Origin: Robiginitalea sp.
GTDB lineage: Bacteria > Bacteroidota > Bacteroidia > Flavobacteriales > Flavobacteriaceae
DNA: 64,000 bases
Assembly (NCBI GenBank): GCA_024642005.1
Contig: JAHECA010000001.1
Span: 186,001 to 250,000, forward strand
Direction of reading: 5' to 3'
How positions within the stretch are numbered: the stretch's first letter is position 1; every line of letters begins with the position of its first letter. Positions 1 through 64,000 of the stretch are shown piece by piece. The notes beneath the pieces were generated by a model. That model saw nothing but the letters and a program-made list of their open reading frames with translations. It was not told the DNA's origin and did not search any database. The position numbers and the translations under genes were made by a program.

Positions 1-1142
1 TGCATCTTTTTGGTGCCCAAAATCAATTTCAGGATGCGTTTTACGGAGGTGTCGATAGCGGCTTCGGAGAGCTCCCCGTCTTCCTGGGCTTCAAGCAGGG
101 CGTTCCACTGGAATTTGGTGCCGGGCTCCAACAGGTCGTTACCCGCCCGAATCATGGCCGGCGCATCGTTTCCGCCGAACCAGTCAGACATCACCAGGCC
201 TTCGAAGCCCCATTCCTTCCGCAAAATATCGGTAAGCAGGTAGGGGCTTTCGGCTACATAGGTACCGTTTATTTTGTTGTAGGAAGACATAATGGTCCAG
301 GGCTGCGACTCCCTGACAATGATCTCGAAACCCTTCAGGTAAATTTCGCGCAGGGCACGCTCGGAGACAATCGCGTTGTTGTTGTTCCGGTTGGTCTCCT
401 GGTTATTGGCCACAAAGTGCTTCACGGAGGTGCCCACCCCGTTTGACTCGATGCCGTTCACCATGGCAGCGCCGATATAGCCGGTAAGCACCGGGTCTTC
501 AGAGTAGTATTCGAAATTCCGCCCACAGAAGGGATGGCGGTGTATGTTGGCCCCCGGCCCCAAAATCACATCCAGGCCATACTCAAGGGCCTCATTGCCC
601 ATGGCCGACCCCACTTCGCCTACCAGGTCGGTATTCCAGGTAGCGGCAAGCAGGGTGCCGATCGGAAAGGCCGTGGCGTAATAGGTGCGCTCCTCGTTCT
701 CCCGGATGGGCTGAATACGCAGTCCGGCCGGGCCGTCTGACAGGTACACGGTCGGTATCCCCAACCGGGGGGTGGGCACAATGGTGCCCACGGCCCCTGG
801 GATGCCTTCGCCTGGCTCCAGGCGGCCCAGGCCGGAAGCCAATCCGGACCCTTTCAGCAAATGAATCTTTTCTTCCAGGGTCATCTGCGCGAGCAGATCG
901 TTTGCCCGTTCGTCAAGGGAACGCCGTGCGTCTTCGTACACGTCCAGCTTCCCATTTGCATTGCGGTCGGTAAACGAATAGCCGTTTTCGGACAGGGTTG
1001 CCAGGCTTTTGTTCTCGGGAAAGTCTCCTTCGAAATCGAGGAATTTAGCATTGAAGTACCACCAGCCGATTCCTGCGGCCAGGAGCAAAAGAACGATCAA
1101 TGCCCCTACTATTTTCAAGGTGATTTTCAGGCTTCTTTTCAT
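1..1142 (-). CDS. Glycoside hydrolase family 3 beta-glucosidase, 3' end outside window
   Basis: The gene starts with ATG at 1142 and runs off the left edge, so only about 380 residues are visible. The N-terminus is a basic stretch plus one hydrophobic helix (residues 5-25), a signal peptide or membrane anchor. A calcium-loop-like segment (DRNANGKLD) precedes the GH3 domain, which begins near TLEEKIHLL. The nucleophile aspartate is in VMSDWFGG, and the KHFVANNQE stretch typical of GH3 enzymes is present. The family cleaves terminal beta-linked glucose or related sugars from oligosaccharides, here probably in the periplasm. It is divergent from the regulator starting at 1225, which suggests sugar-responsive control. 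The family is clear; the substrate cannot be told. Confidence 0.93.
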   Translation of the reverse strand, partial: MKRSLKITLKIVGALIVLLLLAAGIGWWYFNAKFLDFEGDFPENKSLATLSENGYSFTDRNANGKLDVYEDARRSLDERANDLLAQMTLEEKIHLLKGSGLASGLGRLEPGEGIPGAVGTIVPTPRLGIPTVYLSDGPAGLRIQPIRENEERTYYATAFPIGTLLAATWNTDLVGEVGSAMGNEALEYGLDVILGPGANIHRHPFCGRNFEYYSEDPVLTGYIGAAMVNGIESNGVGTSVKHFVANNQETNRNNNNAIVSERALREIYLKGFEIIVRESQPWTIMSSYNKINGTYVAESPYLLTDILRKEWGFEGLVMSDWFGGNDAPAMIRAGNDLLEPGTKFQWNALLEAQEDGELSEAAIDTSVKRILKLILGTKKM

Positions 1143-1170
1143 GATGCGATTTAATTGTGTCGATTTGTCA

Positions 1171-1178
1171 CAAATATA
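1171..1178 (-). promoter_or_regulatory. Bacteroidota -7 promoter element of the GH3 gene
   Basis: Read on the minus strand this is TATATTTG, an exact match to the Bacteroidota sigma-ABfr -7 consensus TAnnTTTG, 28 bases before the GH3 start codon. No convincing -33 TTG lies at the usual spacing. Confidence 0.5.
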
Positions 1179-1202
1179 AATAAATATTATGTGTCTAAAC
1201 GC

Positions 1203-1212
1203 CACAATTGTG
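1203..1212. promoter_or_regulatory. Candidate operator in the GH3/regulator divergent region
   Basis: CACAATTGTG is a perfect 10-bp palindrome 12 bases before the regulator's ATG, and a related half (AATTGTG) lies about 50 bases away at 1153. Its place between a regulator and its likely target suggests an operator. Binding is inferred only. Confidence 0.3.
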
Positions 1213-1224
1213 TAATTTTACGTC

Positions 1225-1935
1225 ATGGACCTTCCGACTTTTTACGCTTCAGGTGCCGATCATTTCCTGCCGAACCTCTCTGTAGACATCGTCATTATCG
1301 GTTACGAGCAGGGCGTGCTCAAAGCCCTGTTGCTGCGTATCGGCGACAGGTGGCTGTTGCCCGGGGGGTACATCGGCAGACAGGAACCGGTTGTCGCGGC
1401 AGCCGAGCGCATCCTGGAAGAGCGCACGGGAATTGCCGAGCCACATTTGAAATTCCTCGCTGTTTTCGGCGACCCCAGCCGAAACTTCGGCGCCCAGTGG
1501 CAGGTCTTCGCCCAACAGGCCGGCATACCCTGGCAGCCCCAAAGCTGGGTAAACGACCGCTTTGTAACCCTTGGGTATTATTCCCTGGTGCATATCGAAG
1601 AAACCCGGCCCCGGGTCGGGGAAATAGACGAGGCCTATGGCTGGTTCCCCCTGGAAGCCCTGCCCTCCATGTGGATGGACCATGCCCTCATCGTGGAGGC
1701 CGCACGCCTCCGCCTGAAGGAAGATATCCGGCACGAACAGGTAACCTTCAACCTGCTGCCCGACACTTTTACCATGCCTGAACTGCACCAGTTGCACCAG
1801 ACCATTTTGCAGGAGCCCCTTGACCGCAGCCGCTTCCAGAAAAAGATGCTCGCCACGGGCCTGTTTGAACGCCTGCCCCAGCGCCGCAAAGACAGCCCCG
1901 GGCGCAACCCGTATCAGTATCGGGTCAAGCATTAG
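1225..1935 (+). CDS. Nudix-domain transcriptional regulator (NrtR/AraR-like)
   Basis: The 236-residue protein has an N-terminal Nudix fold (about 15-150) and a C-terminal region (about 160-236) matching the winged helix of NrtR-type regulators. The Nudix box starting GYIGRQE has lost key residues: the REUxEExGU part reads RILEERTGI, so the first glutamate is Ile and one of the paired glutamates is Arg. That argues for ligand binding rather than hydrolysis. In Bacteroidota such proteins control NAD or sugar genes. Divergence from a GH3 glycosidase gene suggests a sugar or sugar-phosphate effector. The architecture is fairly certain, the effector unknown. Confidence 0.8.
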   Translation: MDLPTFYASGADHFLPNLSVDIVIIGYEQGVLKALLLRIGDRWLLPGGYIGRQEPVVAAAERILEERTGIAEPHLKFLAVFGDPSRNFGAQWQVFAQQAGIPWQPQSWVNDRFVTLGYYSLVHIEETRPRVGEIDEAYGWFPLEALPSMWMDHALIVEAARLRLKEDIRHEQVTFNLLPDTFTMPELHQLHQTILQEPLDRSRFQKKMLATGLFERLPQRRKDSPGRNPYQYRVKH

Positions 1936-1969
1936 GGAAATACCTCAACTGGCCCCGGCAGGGCCGGCC

Positions 1970-3400
1970 CTATCTGAAGGCCAGGTATTCGGCATAACGC
2001 AGGAAGGAGGCCAGCAGGTTACTCCGGCTATCCGCTCTATCCCTGAATTCTTCAAGTGTTTCCTTTCCAAGACTGCGGCCCCTCACAAAGACCCATTGTG
2101 GGTTTTGCAGGGTTCGCAAATCCCGCAGGGGATTTTCATCCACCAGAAGGAGGTTGGCTGTTTTTCCGGGCTCCACGGTGCCCAGGCTGCCCAGGAAGCC
2201 ATGCACCTTGGCAGGATTCACCGTGGCGGTTTTCAAGACTTCATAATTCGACAGTCCCGCCTCCTTATAGAAGGCAAGCTCTTCGTGAATGGAAGCCCCT
2301 GGAACGGTTATGCCGATTCCGGCATCGGTACCACAAACGATATTTGCCCCGGCCTGGTGTAGTCGCTTTAAGGCCAGCAGGTGAAAGGCATGTTGGCTCC
2401 TGATGTGGCTGGTAATCGAAGGGTCATTGCTTTTGCTACTCGCCCAACGGTCGAATTGCGCCTTGCTATCCATTTTCCGAATCATGGGATTCATCCAGTC
2501 CAGAGATTTGGATTCCAGAATTTCCTCGTTTTCAAGCAGGTTGATTATGTTGTGGTATACCGTCAGGGTGGGGCAGAAAGACGTGCCCGGGGCCTGGGTG
2601 ATTTGCCGCACCACTTCCTCCAATTTGAGGGTATCGAGCTTGTAATTAAGGGGCTGTTGCACAATATCCTCGGCGTGTTCCACCGAAACGATTCCCGGCT
2701 GAAAATGGAAAGCATAGGGTGCTTCGGGGGTCGGGTGTGCGGCAATGTCGAAGTGGAGCTCCCGGGCCCGTTCCAGGATGGCCTCAAAGTAGTCTTTCGG
2801 CAAGCCGTAATAGGTTTTGATAAAATCGTATCCCTGTTCCTTTGCATCATCCACAGCCTGCCTGGCTTCCCCGGGACTGAATAGTTGCAAATTGTCGTCC
2901 CCGATAAATTCCGGGCCGGTTAATTTGGGGCCGCTGGTAAAGAAAAGGGGGCTCAGAATTTCTTCATCGGCCACCGCCCGCTTGATGCGCAGGTGCATGG
3001 GACGGCCCCACAGATTTCTTACAGCCGTAACTCCATGGGCCAGGTAAAGGCCCAATTCGTAACGGTCCCAAACATGAACATGCATATCGGTAAGGCCTGG
3101 CAAAAGGTATTTACCCTGTCCGTCAATAACCCGCAGGTCGCCGGCCTCAATGGAATCTGAAATCTGCTCGATAACCCCATCGCGTATCAAGACCGACTTT
3201 TCCCGCAGCAGGGTGTCGCTCGTCATGGGCACTACCTGTACATTCCTGATAAGGAAGGAATTCCGGGCAGCTTCTGTGTGGTTCGAAACGAGCAGGTAAT
3301 TGGTATTGCCCTTGTCGATCAGGAGCACCCCTCCAATAAAAGCGGCCAGGAGAACCATTAAAAAAACCACTAGTCTAAGGATGCTTCTTGCTCTTTTCAC
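1970..3400 (-). CDS. Membrane-anchored amidohydrolase (imidazolonepropionase-like superfamily)
   Basis: The 476-residue protein starts at GTG; the first ATG is too far inside. A hydrophobic helix at residues 9-28 is an uncleaved anchor or signal. The metal-binding HxH is in DMHVH (H107, H109). The other expected residues sit in FIKTYYG (bridging lysine), AAHPTPE, VEHAED and CGTDAG, so the metal centre looks intact. The family hydrolyses cyclic or linear amides, including dipeptidases and prolidase-like enzymes. The gene is convergent with the Nudix regulator and stands alone, so context gives no substrate. Confidence 0.85.
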   Translation of the reverse strand: MKRARSILRLVVFLMVLLAAFIGGVLLIDKGNTNYLLVSNHTEAARNSFLIRNVQVVPMTSDTLLREKSVLIRDGVIEQISDSIEAGDLRVIDGQGKYLLPGLTDMHVHVWDRYELGLYLAHGVTAVRNLWGRPMHLRIKRAVADEEILSPLFFTSGPKLTGPEFIGDDNLQLFSPGEARQAVDDAKEQGYDFIKTYYGLPKDYFEAILERARELHFDIAAHPTPEAPYAFHFQPGIVSVEHAEDIVQQPLNYKLDTLKLEEVVRQITQAPGTSFCPTLTVYHNIINLLENEEILESKSLDWMNPMIRKMDSKAQFDRWASSKSNDPSITSHIRSQHAFHLLALKRLHQAGANIVCGTDAGIGITVPGASIHEELAFYKEAGLSNYEVLKTATVNPAKVHGFLGSLGTVEPGKTANLLLVDENPLRDLRTLQNPQWVFVRGRSLGKETLEEFRDRADSRSNLLASFLRYAEYLAFR

Positions 3401-3687
3401 TCGATCTGATTCGTCAGCGTTTCGGGGTCTGCTTTTCTTTTAAGTCGTACCAAACGGCGATCTGTTACACAGGGCACTAATCTTCTTGCGGGGTTTCGCT
3501 CTTAAATTCCCTGATTGCAAGCCACCCTTATGCACGCCTGACCAGGTCCTGATCGCACGACTTTCCTTGTTCTCACCCAAGTGGAAACCCCCGTGCGAAT
3601 GAGAATATTTCCTAATTTACAGTTCATTAAGGGCTGCAACTGCAAAAAGCGGTATGATGTTCGCCCAATTAAATACCCCTGGAACCC

Positions 3688-5112
3688 ATGTACACTAAAA
3701 GCATCATCGTATTTACCTCCCTGGCAAGGCTCTGCTGCCTGGGCCTCGCGCTCGTTTTAACCGGGTCCCTTACTGCCCAGGACATCACAGGCCAGTGGAA
3801 TGGAGTGCTGGAGGTGCAGGGCATTAAACTGCGCCTGGTCTTCCATGTGAGCCAGGGCGAAGACGGGCTCACCGCCACCATGGACAGCCCAGACCAGGGT
3901 GCCAAGGGCATCCCCGTTACCAAAACGACCTTTGAAAACCCGGGCATCACGTTTGAAGTCGCCAACATAGGCATGGCGTACCAGGGCACCCTGGAAGGCG
4001 GCACCATTGCCGGCACCTTCAGGCAGCGGGGGTTTGAAACACCCCTGAATCTTTCGCGCGACGCCATAGACCTGGCCCCGCCGAACCGCCCGCAAGAACC
4101 CTCGGAGCCCTTTCCGTACCGTTCAGAAGAAATAACCTTCAACAATCCGGTGGCCAAAATAGCCCTGGCCGGCACCCTTACCCTTCCCCTGCAGGGCAAA
4201 AACTTCCCGGCCGTGGTGCTCATCTCGGGCAGCGGGCCTCAGAACCGGAATGAAGAGCTCCTCGGACACAAGCCCTTCCTGGTGCTCTCCGACTACCTGA
4301 CCCGGCAGGGGATAGCCGTTTTGCGGTATGACGACCGGGGCGTCGGAAAGTCTGAAGGCGATTTTGCTGCCGCCACCTCGGCCGATTTTGCCACCGATGT
4401 GGCCAGCGCCGTGGCCTATCTGCAGACCAGAAGCGAAATAGATAACAAGAAAATCGGCCTGGCCGGGCACAGCGAAGGGGGCCTGATCGCCCCCATGGTG
4501 GCCGCCGGGTCGCGCGAAGTTGCTTTTATAGTACTGCTGGCCGGGCCGGGGATTTCAGGGGCCGACATCCTGATGCAGCAAACCGAGCTCATCGCCCGGG
4601 CCAACGGCATGGCCGAAGCGGAATTGCAAACCGAACTCGAAATGCTGCGGGCCTTTCTGGACATTGCCGCCAGCGGCGACGACCTCGATGCGACAAAAGC
4701 TGCCCTGCAGGCCCGTTTGCAACAGGAATTTTCCAATCATCCGGAGCGGGTGCCCGAAGGAAAGACACAGGAAGAGCTCATAAGCGACAACCTGAAGCTG
4801 CTTACCCCCTGGATGGCCTACTTCCTCAGGTACGACCCGGTACCCGCCCTCGAAAAGGTAACCTGCCCGGTCCTGGCACTGAACGGGGCCAAAGACCTGC
4901 AGGTGCCCGCGAAGGCCAACCTTGAAGCTATTGCACAGGCCCTGGCCCGGGGTGGCAACACTAAAGCAACTACCCTTGAACTGCCCAACCTGAACCACCT
5001 GTTCCAGGAATGCGCTACCGGTTCTCCTTCGGAATACGCCACAATTGAGCAGACGTTCTCCCCCAGGGCGCTGGAGGTAATCGCCTCCTGGATTACAGGG
5101 CAAGCGAAGTAA
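3688..5112 (+). CDS. Secreted alpha/beta hydrolase
   Basis: 474 residues. A signal peptide (about 1-29) ends near SLTAQ. A beta-rich N-terminal domain (about 30-140, DITGQWNGVL) precedes the alpha/beta hydrolase domain. The oxyanion region is in LISGSGPQNR, the nucleophile is Ser262 in GHSEGG, the acid is probably in NGAKDLQV and the histidine in LNHLFQ. This arrangement is common in Bacteroidota secreted esterases or peptidases. It stands alone on the plus strand. A short stretch at 7432-7479 resembles its C-terminus, suggesting a lost paralogue. The substrate is unknown. Confidence 0.88.
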   Translation: MYTKSIIVFTSLARLCCLGLALVLTGSLTAQDITGQWNGVLEVQGIKLRLVFHVSQGEDGLTATMDSPDQGAKGIPVTKTTFENPGITFEVANIGMAYQGTLEGGTIAGTFRQRGFETPLNLSRDAIDLAPPNRPQEPSEPFPYRSEEITFNNPVAKIALAGTLTLPLQGKNFPAVVLISGSGPQNRNEELLGHKPFLVLSDYLTRQGIAVLRYDDRGVGKSEGDFAAATSADFATDVASAVAYLQTRSEIDNKKIGLAGHSEGGLIAPMVAAGSREVAFIVLLAGPGISGADILMQQTELIARANGMAEAELQTELEMLRAFLDIAASGDDLDATKAALQARLQQEFSNHPERVPEGKTQEELISDNLKLLTPWMAYFLRYDPVPALEKVTCPVLALNGAKDLQVPAKANLEAIAQALARGGNTKATTLELPNLNHLFQECATGSPSEYATIEQTFSPRALEVIASWITGQAK

Positions 5113-5376
5113 ATACAGCTATCGGCGGCACTTGTTCCTAAAGGGGATATTCGGGCAAGATGCCGCAGTGGCCCTGGAAGCCTGAGACAGGCATTAGCAT
5201 TCCAGATTCCTGAATATTCAGGTTTGGCCCAGGCTTTTTAATGAAACGAGACGAAATCGTTTTCCGAAATGCGCCGCCTGAATGGGAAGCTTATTCTTGA
5301 GAAATACCGTTTCAGGCAACCATTTTACCATGGCTAACGTCTATTCAGTAGATCTGGCCAATTGAACAATCACAAA

Positions 5377-6801
5377 ATGAAATATACGCTCACCCTTTTG
5401 TTTTTGGCGCTGGGCTTTATTGACATAAAGGCGTGCACCATCATAATCGGTTACAAGAACGGGCAGGTACTAGTGGGCAACAATGAAGACTGGTATCATT
5501 CCGATGCAAAATACTGGTTTGAAAAGCCGGAAAATCCCGAAGAGAACTATGCGGCGTACTTCTTTGGTTTTGAAGGGGAAGGCAGGTTCGCACAGGGCGG
5601 AGTGAACGAATCCGGGCTTATGTTTGACGGCACGGCTGTCACCAGGATTGAAATTAACAGGGATCATGTCAGGGAACATGAACTCAAGGCTGCCCCGGTT
5701 CACTTGTTCAAAAACATCCTGAAACGATGCAGGACTATTGAAGAAGCCGAAGCCATGATCAAGCCCTTGTTTATTCCCTATATCCGTTCGGCCCAGGTGG
5801 TCATTGTCGACGCGAATGCCGGATACCTGGTGGTCAAACCCAATGGAATCACACAGAAAGGACACCTCTCAGACGGGGAATTCAAGGTTATCACCAATTT
5901 CCACCTGGAGGATTTCGAAAGCCGGAACTATACCTGCTATCGGTATGACCTGGCCATCAGCCGGCTTGAAAAGCATTTTGAGAATAGCCTTACTGAATTC
6001 GAGGGGTTACTCAGCAGCGTGCACCAGGAATATCCCGGGGCTACGGTTTACTCCAATATATTCGATCTGACCGCCGCCACCTGCAACCTGTATTACAACG
6101 CCGTGTTTGATGAGAAGATAACCCTTGACTTTGAAGGAAGTATATCTGAAAACCCGGTACCGCTGGAGGAAGGCCTGTTTAAGAAACGCATGATAGAGGC
6201 CCTTATAAAGGCCCATAAAAAAGGCGGGGCAGCCGAGGCAGCCGATTACTTCACTGCTGAAAGAAACCATACCACCGGGTCAGTATATCAGGTGGATGCA
6301 CAACAGCTGATCGACCTGGGTGAATACCTCTACCGACAGGGAGAGGTCGGGGATTATCAGTACATCCTGAATTTTGCCGGCAGCACCTTTCCGCAGGATG
6401 AAAGGGTGGTGCTGGCTTTGGGGAAATCCAACCTGCGGAACGGGAGAATCGACGCTGCCCTGGAGGCATTTGCGAGAACCCTGGAGATCGATCCCGAAAA
6501 CTATTGGGCCGGGAGGTTGCTTGAGGCTTATTCGGATCAAAGGGAATGCGCTACGGAATTTAGCCTTAAGGGATATGAAAATGCCTCATCGGTACTCCTG
6601 TATGGCAATTTTAACGAATGGAGGGGATTCGACAACGCCTGCCGGTTGGTCGATGGCACCTGGACAACCTGTGTGAGCACCCGGGAAAAGGAACTTCAAT
6701 ACCGGTTCAAGGTAGATGGGGAATGGGTGGAAGACCCTGCGAATCCGTCATCGCAAAAACTTCGCAATGGATTGAAGGTATCCGTTAAATCAATGGACTG
6801 A
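5377..6801 (+). CDS. Ntn-type C-N amide hydrolase with TPR and glycogen-binding-like C-terminus
   Basis: I take ATG 5377 rather than the in-frame TTG at 5362; the protein is 474 residues. A signal peptide of 19 residues would be cut just before Cys20, which becomes the N-terminal nucleophile (A/CTIIIGYKNG), as in linear amide hydrolases, choloylglycine hydrolases and related acyltransferases. The catalytic domain runs to about 270, with NNEDW and GGVNESGL typical of the family. A TPR-like pair follows (about 335-385). The last 75 residues (VLLYGNFNEW, YRFKVDGEWVEDP) resemble the AMPK/CBM48 carbohydrate-binding fold. This combination is unusual. The substrate is unknown. Confidence 0.75.
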   Translation: MKYTLTLLFLALGFIDIKACTIIIGYKNGQVLVGNNEDWYHSDAKYWFEKPENPEENYAAYFFGFEGEGRFAQGGVNESGLMFDGTAVTRIEINRDHVREHELKAAPVHLFKNILKRCRTIEEAEAMIKPLFIPYIRSAQVVIVDANAGYLVVKPNGITQKGHLSDGEFKVITNFHLEDFESRNYTCYRYDLAISRLEKHFENSLTEFEGLLSSVHQEYPGATVYSNIFDLTAATCNLYYNAVFDEKITLDFEGSISENPVPLEEGLFKKRMIEALIKAHKKGGAAEAADYFTAERNHTTGSVYQVDAQQLIDLGEYLYRQGEVGDYQYILNFAGSTFPQDERVVLALGKSNLRNGRIDAALEAFARTLEIDPENYWAGRLLEAYSDQRECATEFSLKGYENASSVLLYGNFNEWRGFDNACRLVDGTWTTCVSTREKELQYRFKVDGEWVEDPANPSSQKLRNGLKVSVKSMD

Positions 6802-6827
6802 ATCTGCCGGCCCGCGTACGAAACGCC

Positions 6828-7088
6828 TCATCCCTTAAGAATAATTCCCTGGCCCTGTACACTGGCAATATACAAGTTACCGTCAGGCCCGATATCGATG
6901 CCATTGGCGGCATTCAGGGCAGCGCCCTTAACCAGGGTCTTTAATATTGACTTACTCGACTTGGCATTCACGGCCGTGAGGTATTCTTCGGGGGCCAGTT
7001 CCGACTCCTTGCTGCAGGAGTAAAAAAATAGCAAAACAGCCAGCAGGGCAGCTTTAAAAAGGGTTGATTGTTGTGCCCTCTTATACAC
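6828..7088 (-). pseudogene. Truncated lipoprotein, remnant of an SMP-30/NHL-like protein
   Basis: The 86-residue reading frame starts at GTG. It has a lipoprotein signal (FFYSC, Cys25), then a linker and the first repeat-like motif NGIDIGPDGNLYIAS, which normally opens a beta-propeller of the SMP-30/gluconolactonase or NHL type. It stops after ILKG, where family members continue for some 200 more residues. The following bases do not restore a propeller in any frame that I can see. I read it as a 5' remnant. It could instead make a short secreted lipoprotein. Confidence 0.6.
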
Positions 7089-7431
7089 TGTTTAAAGAGG
7101 ATCGTAACATCTTACCCCGGGGGCGGGAAGACGGGTAATAAGCCGGTCGGTTTAGCCAATTCTCCCTGAAAAAGACGGAGGCCTTCTTGGATTCAAAGGA
7201 TAGCTAAGTCGTCCTGCATGAGATACGTAATTGTTTAATACGCAGTGATTTTCGGAATATAGGAATATCGCTTCAATTTGTTGGGAATTAGATATCCGCA
7301 AACCGGCATGGTGGTCACCGATACGCTACCACTGCATCCCTGATAGGAAGAGAAGATAGGCCTTTGTTGTATAATCTGTAGTTCAGAGCAGGCTACCTGT
7401 GCAATCGGAGGGTGCCGAATGAATCCGTTCT

Positions 7432-7479
7432 CAGGCCGTGGAGGCCATTGCAGCCTGGATCGGCAAACAAATGCGGTAA
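7432..7479 (+). pseudogene. C-terminal scrap of an alpha/beta hydrolase in an otherwise empty 420-bp gap
   Basis: The frame ending in TAA at 7479 reads QAVEAIAAWIGKQMR, closely resembling the C-terminus RALEVIASWITGQAK of the hydrolase at 3688-5112. An in-frame stop lies a few codons upstream and no hydrolase body can be read before it. The rest of 7089-7509 has no credible gene, RNA or terminator. I infer the eroded end of a deleted paralogue. Confidence 0.45.
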
Positions 7480-7509
7480 CCCCCGGTTCCCGGAATCCTT
7501 TTTAAACAA

Positions 7510-8796
7510 TTAAACTAGCTTGCCGAGATCAGTTTGCAGATGCCGGGCCGCCTTTAGGTAGAGGAACACCGAAGCTACACTTGCAAGCAGCAGGGTGCTC
7601 ATAGCCCAGCGCAGGGCTTCAGGGCCGAGGGCGGGCGTAAGCAGGTCGCTCACCATGCCCACTACAAGGGGTCCGAAGCCGAGGCCGATCAGGTTAATCA
7701 CCAGGAAGAACACAGCCGAGGTAAGCGCCCGGAACGAGGCAGGCACCAGATAATGCGACAGGGCCAGGGCCGGCCCCAGGTACATACTGGACAGAAAACT
7801 GCTCACCCCCAGGCAAAGGAGGGAGGCCCAGGTTGCCTTAAAAAATACCAGTCCCGCAAGGAACGGGATGGAACCCAGTATGGCATAGGTCGGAATCTTC
7901 AGGTACCAGCTTTTGTCATTTTTCCCAAAACGGTCGGAGAGGTAGCCGCCGAGCAAGGTGCCTATAGCACCGGTAATCCCGAAGATCAGCCCGAGGGCCA
8001 GGCCGATCTCAGCAGGCTGCATGCCGTGGAGCCGGGCCAGGAAAGAAGGCTCCCAGTTCGATACCCCGTAAATGCAGAACACATTGAGGCCCGAGCCCAG
8101 GGCCAGGTAGACAAAAGTCTTGCGGGCGTACAGGTGTCTGACAACCTGCCCGAGGGAATGCCCCCGGGTTTCGGTAGCGGAAGCATCGGTGGCTCCCCGC
8201 AGGGGCTCTTTTACGGTGGTGTAAACCAGGAGGGAAAACAGCACCCCGGGAATGCCCAGCACAAAAAAGGCGGTGCGCCAGCCGAGCTCCTCGTTCAGGT
8301 AGCCCCCCATCAGAAAGCCGATAAGGACACCCACATAGATGCCCGACGAATAAATGGCCAGGGCCGTGGCCCGTTTGCCGGGCACAAAATAATCGGAAAT
8401 CATGGCATGGGCCGGGGGGCTGCCCCCGGCCTCGCCCACCCCAACACCGATGCGCGCCAGCAACAGCTGCCCGAAATTCCGTGCCAGGCCCGAAAGGGCG
8501 GTCATAACGCTCCAGATGCCCAGGGAGAGGGCGACGATGTTGCGGCGGTTGCCCCTGTCGGCCAGGCGCGCAATGGGAATGCCCATGGTTACGTAAAAAA
8601 GAGCGAAGGTAAACCCGGAGAGCAGGCCCAGCTGGGTATCGGAAAGGTGCAGCTCTGCCTTGATGGATTCCTGCAGGATTACCAAAAGCTGGCGGTCGAT
8701 AAAGTTAAACACATACACCAGGGTGAGCATCACCAGCACATAGTTGCGGTACCAGCGGCTCCCCGGAGGGGCGTGCGTCTTTTCGCCGTAGTTCAT
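7510..8796 (-). CDS. MFS transporter (Spinster-like)
   Basis: The 428-residue protein has about twelve hydrophobic segments. The first is VLMLTLVYVFNFIDRQLL, where FIDR is typical of the Spinster/hexuronate-type MFS branch. The cytoplasmic loop motif RLADRGNRRN lies between helices 2 and 3, and GVGVGEAGGSP follows in helix 5. Such carriers move organic acids, lipids or other small metabolites. It lies 26 bases downstream of the serine hydrolase gene on the same strand, so the two are probably co-transcribed and may handle one compound. The substrate cannot be told. Confidence 0.85.
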   Translation of the reverse strand: MNYGEKTHAPPGSRWYRNYVLVMLTLVYVFNFIDRQLLVILQESIKAELHLSDTQLGLLSGFTFALFYVTMGIPIARLADRGNRRNIVALSLGIWSVMTALSGLARNFGQLLLARIGVGVGEAGGSPPAHAMISDYFVPGKRATALAIYSSGIYVGVLIGFLMGGYLNEELGWRTAFFVLGIPGVLFSLLVYTTVKEPLRGATDASATETRGHSLGQVVRHLYARKTFVYLALGSGLNVFCIYGVSNWEPSFLARLHGMQPAEIGLALGLIFGITGAIGTLLGGYLSDRFGKNDKSWYLKIPTYAILGSIPFLAGLVFFKATWASLLCLGVSSFLSSMYLGPALALSHYLVPASFRALTSAVFFLVINLIGLGFGPLVVGMVSDLLTPALGPEALRWAMSTLLLASVASVFLYLKAARHLQTDLGKLV

Positions 8797-8822
8797 CGTT
8801 CCGATTGCAGGAAATTAAGGCA

Positions 8823-10118
8823 TCAGTCGCTAAGGGCCTGGTACACCAGTGGCTTGAAGGCCAAATCGGTTTCGCCCACGTGCGGGCCCCACATCTGGCG
8901 GTACAAGAGCACCACCAGCTCTTCCTGCGGGTCTACCCAATAGGTGGTGGAGAAGGCCCCACCCCAGGAGTAACTGCCGATCATTTCAGGACCCAGACGG
9001 CTGCTTTCGTCCGTAACGAGCCTGAAGCCGAAGCCGAATTTATAGCCGTTGGACGCATCATTCCCCAGAAACAGATCCCCGATTTGGTTCATGGTCATGA
9101 GCCGCACCGTGTTGTGCGAGAGCAGGCGGGTACCGTTGTAGTTTCCTTTGTTGAGCAGCATCTGCAGGAAAACCGCATAGTCGCGGATGGTGGAAGAGAG
9201 GCCTGCCCCGCCTGAAAAATAGGTGTGGGGATCCAGCGGAAAATGCATCGACATTGCCCCGAAGGTGCTGTCTTGTTTGACGATTTTGTCTTCACTGCCC
9301 AGGAAGAAATTCACCAGGCGGGAACCCTTTTCGGCAGGCAGGTTAAAGTAGGTGTCTGCCATGCCCAGGGGCTGAAAGATGCGCTCCGTAAAAAAGGCTT
9401 CCAGGGTTTTGCCAGACCAGATCTCGACCAGATACCCGAGCAGATCCGAATTGATGCCGTACATCCACTTTTCGCCCGGCTGGAAAAGGAGCGGCACCGT
9501 GCCCAGGCGGGTCATGGCCCCGGCGAGCTCCTGGTCGTGTATGCCGAGCCCCCCGGGAATATTGTGTTTGGCGTAAATGGCCAGGGCCTCGGGCGTGCCT
9601 ATTGCCGGATACCCGAGCCCGGAGGTATGGGTGAGCAGGTCCCGGATGGTTATGGCCCGTTTGGCAGGCACGGTGGTATAGGTAGTGTCAGAGGCGTTGA
9701 ACTGTTCGAGTACCCGCTGGTCTGCGAAAGAGGGGATGAACTTGGAAACCGGGTCGTCGAGGGCAAACTTCCCTTCTTCCCACAGCATCATGGCCGCCAC
9801 CGTGGTGATGGCCTTGGTCTGGGAGGCAATGCGGAAAATGCCGTTTTTGTCGAGCTCAGCCCCTGTGTCGGGGTCGTTGTACCCGTAGGCTTTGTGAAAA
9901 ACGACCTTTCCCCGGCGGGCGATAAAGGCCACCGACCCGTTCAGCCATTTTTGCTGTACCCAACTGTTCATGCTCGAATCGAGGCGTGCCAGGCGGGCGG
10001 CAGAAAACCCGGCCGACTCCGGGGGTACTTCGCTGAAAACGGATTCAACCGGTTCGGCGGCTTTCTTGCACCCGGCCAGGGCGACAAACAAAAAGAAGTA
10101 CAGGAGCGATCGTTTCAT
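8823..10118 (-). CDS. Lipoprotein serine hydrolase, beta-lactamase/transpeptidase family (class C-like)
   Basis: 431 residues with a lipoprotein signal (VALAGC, Cys17), so probably membrane-attached in the periplasm. The beta-lactamase/penicillin-binding fold starts near residue 35. The catalytic SxxK is Ser99-Gln-Thr-Lys102, the YxN motif is YGINSD, and DLLTHTSGL is typical of the esterase/D-aminopeptidase-like branch. These proteins are usually esterases or peptidases rather than true beta-lactamases, so resistance should not be inferred. First gene of a likely two-gene unit with the MFS carrier. Confidence 0.87.
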   Translation of the reverse strand: MKRSLLYFFLFVALAGCKKAAEPVESVFSEVPPESAGFSAARLARLDSSMNSWVQQKWLNGSVAFIARRGKVVFHKAYGYNDPDTGAELDKNGIFRIASQTKAITTVAAMMLWEEGKFALDDPVSKFIPSFADQRVLEQFNASDTTYTTVPAKRAITIRDLLTHTSGLGYPAIGTPEALAIYAKHNIPGGLGIHDQELAGAMTRLGTVPLLFQPGEKWMYGINSDLLGYLVEIWSGKTLEAFFTERIFQPLGMADTYFNLPAEKGSRLVNFFLGSEDKIVKQDSTFGAMSMHFPLDPHTYFSGGAGLSSTIRDYAVFLQMLLNKGNYNGTRLLSHNTVRLMTMNQIGDLFLGNDASNGYKFGFGFRLVTDESSRLGPEMIGSYSWGGAFSTTYWVDPQEELVVLLYRQMWGPHVGETDLAFKPLVYQALSD

Positions 10119-10233
10119 AGGGTTGGTGTTACGACAATCAAATTCTTTAAATTTAACGAATTGGCGCGAGATGGGGGCGCATTTGTTTCCCTCCCCCGCC
10201 GCCTTACAAATAAATCATTTTCAAAAGGTAACC

Positions 10234-10971
10234 ATGCGATTACAAAACAAAGTGGCACTGATCACAGGGGGCGCCCAAGGCATCGGGCTGGCCACCGCAA
10301 AGCGGTTTGCAAAAGAAGGAGCTAAAATCATCTTATGGGATTGGGACGCCTCGGGACAGGAGGTGGTCGATCAATTAAAAATAAAGGGCAGCCAGGCCCT
10401 GTTTAAAAAAATATCGGTAACCGACGAAGCCGCGGTTAATGACGGCGTAGCTGAGGCCCTGAAGCACTTCGGGCGCATCGACATCCTGATCAACAACGCC
10501 GGCATTACCCGCGACCGGACGCTGCTCAAAATGACCAGCCGGGAATGGGACGAGGTAATCTCGGTGAACCTGACAGGGGTGTTCAACTGCACCAAAGCCG
10601 TTGCCCCGGTTATGAAGGAACAAAACTACGGCCGCATCGTTTCGGCTTCTTCCAATGTGGCCATCCGCGGCAATTTTGGGCAGACCAACTACGTGGCAAC
10701 CAAAACAGGGATTATCGGCATGACCAAGGTATGGGCCATGGAACTGGGCCGGTATGGCATTACGGTGAACTGCATTGCCCCGGGGTTTATCAAGACGGCC
10801 ATGACCGACGCCATGCCCGAAGCAGTCAGGAAGCAGAGCATCGCCCATATTCCGGTCGGACATTGGGGGGTACCCGACGATATTGCCAACGGCTACCTGT
10901 ATCTGGCCTCAGACGAAGCGGCGTTCGTGAGCGGCATCTGCCTGACCATTGACGGGGGGGCGGCCCGGTAA
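10234..10971 (+). CDS. fabG: SDR-family 3-oxoacyl-ACP/acetoacetyl-CoA reductase (FabG-like)
   Basis: I start at ATG 10234, giving 245 residues, the normal FabG length. The same frame is open upstream but has no matching domain. The NAD(P)H-binding TGGAQGIG is at residues 11-18, NNAG follows, and the catalytic Ser and YxxxK are in SASSNVAIRGN and NYVATK. It reduces 3-oxoacyl thioesters in fatty-acid synthesis or a similar keto group. It stands alone rather than in a fab cluster, so it may be a paralogue with another role. Its transcript probably ends at the inverted repeat after 11002. Confidence 0.85.
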   Translation: MRLQNKVALITGGAQGIGLATAKRFAKEGAKIILWDWDASGQEVVDQLKIKGSQALFKKISVTDEAAVNDGVAEALKHFGRIDILINNAGITRDRTLLKMTSREWDEVISVNLTGVFNCTKAVAPVMKEQNYGRIVSASSNVAIRGNFGQTNYVATKTGIIGMTKVWAMELGRYGITVNCIAPGFIKTAMTDAMPEAVRKQSIAHIPVGHWGVPDDIANGYLYLASDEAAFVSGICLTIDGGAAR

Positions 10972-11001
10972 CGGGGCGTTTACCGCCCCGATCTGCAAAT
11001 T

Positions 11002-11054
11002 AAAAAAAGGGCCCCTTTTGGGAGGCCTTACAACTCTGTGCAGGCGGAGAGACT
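11002..11054. repeat. First copy of terminator plus tRNA-Leu 3' end (partial duplication)
   Basis: Bases 11012-11029 and 11036-11054 recur exactly at 11114-11131 and 11138-11156, an offset of 102. The copy carries the terminator-like hairpin and the last 16 bases of the tRNA-Leu gene (11039-11054), but no tRNA body follows. Instead there is a GC-rich stretch closed by an 8-bp inverted repeat (GCGGAGAG at 11044 and CTCTCCGC at 11087). The hairpin may also end the fabG-like transcript. Confidence 0.75.
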
Positions 11055-11105
11055 TCCCTCGGCTTGGCTCGGGATAAACTTCTCGCCTCTCCGCTATCAT
11101 CCATG

Positions 11106-11134
11106 AAAAAGGCCCCCTTTTGGGAGGCCTTTTT
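11106..11134. terminator. Rho-independent terminator of tRNA-Leu
   Basis: AAAAAGGCC (11106-11114) pairs with GGCCTTTTT (11126-11134), with an inner CCC/GGG around a TTTT loop. Read on the minus strand it lies 6 bases after the tRNA and ends in a T run; by symmetry it can act in both directions. Confidence 0.75.
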
Positions 11135-11140
11135 ATACTG

Positions 11141-11222
11141 TGCAGGCGGAGAGACTCGAACTCACACACCTTGCGGCACCAGATCCTAAGTCTGGCGTGT
11201 CTACCAATTCCACCACGCCTGC
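11141..11222 (-). tRNA. tRNA-Leu (anticodon UAG)
   Basis: On the minus strand the acceptor 5' strand GCAGGCG pairs with CGCCTGC, with A as discriminator. The D-loop region reads TGGTAGAC, the anticodon stem is CCAGA/TCTGG around CTTAGGA, and the T arm contains GTTCGAGTC. The variable arm is long, as expected for a class II tRNA. Length is 82 bases without an encoded CCA. The anticodon TAG in the loop makes it a leucine tRNA reading CUA-type codons. Confidence 0.95.
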
Positions 11223-11378
11223 AATAGGTCTGCAAATATAAACCTATTTTCAAATGACAGCCCGACAAGACCACGAATTTAACCAAAGGGCCAGAATCAA
11301 TCATCTAATGCACCCAGCCGCAGCCGCTTTGGATTATTATGCGTTTCTTAGCAAAGTAACCCGCTGAATTCCATAGTA

Positions 11379-12074
11379 GTGCCCAATATATTCAGGAGAA
11401 TCAGGCAACACTTTCTTTCCCAGCACAAATTGGGAAGATACCTCCTTTATGCGATTGGCGAAATAATCCTGGTGGTGATCGGGATCCTGCTGGCCCTTCA
11501 GATAAATACCTGGAATGAGAAGCGTCTAACCCAGGAGCGGGAAGCCAAGTTCCTCAGGGAATTACGGAGTAACCTCGACAGGAATGCAGAGGTCTTACGG
11601 GAATTCGAAAAATTTCAGGGCAGGCTTATCAACCATATGAACCGGCTCATTGAGCTACGCCAAGAGTCTTTGCCCTTCAACGATTCCCTGGTACCCTATT
11701 TCGAGGGGATTACCTGGCTGGAACAGATAAACCTGGTCACTTCAGCCTATGCAACCATGAAGGTGAGCGGGCTGGACATTATCTCCTCCGATTCGCTCCG
11801 GCTTAAAACCATTGAACTGCACGAGGTTTTCTATGCCCAGTATAAAGAGGTGGTTAAGGATGTCGGGCTGGCACTGTTCAGCACACAGGTTCAGAATTTT
11901 GCCAGGGAGTACCCTTAGCTATCCGACCGGTATAATAGTTCGGATTTACTCCATTTTCTGAAAGCGCGCATTGTATGGAAGAATGATATACGACGTGACG
12001 CCATTTTCTACCTTAACCAAACACTTTCCTTGATCGGGGAAATTGACCGGGAGCTAGAGCGCATTTCAAAGTAG
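11379..12074 (+). pseudogene. DUF6090 membrane protein gene interrupted by one in-frame amber codon
   Basis: The frame starts at GTG 11379 with RRIRQHFLSQ, followed by a membrane helix (YAIGEIILVVIGILLALQI) and WNE, the hallmark of the DUF6090 family. TAG at 11916-11918 ends translation after 179 residues. The same frame then stays open without a shift to TAG 12072 and encodes a plausible C-terminus (SSDLLHFLKARIVWKND to DRELERISK). The full product would be 231 codons, close to family length. This is a single nonsense change, so the gene is a recent pseudogene or gives a truncated protein. DUF6090 function is unknown. Confidence 0.75.
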
Positions 12075-12094
12075 CCCAGCACCCACAAAAATGC

Positions 12095-12115
12095 CGACTC
12101 TCTTGCAGTCGTTTT
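12095..12115 (+). terminator. Weak stem-loop with T run after the DUF6090 gene
   Basis: CGACT (12095-12099) pairs with AGTCG (12107-12111), followed by TTTT. The stem is only 5 bp, so this is a modest candidate in the convergent gap before the cyclase gene. Confidence 0.35.
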
Positions 12116-12164
12116 ATTCCCTGCTATGCAGGCGGCTGGAAACGTGAAAACCAAATCCCGGGGG

Positions 12165-13850
12165 CTACTTCGTGGTCATCATCTCCACGCCTTCCCAGTT
12201 TTCCTCGATTTCCTGGGTAATCAGATGGGCGGCGCGGTTCAGGAAGAGTTTCGCCGGCAAATCGCGCTCATCGAGCTTGTAGATCTGCTGGAAGGTTACG
12301 GCGGCCATGGCAAATTCGCGGTTGAAGTAGCGATCCATGCCCTGGGTAAACACGGCCAGGTTCTGAAGTTTGTGTCTTTTCAGTTCCGGTTCATCCCCGT
12401 CGATGCACTCAAATAAGTCAATGGGCTTGTTCTTTCCCTTGAGCTGTACGCGACCCAGGTAGCGGAAATCGAACCGGCCCGGATCTGTCAGGCTATCCTT
12501 GCATTCCTGGGTCAGCAAGATGGACGTACCGTAATGTTTGGAAAGGCCCTCGATACGGGCCGCCGTATTCACGGTGTCGGAAATAATGGCCGCGTCGAGC
12601 CGTTCGCTGTCGCCGGTAATGCCCATGATGAGCTTGCCGTTCTGCATCCCGATCCCCACCTGCACAGGCATACGGTTCTTCAGGGCGCGTTCGGCATTGT
12701 ATTCGCGCAGGCGCTCCTGCATCTCCACTGAAGCGCTTAATGCGCCCTGGGAACCTTCAGGGAAGAGGGCCATAAAGCCGTCGCCCAGGTATTGCATGAT
12801 AAACCCGCCATGCCGGCGAATAATCGGCCCCATGCGGATGTTGAACGCGTTGACGAACAGGAAGTTGTCGCGGGGATCGAGGGTTTCCGAAATGGTGGTA
12901 AACCCCCTGATGTCGGCAAATACCACAGTAACTTCCCGCTCGGCCAGGTCGCCCAGGCTTACTTCAGTGATGTGGTCGCGGCCCAGCGACCGGATGAATT
13001 CAGAGGGCACGAATTTCTGGCTTGCATCGTGGATCTTGCGGATGGCCTCCTCCCGTTCGCGCACTTCCCTGAGCCCCTTCTGATACAAATGGGCGCTTTC
13101 GATTGCCGTGGCCGACTGCAGGGTTATGGTGGTGAGCAGCTTCAGTTCGGCGGCCGTGTAATCCTGGGCCTCCTGGTGCCCCAGGATTACCATGCCCAGG
13201 GTGCGGTGTTTTACTTTTAAAGGGGCGTACATAACGGCCTTCAGGTGACTGAGGGCCGGGTTGCTGGCGACACGCGAGGCAGGTACAATGGCAGAGGTGC
13301 CCCGCCGGATCAGTTCCCTGAGCACCTCTTCCTGATCCTGGATAAAGGTGTCGCGAAGCGGGCTTTCCCCAAAATGCGCCACTTCCACTACCCGCTCGGT
13401 ATCGGCATCGAGCATGAGGAACAGGCCGTGGGTGGTGTTGATAATTTGGGTAGCTTCTTCCAGGGTTACCCGGGCAATGGATTCGGCGTCGATCTTCTCG
13501 GAGATCATTTCGGAGAGCCCGTAGATCATATTGATTTCCCGGTACAGGCCCAGCACCTCCTTTCCTATTTTCTTTTTTTCCCATTCCTTTAAAAAGAGCA
13601 CCTTCAGAGCATCGAGAAGTGTAAGGGCCCTAGGGTTGTCGTACCGGAAGGTCCCGAGCTCTTCCTGCTGATGTTCCAGTACGGCCGCCTGGCTGAATTG
13701 GCCCGGGTCGCCCCAAAGCACGTTCCCTTCTGCATCTTCAAAGCTGAATTCCACCCCGAGCCCGGCACAAAGGTTTTCCAGCAGACCACGGGTTTCGGCA
13801 TCCCGTTTCAGGATCTGCTTCAGGGCTTTTTGAGAGGTGGAGCTGTTCAT
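12165..13850 (-). CDS. Class III adenylate/guanylate cyclase with GAF domain
   Basis: 561 residues, no signal peptide or membrane helix seen. An N-terminal region of unassigned fold (1-95) precedes a GAF domain (about 105-255), a short helical linker, and a class III nucleotide cyclase domain (about 304-490). The metal-binding aspartates are present in VVFADIRGF (D313) and YLGDGF (D357), with GIGMQNGKLIMG and DTVNTAARIE further on, so it looks active. A C-terminal TPR-like tail follows. It is 11 bases downstream of a single-domain response regulator and shares strand with a hybrid kinase, suggesting two-component input into a cyclic nucleotide output. Confidence 0.9.
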   Translation of the reverse strand: MNSSTSQKALKQILKRDAETRGLLENLCAGLGVEFSFEDAEGNVLWGDPGQFSQAAVLEHQQEELGTFRYDNPRALTLLDALKVLFLKEWEKKKIGKEVLGLYREINMIYGLSEMISEKIDAESIARVTLEEATQIINTTHGLFLMLDADTERVVEVAHFGESPLRDTFIQDQEEVLRELIRRGTSAIVPASRVASNPALSHLKAVMYAPLKVKHRTLGMVILGHQEAQDYTAAELKLLTTITLQSATAIESAHLYQKGLREVREREEAIRKIHDASQKFVPSEFIRSLGRDHITEVSLGDLAEREVTVVFADIRGFTTISETLDPRDNFLFVNAFNIRMGPIIRRHGGFIMQYLGDGFMALFPEGSQGALSASVEMQERLREYNAERALKNRMPVQVGIGMQNGKLIMGITGDSERLDAAIISDTVNTAARIEGLSKHYGTSILLTQECKDSLTDPGRFDFRYLGRVQLKGKNKPIDLFECIDGDEPELKRHKLQNLAVFTQGMDRYFNREFAMAAVTFQQIYKLDERDLPAKLFLNRAAHLITQEIEENWEGVEMMTTK

Positions 13851-13861
13851 GGGCGATATAT

Positions 13862-14239
13862 CTATTTCTTTAAAATTTCCTCGGCGATGGCAAACATCTC
13901 GTCGGGGTCGAAGGGCTTGGTCATATACCGGTCGGCCCCCATGTCAAGACCTTTCTGGCGATCAACTTCCTGCCCTTTGGCGGTGAGCAGAATAATGTAG
14001 ACCTCTGTAAGTTTCAACTCCTTTTTGACGCGCTGGCACACTTCCATCCCGTTCATCTTGGGCATCATCACATCGAGGAAGACCAAATCGGGCCGCTCTT
14101 CCTGTATGATGCTCAGGGCTTTTTCCCCGTTGTCTGCAAAGAGGAGCTCTACGCCCTCGTCTTCCAGGTCTTCCAGGGTTTGTTCGATCAGCATTCTGAT
14201 GTGGGCTTCGTCGTCGACAATCAGCAGTTTCTTATTCAT
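13862..14239 (-). CDS. Single-domain response regulator
   Basis: The 125 residues are one receiver domain: acidic pocket in LIVDDEAH, phospho-acceptor Asp in LVFLDVMMPKMNG, conserved Thr in LLTAKG and Lys in MTKPFDPDE. There is no output domain, so it works by protein contact or as a phosphate relay or sink. It lies between the hybrid kinase (44 bases upstream) and the cyclase (11 bases downstream) and probably links the two. Confidence 0.92.
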   Translation of the reverse strand: MNKKLLIVDDEAHIRMLIEQTLEDLEDEGVELLFADNGEKALSIIQEERPDLVFLDVMMPKMNGMEVCQRVKKELKLTEVYIILLTAKGQEVDRQKGLDMGADRYMTKPFDPDEMFAIAEEILKK

Positions 14240-14245
14240 GGAATC

Positions 14246-14280
14246 GCGTTGGTTTTAGCGTTGGTTTTAGCGTTGTTTTA
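14246..14280. repeat. Short tandem repeat in the leader of the response regulator
   Basis: GCGTTGGTTTTA occurs twice in a row (14246-14257, 14258-14269), then once with one G missing (14270-14280). It fills nearly the whole gap between the hybrid kinase stop codon and the regulator's start codon, so it could tune spacing or translation between them. Confidence 0.85.
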
Positions 14281-14283
14281 AAT

Positions 14284-17200
14284 TCATTCGTATACGAAGA
14301 ACATGACATTTTCCAGGCCCTCCCGGAGTTTGAGCTCCTTCAGGCTTTTTTCGTCCACGTTCTGGATGGCCTTGAGCATGATGATATCGGGCTTGATCTC
14401 CGAGGCCGTTTCCATCAGGTTGGCCGGATTGGCCTCCATGACCTTGTAACCGCGTGCCGACAACACCTCCGACAGGGACTTCACGGTAGAGGCGTCTTCG
14501 TCCACCACGAGCACCCGCTTTTTGGAAACCCCCTGCTCCAGGAGTTCGTCTACCTCGTGGAAAAGCTTCTCCGTATCGATCGGCTTGGTCAGGTAGCGGT
14601 CTACCCCGATACGGAAGCCGCGTTCCTTGTCCTGGACAATGGATAGGATGATAATGGGGATATCCATGGTAGCCGGGTCGTTCTTGAGTACGGCTGCCAC
14701 ATCGAACCCGTTAATCTCGGGCATCATCACATCGAGGATAATCAGGTCGGGTTTCTGGATGCGCACCATGTCGAGGGCAGCCTTCCCGTTGGCCGCTTCG
14801 GTTACGTTGTACCCGGCATCAGACAATTCCTGCCTGAGCAGCGAGCGGATGGGCGTGTCGTCGTCTACCACAAGGATGGTGGCCGATTCCTTCATGGCTT
14901 TGTGGGAGGTGTGCTTGATCTGCTTTTTCAGGCTGTTCAGGATGCGCTCCAGCTGCATGGGCTGCTGGCTTGTTTCCCCGATCAGCGGAACGGAAAAATA
15001 GAACGTACTGCCCACCCCGGGCTCGCTCTGCATCCAGATGATGCCCCCGTGGTGCTCGATGATCTCGCGGCAGATGGGCAACCCCAGGCCGGTGCCCTGA
15101 GGCTTGTCGGTGAGCGTGTCGCCTGCCTGGCGGAACCGCTCGAAGACCTTGTGCTTGTCGGAATCGGCAATGCCGATGCCCGTGTCCTGCACTTCCACGA
15201 TCAGCTGGTTCTTTTCCTGGTAAGCCTCTACGGAAACCGTTCCCTTGGGAGTGAATTTTACCGCATTCGACAGCAGGTTGATTACCACCTGGATGAGCTT
15301 GTCTTCGTCTCCTCTGACCAGCGGCAGGTTATCTGGCACCTTTTTCTTGAGCTGCAGCTTCTTCTGCTCGAAAAGCGAGGAAGTGGCCGACACAGCCCGG
15401 CCGATAACGTCCTGCAAGAAGATGGGCTTCATGTTCCATTCCATGCGGCCCGATTCGATCTTGGCCAGGTCGAGCACGTCGTTGATCAGTGTGGTCAGGC
15501 GCTCCCCTTCCGACACCACCACATCGAGGTTCTCGCTCACCTGGTTCATGGTGCGCTTGATCTTCTGGTCGTCTACGGTCACTGCAGGGAATATCTTGTC
15601 TTCAAGCCGCTTGCGGATGATCTTCGCAAACCCGAGCACCGAGGTGAGCGGGGTGCGCAGTTCGTGGCTCACCGTGGAGAGGAAGGCGCTCTTGGCCTCG
15701 TTGGCATCTTCGGCCCGGGCCTTGGCCACCTTGGCTTCCTCGTAGAGTTCTGCATTGTGCAGGGCGACCCCCACGTTGATGGCGATGGTGCTCAGCAGGT
15801 TCTTGTCTTCCTCTGTGAAGCGGCCCTCCCTGGTCAGGCTCTGTACACTGAGTACCCCGATAATGGTATCTTCCACCGGGATGGGCACGCCCAGGTAGGA
15901 AACGGCCTGCTTCCCGGTCTGCTTCAGGCCGTGTTTGTCATACTCTGCGGCAATATCGGCGTCTTTGTTGATCAGCAGGGGTTCCCCGGTCTGGATGATG
16001 CGGGAGGTCAGCCCCTCGCCCAGTTTCATGGGGGGCATGTCGTCCCCTTCCTGGTAGGGGAAATTGATGACGCCTGCCTCCGGGTCAAGGATAGCCAGGT
16101 AGGTGATGTCGGAATTGAAGACCTCCTTCATCTTGTCGCCCACCAGCTTGATGAGTGCGTCAAGCTCGAGCTTGTCGTTCAGGGCCTTGCTCACCGAATT
16201 CACGGTGGCCAGCTCGTTGAGCCGCTGCTGCACCTCACGGGTGCGGGCTTCCACTTTCAGCTCCAGCGCCTTTTGCTGGTTCAGCAAAATGCCCGTGCGC
16301 GCCTTGACCACTGACCAGACCAGGGCCACAAAGCCCAGCAGGTAGAGGGCGTAGGCCCACCAGGTGCGATACCAGGGGTAGCTGATTACGAAAGGCACCG
16401 AAGCGTCCTCAGAGATATCCCCGTACACGTTTCGGGCCCTGACTTTGAAGTTGTAGCTGCCGGGGGGCAGGTTGATGTACTCCCGGGTGGTCTGGGAGGT
16501 CCATTCCGACCAGCCTTCTTCAAGCCCCGTGAGCCAGGTGCTGTACCTCATGTCTTTCTGCCCGATAAACAGCGGCGCTGCATACCCTATGGTGACGGAA
16601 TTGTTATCGTGTGAAATTTCAAGGTCCTGGGGAATTGAAACAGAGCCAGCATATAACAAGGAATCTCCCGAAATGGTTAGCCTGCGAATGTGGGTGACGA
16701 AATTTGGGATGGAAGGTTTTTCAAGTTTTCCCTCATAGCGTACCACCCCGTCTGGGCCGGTCATCCAGACGACTTGGGTGCCATCCGACTGGGGATCTTC
16801 GACATAAATATACCATATTGTGCTGTTTTTCAGCTCTTTAAAGGTATCTGTGTTAACTGTATATTGGCCATTTGCGTCCTTGGTTAAGACAATGACCCCG
16901 CTCCCCGCATTTAGAAATAGCTTACCAGCACCATCCTTGGTAATATTGGAAGACTGGCGATCCCAGTCGATCCAATCATCATAGATATATTTCTGGGGAA
17001 CAAAGTTTTGCTGGTCAGGCTGGAACACCAGGGTTTTCTTTACTCTCGGGGCGAAGAACTGAATCTCATCGTCAAAGGCCCCAAACCCAATCGGGGAATC
17101 GGGCAATCCATTTTTCTGATCATAAACGACTTTTTCCGCGTCGGCCAAATCAAATTGGCCGGTCCCGAATTTTGGTTTTATGAAAAATACTTTGCCTGAC

Positions 17201-18666
17201 TCGTTGGCCGTAACCCAAAGGTTCCCTTCGGGGGTTTCCAAAAGATTAGCTCCCCCTCCGCTAAAGGTGTATTCTGAATTCTGGGATTCTACTTCAAACT
17301 GGTTTTTGACGGTATTAAAGTACAGGGAAGTTATGCCCTGTTGGTGCGGGATATAGAGCCTATTTGGATCAACCTTGGACTGCAGCACCTGCGAACTGGC
17401 GCGGAGGTCGTAATTCAAATTTTTCTTGACGTACTCAAATGAGTTGCCCTTGATTTCGATCAGGCCCATGTCTCCGGTTCCTACATAGAGCCGTTCCCGG
17501 AATTCCAGAAATTCGCTTCCCTGCCCGAAAGTGCCTTCCAATAATTCGATACGATTGGTTTCCTCGTCCAGATACGCAATACCATCATTTGTACTTAAAT
17601 ACAGGGTACCCTTGAAGCGTTTGACATAAAAAACCACGTTGGTGGGCAGGCCCATATCCTTATCCAGGTAGGTAAAGGAATTATTCAGGTTCACAGAAGA
17701 AATGCCGTTGAAGAGAGCCATCCAGAGCACCCCTCTGGAATCGAGGAAGGTAAAATCCACGGCCCCGTCTTGCAGGCCGTTATCAACGGTGTACTTCTGA
17801 ATCAATCTACCGTCATGATCAATCAGATACGCACCGGTACTAAAGGAATTTAACAGAAACCGACCGTCCTGCAGTGCAACTCCTGGCAGATATAAGTTGC
17901 TCCTTAAGGGATCGTCTGCCTCCGTCCTGAAGGGTTCGTAGTTGGTTCCGTCAAACAGATAAAACCCCTCGTTCCGCGTACCAAGCAAGACCCGTTTTTC
18001 ATCGTAGGGCAGGATTACGTAAATGCGCTCGTTTGCAAAACGCTCACCGCCCGGAACCAGTTCTAAAGTGTCCTGATCGGTCAGGTAACACAGCCCACGC
18101 CCCCAAATCCGGAGGTAATAAATATCATTTACGATGTTCCCAACGTGGTAGCCGTCTTCAGAATCGATGACCTTTATCGAAGTACCGTCCCAACAAAACA
18201 GTTTGAATTCGGTGCGGAAGATGACCCGTCCCTGGTAGTAGTCTACTTCCCAAACCTCTCCAAAGACTTGATGGGCTTCCGGAATCTTATCGTTCAGGGA
18301 AACGTATTCCAGTGAGCCTACCTGGTTGTGCTTTAAGTAACCAATATTGCCGGTACCCCCTACAAAGATGGTACCCGAATCGTCCTGAACCATACAACGA
18401 GTACCTCCATTCTCGGCTCGAAAGAAATTCCAGTTCACCCCATCGTATTGCATTATACCATTGCCCTGGGCGAAATACATAATGCCCTCCTTATCTTCCA
18501 GCACCCACCAGTTGACCGAGTTTCCTTCGTAATCCTGATAGCTGTAATTGTTGATAAGGGGCCGGCCAATCTGTTGCTGGGCCTGGAGGGTAACAAGTGT
18601 GAAAAGGGAAATCACGAGAACACGCAACCCATGGATGGTGTACTCAGAAAACGATTTTTTCTGCAT
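14284..18666 (-). CDS. Hybrid sensor histidine kinase with extracytoplasmic propeller, GAF and two receiver domains
   Basis: I start at ATG 18666 (MQKKSF, clear signal peptide ending LQAQ); ATG 18696 is also possible. The frame stays open further upstream, but that part overlaps the M20 peptidase gene. 1460 residues: two-component-regulator beta-propeller (about 30-680), Y_Y_Y domain (about 690-755), one membrane helix (about 770-788), GAF (about 835-970), HisKA with His1001 in SHELRTP, HATPase (about 1115-1228, N box LLSNAVKF, GTGLGL), then receiver 1 (Asp1312 in LIILDVMMP). Receiver 2 is short and has lost its acceptor (IIMLK, Lys1432). Such sensors commonly detect extracellular sugars or polymers. 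Confidence 0.93.
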   Translation of the reverse strand: MQKKSFSEYTIHGLRVLVISLFTLVTLQAQQQIGRPLINNYSYQDYEGNSVNWWVLEDKEGIMYFAQGNGIMQYDGVNWNFFRAENGGTRCMVQDDSGTIFVGGTGNIGYLKHNQVGSLEYVSLNDKIPEAHQVFGEVWEVDYYQGRVIFRTEFKLFCWDGTSIKVIDSEDGYHVGNIVNDIYYLRIWGRGLCYLTDQDTLELVPGGERFANERIYVILPYDEKRVLLGTRNEGFYLFDGTNYEPFRTEADDPLRSNLYLPGVALQDGRFLLNSFSTGAYLIDHDGRLIQKYTVDNGLQDGAVDFTFLDSRGVLWMALFNGISSVNLNNSFTYLDKDMGLPTNVVFYVKRFKGTLYLSTNDGIAYLDEETNRIELLEGTFGQGSEFLEFRERLYVGTGDMGLIEIKGNSFEYVKKNLNYDLRASSQVLQSKVDPNRLYIPHQQGITSLYFNTVKNQFEVESQNSEYTFSGGGANLLETPEGNLWVTANESGKVFFIKPKFGTGQFDLADAEKVVYDQKNGLPDSPIGFGAFDDEIQFFAPRVKKTLVFQPDQQNFVPQKYIYDDWIDWDRQSSNITKDGAGKLFLNAGSGVIVLTKDANGQYTVNTDTFKELKNSTIWYIYVEDPQSDGTQVVWMTGPDGVVRYEGKLEKPSIPNFVTHIRRLTISGDSLLYAGSVSIPQDLEISHDNNSVTIGYAAPLFIGQKDMRYSTWLTGLEEGWSEWTSQTTREYINLPPGSYNFKVRARNVYGDISEDASVPFVISYPWYRTWWAYALYLLGFVALVWSVVKARTGILLNQQKALELKVEARTREVQQRLNELATVNSVSKALNDKLELDALIKLVGDKMKEVFNSDITYLAILDPEAGVINFPYQEGDDMPPMKLGEGLTSRIIQTGEPLLINKDADIAAEYDKHGLKQTGKQAVSYLGVPIPVEDTIIGVLSVQSLTREGRFTEEDKNLLSTIAINVGVALHNAELYEEAKVAKARAEDANEAKSAFLSTVSHELRTPLTSVLGFAKIIRKRLEDKIFPAVTVDDQKIKRTMNQVSENLDVVVSEGERLTTLINDVLDLAKIESGRMEWNMKPIFLQDVIGRAVSATSSLFEQKKLQLKKKVPDNLPLVRGDEDKLIQVVINLLSNAVKFTPKGTVSVEAYQEKNQLIVEVQDTGIGIADSDKHKVFERFRQAGDTLTDKPQGTGLGLPICREIIEHHGGIIWMQSEPGVGSTFYFSVPLIGETSQQPMQLERILNSLKKQIKHTSHKAMKESATILVVDDDTPIRSLLRQELSDAGYNVTEAANGKAALDMVRIQKPDLIILDVMMPEINGFDVAAVLKNDPATMDIPIIILSIVQDKERGFRIGVDRYLTKPIDTEKLFHEVDELLEQGVSKKRVLVVDEDASTVKSLSEVLSARGYKVMEANPANLMETASEIKPDIIMLKAIQNVDEKSLKELKLREGLENVMFFVYE

Positions 18667-18773
18667 GAGGAGTTGGTTGTTGAAGCAGGTTGACATGCTA
18701 GGGGCAGTAGAAATGTACAAAAAAGTCTGGTATTGTGGGCTTTCTGCCGCCGTTATTAAATATTTCTTTTTCG

Positions 18774-18781
18774 TATGTTTG
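18774..18781 (+). promoter_or_regulatory. -7 promoter element of the M20 peptidase gene
   Basis: TATGTTTG matches TAnnTTTG exactly and lies 17 bases before the ATG at 18799 in an AT-rich stretch. No clear -33 element. Confidence 0.5.
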
Positions 18782-18798
18782 GTTCTTAAAGAATCTGC

Positions 18799-20193
18799 AT
18801 GGAATCCCTTACCGCCTACATTGCCCAGCACCGCGAACGCTTTATCCAGGAACTTTTCGAACTGCTGCGCCACCCCTCGGTAAGCGCCGACTCCGCCTAC
18901 TCCCAGGACGTGCTCGACACGGCCGATCTCGTGGCCGAAGCCCTGCGCAAGGCCGGGTGTACCGCGGTGGAAGTTTGCGAAACCGAAGGCTACCCTATCG
19001 TATACGGGGAGCGGAGGGTATCGGACGACCTGCCCACCATACTGGTTTACGGGCACTACGACGTGCAACCCCCCGACCCGCTCAACCTCTGGGAAACGGC
19101 TCCTTTCGAACCGGTAATCCGCAAGACCGAATTGCACCCCGAAGGCGCCATCTTCGCCCGGGGGTCCAGCGACGACAAGGGGCAGATGTATATGCATGTC
19201 AAGGCTTTGGAATACATGGTGAGCCAGAACGCCCTGCCCTGCAACGTGAAATTCATGATCGAAGGGGAAGAGGAAGTGGGAAGCAGCAGCCTATCGGCAT
19301 TTGTACGGGAAAACCGGGAAAAACTGGCCAACGACGTGATTTTGATTTCCGACACCGGGATGATCGAAAAGGATGTGCCCTCCATCACCACCGGCCTGCG
19401 CGGCCTCAGCTATGTGGAAGTGACCGTTACCGGCCCCAACCGCGACCTGCATTCGGGCCTGTACGGGGGCGCCGTGGCCAACCCGATTAACGTGCTGGCT
19501 AAAATGATCGCTTCCCTCCACGACGAAAACAACCACATTACCATCCCGGGGTTTTACGACAAGGTTATTGAGCTCAGTACGGGAGAACGCGCCCTGATGG
19601 CCGAAGCCCCCTTTGACCTGGAAGCCTATAAGAAAGCACTCGACATCAAGGCGGTTTATGGCGAGAAAGGCTACGTGACCAACGAGCGCAACTCGATACG
19701 GCCCACCCTCGACGTGAACGGCATTTGGGGCGGCTACACGGGCCAGGGCGCCAAAACCGTGATCGCCAGCCAGGCACACGCCAAAATATCGATGCGGCTG
19801 GTCCCCGACCAGGACTGGAACGAGATCACCGACTTGTTCACCAAACACTTCAAAAACATCGCCCCCGAGGGCGTAACTGTGGAAGTGAAGCCCCACCACG
19901 GCGGGCAGGCCTATGTAACCCCCATGGACCACATCGGGTACCAGGCAGCCAGCAAAGCATACGAAACCACCTTCGGTACGCCTTCCATCCCCCACCGGGG
20001 CGGGGGCAGCATCCCTATCGTACCGCTTTTCGAAAAGGAGCTGGGCAGCAAGACCATTTTGATGGGCTTCGGCCTGAACAGCGATGCCATCCACTCCCCC
20101 AACGAGCATTTTGGCGTGGGCAACTTCCTTAAGGGGATCGAGACCATCCCGTATTTCTACCAGTACTACACGGAGCTCTTCCGGTCAAGTTGA
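18799..20193 (+). CDS. M20-family metallopeptidase (dipeptidase)
   Basis: 464 residues, cytosolic. Zinc ligands are in YGHYDVQPPD (His and the following Asp), ARGSSDDKGQ, and the catalytic pair in IEGEEEVGS. The dimerisation domain lies around 200-360, and the last ligand His is in NSDAIHSPNEHFGVGNF. The closest family members are dipeptidases of the CNDP/M20 type that split short peptides with two metal ions. It is divergent from the hybrid kinase and alone in its transcript. Confidence 0.9.
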   Translation: MESLTAYIAQHRERFIQELFELLRHPSVSADSAYSQDVLDTADLVAEALRKAGCTAVEVCETEGYPIVYGERRVSDDLPTILVYGHYDVQPPDPLNLWETAPFEPVIRKTELHPEGAIFARGSSDDKGQMYMHVKALEYMVSQNALPCNVKFMIEGEEEVGSSSLSAFVRENREKLANDVILISDTGMIEKDVPSITTGLRGLSYVEVTVTGPNRDLHSGLYGGAVANPINVLAKMIASLHDENNHITIPGFYDKVIELSTGERALMAEAPFDLEAYKKALDIKAVYGEKGYVTNERNSIRPTLDVNGIWGGYTGQGAKTVIASQAHAKISMRLVPDQDWNEITDLFTKHFKNIAPEGVTVEVKPHHGGQAYVTPMDHIGYQAASKAYETTFGTPSIPHRGGGSIPIVPLFEKELGSKTILMGFGLNSDAIHSPNEHFGVGNFLKGIETIPYFYQYYTELFRSS

Positions 20194-20299
20194 GTGCGGC
20201 CAGCGGCGTCAAGAACCTGTTTGAGCAAATTCCCGGAACGGATACGTAACAATTCCGGCAAGATTGCGTTCTAATAGGTACATCAAAAACGAACACTAT

Positions 20300-21400
20300 A
20301 TGATACGCCGCTTTTTCATCCTCTGCTCGGGAGCAGACAGGGACCTTTTGGATTCCTGTTCCCGGGGGGAGCAAATCAAGTATGCCGGCATTGGCGCCAC
20401 GGTCTTCTTCACGGCCCTGATGGCGTTTTTCGCCGCCTCCTACGCCCTCTACACCGTCTTCGACAAGGTCTGGATGGCGCTGTTTTTTGGCCTGGCCTGG
20501 GGCCTGCTCATCTTCAACCTCGACCGCTACATCGTCTCCACGCTGCGCAAGCGCGACAGCTTCTGGAAGGAATGGCTGCAAGCCAGCCCGCGGATTTTGC
20601 TCGCCATCATTATCGCTGTGGTCATTTCCAAGCCCTTGGAGCTGAAGATCTTTGAGAAGGAGATCAACCGGGTGCTTTTGGAGCAGAAAAACCAGATGAC
20701 CCTTGACAACCAGCAGCAGCTGGCCCTCCAATTCGACCCGGCAATAGGCCAGAAACAGGCCGAGATCGCGGCCCTGAAGCAGGAGATAACCGACAGGGAA
20801 GCCGAAACGAATGCCCTTTACGAACGCTACATCGCCGAGGCCGAAGGGCGGGAAGGCACCGGGCTGCTCGGGAAAGGCCCCGTTTACAAGGAAAAACGCG
20901 AAAAACACGACGCCTCCCTGGCTGCATTGCAGGCCCTGCGAACCGAAAACACGGAGCGGATTGCCTCCATTGAACAGGAAATCGCCCAACTCGAGACGGG
21001 CCTGGGCAAGGCGGTGGCCGATTCCCAGCCGGTTATTGACGGGTTTGACGGGCTCATGGCGCGTATCGAAGCCCTGGGGCAGTTGCCCTGGTTTCCTTCC
21101 TTCTTTATTTTCCTGCTGTTCCTGGCCATTGAAACAGCCCCCATCCTGGTCAAGCTGATGACGCCCAAAGGGCCCTACGACCTGAAGCTGGAAGACCAGG
21201 AAACGGCCGTGGCGGCCTGGGTGAAACAAAAGGTGGACCAGCGCTTCAAACTGGCCGATACCGACCGGGTGCTCAACGAGAAAATCTACGGGGAAATCGC
21301 CGAAGAAGAGGCCGTTTACGCCTACAAAAAACAAAAGGCCGAGGAGCTCATGCGATTGCAGGCCGACCGTTTTTTCGATATGCAGGTGAAAAACCTTTAG
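20300..21400 (+). CDS. DUF4407 membrane protein
   Basis: I take ATG 20300 (MIRRFF) rather than the upstream ATG at 20264; the product is 366 residues. The order is: short N-terminus with CSGADRDLL, two adjacent membrane helices (about 30-75), a third (about 100-118), a long coiled-coil rich in Glu, Lys and Gln (about 125-260), a fourth helix (FFIFLLFLAIETAPILVKL), and a charged C-terminal tail. This matches the DUF4407 family, whose function is not known. The next bases (21443 onward) carry a repeat that also flanks the glycosyltransferase gene. Confidence 0.85.
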   Translation: MIRRFFILCSGADRDLLDSCSRGEQIKYAGIGATVFFTALMAFFAASYALYTVFDKVWMALFFGLAWGLLIFNLDRYIVSTLRKRDSFWKEWLQASPRILLAIIIAVVISKPLELKIFEKEINRVLLEQKNQMTLDNQQQLALQFDPAIGQKQAEIAALKQEITDREAETNALYERYIAEAEGREGTGLLGKGPVYKEKREKHDASLAALQALRTENTERIASIEQEIAQLETGLGKAVADSQPVIDGFDGLMARIEALGQLPWFPSFFIFLLFLAIETAPILVKLMTPKGPYDLKLEDQETAVAAWVKQKVDQRFKLADTDRVLNEKIYGEIAEEEAVYAYKKQKAEELMRLQADRFFDMQVKNL

Positions 21401-21442
21401 GGCAGAGGGCCGCTATAGCCCTGGCGGAATGGCGTTTTGGCA

Positions 21443-21512
21443 GCTGATTGGAAGTTTCAGTGAAAATGCGTTGTGGGTAAGACAATTACCCACCTCCCCT
21501 GTGCCGGCAAGT
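21443..21512. repeat. Left 70-bp direct repeat flanking the glycosyltransferase gene
   Basis: Aligned without gaps to 22961-23030, 60 of 70 bases match, and weaker similarity continues for about 30 bases. It contains an 8-bp hairpin, GTGGGTAA (21473-21480) with TTACCCAC (21486-21493). The two copies are in the same orientation. Confidence 0.8.
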
Positions 21513-21619
21513 TAGCCCGATTCTCTGCCAGATCCTTGCGGAGACACCGCTCACTGTTTTTGAATGGAGGCTGCGTCTTTCCCATTTGAATTGCCTGTAT
21601 CAATAAACCGAACCCTGTT

Positions 21620-22777
21620 TTAGTTCGTTTGGCACCCAAGTGCCTGGCATGCCACCTCATATTGCTTCCGGATCTGAACTTTTTGTTCGTAGTGCTGCTG
21701 CATATGCTTACGCCCTTCCAGACCCATCTCCTTTGCGCGAACGGGATCTTCGCACAGGGCGATCATGTATGCTGCCATGCCCGCATAATCCCTTTCCTCC
21801 ACAAGATACCCCGTGGTACCGTGGATTACTGCTTCCTTTATCCCGCCATGTAAGGTGCTGACTACCGGTAAGCCAGATGCACTTGCCTCCATGATCCCCA
21901 CGGGGGTACCTTCCATGTCCCCATTATCGGCCGTCACGGAATGCTGAGCAAATAGCAGGGACGACCGCATCAATTCTGCCACTTCGTCGTGCTTTAGAGC
22001 TCCTGTGAATTTCACGGCGTTCTCAATGCCCAGATCCCTTACCAGTTGTTCGCATTCTGAAAAAAGGCCCGACTTTCCCCCTACCATGGTAAGGGTCGCC
22101 TCTGGAAACTTTTGCAACACGCTGTTAAAGGCCCGGATGGTATACATTGGGGCTTTTTTTTCAGTGAAACGCCCCACGGCAAGAATCCTGAGATCTCGGT
22201 GAACTTCAGGATTCGGGCTAAACTTGGCTGTATTCACGCCATTGGGAATGACCTTTATCTTATCCGGGGCAGCCCCAAGTGCCACTAGCTTTTCTTTTAG
22301 AGCCTCCGAAAAGGAAACCATATAAGCCGAATACTCAAAAAGGACTTTATAGGCCTTCCGGTATTTGTGAAGGAGGTTTACATCCGTGGCATCGTGCCCT
22401 AGGAAAACGGGGATCAGGGGGATATTTAACTTCTTGCAGACAGGTACCATATGCGCCGCGGAAATTCCGAAATTGGAAATAACCACATCGATAGAATTGT
22501 TTTTTAGATACCTCTTCACGCCATAATTGCTGAAATAATTATTCCTGCCCAGCAGTGGCTTAAGGACCTTGTGCAGTATCCAAAAGGGGCGCGGGCTTAG
22601 CAGGGTATCGTCTTCCTGTCGTTCCGGATACCGTCCGCTGTGAATAGCATAAACAGCTGTCATTTCCGCAAGCACATCAATCTGGTCACGGATGAAGGTT
22701 TCTGAATAGGCCTGCTTTTGACTTCTGGTCACGCATATCCGAATCGGAGAAGGGTGCGGGTCCACAACTTTGGTCAC
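21620..22777 (-). CDS. Family 4 glycosyltransferase
   Basis: 385 residues, GT-B fold. The N-terminal half has SETFIRDQIDVLA, the C-terminal domain opens at RILAVGRFTEKKAP, and the nucleotide-sugar EX7E-type motif is in EGTPVGIMEASASGLPVV. Such enzymes add a sugar to a lipid or polysaccharide chain at the membrane. It is alone rather than in a polysaccharide cluster. Base composition is lower in GC than its neighbours (two lines around 22321 and 22501 are near 40 percent by hand count), and imperfect direct repeats lie on both sides. Both points suggest acquisition. Confidence 0.88.
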   Translation of the reverse strand: MTKVVDPHPSPIRICVTRSQKQAYSETFIRDQIDVLAEMTAVYAIHSGRYPERQEDDTLLSPRPFWILHKVLKPLLGRNNYFSNYGVKRYLKNNSIDVVISNFGISAAHMVPVCKKLNIPLIPVFLGHDATDVNLLHKYRKAYKVLFEYSAYMVSFSEALKEKLVALGAAPDKIKVIPNGVNTAKFSPNPEVHRDLRILAVGRFTEKKAPMYTIRAFNSVLQKFPEATLTMVGGKSGLFSECEQLVRDLGIENAVKFTGALKHDEVAELMRSSLLFAQHSVTADNGDMEGTPVGIMEASASGLPVVSTLHGGIKEAVIHGTTGYLVEERDYAGMAAYMIALCEDPVRAKEMGLEGRKHMQQHYEQKVQIRKQYEVACQALGCQTN

Positions 22778-22960
22778 TTGGATCGGCTTAAACTGTGTTG
22801 TTTTTTAAACAAGTTAATAGCCAGTAAGGTAATGAATTCAATAGGTACCGCATGGCTATCCCGGTCGTTCGGGCTGTGCAACTAACGGGCACACCCCTTT
22901 TGCGCTCGCAAGATAATGCGAATCCCAGCTAAGTTTATGAGGATTTATCCAGGGATGACC

Positions 22961-23030
22961 GCTGATTGGATCTTGCAGTGAAAATGCGTTGTGGGTGAAT
23001 AAATTGCCCACCTCCCCTGCGCCGGCAAGA
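22961..23030. repeat. Right 70-bp direct repeat flanking the glycosyltransferase gene
   Basis: Partner of 21443-21512 (60 of 70 identical). The hairpin is kept as GTGGG/CCCAC plus a T-G pair, although the bases differ from the left copy, which suggests the structure matters. It ends about 40 bases beyond the 3' end of the MmcQ/YjbR gene. The 180 bases before it (22778-22960) hold no gene that I can see. Confidence 0.8.
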
Positions 23031-23072
23031 TACCTGCCGCTCCTGCAATATCCTTACAGGACTGCCCTACTC

Positions 23073-23432
23073 CTATTCCAACTCTGCCAGCTCCTGCCTC
23101 AGCTTTTTGGTCAAAGACGCCACGATGAGTTCATAGGATTGGTCGATGAGTTCCCGAACCAGGGCAGGTGGCAACTGTTCCGGCAAAATCGTGTTCCAAT
23201 GGCTTTTGTTCATATGATACCCCGGGAGGATGCGGCCGTCCCATTCTTCCCTGAGTTCAGGGATGCGCTCTGGGTCGGCTTTCAGGTTCGCCTCCAGGGG
23301 ATGGCTGTCGAGGCTGGCCAGGGCAAACATTTTCCCCATCACTTTAAAAACCAGCACCCCCGGGCCAAAGGGCAGGCCCTCAGTAACACCCTTTTTGGCC
23401 AGGCAGTAGTCGCGAAATTCCTCGAGGTCCAT
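23073..23432 (-). CDS. MmcQ/YjbR family protein
   Basis: 119 residues, the usual length. The family pattern is seen from MDLEEFRDYCLAKKGVTE through PFGPGVLVFKVMGKMFAL, LKADPERIPELRE and the signature GYHMNKSHWNTI. The fold resembles a double-wing DNA-binding domain, but the role is not established. It may be co-transcribed with the Dabb protein gene 9 bases upstream. Confidence 0.88.
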   Translation of the reverse strand: MDLEEFRDYCLAKKGVTEGLPFGPGVLVFKVMGKMFALASLDSHPLEANLKADPERIPELREEWDGRILPGYHMNKSHWNTILPEQLPPALVRELIDQSYELIVASLTKKLRQELAELE

Positions 23433-23441
23433 GGGCGGTTT

Positions 23442-23861
23442 TCAATTGCTCGACGGCAGGCCGGTGGAGTCGTATACCATCACTTTTTTCCAGAGGTGCT
23501 CCGACTCAGCGACAAAGTCGAGGTGGGGCTGTTCTTTCTGGTAGGCGGCCTGGGCCGCTGCCGATTCAAAGGTCAGGATCAGGGAATAGGTAAATGAGCC
23601 GTCCACTACATCGCGTGTGGCCACCGGCGGGGTGCCGATAAATTTGGTTTTGGCGTATGCCGAACGCGACAGGAAATTGCTCAGTGAGGCTACAAAAGCC
23701 TGCCTGTCGGCCTGGCTGTCGGGGTTGTGCAGCCAGAAATATACCACGTGGGCAAAGGTCGGATCAAAGGATTTCATATCGGCGGTTGTTTGAGCGCTGG
23801 CCCGGAGCGGCAAAAGTGCCAGGGCAGCTGCGGCAATAAAAATAAAAGATTTCAATTTCAT
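23442..23861 (-). CDS. Secreted Dabb-domain (stress-responsive A/B barrel) protein
   Basis: 139 residues. A signal peptide (about 1-23, ending RASAQ) is followed by one Dabb ferredoxin-like barrel: FAHVVYFWLHNPDS at the start, FLSRSAYAKTKFIGTPP in the middle, and SYSLILTFESAAAQAAYQKEQPHLDFV at the end. Dabb proteins form small dimeric barrels; secreted ones in Bacteroidota have no assigned role. Confidence 0.8.
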   Translation of the reverse strand: MKLKSFIFIAAAALALLPLRASAQTTADMKSFDPTFAHVVYFWLHNPDSQADRQAFVASLSNFLSRSAYAKTKFIGTPPVATRDVVDGSFTYSLILTFESAAAQAAYQKEQPHLDFVAESEHLWKKVMVYDSTGLPSSN

Positions 23862-23891
23862 GATTAGGGTTGTTCGTGAGGTGGTCCTGGT

Positions 23892-24524
23892 TTATTTCAG
23901 TTTCTGTCGCTGGTCTTCCAAAAAGCGCGTTTCCTGAGCGTCGAGCTTCAGGGCGTCGTAGTCGAGCCGCCAGCCGATGGTCTCTACGATTTTCTCCATG
24001 AGCAGGATGGCCTCGAGTGCTTCGTGCCGGGCTGTTTCCATCAGGCCGCTCTGGGGGATCTTCTCCCGAATATGGGCCTTGGCTTCCTTGTTCAGGTTTG
24101 TCAGGTCATCGGGGGTAAAGGCGTTGAAAAGGTCGTTGCGGATATCGTAGAACTCCAGTTCAGGTTCGATCGATAAAATTTCAGGTTGGGGAAAATCCTT
24201 CAGGCATACCGTGCGCCGAACCGTGTCGGCCGATATCTGCAACTTTTTGAAATCGTATCCGATATGGGCTTTGGCATTTACCACGATCAGTGCCTTTTTC
24301 TTACTGCTGAACAAATTGCCGAAATGCCCGCGTGTGTTCTCATACCGGTAGATCTCGGCAAAATCTCCCTCAACGGAAATAAGCTTGCACACCGCCCGTA
24401 TCTTTTCGAGCAAGACGGTAGACTGGTAACTGGTGAGGTCTTTCCTTTTCTTGCGGTTGAATAGGCTGTACATGCCGTACGTGAGCAGCGCCCCTAGAAA
24501 TAGCCCAATGAACAATTCAAGCAT
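23892..24524 (-). CDS. DUF4230 membrane-anchored protein
   Basis: 210 residues. One N-terminal membrane helix (about 3-20) and a basic stretch (NRKKRKD) precede a DUF4230 domain (about 40-195) with KKALIVVNAKAHIGYDF and EPELEFYDIRNDLFN. Function unknown. Its start overlaps the end of the DUF4260 gene by 8 bases, so the two are translated from one message. Confidence 0.82.
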   Translation of the reverse strand: MLELFIGLFLGALLTYGMYSLFNRKKRKDLTSYQSTVLLEKIRAVCKLISVEGDFAEIYRYENTRGHFGNLFSSKKKALIVVNAKAHIGYDFKKLQISADTVRRTVCLKDFPQPEILSIEPELEFYDIRNDLFNAFTPDDLTNLNKEAKAHIREKIPQSGLMETARHEALEAILLMEKIVETIGWRLDYDALKLDAQETRFLEDQRQKLK

Positions 24525-24885
24525 GAGATACCGGTTTTGGTCCGATGGTTCCGAGATGTGTAAAGATAAAACCCTTTTCGTATTTCAGGCCGTACCCAAA
24601 GATCCTGTCCATAGCGGTATGGCTGAACAGGATAATTCCGGCGGCCTGCCAGAGGGGATTGCCCATATAGAGCCCCAGGAGGCCAATGGTAAAGCCCAGC
24701 CCCCGGTGATGAAAGAAGTTATAGGTCCATGACCCGGCTTTCGGGCCTGCCAGGTACCCCAGCATGCCGAGGTCGGGCAGCAATATCAGGGCCGGGAACC
24801 ACCACCAGGCATACGGTAATAGCGAAAAAAGGTAGCTGCCACCTGCAAAAAGCAGGCCTTCCTCCAGGCGCAAAAGGGTCTTCAT
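24517..24885 (-). CDS. DUF4260 small membrane protein
   Basis: 122 residues with about three or four hydrophobic segments. The stretch LLPDLGMLGYLAGPKAG followed by YNFFHHRG and SHTAMDRIFGYGLKY is characteristic of DUF4260. Function unknown. Overlaps the upstream cyclase-family gene by 4 bases (ATGA) and the downstream DUF4230 gene by 8, so the three form a tight unit. Confidence 0.88.
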   Translation of the reverse strand: MKTLLRLEEGLLFAGGSYLFSLLPYAWWWFPALILLPDLGMLGYLAGPKAGSWTYNFFHHRGLGFTIGLLGLYMGNPLWQAAGIILFSHTAMDRIFGYGLKYEKGFIFTHLGTIGPKPVSHA

Positions 24886-25628
24886 TTCGATTTCAATTTA
24901 AATAGGACGGGGCGGCTCGGGCTGGCGTCATTCTCGAGGGCAGCCACCTGCAGGTTGAGCAGGTAGAGCCCGTCTTCTGCCGAAGCCGGCACTGAAATTA
25001 GTTCGGTAATGGTCGCCCCGTGGCGCGGATTATCGGGCAAGCCCCAGAATGCCTTATGGGCGGCCAGGGCGCCTCCGTCGCGCTCCGGGTCTACAGAGGG
25101 CAGGTCCAAAAGCAGGTGGTGTACGCCCCTGCCGACGAGCCAGGCTGCGGCATCTGCCTGCAAATAGGGCGGGTTGGTGCCCGACCAGGCACGGGCGTGG
25201 AGCCCTTCAGGTGGCAGGTGGGTTCGCAGGATTACAGCTTCCCCCTGCAGATCGGGCAGGGCCCTGGACAGCTGTCCGGCCTTTATGGCCTGCCCGCCAT
25301 TAACCGGCTCGGGGTGCAGGGTGACAAGCCAGGCCGGCATCAGGGGCGGGGGTGGATCCTGGTTTATGGAATGCACCGTAGGGGTGATGTGACCCAGGCA
25401 TTCGGTATGGGTGCCGTGGGCGTGTGGGTTAAAGGCAATGTCGTTGAAATTGACGGAGGCCCCGGCAGCGACACTGCCCGTAAACCCGATCTCCCGGTGG
25501 GGCGTAATGCGGGCCGGGCCCACCCCCCAGGCCGTAGTCCCCTTTGCCGAAACGGGTACCGAGCAATCGATGGGTTGGTCCAGGTCGCATTGGTAGTTTT
25601 TTGCAGCAAGGGTAATCTGAATCTTCAT
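24882..25628 (-). CDS. Cyclase-family metal-dependent hydrolase (kynurenine formamidase-like)
   Basis: 248 residues. The metal-binding signature HxGTHxExxxH is in AHGTHTECLGH, typical of the swivelling beta/alpha/beta cyclase family that includes bacterial kynurenine formamidase. The C-terminal half has HLLLDLPSVDPERDGG. Members hydrolyse N-formylkynurenine or other amide and lactone bonds. No kynurenine-pathway gene is nearby, so the substrate is open. Overlaps the DUF4260 start by 4 bases. Confidence 0.82.
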   Translation of the reverse strand: MKIQITLAAKNYQCDLDQPIDCSVPVSAKGTTAWGVGPARITPHREIGFTGSVAAGASVNFNDIAFNPHAHGTHTECLGHITPTVHSINQDPPPPLMPAWLVTLHPEPVNGGQAIKAGQLSRALPDLQGEAVILRTHLPPEGLHARAWSGTNPPYLQADAAAWLVGRGVHHLLLDLPSVDPERDGGALAAHKAFWGLPDNPRHGATITELISVPASAEDGLYLLNLQVAALENDASPSRPVLFKLKSK

Positions 25629-25644
25629 ACGGGTGCCCGGGATT

Positions 25645-26778
25645 TTATTTCAAAGTAATCATAAATAGATCGCTGGCGATCCCGTCGGCCAGAAATTTCC
25701 CTTTTTGGGTAAGCAGGAGCCGCTCTTCCTCCCTGCGGATGCATTGTTGTTCCAGATGCGGTTGGGCCTGCCTCAACAGATAATCGAGGAATTGCGGGCC
25801 GAATTCATCCCTGATCCGTCCCAGGGCGACACCCCATTCGGTGCGCAACCCGGTCATCACCGCTTCATTGTAGCGCTCCTGCTGGCTAAGCGTCTCCATT
25901 TCAAAATAGCTTTCCTCTGCTTCCAGAGCCCTTATGTATTTCAGGTTGTGGGCCACATTCCAGCGCCGGGTTCGACCGTCGTACGAATGGGCCGAAGGGC
26001 CGATGCCCAGGTAGGGTTTGCCCAGCCAGTAGGCCGTATTGTTCTGCGAATAAAAGCCCGGCTTGCCGAAGTTGGATATCTCGTAATGGGCGTAGCCAGC
26101 CGCATCCAGGGTATCCACCAGGTGGCGGAAATCGGCTTCGGTGCGGTCTTCATCCGGTTCGCCCGACAGGCCCCGGTCAATCTGCGATTGCAGGGCCGTG
26201 GCCGGTTCCACGGTAAGGGCATAGGCCGAAATGTGGGGCGGGTCAAAGCCGAGGGCCGTCTGCAGGGTTTGCTGCCAGGTCTCCGGCCGGCTTCCCGGGA
26301 TGCCGTAAATGAGGTCGATGGAGTAATTGTCGAAATGCCGGCTCGTGGCCTCCAGGCACCGCAGGGCCTCTTCGGCCGTATGCGCCCGGTTCATCCAGCG
26401 GAGTTCCCCGGGCATAAAGCTCTGGACCCCTATACTCAGCCGGTTTACCGGCCCTACGGCCAGTTCCGCAATGCGGGCCGGGCTCAGGTCGTCGGGGTTT
26501 GCTTCCAGGGTAATTTCGGCATCGGGGCTCAGGCTGAATTCCCGGCCAATTTGCTCCAGGAAAGCTTCGATTTCCCCCTGGCTGAGCAGGGAAGGCGTCC
26601 CCCCTCCGAAATAAACCGTTTCCACGGGACTGTCCTGCATTTCCTCCCGCCGTTGGTGCAACTCCCTGTGCATGGCTTGCAACAGGGCCTCCTTGTGTTT
26701 CAGGGTGGTGGAAAAGTGGAAGTCGCAGTAGTGGCAGGCCTGCCGGCAAAAGGGAATATGGAGGTAGATGCCGCTCAT
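25645..26778 (-). CDS. hemW: HemW-like radical SAM protein
   Basis: 377 residues. The radical-SAM cluster motif CxxxCxxC is in FCRQACHYCDFHFS near the N-terminus. The HemN/HemW signature VYFGGGTPSLLS and SIGVQSFMPGELRWMNR follow, and a HemN C-terminal domain closes the protein. The shorter N-terminus compared with true HemN and YCDF rather than FCGC fit HemW, thought to deliver haem rather than oxidise coproporphyrinogen. Compare the true hemN at 53459-54817. It lies 16 bases upstream of the cyclase-family gene on the same strand. Confidence 0.88.
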   Translation of the reverse strand: MSGIYLHIPFCRQACHYCDFHFSTTLKHKEALLQAMHRELHQRREEMQDSPVETVYFGGGTPSLLSQGEIEAFLEQIGREFSLSPDAEITLEANPDDLSPARIAELAVGPVNRLSIGVQSFMPGELRWMNRAHTAEEALRCLEATSRHFDNYSIDLIYGIPGSRPETWQQTLQTALGFDPPHISAYALTVEPATALQSQIDRGLSGEPDEDRTEADFRHLVDTLDAAGYAHYEISNFGKPGFYSQNNTAYWLGKPYLGIGPSAHSYDGRTRRWNVAHNLKYIRALEAEESYFEMETLSQQERYNEAVMTGLRTEWGVALGRIRDEFGPQFLDYLLRQAQPHLEQQCIRREEERLLLTQKGKFLADGIASDLFMITLK

Positions 26779-26941
26779 GGTTTGAAAAATAGGCGCCCGG
26801 ACAGAGCCGAAAGCTGTGCGAAGTTACAAAATCGGGAGGCTGCTGGGAAGGTGCACCCTTCGGGCTTATCTTGTTTCCCGGGAGGGTGGGGGATTGCCCC
26901 CCCTTACCGCAGCTCCGGCGCACCATACCATTGGAATTCCC

Positions 26942-27499
26942 CTACCGGGTGCGGTCGGTATTCTGCTTCACAAAAGCCTCCCACCCCGAATAAGACTTGC
27001 CCACCGTAGGGCTCCCCTGGTTGTAGAAATGGCAAACGGCCGCCGCCAACCCATCGGTGCTGTCGAGGTTCTTGGGGAGGGTTTTGAGTCCGAGCAGGGT
27101 TTGCAGCATTCCCGCCACCTGCTCCTTGCTGGCGTTCCCGTTTCCGGTTATGGCCATCTTGATTTTCTTGGGCAGGTATTCCGTTATGGGAACCTGCCGC
27201 GAAAGGGCTGCAGCCATTGCAACACCCTGGGCCCGCCCCAATTTGAGCATCGACTGCACATTTTTACCATAGAAGGGCGCTTCAATGGCCACCTCGTCCG
27301 GGTGATAGGAATCTATGAGTTCCACGGTCCGGTCGAAGATCAGCTTCAGTTTGGTATAGGGGTCTTCATACTTGCTGAGCAGCAGTTCGTTCATCTGTAC
27401 GAAGTACATCTGCTTCCCCTCCACCCGAATGATGCCAAACCCCATAATGGTGGTGCCGGGATCTATGCCCAGAATAATCTTTTCCACGGGTTTATTCAT
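26942..27499 (-). CDS. ruvC: RuvC Holliday-junction endonuclease
   Basis: 185 residues, RNase-H-like fold. The first catalytic aspartate is in ILGIDPGTTIMGFGI, with the next acidic residues in VAIEAPFYGKNVQS and the C-terminal STDGLAAAVCHF. RuvC dimers resolve Holliday junctions after RuvAB branch migration. ruvA and ruvB are not here. The start overlaps the stop of the upstream lipoprotein gene by 8 bases. Confidence 0.95.
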   Translation of the reverse strand: MNKPVEKIILGIDPGTTIMGFGIIRVEGKQMYFVQMNELLLSKYEDPYTKLKLIFDRTVELIDSYHPDEVAIEAPFYGKNVQSMLKLGRAQGVAMAAALSRQVPITEYLPKKIKMAITGNGNASKEQVAGMLQTLLGLKTLPKNLDSTDGLAAAVCHFYNQGSPTVGKSYSGWEAFVKQNTDRTR

Positions 27500-27980
27500 C
27501 GGTTTTCAACACTAGGGGGATCCGGAATTGGGCCGCTACGGGAATGCCCCTTTTCAGGGCGGGCTCCAGGCGGGGCAGGCTCCTCAGGCTTCGCGCCACG
27601 ATGTTTTTAAATTCGGGGTTTTCGGCCGCCAGCGCCAGGTTCTCCCCGATCTTAAGAACGGAAACCCCGCCCTTGTTGTCTACCAGGAAGTCCACGTACA
27701 GGGTATCGTGCAGGGCATTTTCAGAGCGGAATTCAAAATCTTGCAGGGCCATAGACAGGTGCAGGGTCAGGGTATTCTGGAAACACTCCTGTTGGCCAAG
27801 GCGCGATGCCGTTTCGTCGCAGGCATCAAAGAGCGGGAACTGGTCGAGCTGGTTCCAGTCGATGGTCTGCATCTCGGCGTCTACCAGTTGCCGGGTACGA
27901 GCCTGCTGCGATGGAAACCACTCGCAGGAGCCCAACCCCAGCACCAGCATACAAAGCCCGCATACCGTCCAACTTTTCAT
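27492..27980 (-). CDS. Lipoprotein with TonB-C-like domain, unknown role
   Basis: I start at ATG 27980, giving 162 residues with a lipoprotein signal (LGLGSC, Cys19). The C-terminal half (DTLYVDFLVDNKGGVSVLKIG to LPRLEPALKRGIPVAAQFRIPLVL) resembles the TonB C-terminal/energy-transducer fold common in small Bacteroidota proteins. There is no TonB helix or proline-rich spacer, so it is not a TonB. It overlaps ruvC by 8 bases and is probably co-transcribed with it. Confidence 0.65.
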   Translation of the reverse strand: MKSWTVCGLCMLVLGLGSCEWFPSQQARTRQLVDAEMQTIDWNQLDQFPLFDACDETASRLGQQECFQNTLTLHLSMALQDFEFRSENALHDTLYVDFLVDNKGGVSVLKIGENLALAAENPEFKNIVARSLRSLPRLEPALKRGIPVAAQFRIPLVLKTDE

Positions 27981-28088
27981 AGCGTTCCCAGATCGGTGGG
28001 AAATTACGAATTTTTGGAGGAACCTGACCGAGCGCTGCCCGGCAATCGGAACACCGCCGCCCGCTGCTCCCTTTGCCCCAGAAAGCCC

Positions 28089-28096
28089 TACTTTTG
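28089..28096 (+). promoter_or_regulatory. -7 promoter element of the DUF456 gene
   Basis: TACTTTTG matches TAnnTTTG exactly, 38 bases before the ATG at 28135. No -33 TTG at consensus spacing. Confidence 0.5.
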
Positions 28097-28134
28097 TAAC
28101 ATCGACCTTGTCTTGTCGACCCATACCCGAAAAA

Positions 28135-28650
28135 ATGGACCTCACCCTCCTTTTCCTCGGCCTGCTCTGCATGCTTATCGGCATCCTCGGCAGCATACTG
28201 CCGGTGCTCCCGGGCCCCCCGGTAAGCTGGCTGGGGCTGCTGCTGCTGCAGCTTACCTCGGCGGTGCCCGACCAATGGTGGTTTCTGGGCATTACGGCTG
28301 CGATAGCCCTGGTGGTGGTGGCCCTGGATTACTGGATCCCTGCTCTGGGAACTAAAAAATTTGGGGGGAGCCGGGCCGGGATGGTCGGCACCACGATTGG
28401 CCTTTTGGCAGCCCTGGTTTTCCCTGTGCTGGGACTTGTCGGCATTATCATCTGGCCCTTTTTGGGTGCCCTGGTGGGCGAGCTGGTGAACAAGGCCGAC
28501 CACAGGCAGGCCCTGAAGGCAGCCTTCGGCTCCTTCGTGGGATTTCTGACGGGCACCTTCCTCAAATTCGTGGTGGCCATGGTGTACCTGGGCTTTTTCC
28601 TTTCCGACGCCTGGGAATACCGGGAAGCCCTGTTCCCCTGGTTCAATTAG
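28135..28650 (+). CDS. DUF456 family membrane protein
   Basis: I start at ATG 28135; the open frame extends upstream but lacks homology there. 171 residues with about five membrane helices. The typical DUF456 features are ILGSILPVLPGPPVSWLGLLL, a central GTKKFGGSRAGMVGT loop and GPFLGALVGEL-like WPFLGALVGELVN. Function unknown. Convergent with the nitroreductase gene, 6 bases apart. Confidence 0.85.
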   Translation: MDLTLLFLGLLCMLIGILGSILPVLPGPPVSWLGLLLLQLTSAVPDQWWFLGITAAIALVVVALDYWIPALGTKKFGGSRAGMVGTTIGLLAALVFPVLGLVGIIIWPFLGALVGELVNKADHRQALKAAFGSFVGFLTGTFLKFVVAMVYLGFFLSDAWEYREALFPWFN

Positions 28651-28656
28651 GCCGGC

Positions 28657-29211
28657 TTACAGCCAGACGGTTTTTTCAGATACCGGGCGGCGTGCAGATT
28701 CAGGCGGTTGCTGGTCGTAATACCCCATGTAGAAAAAGCCCAGGCAACGCTCCCCGGGCTGGAGGGTAAAGAACTCCCCCATGTGTCTGATCAGGCCCGG
28801 CGAGCTCCAGTAGGCCCCAATCCCCAGTTCGGTGCAGGTGAGCCACATATTCTGCACCGCCATGGCCACCGCTGCCAGCTCCTCCCATTCCGGCAAGCCT
28901 TCCTGGGGGTCGCGCTGCATGCAGATGGCGATAACCGCCGCCGACTTTACCGGGTTGTTGTACAATTTATTCGCCTTGAATTGTTGGGGTTTGGCCTCGG
29001 TGGACAGGTATTTGTCTCGTAAAAAGGCGCCCAGTTTTTCGCGGCTCCCTGCCTCATGCAGCACTTTAAACCTCCAGGGCTCGGTCTTTTTGTGTGTCGG
29101 GGCCCAGTTGGCCGCTTCTACCAGCTCCTCTAGGGTTTCACGCGAAATGGGCCGATCGTTGTATTGCTGCGGAAAAACGGATCGCCTTCGGCGGATTAAC
29201 GCTTCTATCAT
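28657..29211 (-). CDS. Nitroreductase-family flavoprotein
   Basis: 184 residues. The FMN-binding N-terminal pattern RRRRSVFP followed by EAANWAPTHKKTEPWRFKVL, and a C-terminal segment GAYWSSPGLI with LGFFYMGY, fit the small YdjA-like nitroreductases, which use NAD(P)H to reduce nitro groups, quinones or similar. Stands alone. Confidence 0.88.
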   Translation of the reverse strand: MIEALIRRRRSVFPQQYNDRPISRETLEELVEAANWAPTHKKTEPWRFKVLHEAGSREKLGAFLRDKYLSTEAKPQQFKANKLYNNPVKSAAVIAICMQRDPQEGLPEWEELAAVAMAVQNMWLTCTELGIGAYWSSPGLIRHMGEFFTLQPGERCLGFFYMGYYDQQPPESARRPVSEKTVWL

Positions 29212-29247
29212 AACAGGATTTTTGTTTAAAAATACGACTTAATCCCC

Positions 29248-30138
29248 TTATGAGCCAGCACGGAGGCGCTCGATGCAATGGTCAAGGGCACGGTTCTGAT
29301 GCTCCCTTTTCCAAACCGCAGTGAGCACCGCCCGCTGTCGGATCTGGCCGAGTTCGATAAAGCGCACCCCCAGCTGGAAGCCGTACTGAAGGGAAGTCGG
29401 GACAATGGCAACCCCGAGGCCGGCTTCCACGAGCTTAAAAATGGTATGGGCGTGAACCGATTTATGGGAGATGCGCGGGTGGAAGCCGGCATCTTCACAA
29501 ATGCTGAGCACGGTGCGGTAATAGTCGGGGCTGTATTCGGGACTGAACAGGATAAAGGCCTCTTTGGCCAGCTGAGCCACCGACTTGAAATGCGGTGCCT
29601 TGAGCGGGTGTGCTTCGGGGAGTACCAGGGAAAAAGTTTCGCGTACCACCGCACAGCTTTCGAGCTCAGGCGGCAGGTCAGACAGGCGTATAAACCCCAG
29701 GTCGAGACTTTCCTCCATGAGCGCCCGCACCTGCTCCTGATTGGATCGCTCCTCGAGGCTGGTGTGCAATTCGGGATGGGCTTCTTTCAGGCCCAGCAGC
29801 AAGCCAGGGATCACTGCCTGCATGGCTGAGCCCAAAAAACCGATGCGGATTTCCCCGGCCCTGCCCGCGCCGATGCGACAGGTCTGCTCGCAGGTGCTGG
29901 CCAGGCGGTTGAGCTGAGGCACTAACTGCTCGCGCAGGAAGCGTCCGGCCGAAGTAAGGGAAACCGACCTGCGGTCGCGTTCGAACAGGGCGGTCCCGAG
30001 GTGGAACTCCAGCTGGGCAATCTGCCGGCTCAGGCCGGGCTGGGAAATATGCAGCTCCTGGGCTGCCCGGTGAAAATTCAGGTGCTCGGCCACGGCCATG
30101 AAATAACGCAAGTGCCGGAGCTCAATCTGATTACTCAT
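29248..30138 (-). CDS. LysR-type regulator, probable regulator of hut genes
   Basis: I take ATG 30138 ([13 protein letters not shown]) over the TTG nine bases upstream; 296 residues. The N-terminal winged helix-turn-helix has [20 protein letters not shown], followed by the linker and a co-inducer domain (about 92-290). It is transcribed divergently from hutH, the usual arrangement of a LysR regulator and its target, with a palindrome between them. Histidine-utilisation regulators are often HutC (GntR), so a LysR here is a variation. Urocanate is a plausible co-inducer, by inference. Confidence 0.85.
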
Positions 30139-30175
30139 AGTTATCAATTACTGATGCAATCGCATCATAACTTAT
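30139..30175. promoter_or_regulatory. Candidate LysR operator and hut promoter region
   Basis: TGATGC (30152-30157) and GCATCA (30162-30167) form a perfect 6-bp inverted repeat with a 4-base spacer, inside a looser outer pair AGTTAT/ATAACT. It sits midway between the LysR start and hutH. A -7-like TACTTTTA follows at 30189-30196, so the palindrome lies just upstream of the hut promoter, where LysR activators bind. Confidence 0.55.
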
Positions 30176-30219
30176 CAAACTTAATACGTACTTTTAACAT
30201 ATACAACACCCATTTCAGC

Positions 30220-31800
30220 ATGGCAGAACAACAAGCCGTTTTCGCTTACGGCGAGTCGCATCTCACCGCCGGTAAGGCGCTGGCCCTGGCACGGGGCAGC
30301 CTGGCCGGCACCCTGAGCCCCGATACCCGTGAGCGGGTCAGGGCCAGTCAACAGATTGTGGAACGCATCGTGGCAGGGGGCGTCCCGGTTTACGGGATCA
30401 ACACAGGCTTCGGGCCCCTGTGTACCACCCGCATTTCGGCCTCTGAGACCAGCCGCCTGCAGGTGAATATTCTGAAAAGCCACAGCGTGGGCGTGGGCAC
30501 GCCGGTAGACCCGGAAATTGCCCGCCTTATGCTCATCCTGAAGCTGCACGCCCTGGCCAGGGGGCATTCGGGCATACGGGAAGCTACCCTCGACCGCATG
30601 CTCTGGCACGTGCAGCACGATGCCATTCCCCATGTGCCTTCCCAGGGCTCGGTTGGAGCTTCAGGCGACCTGGCCCCCCTGGCCCATCTGTTTCTCCCCT
30701 TAATCGGGCTTGGGCAGGTGTATTACCAAGGGGCGCTCATCCCGGCTTCCGAACTGCTACACACCAACGGCCTGAATCCACTGGAACTGGGCCCTAAAGA
30801 AGGACTGGCCCTGATCAATGGCACCCAGTTTATCGCCGCACACGCCGTAAAGGTGATTGAAAAGATGCACGGCTGCCTCTCGCAGGCCGACATCGTCGGG
30901 GCCATGATGATCGAAGGCTTGCAGGGGTCGGTGAAGCCCTTCCACGAAGCCCTCCACGCCCTGCGGCCCTATAAGGGCAACTCCCATGTGGCAGAGCGCG
31001 TTCGCAGATTGCTCAAGGGTTCGGAAATACTGGAAGACCATATTGATTGCGAGCGGGTACAGGACCCCTACTCTTTGCGCTGCATTCCACAGGTGCACGG
31101 CGCATCCCGTACAGCCTGGCAGCACCTGAAGGAGCTGCTGGAAATCGAGTTGAACGCGGTTACCGACAACCCGGTGATTATCGACGAAGCGCTCTCGATC
31201 AGCGGGGGGAATTTTCACGGGCAACCCCTGGCCATGGCCCTCGACTACGCTTGCCTGGCGGCCTCGGAAATCGGCAACATTTCAGACCGCCGCATCTACC
31301 TGGCCCTGGAAGGCAACAGCACCGGCCTGCCCAAACTGCTCATGAAAGACACCGGCCTGAATTCGGGTTACATGATGCTGCAGTACACTTCAGCGGCTCT
31401 GGCCAGCGAGAACAAAAGCCTGTGCTTTCCGGCCAGCGCCGACAGCATTCCCACCTCAATGGGGCAGGAAGACCATGTGAGCATGGGCTCCATCTCGGGC
31501 CGCAAGGCCCTGCAGGTTATTGAAAATGTGGAGAAAATCCTGTCCATTGAACTGCTCACCGCCGCCCAGGCCTTCGAATTTCGCAAACCCCTCAAATCGG
31601 GCTGGTTTCTGGAAAAGGCACACGAACTGGTCCGCAGCCGCGTAACCTTCGCTGTAGAAGACCGCGTTTTTGCCGACGACATCCAGGCCGGCCTGGAATT
31701 AATCCGCTCCGGGGCGCTCATCCGCCTGCTCGATTCGGTCTCCAAAAGGAAGGCCCTCTCCCTGAAAACTCCGCACGATGCTTTGTTTGAAAACTTTTGA
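30220..31800 (+). CDS. hutH: Histidine ammonia-lyase
   Basis: I start at ATG 30220 (MAEQQAVFAYGESHL), giving 526 residues, near the usual length of about 510. The self-processing Ala147-Ser148-Gly149 in GSVGASGDLAPL forms the MIO electrophile. The active-site stretches NGTQFIAAHAVKV, YSLRCIPQVHGAS and DNPVI are all present. It removes ammonia from L-histidine to give urocanate, the first step of the pathway. First gene of hutHIUG; the stop is 5 bases before hutI. Confidence 0.96.
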   Translation: MAEQQAVFAYGESHLTAGKALALARGSLAGTLSPDTRERVRASQQIVERIVAGGVPVYGINTGFGPLCTTRISASETSRLQVNILKSHSVGVGTPVDPEIARLMLILKLHALARGHSGIREATLDRMLWHVQHDAIPHVPSQGSVGASGDLAPLAHLFLPLIGLGQVYYQGALIPASELLHTNGLNPLELGPKEGLALINGTQFIAAHAVKVIEKMHGCLSQADIVGAMMIEGLQGSVKPFHEALHALRPYKGNSHVAERVRRLLKGSEILEDHIDCERVQDPYSLRCIPQVHGASRTAWQHLKELLEIELNAVTDNPVIIDEALSISGGNFHGQPLAMALDYACLAASEIGNISDRRIYLALEGNSTGLPKLLMKDTGLNSGYMMLQYTSAALASENKSLCFPASADSIPTSMGQEDHVSMGSISGRKALQVIENVEKILSIELLTAAQAFEFRKPLKSGWFLEKAHELVRSRVTFAVEDRVFADDIQAGLELIRSGALIRLLDSVSKRKALSLKTPHDALFENF

Positions 31801-31805
31801 CAGCC

Positions 31806-33083
31806 ATGCCTGAACCTGCCACCCCCTCCTACCTGCTGCTGGGCCCCTTTGCCCAACTCATCCCCATGGCCGGGCTCGCCCTGAAAGGGCCACTGCGTGA
31901 CGCCGACATGCCGGTTTTGACCAACGCCGGGCTGCTCTTGCAGGGAGCTGAGATCGTTGCCACAGGACCTTACGACATCCTGGAGCAACAGGCCCGTGAA
32001 CTCAGGGCCGACCACTTCCGGCCCGATGGGGATGCCGTCTGCTTGCCGGGCCTGATCGATTCCCATACCCACAGCTGCTTTGCAGGGAGCAGGGCCCGCG
32101 ATTACGCCCTGCGAAACAGCGGGAGCACCTACCTGGAAATCGCCGAGGCAGGCGGGGGCATCTGGGACACCGTTACCCAGACCCGGAAAGCCGACCCCAC
32201 CACCCTCGAACGCCTGCTGCGGGAGCGCTGCAAACGCTTCACGGCCGACGGCATCACCACCCTTGAGGTGAAAAGCGGGTACGGCCTCTCGGTGGAAGCC
32301 GAATTGAAAATGTTGCGGGTAATCCGTTCCGCCGCTGCCCGGGTAGTTCAGGACCTGGTCCCTACCTGCCTGGCGGCCCATATGGTCCCCCGCGATTTCG
32401 AAGGCAGTGCGGAAGCATACCTGAAACACATCGAAAATGACCTGTTGCCGGTAGTGCGCACCGAGGGCCTTGCCGACCGGGTTGACGCCTTTGTCGAGCG
32501 CAGCGCTTTCAGCCCGCAGCAAATAGGGCCCTTCTTTGAGGCGGCCCGCCGGATGGGTTTTGGCATTACGGTGCATGCCGACCAGTTCACCACGGGAGGC
32601 AGCGCCGCAGCTATTGCCGGCGGAGCGCTCAGCGCCGACCACCTGGAGGCCAGCGGTCCGGCAGAAGTAGCCGCCCTGGCCAACAGTTCGGTAATCGCCA
32701 CGGCCCTGCCCGGGGCCAGCCTGGGTCTGGGATGCGGCTATACACCGGCCCGGGCACTTCTCGATGCAGGGGGCAGCCTGGCCATCGCCAGCGATTTCAA
32801 CCCGGGCTCTGCCCCTATGGGCGACCTGCTGGCCCAGGCGGCCATCCTCGGGGCGGCCGAAAAACTGTCGAACGCCGAGGTGCTGGCGGGCATTACCTTC
32901 CGGGCCGCTGCCGCCCTGGGCCTCAACGACCGGGGACGACTGGAAGCCGGCAAGAAGGCCGACCTGGTGGTGTTCCCCTGCGACCATTACAATGAAATCT
33001 TGTATCACCAGGGCCGCCTAAAGCCCGTTTCCGTTTGGAAAAACGGGCGCTGCGTGCTGGACCTTTCGAAAACCGCATCATGA
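31806..33083 (+). CDS. hutI: Imidazolonepropionase
   Basis: I take ATG 31806; a TTG at 31797 overlapping the hutH stop is an alternative. 425 residues. The amidohydrolase metal motif is DSHTH (H87, H89), followed by AGSRARDY, KSGYGL, FVERSAF, VHADQF and SDFNPGS, all signatures of HutI. It opens imidazolonepropionate to N-formimino-L-glutamate (third step). Its stop overlaps the hutU start in ATGA, so the two are translationally coupled. Confidence 0.95.
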   Translation: MPEPATPSYLLLGPFAQLIPMAGLALKGPLRDADMPVLTNAGLLLQGAEIVATGPYDILEQQARELRADHFRPDGDAVCLPGLIDSHTHSCFAGSRARDYALRNSGSTYLEIAEAGGGIWDTVTQTRKADPTTLERLLRERCKRFTADGITTLEVKSGYGLSVEAELKMLRVIRSAAARVVQDLVPTCLAAHMVPRDFEGSAEAYLKHIENDLLPVVRTEGLADRVDAFVERSAFSPQQIGPFFEAARRMGFGITVHADQFTTGGSAAAIAGGALSADHLEASGPAEVAALANSSVIATALPGASLGLGCGYTPARALLDAGGSLAIASDFNPGSAPMGDLLAQAAILGAAEKLSNAEVLAGITFRAAAALGLNDRGRLEAGKKADLVVFPCDHYNEILYHQGRLKPVSVWKNGRCVLDLSKTAS

Positions 33084-35107
33084 AAGCATCTGATTCCCTC
33101 GCCGGCTTTCAGGCCGCCGTTAGCCGGGGCATCCCGGCCGAACTTCCTCCCCCCGGGCAGCGCGACCCGGCAGTGTCGCATGCCCCCAGGCGCAAAGACA
33201 TTTTGAGTTCCGATGAAAAAAAACTGGCCCTTCGCAACGCCCTGCGCTATTTCCCGGCGCACTGGCACCGGGAACTGGCCCCCGAATTCCTCGACGAGCT
33301 GCACCGGTACGGTCGCATTTACATGTACCGCTTCAAGCCGGAATACCCGATATACGCACGACCCATTGACGCCTACCCGGCCCGTACGCGCGAAGCCGCC
33401 GCCATCATGCTCATGATCCAGAACAACCTGGACCCCAGTGTGGCGCAGCACCCCGACGAGCTCATCACCTACGGGGGCAACGGGGCGGTGTTTCAGAACT
33501 GGGCGCAGTACCTGCTCGCCATGAAGTACCTTTCAGAGATGGGCGGGTCCCAGACCCTGCACATGTATTCGGGCCACCCGATGGGCCTTTTCCCGTCGTC
33601 CCCGGCTGCCCCCCGCGTGGTGGTCACCAACGGCATGATGATCCCGAATTACTCCAAACCCGACGACTGGGAGCGGTTCAATGCCCTGGGGGTAACCCAG
33701 TACGGGCAGATGACCGCCGGCTCCTATATGTACATCGGGCCCCAGGGCATTGTACACGGCACCACCATTACGGTGCTGAACGCCTTCCGCAGGGTGCTGC
33801 CAAAACAGCAGGACTTCCGGGGCCAGATCTTCTTAACCTCGGGGCTGGGCGGCATGAGCGGGGCCCAACCCAAGGCAGGCAACATTGCCGGGTGCGTTAC
33901 GGTTTGCGCAGAAGTAAACCCTGCCGCCGCCTACAAACGACACGAGCAGGGCTGGGTAGACGAGCTGTTTGCCGACCTGGATGGGCTGGTGGGCCGCACC
34001 CGAAGGGCCGCGGCAGACAAGGAGGTAGTTTCCCTGGCATATGTGGGCAACGTGGTGGACCTCTGGGAGCGCTTTGCCGACGAAGGCCTGTACGCCGTGC
34101 TGGGCAGCGACCAGACTTCCCTCCACAACCCCTGGGCCGGTGGGTACTACCCGGCCGGCCTCAGTTTTGAAGAGGCCAACACCCTCATGGCAACCGACCC
34201 TGAGGCCTTCCGGGAAAAAGTACAGGAATCGCTGAGAAGGCAGGTGGCGGCCATTAACCGGCATACCGAGAACGGCACCTATTTCTTCGATTACGGGAAT
34301 GCTTTCCTGCTCGAAGCCTCCCGGGCCGGGGCCGACATCCTGGGTTCCGACGGTTCAGGCTTCCGCTACCCCTCCTATGTGCAGGACATTCTGGGGCCGC
34401 TCTGCTTCGACTACGGTTTCGGTCCTTTTCGCTGGGTCTGTACCTCGGGCGACCCGGCAGACCTCCGCGCCACCGACCGCATTGCCCGGCAAGTACTTGA
34501 GGCACAGCTGGCAAAAGCCCCCGCATCGATTCACGGGCAGCTGGCCGACAATATCCGGTGGATTGCCCAGGCCGAGGAAAACGCCCTGGTAGTAGGTTCG
34601 CAGGCGCGCATCCTCTACGCCGATGCCGAAGGGCGCATCGCCATCGCCGACGCCTTTAACCAGGCCATCGCCCGGGGAGACCTGAAGGCCCCCGTGGTAC
34701 TGGGACGCGACCACCACGACGTGAGCGGCACCGACAGCCCCTACCGCGAAACGAGCAATATCTACGACGGCAGCCAATTTACCGCCGATATGGCCATTCA
34801 CAATGTGATCGGCGACAGCTTCAGGGGGGCCAGCTGGGTTTCCATCCACAATGGCGGAGGCGTGGGTTGGGGCGAAGTGATCAACGGCGGGTTTGGCCTG
34901 TTGCTTGACGGGTCAACGGAGGCTGCCCAGCGCCTGCGCAATATGCTTTTCTACGACGTAAACAACGGAATAGCCCGACGCAGCTGGGCCCGGAACCCGG
35001 GGGCCAGGGAGGCTCTCGTGCGGGAAATGCAGCGCACGCCCGGCTTGCAGGTAACCCTCCCTGAGGCAGTTGCCGACCCGATTCTCGACACCTTATTCCC
35101 CTCCTGA
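33080..35107 (+). CDS. hutU: Urocanate hydratase
   Basis: Start ATG 33080 overlaps the hutI stop; 675 residues, longer than the roughly 560 of Proteobacterial HutU but in line with the longer eukaryote-like form, which has an N-terminal extension (here about 1-110). NAD-binding features are TSGLGGMSGAQPKAGN, with YGGNGAVFQNW and SGHPMGLFPS before it and the C-terminal HNGGGVGWGEVINGG. It hydrates urocanate to imidazolonepropionate (second step) with tightly bound NAD. Confidence 0.95.
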   Translation: MKASDSLAGFQAAVSRGIPAELPPPGQRDPAVSHAPRRKDILSSDEKKLALRNALRYFPAHWHRELAPEFLDELHRYGRIYMYRFKPEYPIYARPIDAYPARTREAAAIMLMIQNNLDPSVAQHPDELITYGGNGAVFQNWAQYLLAMKYLSEMGGSQTLHMYSGHPMGLFPSSPAAPRVVVTNGMMIPNYSKPDDWERFNALGVTQYGQMTAGSYMYIGPQGIVHGTTITVLNAFRRVLPKQQDFRGQIFLTSGLGGMSGAQPKAGNIAGCVTVCAEVNPAAAYKRHEQGWVDELFADLDGLVGRTRRAAADKEVVSLAYVGNVVDLWERFADEGLYAVLGSDQTSLHNPWAGGYYPAGLSFEEANTLMATDPEAFREKVQESLRRQVAAINRHTENGTYFFDYGNAFLLEASRAGADILGSDGSGFRYPSYVQDILGPLCFDYGFGPFRWVCTSGDPADLRATDRIARQVLEAQLAKAPASIHGQLADNIRWIAQAEENALVVGSQARILYADAEGRIAIADAFNQAIARGDLKAPVVLGRDHHDVSGTDSPYRETSNIYDGSQFTADMAIHNVIGDSFRGASWVSIHNGGGVGWGEVINGGFGLLLDGSTEAAQRLRNMLFYDVNNGIARRSWARNPGAREALVREMQRTPGLQVTLPEAVADPILDTLFPS

Positions 35108-35109
35108 TT

Positions 35110-36081
35110 ATGGAAACACGCTACCATCCCCCAAAACCAGACCCCTGGCAGGGTCGCCGCTCCGAAGACGCCTCGTATCTGCACGAGAATATTGCCCTGC
35201 TTAACCTTTCAGAAACCACCGGGGAGCACCCGCCCCACCGGCAGCCGGCCCTTCTCGGTTATGCCTGCGATGCCGGGGTGGCACGCAACCTGGGTCGCCC
35301 GGGGGCTGCTGAAGGCCCGGCCATGCTTCGCAAAGCCCTGGCGAAAATGCCCTGGCCCGAAACGGGCCCGGGACAGCTCTGGGATGCGGGCGATGTAGTC
35401 TGTACCGACGATAAACTGGAAACCACCCAGGCCCTGATGGGCCTGCAGGTCGAACGGCTGCTAGACCGGGGCTATTTCCCGATCGGGCTGGGGGGAGGGC
35501 ACGACATCGCCTATGGCCATTACTCGGGAATCCGGAAGCATTTTAAAAAGGAACAGCTGCTCGGCATTGTCAATTTTGACGCACACTTCGACCTGAGGCG
35601 CCCCGAGCCGGCCCCGCATTCGGGGAGCCCCTTTTACCAGATCGCCCGTGATTGCCGCGACCAGGACATTGATTTCAAGTATGCCTGCCTCGGGCTCAGA
35701 CGCGACGCCAACCCCCTGGAGCTCTGGGAGCGGGCGGCAGCCTGGCACGTGCTGCAGGTAGAGCGACCCGAGCTAAGTGAGCGGAGCTTTGAACAAGCCC
35801 TGGAACAGTTAAAAGCCTTTTTGCAGCCCCTCGATGCGGTATACCTGACCATTGACCTCGACGGCTTTGCCTCGGCCTATGCCCCGGGGGTGAGCGCCCC
35901 TTCCCCAATGGGTTTTTCTCCCATGGAAATCATGCCCTTCCTTGAAGCCGTACTGGAATCAGGGAAACTGGTGGCAGCCGACATAGCCGAACTCAACCCC
36001 GCTTACGACCGGGATGGGCAAACGGCCATGCTGGGCGCAGCCCTGCTCCACAAAATCATCTCGTTCCCCGGCTTATTCTAA
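35110..36081 (+). CDS. hutG: Formimidoylglutamase (arginase/ureohydrolase family)
   Basis: 323 residues. The binuclear manganese site of the ureohydrolase family is seen in GGGHDIAYG, VNFDAHFDLR and TIDLDGFASAYAPG. With its place last in hutHIUG, this indicates hydrolysis of N-formiminoglutamate to glutamate and formamide, completing the pathway. It starts 2 bases after hutU, and its 3' end overlaps hmgA on the opposite strand by 9 bases. Confidence 0.93.
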   Translation: METRYHPPKPDPWQGRRSEDASYLHENIALLNLSETTGEHPPHRQPALLGYACDAGVARNLGRPGAAEGPAMLRKALAKMPWPETGPGQLWDAGDVVCTDDKLETTQALMGLQVERLLDRGYFPIGLGGGHDIAYGHYSGIRKHFKKEQLLGIVNFDAHFDLRRPEPAPHSGSPFYQIARDCRDQDIDFKYACLGLRRDANPLELWERAAAWHVLQVERPELSERSFEQALEQLKAFLQPLDAVYLTIDLDGFASAYAPGVSAPSPMGFSPMEIMPFLEAVLESGKLVAADIAELNPAYDRDGQTAMLGAALLHKIISFPGLF

Positions 36082-37230
36082 CCAGGAGCGGTAGTATTTG
36101 CCGTCGTCGAGGTCGAGAGCTGCCTGGGTGAGCATGAGCGGTTTGAAGGTATCGACCATCACCGCCAGCTCTGCCGTGCCGGCCTTGCCGATACTGGCTT
36201 CATAAGTGCCCGGGTGCGGGCCGTGCGGGATACCGGCCGGGTGTAGGGAAATATAGCCCTTGTCGATCCCCTTTCGGCTCATGAAATCGCCGTCTACGTA
36301 ATACAATACCTCGTCAGAGTCAATATTGGAATGGTTGTAGGGAGCCGGAATGGCCTCGGGGTGGTAGTCGTAGAGCCGTGGCACGAAGGAGCAAACCACA
36401 AAGGCGCTGGTTTCGAAGGTCTGGTGCACGGGCGGCGGCTGGTGCACCCGCCCGGTAATGGGCTCGAAATCGTGGATGGAGAAGCCGTACGGGTAATTGT
36501 ATCCGTCCCATCCCACCACGTCGAAGGGGTGGGTGGCATAGACCATGTGGTGCAGCTGGCCCTGTTTCTTCACCTTGATCAGGAAATCGCCGGTTTCATC
36601 AAAGGTCTGCAGGTTGCGGGGCAGTTTAAAATCCCGTTCGCAAAAAGGGGAATGTTCCAAATGTTGCCCAAACCAGTTTCGGTACCTCTTGGGCGTATAG
36701 ATCGGATGGTACGATTCCACCACCAGCAGCCGGTTGTCGGGGCCGTCGAAATGGATCTGGTAGATCATCCCGCGGGGAATGAGCAGGTAGTCGCCGTATT
36801 CAAAGGGGATTTCTCCCAGGAAGGTCTTAAGCGTACCCGAGCCCCGGTGCACGAACAGGAGCTCATCGGCATCCGCATTTTTGTAAAAATAATCGGTCTG
36901 CGACTCAGTCGGGGCAGCCAGGCCCACATGCACATCGGCGTTAAACAGTACCACCTTGCGGCTCTCCAAGTAATCTTTCCCGGGGGGCAGGTCCAGGCCT
37001 TTGAGCAGGCGCGAATGAATGTTGTGCTGCACGGCGGCACGGGGGGCGTAATCGAGGCTCTTGCCGATTTCCTTTACCTGCGTGGGCCGGTGCAGGTGGT
37101 ACAGCAGGGACGACATGCCGTCAAAACCGATTGTGCCGAAGAGCTGTTCGTAATGCAGGCTGCCATCCGCCTTGCGGAAGATGGTATGTCGCTTGTGGGG
37201 GAGCTTCCCCAGTTTGTGGTATAAAGGCAT
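36073..37230 (-). CDS. hmgA: Homogentisate 1,2-dioxygenase
   Basis: 385 residues, the short bacterial form. The double-cupin fold has GSGTLKTFLGEIPFEYGDYLLIPRG in the first half. The iron ligands (His, Glu, His) lie in the second cupin, around HPAGIPHGPHPGTYEASIG, where the first His and the Glu are visible. It opens homogentisate to maleylacetoacetate in tyrosine and phenylalanine breakdown, using oxygen. It is alone on the minus strand, convergent with hut; the other tyrosine-pathway genes are not here. A -7-like TAGTTTTA lies about 30 bases upstream. Confidence 0.9.
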   Translation of the reverse strand: MPLYHKLGKLPHKRHTIFRKADGSLHYEQLFGTIGFDGMSSLLYHLHRPTQVKEIGKSLDYAPRAAVQHNIHSRLLKGLDLPPGKDYLESRKVVLFNADVHVGLAAPTESQTDYFYKNADADELLFVHRGSGTLKTFLGEIPFEYGDYLLIPRGMIYQIHFDGPDNRLLVVESYHPIYTPKRYRNWFGQHLEHSPFCERDFKLPRNLQTFDETGDFLIKVKKQGQLHHMVYATHPFDVVGWDGYNYPYGFSIHDFEPITGRVHQPPPVHQTFETSAFVVCSFVPRLYDYHPEAIPAPYNHSNIDSDEVLYYVDGDFMSRKGIDKGYISLHPAGIPHGPHPGTYEASIGKAGTAELAVMVDTFKPLMLTQAALDLDDGKYYRSWLE

Positions 37231-37541
37231 AGCTGAACTGCGTTTGATTCTCCCCTAAAACTACGACAATTTAAGGGTTTGGGGAAGTAATGAAGCGCTG
37301 CCTTAATCAACATGCTGATAGGTGAAGGGGCTAATTCGTTCATTCCCCTTAGAAGGGCCGCCCGAACCGCAAAGGCCAGCCTCGGCAGATTGGAATCTGG
37401 AAATTACCTATGTCGTGGGTTGTTGCAGGGAATACGGGCATTTTGTGTTTGGGGGCCTTGCGGACTTTACCCCGAGAAAAGGATTTCCGCTATTTTGATC
37501 TTCCGGGCGAAACAGGCCCTGCCGCAGGTATGGCCCGAAAC
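37231..37541. other. Non-coding stretch between hmgA and the small RNA
   Basis: I see no protein gene on either strand. The part next to hmgA probably holds its promoter (TAGTTTTA read on the minus strand). The remainder shows no repeat or remnant that I recognise. Confidence 0.5.
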
Positions 37542-37569
37542 AAAAAAAAGCCTCCCGCAATCGGAAAGC
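37542..37569 (-). terminator. Rho-independent terminator of the candidate small RNA
   Basis: On the minus strand GCTTTCCG pairs with CGGGAGGC (8 bp with two G-U pairs, loop ATTG), followed by eight T. Confidence 0.75.
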
Positions 37570-37630
37570 CTTTCATGGGATGCGACACAACGTGCCGCCG
37601 ACCCTATTCCCCAAATGGGGAACACAACAC
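37542..37630 (-). ncRNA. Candidate small RNA of about 90 nt with three hairpins
   Basis: On the minus strand, a -7 box (37638-37645) is followed by three stem-loops in a row. Hairpin 1 is a perfect 7-bp stem TTCCCCA/TGGGGAA (37607-37622). Hairpin 2 is GCGGCAC/GTGTCGC with a 3-base loop and one G-U pair (37582-37598), closed by GGG/CCC (37577-37604). Hairpin 3 is an 8-bp terminator followed by eight T. No start codon with a reasonable frame lies inside. The 5' end is estimated from the promoter. It could instead be an attenuated leader for hmgA, 312 bases further on. Confidence 0.6.
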
Positions 37631-37637
37631 AACAGGG

Positions 37638-37645
37638 CAAAGATA
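37638..37645 (-). promoter_or_regulatory. -7 promoter element of the candidate small RNA
   Basis: Reads TATCTTTG on the minus strand, an exact TAnnTTTG match placed directly before the three hairpins. The -33 element is degenerate. The remaining bases up to 37892 show no gene and presumably include the promoter of the next gene. Confidence 0.55.
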
Positions 37646-37892
37646 GGAAAGCTTTTCCATTTATCCGAATCGCGTGCTCGTTTTGGGCTGACCAGACCGA
37701 TCAGAATCCCCTAAACCTCCATAAATAGTGCTTTCATCGATAAACTGCATCAGCGGCGATCGGGTCAAATCCAATTAAAACGGATAAGCGGTGCCAAGGG
37801 GTGCTGTTTATCGAGAACCTGCCGTGGTTCAACGGATGTGCTTAGTCTTAAGCTAACGCGTATCTAACTTTAGTGTACCCAAAAAAGGACTT

Positions 37893-39062
37893 ATGCGCCC
37901 CATCTTACTTGCCTGCATGCTTGGAATCCTATGGCCTGCAAACAGCCATCCGACTGAACCGATACCTGAATCTTCGGTTCTTGCCTATTGCTTTCAAGGA
38001 GCAGATCTAGCCGAATCCACCCTGCATCCCTGGGAAAATTCCTCGGAATGGGTAACCCGTATGCAGCGTTCTTCCGGCCTGGTCGAAAGTGCCGCCCAAA
38101 CAAACTTCGTCTCCCTGTACGACAATGCCCTGGCAGCCCTCCTGTTCATGGAAAGCGGGCAGCCGGCCCGGGCCCGGCGCATCTTCGATTTTTTCCAGAA
38201 ACGCCTCGAATCGGAATTTGTGCAAACCGGGGGTGGGTTTTACCAGTTTCGGGACACCCTGGGCAGGAATGGCTCGCGCGTGTGGATGGGTGACAATGCG
38301 TGGCTGCTGATCGCCCTGCGCCAACACAAGCGTTCCTATGATTCAGCCAAATATGACGAAATGATCGGAAAACTGGAAGGCTGGCTTCGCAGCCTGCAGG
38401 AAACCGATGGCGGCTTGCAAGGGGGGCGGAATGAAGACGGCACCCCAATAGCCCGTGTTACGGAGGGTATGATAACCGCATATGCAGCCGTTCCGGGCTT
38501 CGACGCTTTCCACAAAAACCTGCTTGCCTACCTGCAACACGAGCGCTGGGACAATACCCAGTCGCTCCTGCTCACAGAACGCTCCGGGGGGCGCTACGAC
38601 TACGCCTTAGACCTGCATACGCTTTCGGTATTGATCTGGGGGAACCCGGCCGCTCATATGCTGGAAGCTGCCGACCGCTATTACAATGCCCAGCGCCACA
38701 GCCTGAACAGGCAGCGCGTAAAAGGATACTGTTTCGACGGCGACCGCGATGTGGTTTGGCTCGAAGGCAGCGCCCAGATGGCGCTGGCCCTGCGGGTGGC
38801 CGGACAGGAAAAGGACTATCAGGGCCTTTTGGAAAACCTGGAATCATCCGTCATTCCCAGCCGGTTGTTCCCGGGCCTGAAAGCCCTGCCCTACGCGGCA
38901 AACCAGGGTAGCAATTTCGGCAGGGACTCCCTATGGGCGCACGCCGATCAAAAACCGGCTGTTTCGGCCACCGTATGGTACCTGTTTGCCAGGAAGCGAT
39001 TTAACCCCTTCGACCTCGGGGAAGATCCAAAACCCATGCCGGGCGAACTGGTTGTCCCTTAG
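37893..39062 (+). CDS. Secreted protein with predicted alpha/alpha six-hairpin (toroid) fold, function unknown
   Basis: 389 residues with a signal peptide (about 1-18, ending ANSHP). The body shows repeated helical pairs with small-aromatic patterns (FVSLYDNALAALLFM, VWMGDNAWLLIAL, VWLEGSAQMALAL, VSATVWYLFA), like six-hairpin glycosidases and cellobiose phosphorylase-like proteins found in secreted Bacteroidota proteins. Acidic residues in SLYDNA and MGDNAW could be catalytic. I cannot place it in a named glycosidase family. No polysaccharide locus surrounds it. Confidence 0.65.
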   Translation: MRPILLACMLGILWPANSHPTEPIPESSVLAYCFQGADLAESTLHPWENSSEWVTRMQRSSGLVESAAQTNFVSLYDNALAALLFMESGQPARARRIFDFFQKRLESEFVQTGGGFYQFRDTLGRNGSRVWMGDNAWLLIALRQHKRSYDSAKYDEMIGKLEGWLRSLQETDGGLQGGRNEDGTPIARVTEGMITAYAAVPGFDAFHKNLLAYLQHERWDNTQSLLLTERSGGRYDYALDLHTLSVLIWGNPAAHMLEAADRYYNAQRHSLNRQRVKGYCFDGDRDVVWLEGSAQMALALRVAGQEKDYQGLLENLESSVIPSRLFPGLKALPYAANQGSNFGRDSLWAHADQKPAVSATVWYLFARKRFNPFDLGEDPKPMPGELVVP

Positions 39063-39260
39063 CCTGGTAAGCAGGCTGGCTTTCATAACTTTCCGGTACT
39101 GCCGAAAACTTCGGACCGGGATTTCCCTGACAGGGTGCCGATTACCCGGGTTTAGGTGCAGGTGAACAAGGTTTTGGGGGAATCACTGGGAGACCCTGTT
39201 AACAGTTGAAGATCGCTGCAAAGGCTGCCCTATTTCAGGGGAATGGGCCCAGACTGCAAT

Positions 39261-40112
39261 TTAAAGGCTGGCCTGGGGCAACACCAGCATGGGTACCCGA
39301 ATGTGGAAGGCCATGCGCTTGACAACCGGTTCGCGGAGCAGTTCTTCGACAGGGCTGCGTTCGTTTCGCACCAGAATGAGCAGATCGAGGCTCGAATCGT
39401 CGATAAACCGCTGCAAAGCCGCCGCCTTACTGGATTCGGCATTTAGCCACCTCATTATGGGCTTCAGCGGATCCAGCTCCAGGAACAATTCCTTTTTGTG
39501 GAAACGCTGCAGGCTGCTGAGCGCATCTTCCGTGCCAATATGGATCACCTCCAGGTTCGATTGGAAGCAGCTGCTATAGAAATGAATCTGTTCGAGCTGC
39601 CTTCCTGTGAAAGGCCGTGTGAAATCGGTGGCAAAACCTACTTTTTTAGGTTTTTTGAACCGGGACTCCTCGGGTACCACCAACACCGGGCAGTTGTCTG
39701 CGGCCTTGAGTATCCGCACCGTATTGCTGCCCATGAATACCTCTTTCAGTCCACTGGCGCCTGTGGTTCCGGAAACGATCAGGTCGGTCTGCCCCAGGTT
39801 AACCCGCTCCCGAATCTCCTCGGGCAGCAAGCTGAAAGACGAATAGGTTTCATAGGCAAATCCGGAATCGGGGTATTTCCGCTCCAGGCGCTCGACCAGG
39901 TAAGCCAGTCCTTCCTCGGAGTGGCGCTGCATATGGTCTTCTTCAAGCCCGGTAATGGGTGTAACCGCCATTACCCGGCTGTTGATGAAGTCGGGGGTAT
40001 AGGTATTGAGGAACTGAAAAGTACATTGGCGGCCTTTGAATAACGACAGGGCAAAGTCGGTCGCATTTCCGGCAGCTCTGGAAAAATCCGTAGGGATGAG
40101 TATTCGTTCCAT
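39261..40112 (-). CDS. Universal stress protein, tandem UspA domains
   Basis: 283 residues with two UspA domains (about 1-150 and 155-283). The first opens MERILIPTDFSRAAGNATDFAL and closes with VSGTTGASGLKEVFMGSNTVRILKAADNCPVLVVP, an ATP-binding type GxxGSxxVR-like motif. The second is more divergent. It lies downstream of the Crp/Fnr gene, and an FNR-like box sits 53 bases before its start, so it probably responds to low oxygen. A paralogue at 52622-53443 has a similar context. Confidence 0.9.
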   Translation of the reverse strand: MERILIPTDFSRAAGNATDFALSLFKGRQCTFQFLNTYTPDFINSRVMAVTPITGLEEDHMQRHSEEGLAYLVERLERKYPDSGFAYETYSSFSLLPEEIRERVNLGQTDLIVSGTTGASGLKEVFMGSNTVRILKAADNCPVLVVPEESRFKKPKKVGFATDFTRPFTGRQLEQIHFYSSCFQSNLEVIHIGTEDALSSLQRFHKKELFLELDPLKPIMRWLNAESSKAAALQRFIDDSSLDLLILVRNERSPVEELLREPVVKRMAFHIRVPMLVLPQASL

Positions 40113-40165
40113 GACACTGCGGTTCTTAGTGGAGTAAAAATAGAACGAGCCAGTCGTGGAAAAGA

Positions 40166-40179
40166 ATGATATGTGTCAG
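40166..40179. promoter_or_regulatory. FNR-like box upstream of uspA
   Basis: Reads CTGAC-ACAT-ATCAT on the minus strand, 53 bases before the UspA start. It shares TGAC-N4-ATCA with boxes at 40945, 43434 and 54866. Confidence 0.55.
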
Positions 40180-40206
40180 GTAATGGAAAAAATAGGTGCA
40201 GGCCTT

Positions 40207-40896
40207 TTAAAACCCATCTACCAGGTCTTGCAATTTGCGGATGTCGGCAATGGCCATCTTTTTGCCCGAAGTGCGGATCAGGCCTTCTTTGCGAAACTCA
40301 GAGAGGATACGTATGCACGATTCGGTGGCGGTTCCCACCACGTTCGCGATATCCTCCCGCGAAAGCACAAGAATGAGAAATCCGTCTGCATCTTCGCCGA
40401 AACGGTTTTTCATATAGAGCAAAGCTTCTGCTATACGCTGCTTAACGGTCTTCTGAGACATGTTTACGATTACGTCGTCGGCCTCCCGCAGGTCGTGGGC
40501 CATATGGCGCAGTACTTCGTAGGTAAAATCAGGGTTCTTATGCAGGGTATTGATAATGGCTTCCTTGGGCACAAAGCAGACCTCCATGTCGTTCACGGCT
40601 GTGGCACTCAAATTGGAGGATTCTTCCGCAACCACTGAGCGCTGCCCAAGCACTTCCCCCTTTGAGGCGAGCTTTACGATCTGGTCCTTGCCGTTAGAGC
40701 TCAATTTGGAGAGTTTGGATACCCCGTCGCGAACACAGTAGATTCCACCCAGCTTTTCGCCTTCGTCAAAAATCAGTTCTCCCTTTTTAATTTTCCTGGA
40801 GACCTTACTGTCTGAGACTGCCTTTAGTTCGTCCTTACTCATGGCACGCAAGGCGTTGAACTTTCGGACGATACAATTTTCACAACGGTTTTCCAT
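40207..40896 (-). CDS. Crp/Fnr-family regulator, likely oxygen-responsive
   Basis: 229 residues. Four candidate cluster ligands are Cys5 and Cys8 (CENC), Cys54 and Cys107; Cys107 aligns with the last essential cysteine of E. coli FNR, which suggests an iron-sulfur cluster. The cyclic-nucleotide-binding-like barrel spans about 25-140, and a winged helix follows (LSREDIANVVGTATESCIRIL). The recognition helix keeps the Glu and Arg of FNR (TESCIR against VETISR), fitting a TGA-type half site. It is divergent from ccoI with an FNR-like box between them, so it probably controls the cco genes, and perhaps itself. Confidence 0.88.
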   Translation of the reverse strand: MENRCENCIVRKFNALRAMSKDELKAVSDSKVSRKIKKGELIFDEGEKLGGIYCVRDGVSKLSKLSSNGKDQIVKLASKGEVLGQRSVVAEESSNLSATAVNDMEVCFVPKEAIINTLHKNPDFTYEVLRHMAHDLREADDVIVNMSQKTVKQRIAEALLYMKNRFGEDADGFLILVLSREDIANVVGTATESCIRILSEFRKEGLIRTSGKKMAIADIRKLQDLVDGF

Positions 40897-40944
40897 GAAA
40901 GAGCCTGATCAGATTCTCCTGTAAAAGTAGCCAATTTTTGAAAA

Positions 40945-40958
40945 TTGACAATTATCAT
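40945..40958. promoter_or_regulatory. FNR-like box between the regulator and ccoI
   Basis: TTGAC-AATT-ATCAT, close to the FNR consensus TTGAT-N4-ATCAA, 73 bases before ccoI and 48 before the regulator's own start. A -7-like TACTTTTA for ccoI is at 41009-41016. Confidence 0.65.
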
Positions 40959-41031
40959 CTTTTGGGGTCGCCGGCAACCGGATTTTTGCAGGGTTTTTTT
41001 AAAAACCCTACTTTTAAAGGAATACAGGCAT

Positions 41032-43437
41032 ATGGAGCAACGCCCCTGCTATCATTGCGGAGAATCCTGCGGGAATCAATCCCAGAGCTACGACGGGAAA
41101 GACTTCTGCTGTACGGGATGCAAAACGGTCTACCAGATCTTCCGCGACCACAAACTGGACTATTATTACGAAATTCAGGAAGGGGCAGGCCGTACCCCCG
41201 TGCCGGCCGAAGGGAAATACGATTTTCTGGACGACCCCGAAATTGTGGGCAGGCTGCTCGATTTTCAGGATGGCACCCACCAGGTCATCAACCTCTCCAT
41301 CCCGCACATACACTGCAGCTCCTGCATCTGGGTGCTCGAAAACCTGCACAAGCTGCACCCCGGGGTAATCTCCAGCCAGGTAGACTTCCCCAGGCGCCAG
41401 GCCCGGGTCCATTACGACACGGGGCGCCTGGGCCTCAAGGAATTGGTACAGCTGCTTAGCGCAATCGGCTATGAGCCGTCCATTACGCTCGAACAGTACA
41501 GTGGAAAGGAGGCCAAAAAGGACCGTACCCTCATCTACCAAATCGGGGTGGCCGGCTTTGCCTTCGGCAACATCATGTTCCTGTCGTTCCCGGAATATTT
41601 CGAAACCGGGGAATTCTGGCTCGAGCAATACAAAGGGCTCTTCCGCTGGCTCATGTTCAGCTTTTCGGTACCCGTGGTTTTTTACTCCGGGGCGGGCTAT
41701 CTGAAAACAGCCTACAAAGGCCTGAAGGCAGGTATCCTGAATATTGACGTCCCGATTGCCCTGGGCATCCTGGTACTCTTTTTTCGCAGTACGGTCGAAA
41801 TCGCCTTCGACTTGGGCAGCGGCTTCTTCGACAGCCTTTCGGGGCTGGTATTTTTTCTGCTGCTCGGCAAGTTTTTTCAGCAACGCACTTATTCCTACCT
41901 GTCGTTCGAACGCGATTACAAATCGTATTTCCCCATAGCCATAACCCGCCTGAAACCCGGGGGAGGGGAAGAAAACGTACCGGTATACCAAGTGGTAACC
42001 GGCGACCGACTGCTGATCCGGAACAATGCCCTGGTTCCGGCCGACTCCCTGCTGATAGCGGGCCAGGCCGAAATCGATTACAGCTTCGTGACCGGGGAGG
42101 CCCGGCCCGTACGCAAAGCAGCCGGCGAACGCATCTATGCCGGGGGCAAGCAGCTCCAGGGCGTTATCGAGGTAGAGGTGCTCAAGCCGGTATCTCAGAG
42201 CTACCTCACCGAGCTCTGGAGCGATTCAGCCTTTTCCAAATCGCCCAAAACCGCGTTCCGCAACCTCACCGACCGCATCGGGAAGCGCTTTACCCTGGCT
42301 GTCCTGACCATCGCCTTTGTATCGGCCGGCACCTGGCTGTTTATTGACCCCTCCCGGGCCCTGAATGTGCTCACCGCAGTCCTGATCATTGCCTGCCCCT
42401 GCGCCATTGCCCTGGCCGCCCCATTTACCCTGGGCAATTTGTTGCGCATTTTCGGGAAGCGGGGCTTTTATGTAAAAGACACCGAAACCCTGGAACGGAT
42501 GGCCCAGGCAAATACGGCTATTTTTGACAAAACGGGTACCATCAGCACCACCCAGAAGAATAGTATTCGCTTTACGGGGATCGAGCTGAGCGAAAGTGAG
42601 GCCGCCGTGCTTAAGAACGTACTCCGGGCATCGGGGCACCCCTTAAGCCAGGCACTCTACCGGCAGTTGGCCCCCTATAACATCGTTCCCCTGGAATCGT
42701 TTGAAGAGCACGTGGGCAAAGGCCTGGAAGGCCGGGCCGGGGGGCACCATATCCGGGTCGGGTCGCGGGAATTCGTTCAGGCGAAGGGCGAGGGCAGCCA
42801 AACCGGCACCGAAGTGCACGTGAGCGCTAACAACGCCTACAAGGGGTGCTTCACCATTTCCAACAGCTATCGGGACGGGGCCGGCTCCCTGTTTGGCAGG
42901 CTTGCCAACAGGTATACCCTGGCCGTGCTCTCGGGCGACAACGAGGCAGAGCAGGCAGCCCTGGAAGAATTGCTGCCCCCCTTAACCCCCATGTATTTCA
43001 ACCAAAAACCCAAAGAAAAGCTGTTGTTTGTTCGCGAACTGCAGCAACAGGGCCGCAAGGTAATTATGGTTGGCGACGGCCTGAACGACGCCGGTGCCCT
43101 GGCCCAGAGCGATGTGGGCATAGCCGTGTCTGAAGACGCCAGCTTGTTTACCCCGGCCTGTGACGCCATTCTCGACAGCCGGCAGTTCGCCCGTCTCGAC
43201 AGCTTCCTGGTTACGGCCCATAAGGCTATTGGGGTTATCCGGCTGAGCTTCGGGCTCTCCCTGCTCTACAACCTGGTTGGCTTGTATTTCGCCGTTACCG
43301 GGCAATTGCAGCCGGTCATAGCAGCCATCCTGATGCCGCTGAGTTCTATAAGTATTGTGGCCTTCACCACGGCCGCGACCAACTGGATCGGGCGCGATCT
43401 TGGTCCAAACGCCAATAAATTACTAGGTAAATCCTGA
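41032..43437 (+). CDS. ccoI: Copper-transporting P-type ATPase for cbb3 oxidase assembly
   Basis: I start at ATG 41032 (MEQRPCYHCGESC), giving 801 residues. An N-terminal cysteine-rich metal-binding region (CYHC, CCTGC) is followed by an HMA domain with HCSSC, then membrane helices, the ion-channel motif Cys455-Pro-Cys457, phosphorylation Asp499 in FDKTGTIS, and the hinge GDGLNDAGAL. CcoI/FixI-type ATPases export copper for the CuB centre of cbb3 oxidase. First gene of the cco run; its stop codon lies within the next FNR-like box. Confidence 0.94.
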   Translation: MEQRPCYHCGESCGNQSQSYDGKDFCCTGCKTVYQIFRDHKLDYYYEIQEGAGRTPVPAEGKYDFLDDPEIVGRLLDFQDGTHQVINLSIPHIHCSSCIWVLENLHKLHPGVISSQVDFPRRQARVHYDTGRLGLKELVQLLSAIGYEPSITLEQYSGKEAKKDRTLIYQIGVAGFAFGNIMFLSFPEYFETGEFWLEQYKGLFRWLMFSFSVPVVFYSGAGYLKTAYKGLKAGILNIDVPIALGILVLFFRSTVEIAFDLGSGFFDSLSGLVFFLLLGKFFQQRTYSYLSFERDYKSYFPIAITRLKPGGGEENVPVYQVVTGDRLLIRNNALVPADSLLIAGQAEIDYSFVTGEARPVRKAAGERIYAGGKQLQGVIEVEVLKPVSQSYLTELWSDSAFSKSPKTAFRNLTDRIGKRFTLAVLTIAFVSAGTWLFIDPSRALNVLTAVLIIACPCAIALAAPFTLGNLLRIFGKRGFYVKDTETLERMAQANTAIFDKTGTISTTQKNSIRFTGIELSESEAAVLKNVLRASGHPLSQALYRQLAPYNIVPLESFEEHVGKGLEGRAGGHHIRVGSREFVQAKGEGSQTGTEVHVSANNAYKGCFTISNSYRDGAGSLFGRLANRYTLAVLSGDNEAEQAALEELLPPLTPMYFNQKPKEKLLFVRELQQQGRKVIMVGDGLNDAGALAQSDVGIAVSEDASLFTPACDAILDSRQFARLDSFLVTAHKAIGVIRLSFGLSLLYNLVGLYFAVTGQLQPVIAAILMPLSSISIVAFTTAATNWIGRDLGPNANKLLGKS

Positions 43438-43447
43438 CAATTATCAT
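43434..43447. promoter_or_regulatory. FNR-like box before ccoS-ccoNO
   Basis: CTGAC-AATT-ATCAT overlaps the ccoI stop codon and lies 50 bases before ccoS. It shares 13 of 14 bases with the box at 40945. It implies a second promoter for the structural genes. Confidence 0.65.
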
Positions 43448-43497
43448 ATTTTCAGCATGTACATCGGTCTAGTTTTACAGCCAAATATTACGTGGGT

Positions 43498-43692
43498 ATG
43501 AGCGTAATCTATATGTTGCTGGCCATCAGTGTATCTGTGGCCCTGCTCTTTTTTTTGTTTTTTATTCTTTCGGTTCGCAAGGGGCAATTCGACGATTCCT
43601 ATACGCCCTCTGTGCGCATGCTTTTTGACGACGAGCTCGTAAAGGACCCGGCCGAAAGACCCTCAGATGATAATCCTAAACAATCCAACTAA
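43498..43692 (+). CDS. ccoS: cbb3 oxidase maturation protein CcoS
   Basis: 64 residues from ATG 43498 (a GTG six bases earlier is possible). One membrane helix (LLAISVSVALLFFLFFILSV) is followed by RKGQFDD, the CcoS signature, and a short acidic tail. CcoS is needed to insert cofactors into cbb3 oxidase. It sits between ccoI and ccoNO, ending 10 bases before the latter. Confidence 0.9.
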   Translation: MSVIYMLLAISVSVALLFFLFFILSVRKGQFDDSYTPSVRMLFDDELVKDPAERPSDDNPKQSN

Positions 43693-43702
43693 ATACGTTT
43701 TT

Positions 43703-45901
43703 ATGGAAGTTCAGCAATTTCGTTATGACAACAAGATCGTCCAGAAGTTCCTGTACGCGACCATGCTCTGGGGCGTGGTCGGTATGCTGGTGGGGCTGCT
43801 TCTGGCCTTTATGTTCCTGTTCCCGAACCTGACCGACGGGATTTCCTGGCTGAGTTTCGGGCGCCTGCGCCCGCTGCACACCAATGCGGTGATCTTCGCC
43901 TTCGTGGGGAATGCCATTTTTGCCGGGGTGTACTATTCCACCCAGCGCCTGCTCAAGGCGCGCATGTTCAGCGACGTGCTCAGCAACATCAATTTCTGGG
44001 GCTGGCAGCTGATCATCGTGGCAGCCGCCATTACCTTGCCGCTGGGCTATACCACCTCCAAGGAATACGCCGAGCTGGAATGGCCCATCGACCTGGCAAT
44101 CGCCGCCGTGTGGGTCGTGTTCGGATGGAACCTGATCGGCACCATGCTCCGCCGGCGCCAACGCCACTTCTACGTGGCTATCTGGTTCTACCTGGCCACC
44201 TTCATTACCGTGGCGGTGCTGCACATCTTCAACAGCCTGGAACTGCCGGTAAGCGCCCTGAAGAGCTACTCGGTGTACGCCGGGGTGCAAGATGCCCTGG
44301 TACAGTGGTGGTACGGGCACAATGCCGTAGCCTTCTTTTTGACAACGCCCTTCCTGGGCCTCATGTACTATTTCGTGCCCAAGGCCGCCAACCGTCCCAT
44401 CTATTCGTACCGCCTTTCCATCGTGCACTTCTGGTCCCTGATCTTCATCTATATCTGGGCCGGGCCGCACCACCTGCTGTACACTGCCCTGCCAGACTGG
44501 GCACAGAACCTGGGGGTAACCTTTTCGGTAATGCTGATTGCCCCTTCCTGGGGTGGGATGATCAACGGGCTGCTGACCCTGCGCGGTGCCTGGGACAAGG
44601 TGCGGACCAATCCCGTACTCAAGTTCATGGTGGTTGCCATTACCGGTTACGGGATGGCCACCTTCGAAGGCCCCATGCTGTCGCTTAAAAACATCAATGC
44701 CATTGCCCACTTCAGCGACTGGATTATCGCCCACGTTCACGTGGGTGCCCTGGCCTGGAACGGCTTTATGACCTTCGGGATGATCTACTGGCTGGTCCCG
44801 AGAATGTTCAAGACACGCCTACACTCCGTGCCTATGGCGAACTTCCATTTCTGGATCGGCACCCTGGGTATCATACTCTATGCACTGCCCATGTACGTTG
44901 CGGGCTTTACCCAGGCCCTGATGTGGAAAGACTTCAACCCCGATGGAACCCTGGTTTACGGGAACTTCCTGGAGACCGTCCATGAAATTATCCCCATGTA
45001 CTGGATGCGGGCCATTGGCGGCACCATGTACCTGGCGGGGATGATCGTCATGCTTTACAACGTGATCGTCACCATCCGCTCCGGCAGCAAGGTGGAAGAT
45101 GAGCTGGCCGAGGCGCCTGCCCTGACCCGCATTTCTTCCAGGCGCCTGGCCGGGGAAAAATACCACACCTGGCTGGAGCGTCTGCCCGTGCGCTTTGCCG
45201 TGCTTTCCACCATCGCCATCCTGATCGGGGGCATCGTACAGATTATCCCCACCATCCTGGTCAAGTCAAACATCCCCACCATCAGTAGTGTGAAGCCGTA
45301 TACTCCCCTGGAGCTCGAGGGCCGCGACCTGTACATTCGCGAAGGATGCGTGAGCTGTCACTCCCAAATGATCCGACCTTTCCGCAGTGAGGTGGAACGC
45401 TATGGGGAATACTCCAAGGCGGGCGAGTACGTGTACGACCACCCCTTCCTTTGGGGCAGCAAGCGCACCGGGCCCGACCTGCTGCGCGTGGGAGGCAAGT
45501 ACTCCGACAACTGGCACCTGAACCACATGTACGACCCGCAGAGCACCTCTTCCGGATCGATCATGCCGGCCTACCAGTGGCTGGTGCGCAACGAGCACGA
45601 CCGCAGCGCCGTCGAAGCCAAGATGCGCGCCATGGTTACCCTGGGGGTTCCCTATACCGACGAAGACATCTCAGGGGCCCAGGCCGCTATGGCCGCCCAG
45701 GCGACCCAGATAGAAAAGAACCTGTACAACGACCCTGAATTCGCCCGCTCATACGAAGAGGAAAAGAGATTCGCCCAGGATAACGGGCTGCCATTCGTGG
45801 AGATGCGCGACCGTGAAATCGTTTCCCTGATCGCCTACCTGCAGCGCCTGGGTACCGACATCAAGATCGAAGGCCAGACCAACGTAACCCAAAACCAGTA
45901 A
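43703..45901 (+). CDS. ccoNO: Fused cbb3 oxidase subunits I and II (CcoN-CcoO)
   Basis: 732 residues. The N-terminal part (about 1-480) is CcoN with twelve or so membrane helices; haem and CuB histidines are seen in LHTNAVIF, YGHNAVAFF, GPHHLLYTALP and IAHVHVGALAWNG. After a linker and one more helix, the CcoO part (about 520-732) carries one haem-c motif, Cys549-Val-Ser-Cys-His553. The fusion is known in Bacteroidota. It is the catalytic core of a high-affinity terminal oxidase that reduces oxygen to water and pumps protons. Confidence 0.96.
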   Translation: MEVQQFRYDNKIVQKFLYATMLWGVVGMLVGLLLAFMFLFPNLTDGISWLSFGRLRPLHTNAVIFAFVGNAIFAGVYYSTQRLLKARMFSDVLSNINFWGWQLIIVAAAITLPLGYTTSKEYAELEWPIDLAIAAVWVVFGWNLIGTMLRRRQRHFYVAIWFYLATFITVAVLHIFNSLELPVSALKSYSVYAGVQDALVQWWYGHNAVAFFLTTPFLGLMYYFVPKAANRPIYSYRLSIVHFWSLIFIYIWAGPHHLLYTALPDWAQNLGVTFSVMLIAPSWGGMINGLLTLRGAWDKVRTNPVLKFMVVAITGYGMATFEGPMLSLKNINAIAHFSDWIIAHVHVGALAWNGFMTFGMIYWLVPRMFKTRLHSVPMANFHFWIGTLGIILYALPMYVAGFTQALMWKDFNPDGTLVYGNFLETVHEIIPMYWMRAIGGTMYLAGMIVMLYNVIVTIRSGSKVEDELAEAPALTRISSRRLAGEKYHTWLERLPVRFAVLSTIAILIGGIVQIIPTILVKSNIPTISSVKPYTPLELEGRDLYIREGCVSCHSQMIRPFRSEVERYGEYSKAGEYVYDHPFLWGSKRTGPDLLRVGGKYSDNWHLNHMYDPQSTSSGSIMPAYQWLVRNEHDRSAVEAKMRAMVTLGVPYTDEDISGAQAAMAAQATQIEKNLYNDPEFARSYEEEKRFAQDNGLPFVEMRDREIVSLIAYLQRLGTDIKIEGQTNVTQNQ

Positions 45902-45904
45902 GCC

Positions 45905-46099
45905 ATGATGAAGTTTGTACAGCAAAACCTGGAGCACATAGACGGGGTGGCCGCCTACCCCATGTTCTCCCTCCTCCTGTTCTTCCTGTTCTTCGTGGTC
46001 CTGTTTTGGTGGGTTCTTACTGCCTCCAAGAAGCACATCCGGGAGATGAGCGAATTGCCCTTAGAAGATGATCAACAACCAAACCCTCAAGAAAAATGA
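45905..46099 (+). CDS. ccoQ: cbb3 oxidase small subunit CcoQ
   Basis: 64 residues with one membrane helix (YPMFSLLLFFLFFVVLFWWVL) and a short charged tail. Size, helix and place between ccoNO and ccoP identify it as CcoQ, which stabilises the complex. Its stop overlaps the ccoP start (ATGA). Confidence 0.88.
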   Translation: MMKFVQQNLEHIDGVAAYPMFSLLLFFLFFVVLFWWVLTASKKHIREMSELPLEDDQQPNPQEK

Positions 46100-47046
46100 G
46101 AAATTCAATACCGTCCTGGATACGCGTCACCGTTCTGTTTTTCCTGGTCTTCGCCCTGATGGAGTACTTTATCGATTCAGGGGACAAACCGGCCTTTCTG
46201 GCCTATCCTGTAACCCAGTTTTTCCTCCTGATGGTGCTGCTGTTGCTCATCGCCATCGAGATGATTTTGAAGTCGATCGAGAACATCATGTTCCAGACGC
46301 TTTCGGAAGAAGGCAAGAAACGCTACCTGGAAACCCGCAAGCAACCCTGGCAATGGGCCTGGGGCAAGCGGGTATACCAGAATCTTACCGCCAGCCGGCC
46401 GATCGCTGAAGAAGGCGAAATCCTTATCGACCACGACTACGACGGCATCAAGGAGCTCGACAACCGCCTCCCCCCGTGGTGGATCTATCTCTTCTATGCC
46501 ACAATCCTTTTCGGAGCCATCTACCTGGTGCGCTTCCAAATTCTGGGCGATTATACCCAGCAAGAGGAATTTGAACAGGAAATGGCCGATGCCCGGCAGG
46601 CGGTCGAAGCATACCGGAAGACCGCCAAAGACCTCGTTGACGCCAGCAGTGTGGAGTTGCTTACCGAAGCTTCCGACCTGCAGGCGGGCCAGGCCATATT
46701 CAACACCAATTGCGCCGTTTGCCACAAACCCGACGGCGGAGGGTCTATCGGTCCTAACCTCACGGACGATTACTGGATTCTGGGCGGGGGCATCGGCAGT
46801 GTCTTCCAAACCATTTCCGAAGGCGGCCGCAACGGGAAAGGGATGGTTTCCTGGAAATCGACCCTGAAACCGGTCGAAATAGCTCAGGTGGCCAGCTATA
46901 TCATTAGCCTGCACGGCACCAATCCGCCAGACGCCAAGGCCCCAGAAGGCGACCTGTATACCGATCCGAATGCCCCGGCAGCGGTGGCCCCTGCGGCCGC
47001 CGATTCTACCGCAGTGGAAGCCGATTCGGGCGCAGGAGGGGAATAA
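46096..47046 (+). CDS. ccoP: cbb3 oxidase subunit III (CcoP) with a single haem-c site
   Basis: 316 residues. Two N-terminal helices (about 8-25 and 38-57) are followed by a CcoP-type region with another helix (LPPWWIYLFYATILFGAIYLV) and a cytochrome c domain with Cys206-Ala-Val-Cys-His210. Classical CcoP has two CxxCH motifs; no second one exists here. The tail is rich in Ala, Pro and acidic residues. It passes electrons to the CcoO part. Confidence 0.93.
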   Translation: MRNSIPSWIRVTVLFFLVFALMEYFIDSGDKPAFLAYPVTQFFLLMVLLLLIAIEMILKSIENIMFQTLSEEGKKRYLETRKQPWQWAWGKRVYQNLTASRPIAEEGEILIDHDYDGIKELDNRLPPWWIYLFYATILFGAIYLVRFQILGDYTQQEEFEQEMADARQAVEAYRKTAKDLVDASSVELLTEASDLQAGQAIFNTNCAVCHKPDGGGSIGPNLTDDYWILGGGIGSVFQTISEGGRNGKGMVSWKSTLKPVEIAQVASYIISLHGTNPPDAKAPEGDLYTDPNAPAAVAPAAADSTAVEADSGAGGE

Positions 47047-47089
47047 CGCGAAGTACCCCCCGCCCCATCGCCAATGAAAGTGACCCGAA

Positions 47090-48508
47090 ATGAGTGAACA
47101 AAACGAACGCTTCCGCGATTCGATCGCCACGATAAGCGAGGAAGGGAATAGGGCGTGGATTTTTCCGAAGAAGCCGAGTGGCCGGTATTATACCAGCCGC
47201 AAATGGGTGAGTTATTTGCTGCTGGCCTTTTTGTTTGCCTCGCCTTTTATCAAGGTAAACGGCAACCAGTTCCTGATGCTGAACGTGCTCGAACGCCGCT
47301 TCAACATCTTCGGCTTCCCGTTCTGGCCCCAGGATTTCCACCTGTTCGTGATCTCCATGATTATCGGGGTAATCTTCGTAGCCCTGTTCACGGTGGCCTT
47401 CGGCCGCATATTCTGTGGCTGGATGTGCCCCCAGACCATTTTTATGGAAATGGTATTCAGGCGTATCGAATTCTGGATCGACGGCGACCGGGGGGCCCAA
47501 ATGCGCCTGGCCCGCATGCCATGGAACGGCTATAAAATCGGAAAGCGCCTGCTGAAATGGACCGTTTTTTTCCTGATTTCGTTTTTGATCGCCAACATTT
47601 TCCTGGCTTACCTGATATCCAGCGACAAACTGCTGCAGTACATTACCGACGGGCCCGCCCAGCACCTGGGTACCCTGGCTGCCCTGCTCATCTTTACGGG
47701 CGTTTTCTATTTCGTGTTTACCTGGTTCCGCGAGCAGGTGTGCATCATTGCCTGCCCATACGGGCGCATGCAGGGCGTGCTGCTCGACAATAAGTCGGTA
47801 GTGGTGGCCTACGACCACAAACGGGGCGAACGGGAGAGCGGGCGCAAGAAATTCCGCAAGAGCGAAGACCGATCGGCACTCGGCTACGGCGATTGTATTG
47901 ACTGCAAGCAGTGTGTGCACGTTTGCCCCACCGGGATCGATATCCGCAACGGCACCCAGCTGGAGTGCATTAACTGTACGGCCTGTATAGACGAATGCGA
48001 TACGATCATGGAGAAAGTGGGGCTTCCCACGGGCCTGATCCGCTATGCCAGCGAAGACGAGATCGTGAAAAAGGAGAAGTTTCGCTTCACCTCCCGGATG
48101 AAGGGGTATGCGGCCGTGCTGGTCGTTTTGACCGGGGTGCTCATCGGTATGTTGTTTTTGCGCAACGACCTGGAGGCAACCATTTTACGCCTGCCCGGCC
48201 AGCTGTATCAACGCATGGATGACAACATGATCCGGAACATCTATACCTACAAGCTAATCAATAAGACAAGCCAGGATGTGCCGGATGTGAGTTTTCGCCT
48301 GCTCTCGCACCCGGGAACCATTACATTCGTAAAGGGAGAGGGCTTTGATGTGCCGGCAGAGGCCTTATCGGAAGGCACCGTCTTTGTAGACATAAAGAGT
48401 GCCGCCCTGAATGGCGACAAGGATAAACTGAAAATAGGGGTCTACAGTCACGGGGAGCTCATCGAGACGGCCACCATCCGCTTTCTGGCGCCCCGCTCAT
48501 ATAAATAA
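47090..48508 (+). CDS. ccoG: cbb3 oxidase assembly ferredoxin-like protein CcoG
   Basis: 472 residues. Five or so membrane helices, with NapH-type cysteine motifs CGWMCPQ and CIIACPYGRMQG, then two 4Fe-4S ferredoxin motifs (CIDCKQCVHVCP and CINCTACIDEC), one more helix, and a C-terminal Ig-like IMP domain. CcoG (FixG/RdxA) acts as a copper reductase in cbb3 assembly. It is 8 bases before ccoH. Confidence 0.94.
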   Translation: MSEQNERFRDSIATISEEGNRAWIFPKKPSGRYYTSRKWVSYLLLAFLFASPFIKVNGNQFLMLNVLERRFNIFGFPFWPQDFHLFVISMIIGVIFVALFTVAFGRIFCGWMCPQTIFMEMVFRRIEFWIDGDRGAQMRLARMPWNGYKIGKRLLKWTVFFLISFLIANIFLAYLISSDKLLQYITDGPAQHLGTLAALLIFTGVFYFVFTWFREQVCIIACPYGRMQGVLLDNKSVVVAYDHKRGERESGRKKFRKSEDRSALGYGDCIDCKQCVHVCPTGIDIRNGTQLECINCTACIDECDTIMEKVGLPTGLIRYASEDEIVKKEKFRFTSRMKGYAAVLVVLTGVLIGMLFLRNDLEATILRLPGQLYQRMDDNMIRNIYTYKLINKTSQDVPDVSFRLLSHPGTITFVKGEGFDVPAEALSEGTVFVDIKSAALNGDKDKLKIGVYSHGELIETATIRFLAPRSYK

Positions 48509-48516
48509 CAACGACT

Positions 48517-48963
48517 ATGAAATGGAACTGGGGAACCGGGATTGTGCTTGCCTTTGTGGCCTTTATCTCCTTTATCATGTACTTCGTGGTGGTGGCCAAC
48601 AGCGACCCGCGCGCCGACCACGATCTGGTTACCGAAGAGTACTATAGGAAAGAACTCGAGTACCAGGGAGACCTGACCGCGTCTGACAACCTGCAGGCCT
48701 TCGGCGGCAGGGTGGCAATCATCCGACAGGCCGAAGGGCTGCAGGTTCGCTTTCCGGCCGGCATGGACCCCCAAAAAATAAACGGGAAAATGTTCCTTTA
48801 CAGACCGTCCAATAAGCAATTGGATTTTGAATTGCCGATTCAAAATTCCGACACGCTTCAGCTCATACCCGCAAGCCGCTTATTGGATGGTCGCTGGGAC
48901 ATCAAGCTCTCCTGGACCTACGAAGGAAAACCCTATCTCTATAAAGAAAGGGTTACCTATTAA
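48517..48963 (+). CDS. ccoH: cbb3 oxidase assembly protein CcoH
   Basis: 148 residues. One N-terminal helix (GIVLAFVAFISFIMYFVVV) is followed by the FixH pattern YYRKELEYQ and a periplasmic beta-rich domain ending in LSWTYEGKPYLYKERV. Works with CcoG and CcoI in assembly. Confidence 0.9.
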   Translation: MKWNWGTGIVLAFVAFISFIMYFVVVANSDPRADHDLVTEEYYRKELEYQGDLTASDNLQAFGGRVAIIRQAEGLQVRFPAGMDPQKINGKMFLYRPSNKQLDFELPIQNSDTLQLIPASRLLDGRWDIKLSWTYEGKPYLYKERVTY

Positions 48964-49054
48964 TGGGCTGTCTAGGTTAGGTGCCAAGTGGTAAATTAAT
49001 TATGCTCCTGAAATAATCGGGACCTTTGCGCATGAGCACAATTTCACATTCAGC

Positions 49055-49765
49055 ATGATTGCAACCGCCTTTCTCCTCGGCCTCATGGGTAGCCTGCACT
49101 GCATCGGCATGTGCGGGCCCATTGCCTTCATGCTGCCGCTCGACCGGGGGAGGCCTGCCCTTCGCTACCTGCAGCTGGGCATGTATCACCTGGGCAGGGC
49201 CCTGGCCTACGGCCTGATCGGCCTCGTCTTCGGCCTGGTTGGAAAAGGGCTTTACCTGTTCGGCTTCCAGCAAAAGCTATCGATCGTCCTGGGACTGATC
49301 ATGATCGCCTCGGTGCTTATTCCCGCTCGTTATTTCAAGGGCTGGAAATTCACCCGGCCGCTCTACCGGCTCATCGGCCGCCTGCAGGCCGCCCTGGGCA
49401 GTCAGCTGAAAAAGCGCAGCCCCGACACCTTTTTGAGTATTGGTTTTTTAAACGGGTTTTTACCCTGCGGCCTGGTTTATATGGCCCTGATCGGCGCCAT
49501 GGCCCTGGCATCGGCCCCGGAAGGGGCACTTTATATGGTTGTCTTCGGGCTGGGCACCCTGCCGCTGATGAGCGCTGCCGCGCTGTTCGGGAAATTTCTC
49601 AAGGGGCGCTGGGCGCCCGCCCTGCGCAAAGCCATCCCGGTTTTTGTGGCCCTTGTCGGGCTGTTGTTCGTCTTGCGGGGGCTGGGACTGGGAATTCCCT
49701 ACGTTTCCCCGAAGATACAGCAACACGCAGTGCAGACTGCAGTGGAATGCAACCCGCAGGAGTGA
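49055..49765 (+). CDS. TauE/SafE or DsbD-like membrane protein of the cco cluster
   Basis: 236 residues with about six membrane helices. The N-terminal FLLGLMGSLHCIGMCGPIAF has the paired cysteines and GxxxSxxHCxxMCGP pattern of the UreH/TauE-SafE-like proteins that often close cbb3 operons, and a repeat (FLNGFLPCGLVYMAL) carries the third cysteine. It probably transports copper or reducing power for oxidase maturation; this is inferred from context. It starts 91 bases after ccoH. Confidence 0.82.
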   Translation: MIATAFLLGLMGSLHCIGMCGPIAFMLPLDRGRPALRYLQLGMYHLGRALAYGLIGLVFGLVGKGLYLFGFQQKLSIVLGLIMIASVLIPARYFKGWKFTRPLYRLIGRLQAALGSQLKKRSPDTFLSIGFLNGFLPCGLVYMALIGAMALASAPEGALYMVVFGLGTLPLMSAAALFGKFLKGRWAPALRKAIPVFVALVGLLFVLRGLGLGIPYVSPKIQQHAVQTAVECNPQE

Positions 49766-49819
49766 GTACAACTTTGTGAATGCAGCCTGTGGCCTTTTGT
49801 TATACCTAACCTGAATCAG

Positions 49820-51085
49820 ATGAAACTTGTTTCCCTGGATACCGCCGCTTCGTATGTCAAGTCGGGTGACCGCATTTTTGTGCAGGGCGCAGCCATGACC
49901 CCAAATCGCCTGGTGAATGCCATCTGCGAGCGTTACCGCGAACTCCGCGAAGTCGAAATTGTCTCGATCCACACCGACGGAGACGTTTTTTTCGCCCGAG
50001 AACCCTACCGGAATTCCTTCCGGATCAATACTTGCTTCGTGGGGGGGAATGTGCGGGACGTGGTCAATACGAACCGCGGCGATTACATCCCGATCTTCCT
50101 GAGCGAGATTCACCTGCTCTTTCGCCGGAACATATTGCCTGTGGATGTGGCCGTGGTACAGGTTTCACCGCCCGACAAACACGGCTATTGCTCCCTGGGG
50201 GTATCGGTAGACGTAACCTTGCCGGCAGTGCAGTGTGCGCGCCGGGTCATTGCCCAGGTAAATCCCTTGGTGCCACGCACCCACGGCGACGGCATTGTGC
50301 ACGTGAGCCAGATAGACGCCCTGGTGGAAGCCAACGAACCGATCCACCAGTATGCCCCGGGGGAAATATCTGAGACCGAGGCCCAGATTGGCCGGCATGT
50401 GGCTTCCCTGATTGAAGACGGGGCAACCCTGCAGATGGGCATCGGCAGCATTCCCAATGCCGTACTGGGCAACCTGGGCGGCCACAAGCGGCTGGGCATC
50501 CACACCGAGATGTTTACCGACGGCATTCTGTCGCTGGTAGAGGCCGGGGTGGTTACAGGAGAGGAAAAGGCACTCGAAACCAATAAGATCGTGACCTGCT
50601 TTGCGGCCGGTTCCCAAAAGCTGTACGACTTCATCGACGACAACCCCCTGGTCCATTTCAAGGAGGCAGCCTATACGAACGACACTGCAAACATCCGCCG
50701 CAACCCCAGGGTAACCGCCATCAACAGTGCCATTGAGATCGATCTGACGGGGCAGATCTGCGCCGACACCATTGGCAGCCTGCAGTATTCAGGTGTGGGG
50801 GGGCAAATGGATTTTATCAGGGGAGCAGCCCTCTCGGAAGGCGGTAAGCCGATTATTGCTCTGCCCTCTGTTACCGCCAAGGGCATCTCCAAAATAACCC
50901 CTTTCCTTCGCCACGGGGCCGGGGTAACCACCACCCGGGCTCACGTGCATTATGTGGCTACCGAGTACGGGGTGGTAAACCTGTTTGGCAAGAACCTCAA
51001 GCAACGGGCCGATGCCCTTATCTCCATCGCCCATCCCAACCACCGGGAAGGCCTGCAGGCGGCAGCCCGGGAGCGGTTCGGATGA
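49820..51085 (+). CDS. Acetyl-CoA hydrolase/CoA-transferase family protein
   Basis: 421 residues in two CoA-transferase domains. The conserved glutamate is in GIHTEMFTDGILSLVEAG, CoA-binding features are GIGSIPNAVLGNLGGH, and the C-terminal part has SGVGGQMDFIRGAALS and HYVATEYGVVNLFG. Relatives include 4-hydroxybutyrate and succinyl CoA:acetate CoA-transferases and acetyl-CoA hydrolases. It moves CoA between short acids. Context gives no clear choice among them. Confidence 0.87.
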   Translation: MKLVSLDTAASYVKSGDRIFVQGAAMTPNRLVNAICERYRELREVEIVSIHTDGDVFFAREPYRNSFRINTCFVGGNVRDVVNTNRGDYIPIFLSEIHLLFRRNILPVDVAVVQVSPPDKHGYCSLGVSVDVTLPAVQCARRVIAQVNPLVPRTHGDGIVHVSQIDALVEANEPIHQYAPGEISETEAQIGRHVASLIEDGATLQMGIGSIPNAVLGNLGGHKRLGIHTEMFTDGILSLVEAGVVTGEEKALETNKIVTCFAAGSQKLYDFIDDNPLVHFKEAAYTNDTANIRRNPRVTAINSAIEIDLTGQICADTIGSLQYSGVGGQMDFIRGAALSEGGKPIIALPSVTAKGISKITPFLRHGAGVTTTRAHVHYVATEYGVVNLFGKNLKQRADALISIAHPNHREGLQAAARERFG

Positions 51086-51153
51086 AACCGGGATTCAGGT
51101 TGTTGCGCCGGGGGGAAAGGCGTATCTTTCTGCGTAAACCATAACCAGACCCG

Positions 51154-52548
51154 ATGAAAAAAGCTGCACCCTCCAGAAGGTCATTCCTGAAAAAGACCTC
51201 CCTGCTCACCGCCGGTATAACAGCCGGCCCCTATTTGTTAAATTCCAGGCCCCACAACCAGCTGCTCCTGCGGCCTGAGCCCGGGCCAGTGCTGTACAGC
51301 GCCAACGACCAGGTGCAACTCGGCCTGATCGGCTGTGGCATTCAGGGCATATACGATACCCGGTCGGCCCTGCAGGTTCCCGGGGTTAAGCTCACCGCTG
51401 TTTGCGACCTGTATACCGGCAGGTTGGAGCGAGCCACCGAACTCTGGGGAGAAGGCCTGCTGCTGACGCGCGACTACCGCGAGCTGCTCGCCCGCCCCGA
51501 TGTGGATGCCGTTATCGTCGCCGTGCCCGACCACTGGCACAAACGCATCACCATTGAGGCCCTGAAGGCCGGGAAGGCGGTTTACTGCGAGAAGCCGATG
51601 GTACAAAAAGCCTCAGACGGCCATGAAATCATCGCAGCCCAGAAAGCCAGCGGAAAAATCTGCCAGGTAGGCAGCCAGGGCATGTCTTCCCTGGGCAACG
51701 AGAAGGCCAAACAACTATACGAGGCGGGCGCCATCGGGGAGGTGGTCATGCTCGACATGTACAACGACCGCTACAGCTCGGAAGGAGCCTGGCAGTATCC
51801 GATACCCCCCGACGCCAACCCCGATACGGTCGACTTTGACACCTTTCTCGGCACGGCCCCCAGGGTGCCCTATGAAAACGTGAGGTTCTTCCGCTGGCGC
51901 AACTACCGCGATTACGGTACCGGGGTGGCCGGCGACCTGTTTGTGCATGCCTTCTCTACCCTGCATTACATCCTGAGCTCGAACGGGCCGGTCAAGGCCC
52001 TTTCGACGGGAGGGCTGCGCTTCTGGAACGACGGCCGCGACGTGCCCGACGTGACGCTCACCTTCTACGACTTTCCCAAGACGGCAACCCACGCGGCCTT
52101 CAACGCCGCCTTCCGGGTCAATTTCATCGCCGGAGGCGGGGGTGGAGGCGGGTTCAGGCTGGTAGGCACCGAAGGCTCCATGGAAGTGGGGCAAAGCAGC
52201 GTCAAGCTCAGCCGGACCCGCCTCGACCAGGACCCCGGGGGGTATTCCATGATTGCCCACACCGAGGCCAACCAGGAGAAAATGAAGGCCGAATGGGCGC
52301 TAATGGAACCTGCCCGCCGAGGCGAAGCCCTGGGGCTCGGCGAGACCGTTTTCGAGGCACCCCGGGATTACAAGGGGGCGCACTACGACCATTTCTACAA
52401 CTTTTTCGATGCCATACGCGGCAACCGATCCGTGGTGCAAGACCCCACCTTCGGTCTGCGGGCGGCCGGGGCCGCGCTCCTGGCCAACGAAAGCTATTAC
52501 CGGAGCGAGCCCGTAAAATGGGACCCCAATGCCATGAAGCTCCTCTGA
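51154..52548 (+). CDS. Tat-exported Gfo/Idh/MocA oxidoreductase
   Basis: 464 residues. Twin-arginine signal (SRRSFLKK, about 1-30). A Rossmann domain has GLIGCGIQGIYD and the EKP motif in YCEKPMVQ, with a C-terminal alpha/beta domain from about 190. A glycine run (GGGGGGG around residue 330) is notable. These periplasmic enzymes oxidise or epimerise sugars with NAD(P). It is preceded by the CoA-transferase gene but probably separate from it. Substrate unknown. Confidence 0.86.
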   Translation: MKKAAPSRRSFLKKTSLLTAGITAGPYLLNSRPHNQLLLRPEPGPVLYSANDQVQLGLIGCGIQGIYDTRSALQVPGVKLTAVCDLYTGRLERATELWGEGLLLTRDYRELLARPDVDAVIVAVPDHWHKRITIEALKAGKAVYCEKPMVQKASDGHEIIAAQKASGKICQVGSQGMSSLGNEKAKQLYEAGAIGEVVMLDMYNDRYSSEGAWQYPIPPDANPDTVDFDTFLGTAPRVPYENVRFFRWRNYRDYGTGVAGDLFVHAFSTLHYILSSNGPVKALSTGGLRFWNDGRDVPDVTLTFYDFPKTATHAAFNAAFRVNFIAGGGGGGGFRLVGTEGSMEVGQSSVKLSRTRLDQDPGGYSMIAHTEANQEKMKAEWALMEPARRGEALGLGETVFEAPRDYKGAHYDHFYNFFDAIRGNRSVVQDPTFGLRAAGAALLANESYYRSEPVKWDPNAMKLL

Positions 52549-52561
52549 GCCTGTAAAATCG

Positions 52562-52599
52562 GAAAGGGAGGCGTCCGCTTGCGGATTCGCCTCCCTTTC
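52562..52599. terminator. Strong bidirectional hairpin between convergent genes
   Basis: A perfect 12-bp stem (52562-52573 with 52588-52599) encloses a second 5-bp stem TCCGC/GCGGA. It lies between the Gfo/Idh/MocA gene and uspA, which converge. No long T run follows, so it is a terminator by position and strength. Confidence 0.65.
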
Positions 52600-52621
52600 G
52601 CTAACAGCAACTATAAATCGG

Positions 52622-53443
52622 TCAAATCTTAAAAGTGATTACCGGGATGGCCGAGTGATTGGCCAGGTCTTCCCCAATGCTTCCCATAAAGAAGTGGGAG
52701 ATGCCCCTGCGGCCGTGGGTGGGGATGCCCACCAGGTCGGCCCCTACCGAAGCGCAGTAGTTCACCACGCCCCGCTCCACGCTGTAATCGTTGTACTGGT
52801 CTACCACCATTCCAATCTTGGCTTCCTTTAAAAAGTTGGCCACCAATTGGTTGATATCGCCCGAGCTCATAAAGTGGTCGCCGGGGGTGTTGATGTATAC
52901 CGCCCTGAATTCGGCTCCCAGGCTATCGGCAAATTTTTTGGCGCGTCGGAAAGCCGGCATGCAGTCTAACTGGAAGTCGCAGGCAAAGACAAAGGTCCCT
53001 ATCTTGAAATCTTCCCGGTCTTTCTTCACTACCAACACGGGAATTTCAGAGGTCCGAACTACTTTTTCGGCGTTCGAGCCGAAGAATATCTCCTGCAGGC
53101 CATCGGTGCCGTGAGAACCCATTACAATCAGGTCGGCCTTGTGTTTTTCGGCCACCTCGTTCACCTCTGAGAACACCTTGTAGTGTTTGATCACAGGTGT
53201 AATGGATACGCCTTTCAGGTAGGGCTTGCTGAGAAAGTCTGCCAGGCGCTTTTCAGCCGCTTTGATCAGAAATACGGTCTGTTCGGGGTGGTAGGCTTCC
53301 GAAGAGGTAATCATGGCGTAGTTGAGCTCAAGCATGTGCAACACCAGAATGGCTGCGTTATGCTTTTTGGCCAGGGAGGCCGCCGTTTTTAACGCATACT
53401 CTGATTGTTGCGAAAAGTCAACGGGAACAATGATTGTTTTCAT
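52622..53443 (-). CDS. Universal stress protein, tandem UspA domains
   Basis: 273 residues, two UspA domains. The first opens MKTIIVPVDFSQQSEYALKTA and ends with VMGSHGTDGLQEIFFGSNAEKVVRTSEIPVLVV; the second ends with GIPTHGRRGISHFFMGSIGEDLANHSAIPVI. The second domain keeps a G-x-x-G-x9-G-like nucleotide-binding pattern. It is 15 bases downstream of hemN, so the FNR-like box before hemN likely governs both. Confidence 0.92.
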   Translation of the reverse strand: MKTIIVPVDFSQQSEYALKTAASLAKKHNAAILVLHMLELNYAMITSSEAYHPEQTVFLIKAAEKRLADFLSKPYLKGVSITPVIKHYKVFSEVNEVAEKHKADLIVMGSHGTDGLQEIFFGSNAEKVVRTSEIPVLVVKKDREDFKIGTFVFACDFQLDCMPAFRRAKKFADSLGAEFRAVYINTPGDHFMSSGDINQLVANFLKEAKIGMVVDQYNDYSVERGVVNYCASVGADLVGIPTHGRRGISHFFMGSIGEDLANHSAIPVITFKI

Positions 53444-53458
53444 GGGTTTGGATTTTGG

Positions 53459-54817
53459 TTAAACCGTCATGGAAAATAACCTGGTTTCGGGGACATTATT
53501 GTGCAAACGCAGGTCGAAAGCCATACAGATATTGCGGATAAACAGGCGTCCTTTCTCTGTTACGCGCAGGCGGTCGGGAAGCATTTCCACCAGGCCGTCT
53601 GCCTCGGGTTCGCCCAAGCGGTCCAGAATCGCCTCTCGGGTCGGTTGATCAAGCCCCTTGTCCCAGGCTGTCTCAAAGCGGCACATCAGGTCCAAAATGT
53701 GGCGTCTGATCTGCCGGTCTTCTTCGCTGAGCAGGTGCCCCCGCATTAGCGGGATGATGCCGCTGCCGACCAGGTGCTGGTATTCCTCAATGCTCTTCAC
53801 GTTCTGGGCAAAGGCATACCAGCTGTCGCTGATGCTTGAAACGCCCAGGCCAACCATGAGCTGGGTGCTCGATTCGGTATAACCCATGAAATTCCGGTGC
53901 AGCCGGCCCGAGGTCATAGCCCGGTACAGGCCGTCGGATGGCAGGGCGAAATGGTCCATGCCGATCTCGGTGTAGCCGGCGGCAGCCAGGGCCTTTTTGC
54001 CGAGTTCGTATTGCCGGCGCTTTTCATCGGCAACCGGCAGGTCGGTGTCTTTGAAGCCACGCTGGCCGTTCCCTTTGAGCCAGGGCACATGTGCGTAGCT
54101 GTAAAAGGCGATCCGGTCGGGGTGGATTTCGGCGGTTTTGCGCAGGGTTTCTGCCACATGAGCAGTGGTCTGCAACGGCAGGCCATAGATGATGTCGTGC
54201 CCCACCGAGGTGAAGCCGATTTCCCGTGAGAGCCGGGTAACCTCGGCCACCCGCTCGAAGGGTTGTATCCGGTGGATGGCCCGCTGCACGGCCTCGTTGT
54301 AGTCCTGGACGCCGTAAGAGACACGCCTGAACCCAACATCGTAAAGGGCTTGCAGGTGCTCGCGGGTGGTGTTGTTCGGATGGCCCTCAAAACTGAATTC
54401 CCAGTCTTCGGCCCGGTCGGCGTGCCTGAAGATGCCCCTGATGAGCAACTGCAGGTTTTCAGGGGAAAAAAAGGTGGGGGTTCCTCCACCCAGGTGCAGC
54501 TCTCGGATTACCGGCCGCTGGCCGAATACCTCAACGTAAAGCTGCCATTCCCTGAGCAGGGCCTTGATATAAGGACCCTCCACGCTGTGCTGGCGGGTTA
54601 TGCGCTTGTGGCAGCCGCAAAATGTACACAGGCTTTCGCAATAAGGCAAATGGATATAGAGGCTTATGCCGCTGCTGCGGTTGCTTTCGTCAAAGCTGCG
54701 TTTGACGGACTCCATCCAACTGGGCCCCGAAAATCCGGTGGGGTCCCAATACGGGACGGTGGGATAACTGGTGTACCGCGGACCGGGGACGTTGTATTTG
54801 GGCACCAAGTCGCACAT
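53459..54817 (-). CDS. hemN: Oxygen-independent coproporphyrinogen III oxidase
   Basis: I start at ATG 54817 (MCDLVPKYNVPGPRYTSYP), giving 452 residues, the normal HemN length. The radical-SAM cluster motif with the HemN-specific extra cysteine is in YCESLCTFCGCHK, then LHLGGGTPTFFSPE and GVQDYNEAVQRAIHR. It decarboxylates coproporphyrinogen III without oxygen, supplying haem for the cbb3 oxidase in low oxygen. Forms a pair with uspA, with an FNR-like box 48 bases upstream. Confidence 0.94.
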   Translation of the reverse strand: MCDLVPKYNVPGPRYTSYPTVPYWDPTGFSGPSWMESVKRSFDESNRSSGISLYIHLPYCESLCTFCGCHKRITRQHSVEGPYIKALLREWQLYVEVFGQRPVIRELHLGGGTPTFFSPENLQLLIRGIFRHADRAEDWEFSFEGHPNNTTREHLQALYDVGFRRVSYGVQDYNEAVQRAIHRIQPFERVAEVTRLSREIGFTSVGHDIIYGLPLQTTAHVAETLRKTAEIHPDRIAFYSYAHVPWLKGNGQRGFKDTDLPVADEKRRQYELGKKALAAAGYTEIGMDHFALPSDGLYRAMTSGRLHRNFMGYTESSTQLMVGLGVSSISDSWYAFAQNVKSIEEYQHLVGSGIIPLMRGHLLSEEDRQIRRHILDLMCRFETAWDKGLDQPTREAILDRLGEPEADGLVEMLPDRLRVTEKGRLFIRNICMAFDLRLHNNVPETRLFSMTV

Positions 54818-54865
54818 AATAGTTGCTGTTTGGTACAAAACTAGGTCGGCGATTCGGTTTAAAAC

Positions 54866-54879
54866 ATGACAAAAATCAG
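54866..54879. promoter_or_regulatory. FNR-like box upstream of hemN
   Basis: ATGAC-AAAA-ATCAG on the plus strand (CTGAT-TTTT-GTCAT toward hemN). Same TGAC-N4-ATCA core as the three boxes in the cco region. Confidence 0.55.
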
Positions 54880-54903
54880 CCGCCCGACAGCTTTGGCCCG
54901 CAA

Positions 54904-56238
54904 TCAGTAACTGTCGCGGATCCAGTCGTAAGGTTCCCGGCGCACCCAGCGGCCCCGGGTAAAGTCAGGGAAAAACTGAGGTTCCCCTCCTTCGGCAAGA
55001 GAGGCCTCCGAAAGGGGGGTAACAGCGCTCCAGGCGGCAGCATCGTAAGCATCAATAGGCGGTGCAATGCCCTTTTTGGCCGATTCGACAAAGGCCTGGA
55101 TCACGAAGAAATCCATGCCGCCGTGGCCTGATCCCGTGGCGTATTCCCCATATTTTTTCCACAGGGGGTGATCGTATTTTTCCAGCCAGGGGTCTGCCTC
55201 GTCCCACCGGTGCGGCTCAGACTGACCCTCCACATAAATGCGGTTGCCGTCTACTTCCCAGAGCCCCTTGGCCCCCTGCACCCGGAAGCCGAGTGAATAA
55301 GGCCGGGGCAGGTTGCAGTCGTGGGTGACAATAATGGTTTCCCCGGCAGCGGTGGTGATGGTGGAGGTGATTACATCGCCCTGCTTGAATTTCAGGGCGG
55401 CATTCGGGTGGTTTTCCCCTCCCTTGGCCACGACATGGTTGTGCAGGCCTATGGCCTTCGAGGCCGAAGAGGTGAGGCTCACCAGGCGGTTGCCCCGGTT
55501 GATGTTGGCCATGGCAGCGATGGGACCGAGCCCGTGGGTCGGGTACACATCGGCGTTGCGTTTCAGGGAATGGAAGGTACGCCAGCGGGCTTCGGAAGTC
55601 GCCTTTTCCCCGAATTCAGCCCCGTCGAATTTCACCTCCCGAAGGTCGTGCTGGTAGCCGCAGCGGAAATGGACCAGTTCGCCAAAGACGCCCTGCCGTA
55701 CCATATGGAGCACCGCCATGATGTCGCGGCGGTAGTTTACGTTCTCCAGGAGCATGAGGTGGCTGCCGGTTGCCTCGTGGGTGTCGACCAGGTCCCAGCA
55801 TTCCTCCAGGGTGGTTGCGGCCGATACCTCAAGACCCGTGTATTTTCCGGCCTTCATGGCGTCTACCGCCATGGGCGTATGCCAGAGCCAGGGGGTGGCG
55901 ATCACCACCGCATCGACCTGTTCGAGGGCCAGCAGGTCGCGGTAGGAATGTTCGTGCTGCCCGAAGGTCTTGGGGGCGCGCTTGCCCATCTCGGCCATCA
56001 TTCCCTGGCACAGGGTAAGGCGTTCAGGGTCGATATCGCAAAGGGCGGTTACCTCCACATCGTCGCGCTGCAGCAGGTTCCTCAAATGGTTGGTCCCCCT
56101 CAGGCCTACCCCAATGAGGCCAACCCGCAAAAGGGTTGCGGCGGGGGTGCGGTTGCTGGAAAAAGCCACCGAGGGTTGCAGGCCCAGGGCAGTGGCTGCG
56201 GCTGCCGACTTGTACAGGAAACTTCTTCGGGTATCCAT
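54904..56238 (-). CDS. GH109-type glycosidase (alpha-N-acetylgalactosaminidase-like), Tat-exported
   Basis: I start at ATG 56238 (MDTRRSFLYKS), giving 444 residues with a twin-arginine signal. The Rossmann start is VGLIGVGLRGTNHLRNLL. The EKP motif of ordinary dehydrogenases is replaced by TGLEVSAATTLEECW, and VNYRRDIMAVLHMVRQGVFGELVHFRCGYQHD with YPTHGLGPIAAMANINRGNR are GH109 hallmarks. The family uses bound NAD to cleave alpha-GalNAc. It is divergent from the nucleotidyltransferase-kinase pair, 104 bases apart, which supports an amino-sugar role. Confidence 0.87.
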   Translation of the reverse strand: MDTRRSFLYKSAAAATALGLQPSVAFSSNRTPAATLLRVGLIGVGLRGTNHLRNLLQRDDVEVTALCDIDPERLTLCQGMMAEMGKRAPKTFGQHEHSYRDLLALEQVDAVVIATPWLWHTPMAVDAMKAGKYTGLEVSAATTLEECWDLVDTHEATGSHLMLLENVNYRRDIMAVLHMVRQGVFGELVHFRCGYQHDLREVKFDGAEFGEKATSEARWRTFHSLKRNADVYPTHGLGPIAAMANINRGNRLVSLTSSASKAIGLHNHVVAKGGENHPNAALKFKQGDVITSTITTAAGETIIVTHDCNLPRPYSLGFRVQGAKGLWEVDGNRIYVEGQSEPHRWDEADPWLEKYDHPLWKKYGEYATGSGHGGMDFFVIQAFVESAKKGIAPPIDAYDAAAWSAVTPLSEASLAEGGEPQFFPDFTRGRWVRREPYDWIRDSY

Positions 56239-56312
56239 GGCTGGTGTGTTATGATTCTGTTTCGGAAGGTATGAAATTATGGCCTTGGGGGCCGCTTTCC
56301 GCCACAAAATAC

Positions 56313-56320
56313 TATTTTTG
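56313..56320 (+). promoter_or_regulatory. -7 promoter element of the nucleotidyltransferase gene
   Basis: TATTTTTG matches TAnnTTTG exactly, 22 bases before the ATG at 56343. Confidence 0.5.
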
Positions 56321-56342
56321 AACCGGATAAATTCCCACACCT

Positions 56343-57230
56343 ATGACCTTACTCCTCATGGCGGCCGGACGCGGCAGCCGATACGGCAAACTCAAACAAT
56401 TCGACGACCTGGGCCCGGCAGGCGAATTCCTCATGGAATTCAGCATGTACGACGCCATTTCGAATGGGTTTGCACACATCGTAGTGATAACGCAGAAAGA
56501 TAATGTCGAATACCTGAAGGATTACCTGAGCGGGCGCCTGCCCGGGCATGTGAAACTGGATGTAATCGCCCAGGAGCTCACCGACCTGCCTGATGGCTGC
56601 ACCCTTAGCGTGGAGCGCCCCAAGCCCTGGGGTACGGCCCACGCGGTGTGGACAGCCCGCCATGTGATCAGCGAACCATTTGTGGTAATCAATGCCGACG
56701 ACTATTACGGTCAGCCGGCTTTTGCCCGGGCCGCCGAATTTATAGGCAAAAAACCCGGCAGCGATAAATTCGGGCTGGTTGCCTACACCCTGCAAGACAC
56801 CCTGTCGCCCCACGGGTCGGTATCGAGGGGCGTCTGCAGCCGGGACGGCGATACATTGCTCTCGGTGAACGAACGCCTGGAAATAGCCCGCCACCAAGAC
56901 GGCATTCGCGATGCGCACAGCGGCCTGGAATTCAGGGGCGACGAACTGGTAAGCATGAATTTCTGGGTGTGCCAGCCCTTGATTTTCAAGCAGATCGAGT
57001 CAGACTTCCGCCACTTCCTGGAAACAGCCGAAGACCCTTCAAAAGGGGAGATCTACATTCCGTTTGTCATCCAGGACATGCTGAGCAGTGGCAAGGCCGA
57101 AGTGCGGGTCATCCCTTCAGGCAGTGACTGGTTTGGCGTAACCTATGCCGCCGACAAGGAGCAGGCAGTGGATACCCTGAAAGACCTCACCCGGGCCGGG
57201 AAGTACCCCAGCCCGCTCTGGAAATCGTGA
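56343..57230 (+). CDS. Sugar-phosphate nucleotidyltransferase
   Basis: 295 residues. The nucleotide-binding start LLLMAAGRGSRYGKLKQFD, the substrate loop RPKPWGTAHAVW and the metal-binding VINADDYYG fit NTP:sugar-1-phosphate transferases. It is followed 4 bases later by a NahK-like kinase. In AmgK/MurU and NahK systems, kinase and transferase together turn a free hexosamine into a nucleotide sugar, and that is the inferred role. The base and sugar specificity cannot be read from sequence alone. Confidence 0.85.
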   Translation: MTLLLMAAGRGSRYGKLKQFDDLGPAGEFLMEFSMYDAISNGFAHIVVITQKDNVEYLKDYLSGRLPGHVKLDVIAQELTDLPDGCTLSVERPKPWGTAHAVWTARHVISEPFVVINADDYYGQPAFARAAEFIGKKPGSDKFGLVAYTLQDTLSPHGSVSRGVCSRDGDTLLSVNERLEIARHQDGIRDAHSGLEFRGDELVSMNFWVCQPLIFKQIESDFRHFLETAEDPSKGEIYIPFVIQDMLSSGKAEVRVIPSGSDWFGVTYAADKEQAVDTLKDLTRAGKYPSPLWKS

Positions 57231-57234
57231 AACG

Positions 57235-58302
57235 TTGACGGCAGCCCAGGCATCCCCGGATCCGGAAACCGGACTGGCCCTGTTCGGCCTGCCGGCCAGA
57301 GCATCGCGGCTCGAACCGGTTACGGAAGGCTATATTAACGACACCTTTAAGGTGTGGGTCGGGGACGAGCCGGCCTTTATCCTGCAACGGATCAACACGG
57401 CAGTCTTCCCAGACCCGGCTGCCCTTATGGGCAATCTGGAAGCCGTACTGCCGCATCTGCACGCCGCCGATTACACCGCTCTGGAACTGGTCCCGGCCAC
57501 TTCCGGGCGCAACTGGGCTTTCGACCCCGGGCAACACGCCTGGCGCATGTACCGGTATATTCCGGGCTCCCGCACCCTGGAGTCGGCCACCCGCCCCTCT
57601 GTGGCCCGGGAAGCAGGCCGCGTCCTGGGGCGATTTCACCAGCTGGCCGAAGCCGTGCCGGCGGAATCGTTGGTGCCCACCCTGCCCCGGTTTCACGACC
57701 TCGACTGGCGCCTGGAACAGCTCCGCGAGGCCGAGGCAAGCGGGATAGCCGAACGCCTGGTCACAGCTGCCCCCTGGACAGCCCTGGCGCGAGAGCTGGC
57801 AGGCCTTTGCGAGGCCATCCCCTGGGCGCAGATGCCCCTGCGCGTATGCCACAACGACACCAAGCTCAGCAATATCCTCTTTGCCGCCGAGGCCGACCGT
57901 GCCCTCTGCCTGATCGACCTCGACACCGTGATGCCGGGGTACCTGCTCTACGATGTGGGTGATGCCGTGCGCACCCTGATGAACCCCCTGCCCGAAGACT
58001 ATGGCGACTGGGAAGCCATCCGACTGCGTCCGGAACTCTTCAGGGCTTTTATGGAGGGGCTGCAGCAGAGTGGTCTCACCCTGCTTGCGCAGGAGCGCTC
58101 TGCCCTGGCCTACGGGGCCGTGCTTATGCCTTTGCTTCACGGCATACGGGCCCTGGCCGATTACCTCCTGGGCGACCGCTACTACAAAACGGCCTACCCC
58201 GGGCAAAACCGGGTGCGGGCGTGCAACCTGCTGCATTTTGCCAAGCTGGTATCAGACCACTTCGGCGAGCTGCGAGAGATTTGCCTGCAAGAATTGAGGT
58301 AA
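57235..58302 (+). CDS. Aminoglycoside-phosphotransferase-fold sugar kinase (NahK-like)
   Basis: 355 residues. The first possible start in frame is TTG 57235; no ATG lies before the conserved region. The kinase core has EGYINDTFKV (nucleotide loop), HNDTKLSNILF (catalytic Asp) and LIDLDTVMPGYLLYDVGDAVR (metal-binding Asp), a pattern seen in N-acetylhexosamine 1-kinase. It would phosphorylate C1 of GlcNAc or GalNAc for the transferase encoded just upstream. Its 3' end is 2 bases from the convergent acyl-CoA dehydrogenase gene. Confidence 0.82.
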   Translation: MTAAQASPDPETGLALFGLPARASRLEPVTEGYINDTFKVWVGDEPAFILQRINTAVFPDPAALMGNLEAVLPHLHAADYTALELVPATSGRNWAFDPGQHAWRMYRYIPGSRTLESATRPSVAREAGRVLGRFHQLAEAVPAESLVPTLPRFHDLDWRLEQLREAEASGIAERLVTAAPWTALARELAGLCEAIPWAQMPLRVCHNDTKLSNILFAAEADRALCLIDLDTVMPGYLLYDVGDAVRTLMNPLPEDYGDWEAIRLRPELFRAFMEGLQQSGLTLLAQERSALAYGAVLMPLLHGIRALADYLLGDRYYKTAYPGQNRVRACNLLHFAKLVSDHFGELREICLQELR

Positions 58303-58304
58303 GC

Positions 58305-59483
58305 CTATTTGAAAGCCTGGAAACCGGTAATATCGGCCCCTGTGATGAGCAGATGGATGTCGTGGGTGCCTTCGTAGGTAACCACCGACTCCAGGTTCAT
58401 CATGTGCCGCATGATGGGATACTCCCCCGTAATGCCCATGCCCCCCAAAACCTGCCGGGCTTCGCGGGCCACCTTCAGGGCCATATCCACGTTGTTCCGT
58501 TTGGCCATGGAGATCTGGGCGGTTGTCGCCTTGCCTTCATTTTTGAGCTGGCCCAGGCGGTATGCCAGGAGCTGGGCTTTGGTGATTTCGGTAATCATCT
58601 CGGCCAGTTTTTTCTGCTGCAACTGGGTGGCGGCAATGGGCTTGTCGAACTGGACACGCTCTTTTGCATAGCGCAAGGCTGTGTCGTAGCAGTCCATGGC
58701 GGCGCCGATGGCTCCCCAGGCAATCCCATACCGGGCCGAATCGAGGCATCCCAGGGGTGCACCCAGGCCGTTCTTGCCGGGCAGGAGGTTTTCCTTGGGC
58801 ACCCGCACGTTGTCGAATATGAGCTCCCCGGTGGCTGAGGCGCGCAGCGACCATTTGTTGTGTGTTTCGGGGGTGCTGAATCCTTCCATGCCCCGCTCCA
58901 CGATAAGGCCGTGGATACGGCCTTCCTCATTCTTGGCCCACACTACCGCGACATCTGCAAAGGGTGCGTTGGATATCCACAATTTTGCTCCGTTGAGCAG
59001 CAAGTGGTCGCCTTTGTCCTTGAAGTTGGTAACCATCCCGCTCGGGTTGGAGCCGTGATCGGGTTCGGTGAGCCCGAAGCAGCCCATCATCTCGCCACTG
59101 GCCAGTTTAGGCAGGTACTTTTTGCGCTGCTCCTCCGTGCCGTAGGCGTAGATGGGGTACATAACCAGGGAAGACTGAACCGAGGCAGTCGAGCGCACGC
59201 CGCTGTCGCCCCGTTCGATTTCCTGCATGATGATGCCGTAGCTTATCTGGTCGAGGCCAGCCCCGCCGTACTCGGCCGGGATGTACGGTCCAAACGCCCC
59301 GATCTCAGCCAGGCCTGAGATGATCTCAGTCGGAAACTCTGCCCGCTGGGCATAGCCTTCAATAATTGGCGATACGGAGCGCTTCACCCAGCTGCGTGCG
59401 GCGTCGCGCACCAGCTTGTGTTCTTCGCTCAGCAAATCATCGAGTCGGAAGTAGTCGGGGGCTTCAAAAAGATCGGGCTTCAT
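58305..59483 (-). CDS. Acyl-CoA dehydrogenase (glutaryl-CoA dehydrogenase-like)
   Basis: 392 residues, full length. FAD-binding and family signatures: CFGLTEPDHGSNPSGM, LWISNAPFADVAVVWAK, and the C-terminal QVLGGMGITGEYPIMRHMMNLESVVTYEGTHDIHLL, where the Glu of TYEGTHDIH is the catalytic base of the glutaryl-CoA dehydrogenase branch. That enzyme oxidises and decarboxylates glutaryl-CoA in lysine and tryptophan breakdown. No partner genes are adjacent. Confidence 0.9.
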   Translation of the reverse strand: MKPDLFEAPDYFRLDDLLSEEHKLVRDAARSWVKRSVSPIIEGYAQRAEFPTEIISGLAEIGAFGPYIPAEYGGAGLDQISYGIIMQEIERGDSGVRSTASVQSSLVMYPIYAYGTEEQRKKYLPKLASGEMMGCFGLTEPDHGSNPSGMVTNFKDKGDHLLLNGAKLWISNAPFADVAVVWAKNEEGRIHGLIVERGMEGFSTPETHNKWSLRASATGELIFDNVRVPKENLLPGKNGLGAPLGCLDSARYGIAWGAIGAAMDCYDTALRYAKERVQFDKPIAATQLQQKKLAEMITEITKAQLLAYRLGQLKNEGKATTAQISMAKRNNVDMALKVAREARQVLGGMGITGEYPIMRHMMNLESVVTYEGTHDIHLLITGADITGFQAFK

Positions 59484-59642
59484 GGCTTGATTTTTTAATG
59501 GGTCAAAGGTAGTTAAATATCACAATGCGGCGGGGTATTGTTACATTTTTAAAAAGCGATCGGTTTGAATTTTTTTCGCCCGCAGCACCCCGAACAGGCT
59601 TGGGCCAATCGGTCATTCGCCGCTACGGGTCGCGTCGGAACA

Positions 59643-60731
59643 TTATCGGCTCAGAAAGCGACTCAACAGCGAATGGAAATGGTGTACCCCCTGCTCGCGG
59701 GTCGGGGAAAAACGGCCCGACTTGTAAAATCGGGAGCGAATCCCTTTCTGCACGCCCTCGACCACTTCTTCATCTTCCAGTTCTACCCGATCCAGTCCCG
59801 ACCCGGCGCCCCTGTCGAGTTTGGCAGGGTCGTACACAAAGGTTCGGAATGAAACCCGGGTACGGTCGATTCCCAACGGCTGTACCAGGTTCAGGGAAAG
59901 GCCCCAGGGGTAGAAGTTGAACATCATATTGGGGAATACCCAGAAATAATACGCGGCCACTTTTTTGCCGGAGTCGATGTGCCCTTCGGGGAGGTCAAAA
60001 ACAGTTTCGGTGCCCTCGGCGTATCCAATTTGCAGGTTCAGGTGGTCGAAACAAAGCGTTTCATAATTCCCGTAATCGAGCACGGCATTGAGGTCGTGGT
60101 GCACAAAGGGAATGTGGAACCCCTCCAGGAAATTGTCGCAATACAGGGCCCAGTGGGCAGCTATCTCATAGTCTTTGTGTCGCGACGTGTCTTCTTTGAA
60201 TCGATCGGGGTCCATAAAGCCCACGCGCTGGCTCATGGTATCGAGTACCTCCTGGAAATCAAAAGCCGGGTCGAGGCCTGCAAAACAGAGCGGGCCCCAT
60301 TGCCGCAACGGAAACCGGGGCAGGTTGTCGCAGGGCCTTGGAAAATGTTCCGTTTCCTGAAATTCGGGCATGTGCTCAAAAGTGCCGTCGAGGGTGAACC
60401 TGCGGCCGTGATAGCGACAGATGAGCTTCCTCGCCGGCCCGGCCTGGCCTACTACCAGGTTCCCCCTGTGGGTGCATACATTATTCAGGCAATGCAGTTG
60501 CCCATCAGGGTCTCGGGTCAGCACCATGGGTTCGTCCAAAAAGCCCGGCAAAAGAACAAAGGGCACGGCAGCCCCATGCTCCGCGGGCAAGGGCACGTCT
60601 ATGAGCCATTGCCAGCTCCTGCAAAATATTTGTTCCCGAAGGGCCTGATATACCTGCGGATCGCGATAGAAGTCGGCCGGAAGGGTAGCGGCTTTCCGGA
60701 TATCCGGGTCGATGGAAAAATTTAGAGGCAC
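59643..60731 (-). CDS. Rieske-type aromatic ring-hydroxylating dioxygenase, large subunit-like
   Basis: I take GTG 60731 (PLNFSIDPD follows); the open frame upstream overlaps the permease gene and lacks homology. 362 residues. The Rieske 2Fe-2S ligands are Cys86-Thr-His88 and Cys105-Arg-Tyr-His108. The non-haem iron site is in NFLEGFHIPFVHHDL (two His, with a downstream Asp). Single-component relatives act on choline-like, carnitine or other quaternary amines as well as aromatics. No ferredoxin or reductase gene is nearby. It diverges from an amino-acid permease. Confidence 0.86.
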   Translation of the reverse strand: MPLNFSIDPDIRKAATLPADFYRDPQVYQALREQIFCRSWQWLIDVPLPAEHGAAVPFVLLPGFLDEPMVLTRDPDGQLHCLNNVCTHRGNLVVGQAGPARKLICRYHGRRFTLDGTFEHMPEFQETEHFPRPCDNLPRFPLRQWGPLCFAGLDPAFDFQEVLDTMSQRVGFMDPDRFKEDTSRHKDYEIAAHWALYCDNFLEGFHIPFVHHDLNAVLDYGNYETLCFDHLNLQIGYAEGTETVFDLPEGHIDSGKKVAAYYFWVFPNMMFNFYPWGLSLNLVQPLGIDRTRVSFRTFVYDPAKLDRGAGSGLDRVELEDEEVVEGVQKGIRSRFYKSGRFSPTREQGVHHFHSLLSRFLSR

Positions 60732-60746
60732 GCAAACTAATTTTTG

Positions 60747-60760
60747 TACTTTTAAAAGTA
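60747..60760. promoter_or_regulatory. Palindromic two-way promoter between the Rieske oxygenase and permease genes
   Basis: TACTTTTAAAAGTA is a perfect 14-bp palindrome, so each strand reads TACTTTTA, a near match to the -7 consensus. It lies 15 bases before the oxygenase start and 30 before the permease start. Confidence 0.45.
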
Positions 60761-60790
60761 TGCATTTCTTCCCTAACAACACATCGTCCC

Positions 60791-62113
60791 TTGCATCCTG
60801 AGAAACAGGAGCAGAAGCTGGGCATCTGGATGAGCATCGCCCTGGTGATCGGCAACATGATCGGTTCCGGCATTTTTCTCCTGCCCGCCACCCTGGCAAG
60901 TTATGGCGGAATCAGCATTCTGGGTTGGCTCGTTTCGGCCGGTGGCGCCATGGTGCTGGCCCGGGTGTTCAGCCGGCTGAGCACCATGCTTCCCCGCGCA
61001 GCTGGAGGGCCTTACGCCTTCGCACGGGCCGGCTTCGGGGATTTTGCCGGGTTTCTGGTAGCCTGGGGGTACTGGACCTCCATTGTCATCGCCAATGCCG
61101 CCATCGCCATTACCTTTGTAGGGGCCGTGGGAATCCTGTTCCCACTTTATCACGAATCTTCCGGGGCAGCCCTGGGGCTCAGTCTGGCAGCCATTTGGTT
61201 CCTGACCTGGGTCAACAGCAGGGGGGTTCGGTCTTCGGGGAAAATGCAGGTGGTCACCACCTGCCTCAAACTCCTGCCTATCCTGATAATTATCCTGGGT
61301 GGATGGGTTTATTTCGACTGGGACCATTTCATTCCCTTCAATGCCAGCGGCCTGCCTTCCCTCAAAGCCATCGCCATTACCGGGTCATTGACGCTGTTTG
61401 CCTTCCTGGGCCTGGAAAGCGCAACCGTGCCGGCCGACAATGTCAAAAACCCTGAAAAAACGGTGCCGCGGGCTACTATGATAGGGACCCTGGTAACTAC
61501 CCTGGTCTACATTTTGAGCACAGTGGTGGTGATGGGCATGATTCCGAGGGAAACACTTGCCACCTCTTCAGCCCCTTTTGCGGATGCCATGGGCCTGCTC
61601 GCCGGGGGTGGGGGCGAAACACTTATTGCCATCGGAATAGCCCTGGCTACCTTCGGGGCCCTGAACGGCTGGATATTGATCCAGGGCAAAGTTGGGCAGG
61701 CTTCTGCCCGCGACGGCCTGTTTCCCGCCCTGTTCAGGCGCGAAAACAGCCGGGGAGCACCTACATATGGGATATTGATAGGAAGCCTTCTGAGTTCCCT
61801 CCTTGTGCTGATGAATTTCAGGGCGGGCCTGGTAGAGCAATTCGAGATTCTGATTTTGCTCGCCACCTTTTGCAACCTGGTACCCTATTTGTTCGGGGCC
61901 GCTGCATACGTGTCACTCTCGCTCGACCGACTGCCAAAAGGAAAATCGTTGAGTGCGGTTTTCATGTGGGGTAGCCTGGCATTCGCCTTTGCCATGTGGG
62001 CCGTGTACGGTGCCGGGGAGACCTCCGTCTTCTGGGGCTTCCTGCTGCTGCTGCTGGGCATCCCTGTGTACGTCTTTATGAAATCCAGGCAAAACCCACC
62101 CCCCCATGAGTGA
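60791..62113 (+). CDS. APC-family amino-acid permease (AdiC-like)
   Basis: 440 residues from TTG 60791; no ATG precedes the first helix, and the ATG at 60761 is out of frame. About twelve helices; the first carries SIALVIGNMIGSGIFLLPA, the GSGxF substrate-binding motif of the APC fold, and helix 3 has AGGPYAFARAGFGD. The pattern is close to arginine/agmatine exchangers, but specificity is not proven. Its 3' end overlaps the amidinohydrolase gene by 8 bases, so the two are one unit. Confidence 0.85.
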   Translation: MHPEKQEQKLGIWMSIALVIGNMIGSGIFLLPATLASYGGISILGWLVSAGGAMVLARVFSRLSTMLPRAAGGPYAFARAGFGDFAGFLVAWGYWTSIVIANAAIAITFVGAVGILFPLYHESSGAALGLSLAAIWFLTWVNSRGVRSSGKMQVVTTCLKLLPILIIILGGWVYFDWDHFIPFNASGLPSLKAIAITGSLTLFAFLGLESATVPADNVKNPEKTVPRATMIGTLVTTLVYILSTVVVMGMIPRETLATSSAPFADAMGLLAGGGGETLIAIGIALATFGALNGWILIQGKVGQASARDGLFPALFRRENSRGAPTYGILIGSLLSSLLVLMNFRAGLVEQFEILILLATFCNLVPYLFGAAAYVSLSLDRLPKGKSLSAVFMWGSLAFAFAMWAVYGAGETSVFWGFLLLLLGIPVYVFMKSRQNPPPHE

Positions 62114-63002
62114 TACCCGACTCACGGCCCATTCGGAATACCTGCCCCTGCAATCGGTTTGGATCCGCCCGCCGCAGGAGGCCGGATGGACCCAACAGGC
62201 CATCACAACCCAGTGGAAGGCCCTGAATTACCTGGAACCCCCGGAGCCAATCCGGGCCCGGGAACAATATACGGCCCTGGAATCCCTGCTGCGCAAGGAA
62301 GTGCCGGAAGTACAAATTTTGGCCGGTGACGTCCTTTCGCTCGATTCGGTGTATTGCCGCGACGCCTCCCTTGCGACCGATGCCGGGATGATCCTCTGCC
62401 GCATGGGAAAGGCGGCGCGCTCCGGAGAGCCATCCCTGCACAGGCACGCCTTCGAAAAGGCGGGAATCCCGGTACTGGGAGCCATTGAACCGCCTGGCAC
62501 CCTGGAGGGAGGTGATGTAGCCTGGCTTGGGCCTCAGACGCTTGCCGTCGGACACAGTTACCGCACCAACCGAAGCGGCATAGCGCAGCTTACCGCCCTG
62601 CTGGCACCAAAAGGCATTGAAGTGATCCCCGTAGACCTGCCCCATTTCAGGGGGCCCTCCGATGTTTTCCACCTGATGTCAATCCTGAGCCCTGTCGACC
62701 GGGACCTCGCCGTGGTATACGCCCCTTTGATGCCCATAGGCTTTCGAAACAGGCTGATCGACCTCGGATACCGCCTGGTGGAAGTTCCGGAGGCCGAATT
62801 CGACACCCTGGGGTCTAACGTGCTGGCCATAGCCCCTCGCCACTGTTTGATGGCAGCCGGCAACCCTCAAACCGAGGCGGCCCTCCGCAGGGAAGGCTGC
62901 AGGGTACTGGCTTATGAAGGAAGTGAGATCAGTCTAAAGGGAGGGGGCGGCCCCACCTGTCTTACCCGTCCCTGGCGACGCCAGGCCCTGCCTAACCCCT
63001 GA
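62106..63002 (+). CDS. Amidinotransferase/DDAH-like amidinohydrolase
   Basis: 298 residues, pentein fold. Features are VYCRDASLATDAG, the GGD element in GTLEGGDVAWLG, the catalytic His region in HFRGPSDVFHLMSILSP, and Cys285 in GGGPTCLTRP. Relatives hydrolyse N-omega-methylarginines (DDAH), arginine or citrulline. Overlap with the permease gene suggests that an imported guanidino compound is its substrate. Its 3' end overlaps the trmN6-like gene on the other strand by 11 bases. Confidence 0.85.
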   Translation: MSDTRLTAHSEYLPLQSVWIRPPQEAGWTQQAITTQWKALNYLEPPEPIRAREQYTALESLLRKEVPEVQILAGDVLSLDSVYCRDASLATDAGMILCRMGKAARSGEPSLHRHAFEKAGIPVLGAIEPPGTLEGGDVAWLGPQTLAVGHSYRTNRSGIAQLTALLAPKGIEVIPVDLPHFRGPSDVFHLMSILSPVDRDLAVVYAPLMPIGFRNRLIDLGYRLVEVPEAEFDTLGSNVLAIAPRHCLMAAGNPQTEAALRREGCRVLAYEGSEISLKGGGGPTCLTRPWRRQALPNP

Positions 63003-63705
63003 GGTAGAAATCCCGGGTCAGACGGTTGTAAGCCTCCGTATATACATATCGGTTTTCTTCAATGGTAAGGGTGTCTTCCTGCAAGGGGAAAGGCTGCCGC
63101 TCCAGGCAAAGCAGGCTGCGTTTGGTTTCGGCGTTGGGATTGCCGCGAACCCGGGTAATTAGGGCCGGAAATAGTCCGAAATCTTTTGCCAGCTGAAGAA
63201 AAGAAGCCTCTTCCCGGCAAGGGATTATCACACAAAAACGAGCTTCGGGAGTCATCAGTGCAACCGCAGAACCCAACAGTTCCTCAAATGGGAGGGCACG
63301 CTGTTGCCGCGCCTGGTCGCGGGCAGGTTTCCCGCTGCCGACTGTTTCTGGGTAGTAAGGCGGGTTCGATACGATCAGGTCGTATTCGGGCCCAAATTCT
63401 TCCGCAAATTCACTCAGGCCGGCATGGTAGCAAAACAGGCGGTCGGCCCAGGGGGAGGCCTCAAAATTGTGCGTGCAAACCTCGAAGGAATCGGCATCGA
63501 TTTCAATGGCGTCAATGGTTTCGGCAGCCGAACGCTGGGCCAGCATCAGGGCAATGAGCCCTGTACCCGCGCCGATGTCGAGGATCGCGCCCGGATTTCG
63601 GTCGAGAGGAGCCCAGGCCCCGAGCAGTACCCCATCGGTACCCACCTTCATGGCGGCCCCGACCTGCTGCACAGCAAATTGTTTGAAACGAAATACCTCC
63701 CCCAT
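62992..63705 (-). CDS. trmN6: tRNA1(Val) A37 N6-methyltransferase
   Basis: 237 residues. A class I methyltransferase with the SAM-binding DIGAGTGLIALMLAQ, acidic loop DAIEIDADSFEVC and the N6-adenine motif NPPY in IVSNPPYYPETV. Start FRFKQFAVQQVGAAMKVGTDG is typical of YfiC/TrmN6. It methylates A37 of tRNA-Val in relatives. It lies 3 bases downstream of the sulfatase stop codon, so read-through from that gene is likely. Confidence 0.88.
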   Translation of the reverse strand: MGEVFRFKQFAVQQVGAAMKVGTDGVLLGAWAPLDRNPGAILDIGAGTGLIALMLAQRSAAETIDAIEIDADSFEVCTHNFEASPWADRLFCYHAGLSEFAEEFGPEYDLIVSNPPYYPETVGSGKPARDQARQQRALPFEELLGSAVALMTPEARFCVIIPCREEASFLQLAKDFGLFPALITRVRGNPNAETKRSLLCLERQPFPLQEDTLTIEENRYVYTEAYNRLTRDFYLRG

Positions 63706-63708
63706 ATA

Positions 63709-64000
63709 TCAATCGCTTGTCGCATCTCCACCGGCCCTTCCCGGTGGACGGTTCTCCAGGCCCTGCACCCCGGTTAAGGCATCTCCCAGGCGCATACGCA
63801 TGCGGTCTGCCAGCCGGCTAAGTGCCGCCACGGTGTCTGGATGTGAAGTTGCCAGGTTGGTTCTTTCCTCCCAATCGTCGCGCAGGTTGTAGAGTTCGGG
63901 GGCCCCGAGCTCAAAGTAGGTGTATTCCCCGGGCTGACCACCCTGGCCGGGCACCTGCCCTTCCATAGATCGGTACCGGTGGGGAAAGACCAGTTTCCAG
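63709..64000 (-). CDS. Sulfatase, C-terminal end only
   Basis: The gene enters from the right edge; about 96 residues are visible, ending at TGA 63709. The pattern KLVFPHRYRS, then a loop and ELGAPELYNLRDDWEERTNLA, is the standard C-terminus of Bacteroidota arylsulfatases, where the last beta-sheet precedes YNL..DP..ETNLA. The active-site formylglycine region lies outside the window. Such enzymes desulfate algal polysaccharides. Confidence 0.85.
   Translation of the reverse strand, partial: WKLVFPHRYRSMEGQVPGQGGQPGEYTYFELGAPELYNLRDDWEERTNLATSHPDTVAALSRLADRMRMRLGDALTGVQGLENRPPGRAGGDATSD

Follow-up and report, generated by a model that had tools for sequence, protein, structure and literature searches.

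To our knowledge, few small RNAs of the Bacteroidetes have a comparatively supported target, and bacteria of this group are, as far as we know, mostly without Hfq. Trans-encoded base-pairing small RNAs that open an mRNA leader are of the DsrA/rpoS type, and the small RNA SraG is encoded in the rpsO-pnp region itself. In the portions of the sources that were available, SraG is tied to pnp and to PNPase homeostasis in Enterobacteria (PMC9032294) and appeared to raise PNPase in Y. pseudotuberculosis (PMC3832800), and control of PNPase through the pnp leader of E. coli acts via RNase III (PMC9032294). For the Rfp small RNAs of F. psychrophilum, the predicted targets named in the available part of the source are metalloproteases and an adhesin; Rfp18 is described there as conserved beyond the species and strongly structured, with at least three stem-loops and a predicted pairing region in the third, and its deletion lowers two metalloprotease mRNAs (PMC9723704).

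We analyzed an element within a 64,000-nucleotide stretch of Robiginitalea sp. DNA (the window, by which we mean that whole stretch) and consider it likely that this element encodes a trans-acting small RNA (sRNA) of ~94 nt, which pairs with the pnp leader at two sites and opens the leader hairpin. As a small RNA tied by prediction to the level of PNPase it resembles SraG, which is the nearest functional precedent in the sources as far as they were available, but unlike SraG its gene lies away from rpsO-pnp, either in a hut/hmgA locus or just downstream of tRNA-Asp, and its predicted pairing involves two short sites. Like RNAs of the DsrA/rpoS type it has pairing segments that lie apart, and what it is proposed to open is a leader hairpin, whereas its sequence is unrelated, its phylum is another one, its target would be pnp and no Hfq dependence is known here. 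The S15-Flavobacteria leader RF03161 belongs to the same rpsO-pnp region as the predicted target; unlike the pnp leader sites, it is a cis element placed before rpsO by its name, and it lay further upstream of pnp in all five of the five loci scanned. A comparison by description with the available account of Rfp18 shows that both RNAs are conserved and structured, with at least three stem-loops, but that the predicted targets named in that account differ; the F. psychrophilum Rfp set, as described there, may hold a homologue of the window sRNA, possibly Rfp18, and F. psychrophilum was not represented in the 120 stretches among the matches listed. In the literature searched, a scope that left most subscription journals outside, no paper joined a flavobacterial sRNA with pnp, and the complementarity of sRNA segments to two pnp leader sites is the new result here.

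The coordinates of the gene and its parts are collected in Table 1. The box TATCTTTG was assigned on the basis of TAnnTTTG, which we take to be the -7 consensus of the Bacteroidetes. The first-pass annotation, made from the letters alone, had described this box followed by three hairpins, the last with eight T, and both were confirmed, at 37645-37638 and 37624-37542, respectively. The sRNA body starts with GUUGUGUUGUG and continues through two stem-loops to the terminator hairpin, of which the hairpin proper spans 37574-37545 and runs into the eight T, to 37542. The G-U pairs that had been noted in the stems are present, in the third stem, and the view that no protein can be read agrees with the list of open reading frames (≥60 aa), which has no minus-strand frame over the element and only mechanical ones on the plus strand. 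The element has what is expected of an independent small RNA gene, namely its own promoter box, an intrinsic terminator, no protein and a structure under selection.

Table 1. Features of the sRNA locus, in positions of the window.
Feature	Position	Strand	Basis or remark
sRNA gene		minus	hmgA on one side, predicted secreted protein on the other
AAAAGCTTTCC, promoter element abutting the -7 box on its upstream side	37646..37656	(-)	consensus of 77 distinct own-box upstream regions
TATCTTTG, -7 promoter box, Bacteroidetes type	37638..37645	(-)	sequence; about the same distance in other own-box copies
sRNA body, about 94 nt	37542..37635	(-)	5' end inferred from the -7 box; R1 and R2 match 37543-37635
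5' segment GUUGUGUUGUGU	37622..37633	(-)	predicted to pair with the pnp leader of the same genome
Stem-loop 1	37605..37624	(-)	MFE and helix 1 of A3; overlaps the 3' end of the 5' segment
Stem-loop 2	37577..37604	(-)	MFE and helix 2 of A3
CCCAUGAAAGG, second pairing segment	37569..37579	(-)	complement of UUUUUCAUGGG in this genome's pnp leader
Stem-loop 3 and U-run, intrinsic terminator	37542..37574	(-)	terminator scan, MFE, helix 3 of A3

Copies of the RNA that carry their own -7 box share the consensus AAAAnCTTTnnTATmTTTG across the 77 distinct upstream regions, and this consensus holds no TTG signal at the usual distance. The exact pattern occurs at one place in the window's own genome, which is the element in the window. 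Use of this promoter as the marker of a regulon was rejected, because only this one exact site and two sites with one mismatch were found in the genome; one of the latter two is, as judged by eye, a tRNA promoter.

The element is a conserved, structured RNA. Its 91-nt strand folds with a minimum free energy (MFE) of -42.9 kcal/mol, compared with -26.2 ± 3.1 kcal/mol for 200 dinucleotide shuffles (z = -5.3), none of which was as good. A scan with the terminator consensus was by itself not significant (5 found in 4 kb versus 5.0 expected), and thus the evidence lies in the folding and, above all, in the conservation; a chance terminator, which the scan alone would allow, was ruled out by the fold z-score and the covariation alignment. 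In this alignment (A3; 117 copies, 113 of them distinct, fitted to the covariance model R2 described below), 93.0% of cells were paired versus 77.6% after shuffling, 15 of the 25 pairs were changed on both sides (414 cells versus 123 in shuffles), and controls with slid partners gave 46-71% pairing. Changes on both sides were found for 6/6 pairs of helix 1, 6/6 of helix 2 and 3/13 of helix 3, with 88.3%, 91.4% and 95.7% of cells paired, respectively, so that compensatory changes are seen in all three stems of the covariance-model alignment. In an alignment-free test, the variable middle scored below z = -2 for 117 of the 131 distinct copies (median -3.8), in a set where the middle reached into stem 3 in some rows and three true copies missed by the regular expression were left out. 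In some genera, one hairpin replaces stem-loops 1 and 2. The stems are thus conserved in relatives, the absence of which the first-pass annotation had named as grounds for abandoning its proposal, and that proposal of a ~90-nt small RNA is both supported and extended by the wide conservation in the family, the covariation and a likely target.

Similarity searches with BLASTN found the sRNA in 9 of 10 genomes of the window's genus, its own included, and in 16 of 99 relatives in all. A covariance model built from 15 copies (R1) gave matches at E ≤ 0.01 in 326 of 397 genomes of the window's family, the weak ones among them including false matches; 134 R1 matches were inspected, and the three found to be false (L110, L148, L159) were dropped before loci were counted. 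A second model (R2), made from 34 further copies of which most were tRNA-linked and none came from the window's genus, recovered the window copy with 52.7 bits (E = 3.7e-7; next best in that genome, E = 0.03); stand-alone and tRNA-linked copies therefore belong to a single family. When R2 was run over 196 genomes of the order, every match better than 2.3e-5 lay within the window's family. The 22 R2 matches inspected outside it, the best included, were rejected as homologues: none had the 5' motif or CCAAUGA, and they resemble ordinary terminators. The members among the matches listed include Flavobacterium, Myroides and Paenimyroides species and a few metagenome bins under other names. One genome (G136) had no credible sRNA match, and another (G008), 74% complete, had the leader sites described below and no sRNA match.

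The first reading could not place the RNA in a known family, and an Rfam search has now borne this out. Over the whole window only a tRNA at 11141-11222 scored above threshold, the best match of the sRNA reached 22 of the 50 bits required, and 16 diverse sRNA loci gave only tRNAs above threshold. The Rfam families sau-6072, Phe_leader, suhB and ctRNA_p42d were discarded as weak matches, all far below threshold.

A survey of 157 sRNA loci, with downstream flanks examined over about 0.7-3 kb, revealed two principal settings. By the pattern used, 78 copies had their own -7 box and 79 did not, and the latter were without hmgA in the flank examined. An intact tRNA-Asp(GTC) stood within 110 nt upstream of 55 copies, and another nine came after a tRNA-Asp 3' end where no intact tRNA-Asp was detected, so that 64 copies in all follow the 3' end of tRNA-Asp; 15 copies fit neither the own-box nor the tRNA-Asp class. 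The gene hmgA was found downstream, in the flank examined, at 47 of the 157 loci, all 47 with own-box copies and always on the same strand (gap of 44-2048 nt, median 177). It was absent from the flank examined for the other 31 own-box copies, and for 14 of these the next open reading frame was a convergent arginase-family (hutG-like) gene, which leaves no following gene that the RNA could lead.

These loci bear on the possibility, raised in the first-pass annotation, that the element is an attenuated leader of hmgA. A cis-acting RNA of this kind would have a terminator regulated by the supply of tyrosine or homogentisate. Placement of 47 own-box copies upstream of hmgA, none of them opposite to it, would be in keeping with such a leader, but the gap to hmgA varies up to 2 kb, copies occur without hmgA in the flank examined (14 of them next to the convergent gene), 64 copies follow tRNA-Asp instead, and the minimum-energy and centroid folds show three hairpins only, a leader peptide having been sought by eye only. 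The constant linkage to hmgA expected of a cis leader was not found. Because the RNA persists at loci where hmgA does not follow, we regard it as not being an hmgA leader and give that explanation next to no credence. In the window, the 3' ends of hmgA (minus strand) and of the arginase-family hutG-like gene (plus strand) overlap by 9 bases, at 36073-36081.

The pnp leader was identified as the predicted target of the sRNA through a search with the complement of its seed. The sRNA has two best-conserved segments, GUUGUGUUGU and CCAAUGAAAG, and the 5' leader of pnp holds a complementary site for each, the two being arranged for antiparallel pairing. As judged by Pfam (RNase_PH domains and the PNPase RNA-binding domain), pnp encodes PNPase, a central enzyme of RNA degradation; we refer to the partner of the second segment as site 1 and to the A/C-repeat partner of the 5' seed as site 2. 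The exact seed complement ACAACACAAC occurs at 47 places in 10 genomes of the genus, nine of which are the sRNA genes themselves, and among 20 of the other 38 places that were inspected the sole recurrent one was 59-82 nt upstream of the pnp start, in seven genomes. The same pnp leaders contain UUUUUCAUUGG, the complement of the second conserved segment, and the two sites stand in the order required by antiparallel pairing. In the window's own genome the sRNA is on contig C9 and pnp on contig C48, and sRNA positions 37631-37622 are a perfect 10-nt complement of ACACAACACA in that pnp leader; within this 5' segment, GTTGTGTTGT was invariant across the 15 copies of alignment A1 and varied in a few other copies. 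A search of the 128 kb of both strands of the window found the site pair nowhere except antisense to the sRNA gene. In the loci scanned, comparison of the pnp leader with Rfam 15 gave nothing above threshold. The rpsO-pnp intergenic region (G000:C48, upstream of 159580, minus strand; L346) holds a conserved leader hairpin whose imperfect stem is rich in U and whose loop is rich in A and C, and in many pnp leaders a AAAAAGCT-like sequence also precedes site 1.

The same search bears on whether the pnp leader might instead act as a sponge, titrating away an sRNA that mainly acts on other mRNAs. The pairing data would also fit a sponge, and many leaders hold several ACAACA-type repeats, yet none of the 20 exact sites inspected outside sRNA genes was recurrent besides pnp, and across the genomes the seed complement shows no clear enrichment (47 places, 38 of them without sRNA genes, versus 33 for the reversed control). 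We judge a sponge unlikely; the sRNA may have further targets besides pnp.

Comparison of pnp leaders across genomes supports the predicted pairing well, through the presence and the order of the leader sites. Leaders were taken from 30 chosen genomes, 28 more (16 from the family and 12 from other families of the order) and seven of the genus, none of these being a random sample; G160, which had a match without a leader, and G082, which had no pnp match, were kept outside the counts. Site 1 was present in 51 of 53 leaders of the window's family versus none of the 12 leaders from the order's other families. In one of the two exceptions the sRNA and the leader have both diverged yet still match each other; the second shows neither. 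G044 has a leader without site 1, and its best R2 match is false. At site 2, each sRNA matched its own leader perfectly over 8-13 nt (median 10) versus a mean of 6.5 nt for shuffled leaders (42 genomes), and nine further genomes gave 10-12 nt; the 12 outside leaders matched a generic seed over 4-8 nt only. Since site 2 sits in A/C repeats, more than 5 of 100 shuffled leaders matched as well in 10 of the 42 genomes. Complementarity to an mRNA encoded elsewhere, as expected of a trans-acting sRNA, is thus conserved.

The leader sites also led to additional copies of the sRNA. Eight genomes with leader sites had either no R1 match (G015, G021, G028, G033, G051, G120) or a false best R1 match (G309, G144), and an sRNA was predicted for all eight from the leader sites; R2 found it in 8 of 8 (E = 2e-8 to 4.5e-4), with the motif. 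In seven of these eight a tRNA-Asp 3' end stands no more than 70 nt upstream; in the eighth, G021, this holds for a weaker second copy alone.

Covariation between the partners was less decisive. At site 1, where 607 of 663 cells were paired (51 genomes), 36 of 20,000 permutations of partners were as good as the own partners, a number that rose to 1865 of 20,000 without G019 and to 2126 when the 35 distinct pairs without G019 were used; at site 2 the corresponding counts were 155 of 20,000 and, without G019, 669 of 20,000. These permutation tests ignore relatedness, and the alignment of G019 was anchored by eye; without this genome the site-1 covariation is not significant and the covariation statistics are modest. 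A column shuffle of 42 site-1 pairs was likewise weak (62/500 for cells paired, 36/500 for covariation and 12/500 for double-changed pairs), and the leader stem also constrains site 1. Individual matched changes were nevertheless found: the window's genome has CCCAUGA in the sRNA and UCAUGGG in the leader where relatives have CCAAUGA and UCAUUGG, G337 has CUAAUG/CAUUAG, and G179 has AUGGAAA/UUUCCAU. Such changes do not necessarily raise the total number of pairs: G179 has 11 with its own leader versus 12 with the consensus leader, and G000 has 11 versus 10. In G019 (anchored by eye) both partners are strongly diverged and still match over 12/13 and 10/10 nt. Within the window's genus, 10 to 12 of 13 pairs form at site 1. 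Uncompensated site-1 mismatches occur in G004, G005 and G009, and uncompensated mismatches also in G327.

The modest partner covariation without G019, together with the invariance of the repeat-like GUUGUGUUGU in 15 copies, would also be expected if the element were a structural or protein-binding RNA (bound, e.g., by an RRM protein) and its resemblance to the pnp leader did not come from pairing. At both sites, however, the sRNA and the leader are complementary rather than alike, and in antiparallel order, and the leader sites share the family distribution of the sRNA. We consider such an RNA very unlikely and the element probably one that controls PNPase, a regulation predicted from the conserved sites.

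Folding of the leaders suggests how this control may operate. In the predicted folds, site 1 is paired with a downstream strand in 48 of 51 leaders and an ACAAC is fully unpaired in 50 of 51; with this ACAAC unpaired in the loop, the sRNA seed can meet the loop. Joint folding of the window sRNA with its own leader gave -80.9 kcal/mol versus -42.9 and -23.0 kcal/mol apart, a gain of 15 kcal/mol. Of the 27 intermolecular pairs, the seed accounts for 12 and site 1 for 9; the remaining six, formed by GGGUCG with CGACCC, lie between these two and open the outer part of stem-loop 2. We propose that the 5' end of the sRNA, GUUGUGUUGU, would meet the ACAACACAAC repeats shown in the open loop of the leader hairpin, after which (A)CCAAUGAAAG, before the terminator, would pair with UUUUUCAUUGGU, the 5' strand of that hairpin, and displace GACCAUUGUUUAAC of the leader itself; the variable stem-loops 1 and 2 would be looped out wholly or partly. 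Because the second segment is nearly identical to the leader's downstream strand, it can displace that strand. Pairing presumably takes place in cells and would change PNPase synthesis. The pnp start codon follows site 1 at a distance of 39-133 nt (median 90), in most genomes too far for simple ribosome blocking, and we therefore lean towards relief of a leader block as the effect, with RNase III cleavage of the duplex as the main alternative.

PNPase may in turn affect the sRNA, closing a homeostatic loop. Rather doubtfully, we extend this to a family-wide circuit in which PNPase would degrade or process the sRNA, the sRNA would switch the pnp leader hairpin and many genera would cut the sRNA from a tRNA-Asp transcript, stable-RNA output thus being read into the amount of a main 3' exonuclease. 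If such a circuit exists, its pairing would have outlasted the divergence of the family even as the circuit shifted from one type of locus to another. Regulation of PNPase via the pnp leader, as in E. coli, may have evolved independently in these bacteria and with another RNA as partner. Since the predicted target has matching sites through the family, RNA-based regulation in the Bacteroidetes can now be tested directly in laboratory strains.

Several further observations concern the tRNA-Asp loci. In Flavobacterium (e.g., L166, L164) a strong hairpin with its T-run partly in the stem lies between tRNA-Asp and the sRNA, and read-through or processing must therefore be explained. Clusters of sRNA copies were seen at L143, L091, L104 and L107, with four R2 matches each in L143 and L091 and with the copies repeated together with tRNA-Asp in L104 and L107. 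At L091, L101, L102 and L105, a second identical or near-identical copy follows only the 3' end of a tRNA-Asp, 2.3-6.8 kb from the intact unit, and such direct repeats resemble traces of integrative elements that use the tRNA-Asp/sRNA locus. Three viral contigs (L426-L428) also carry the sRNA, two of these copies being near a contig end.
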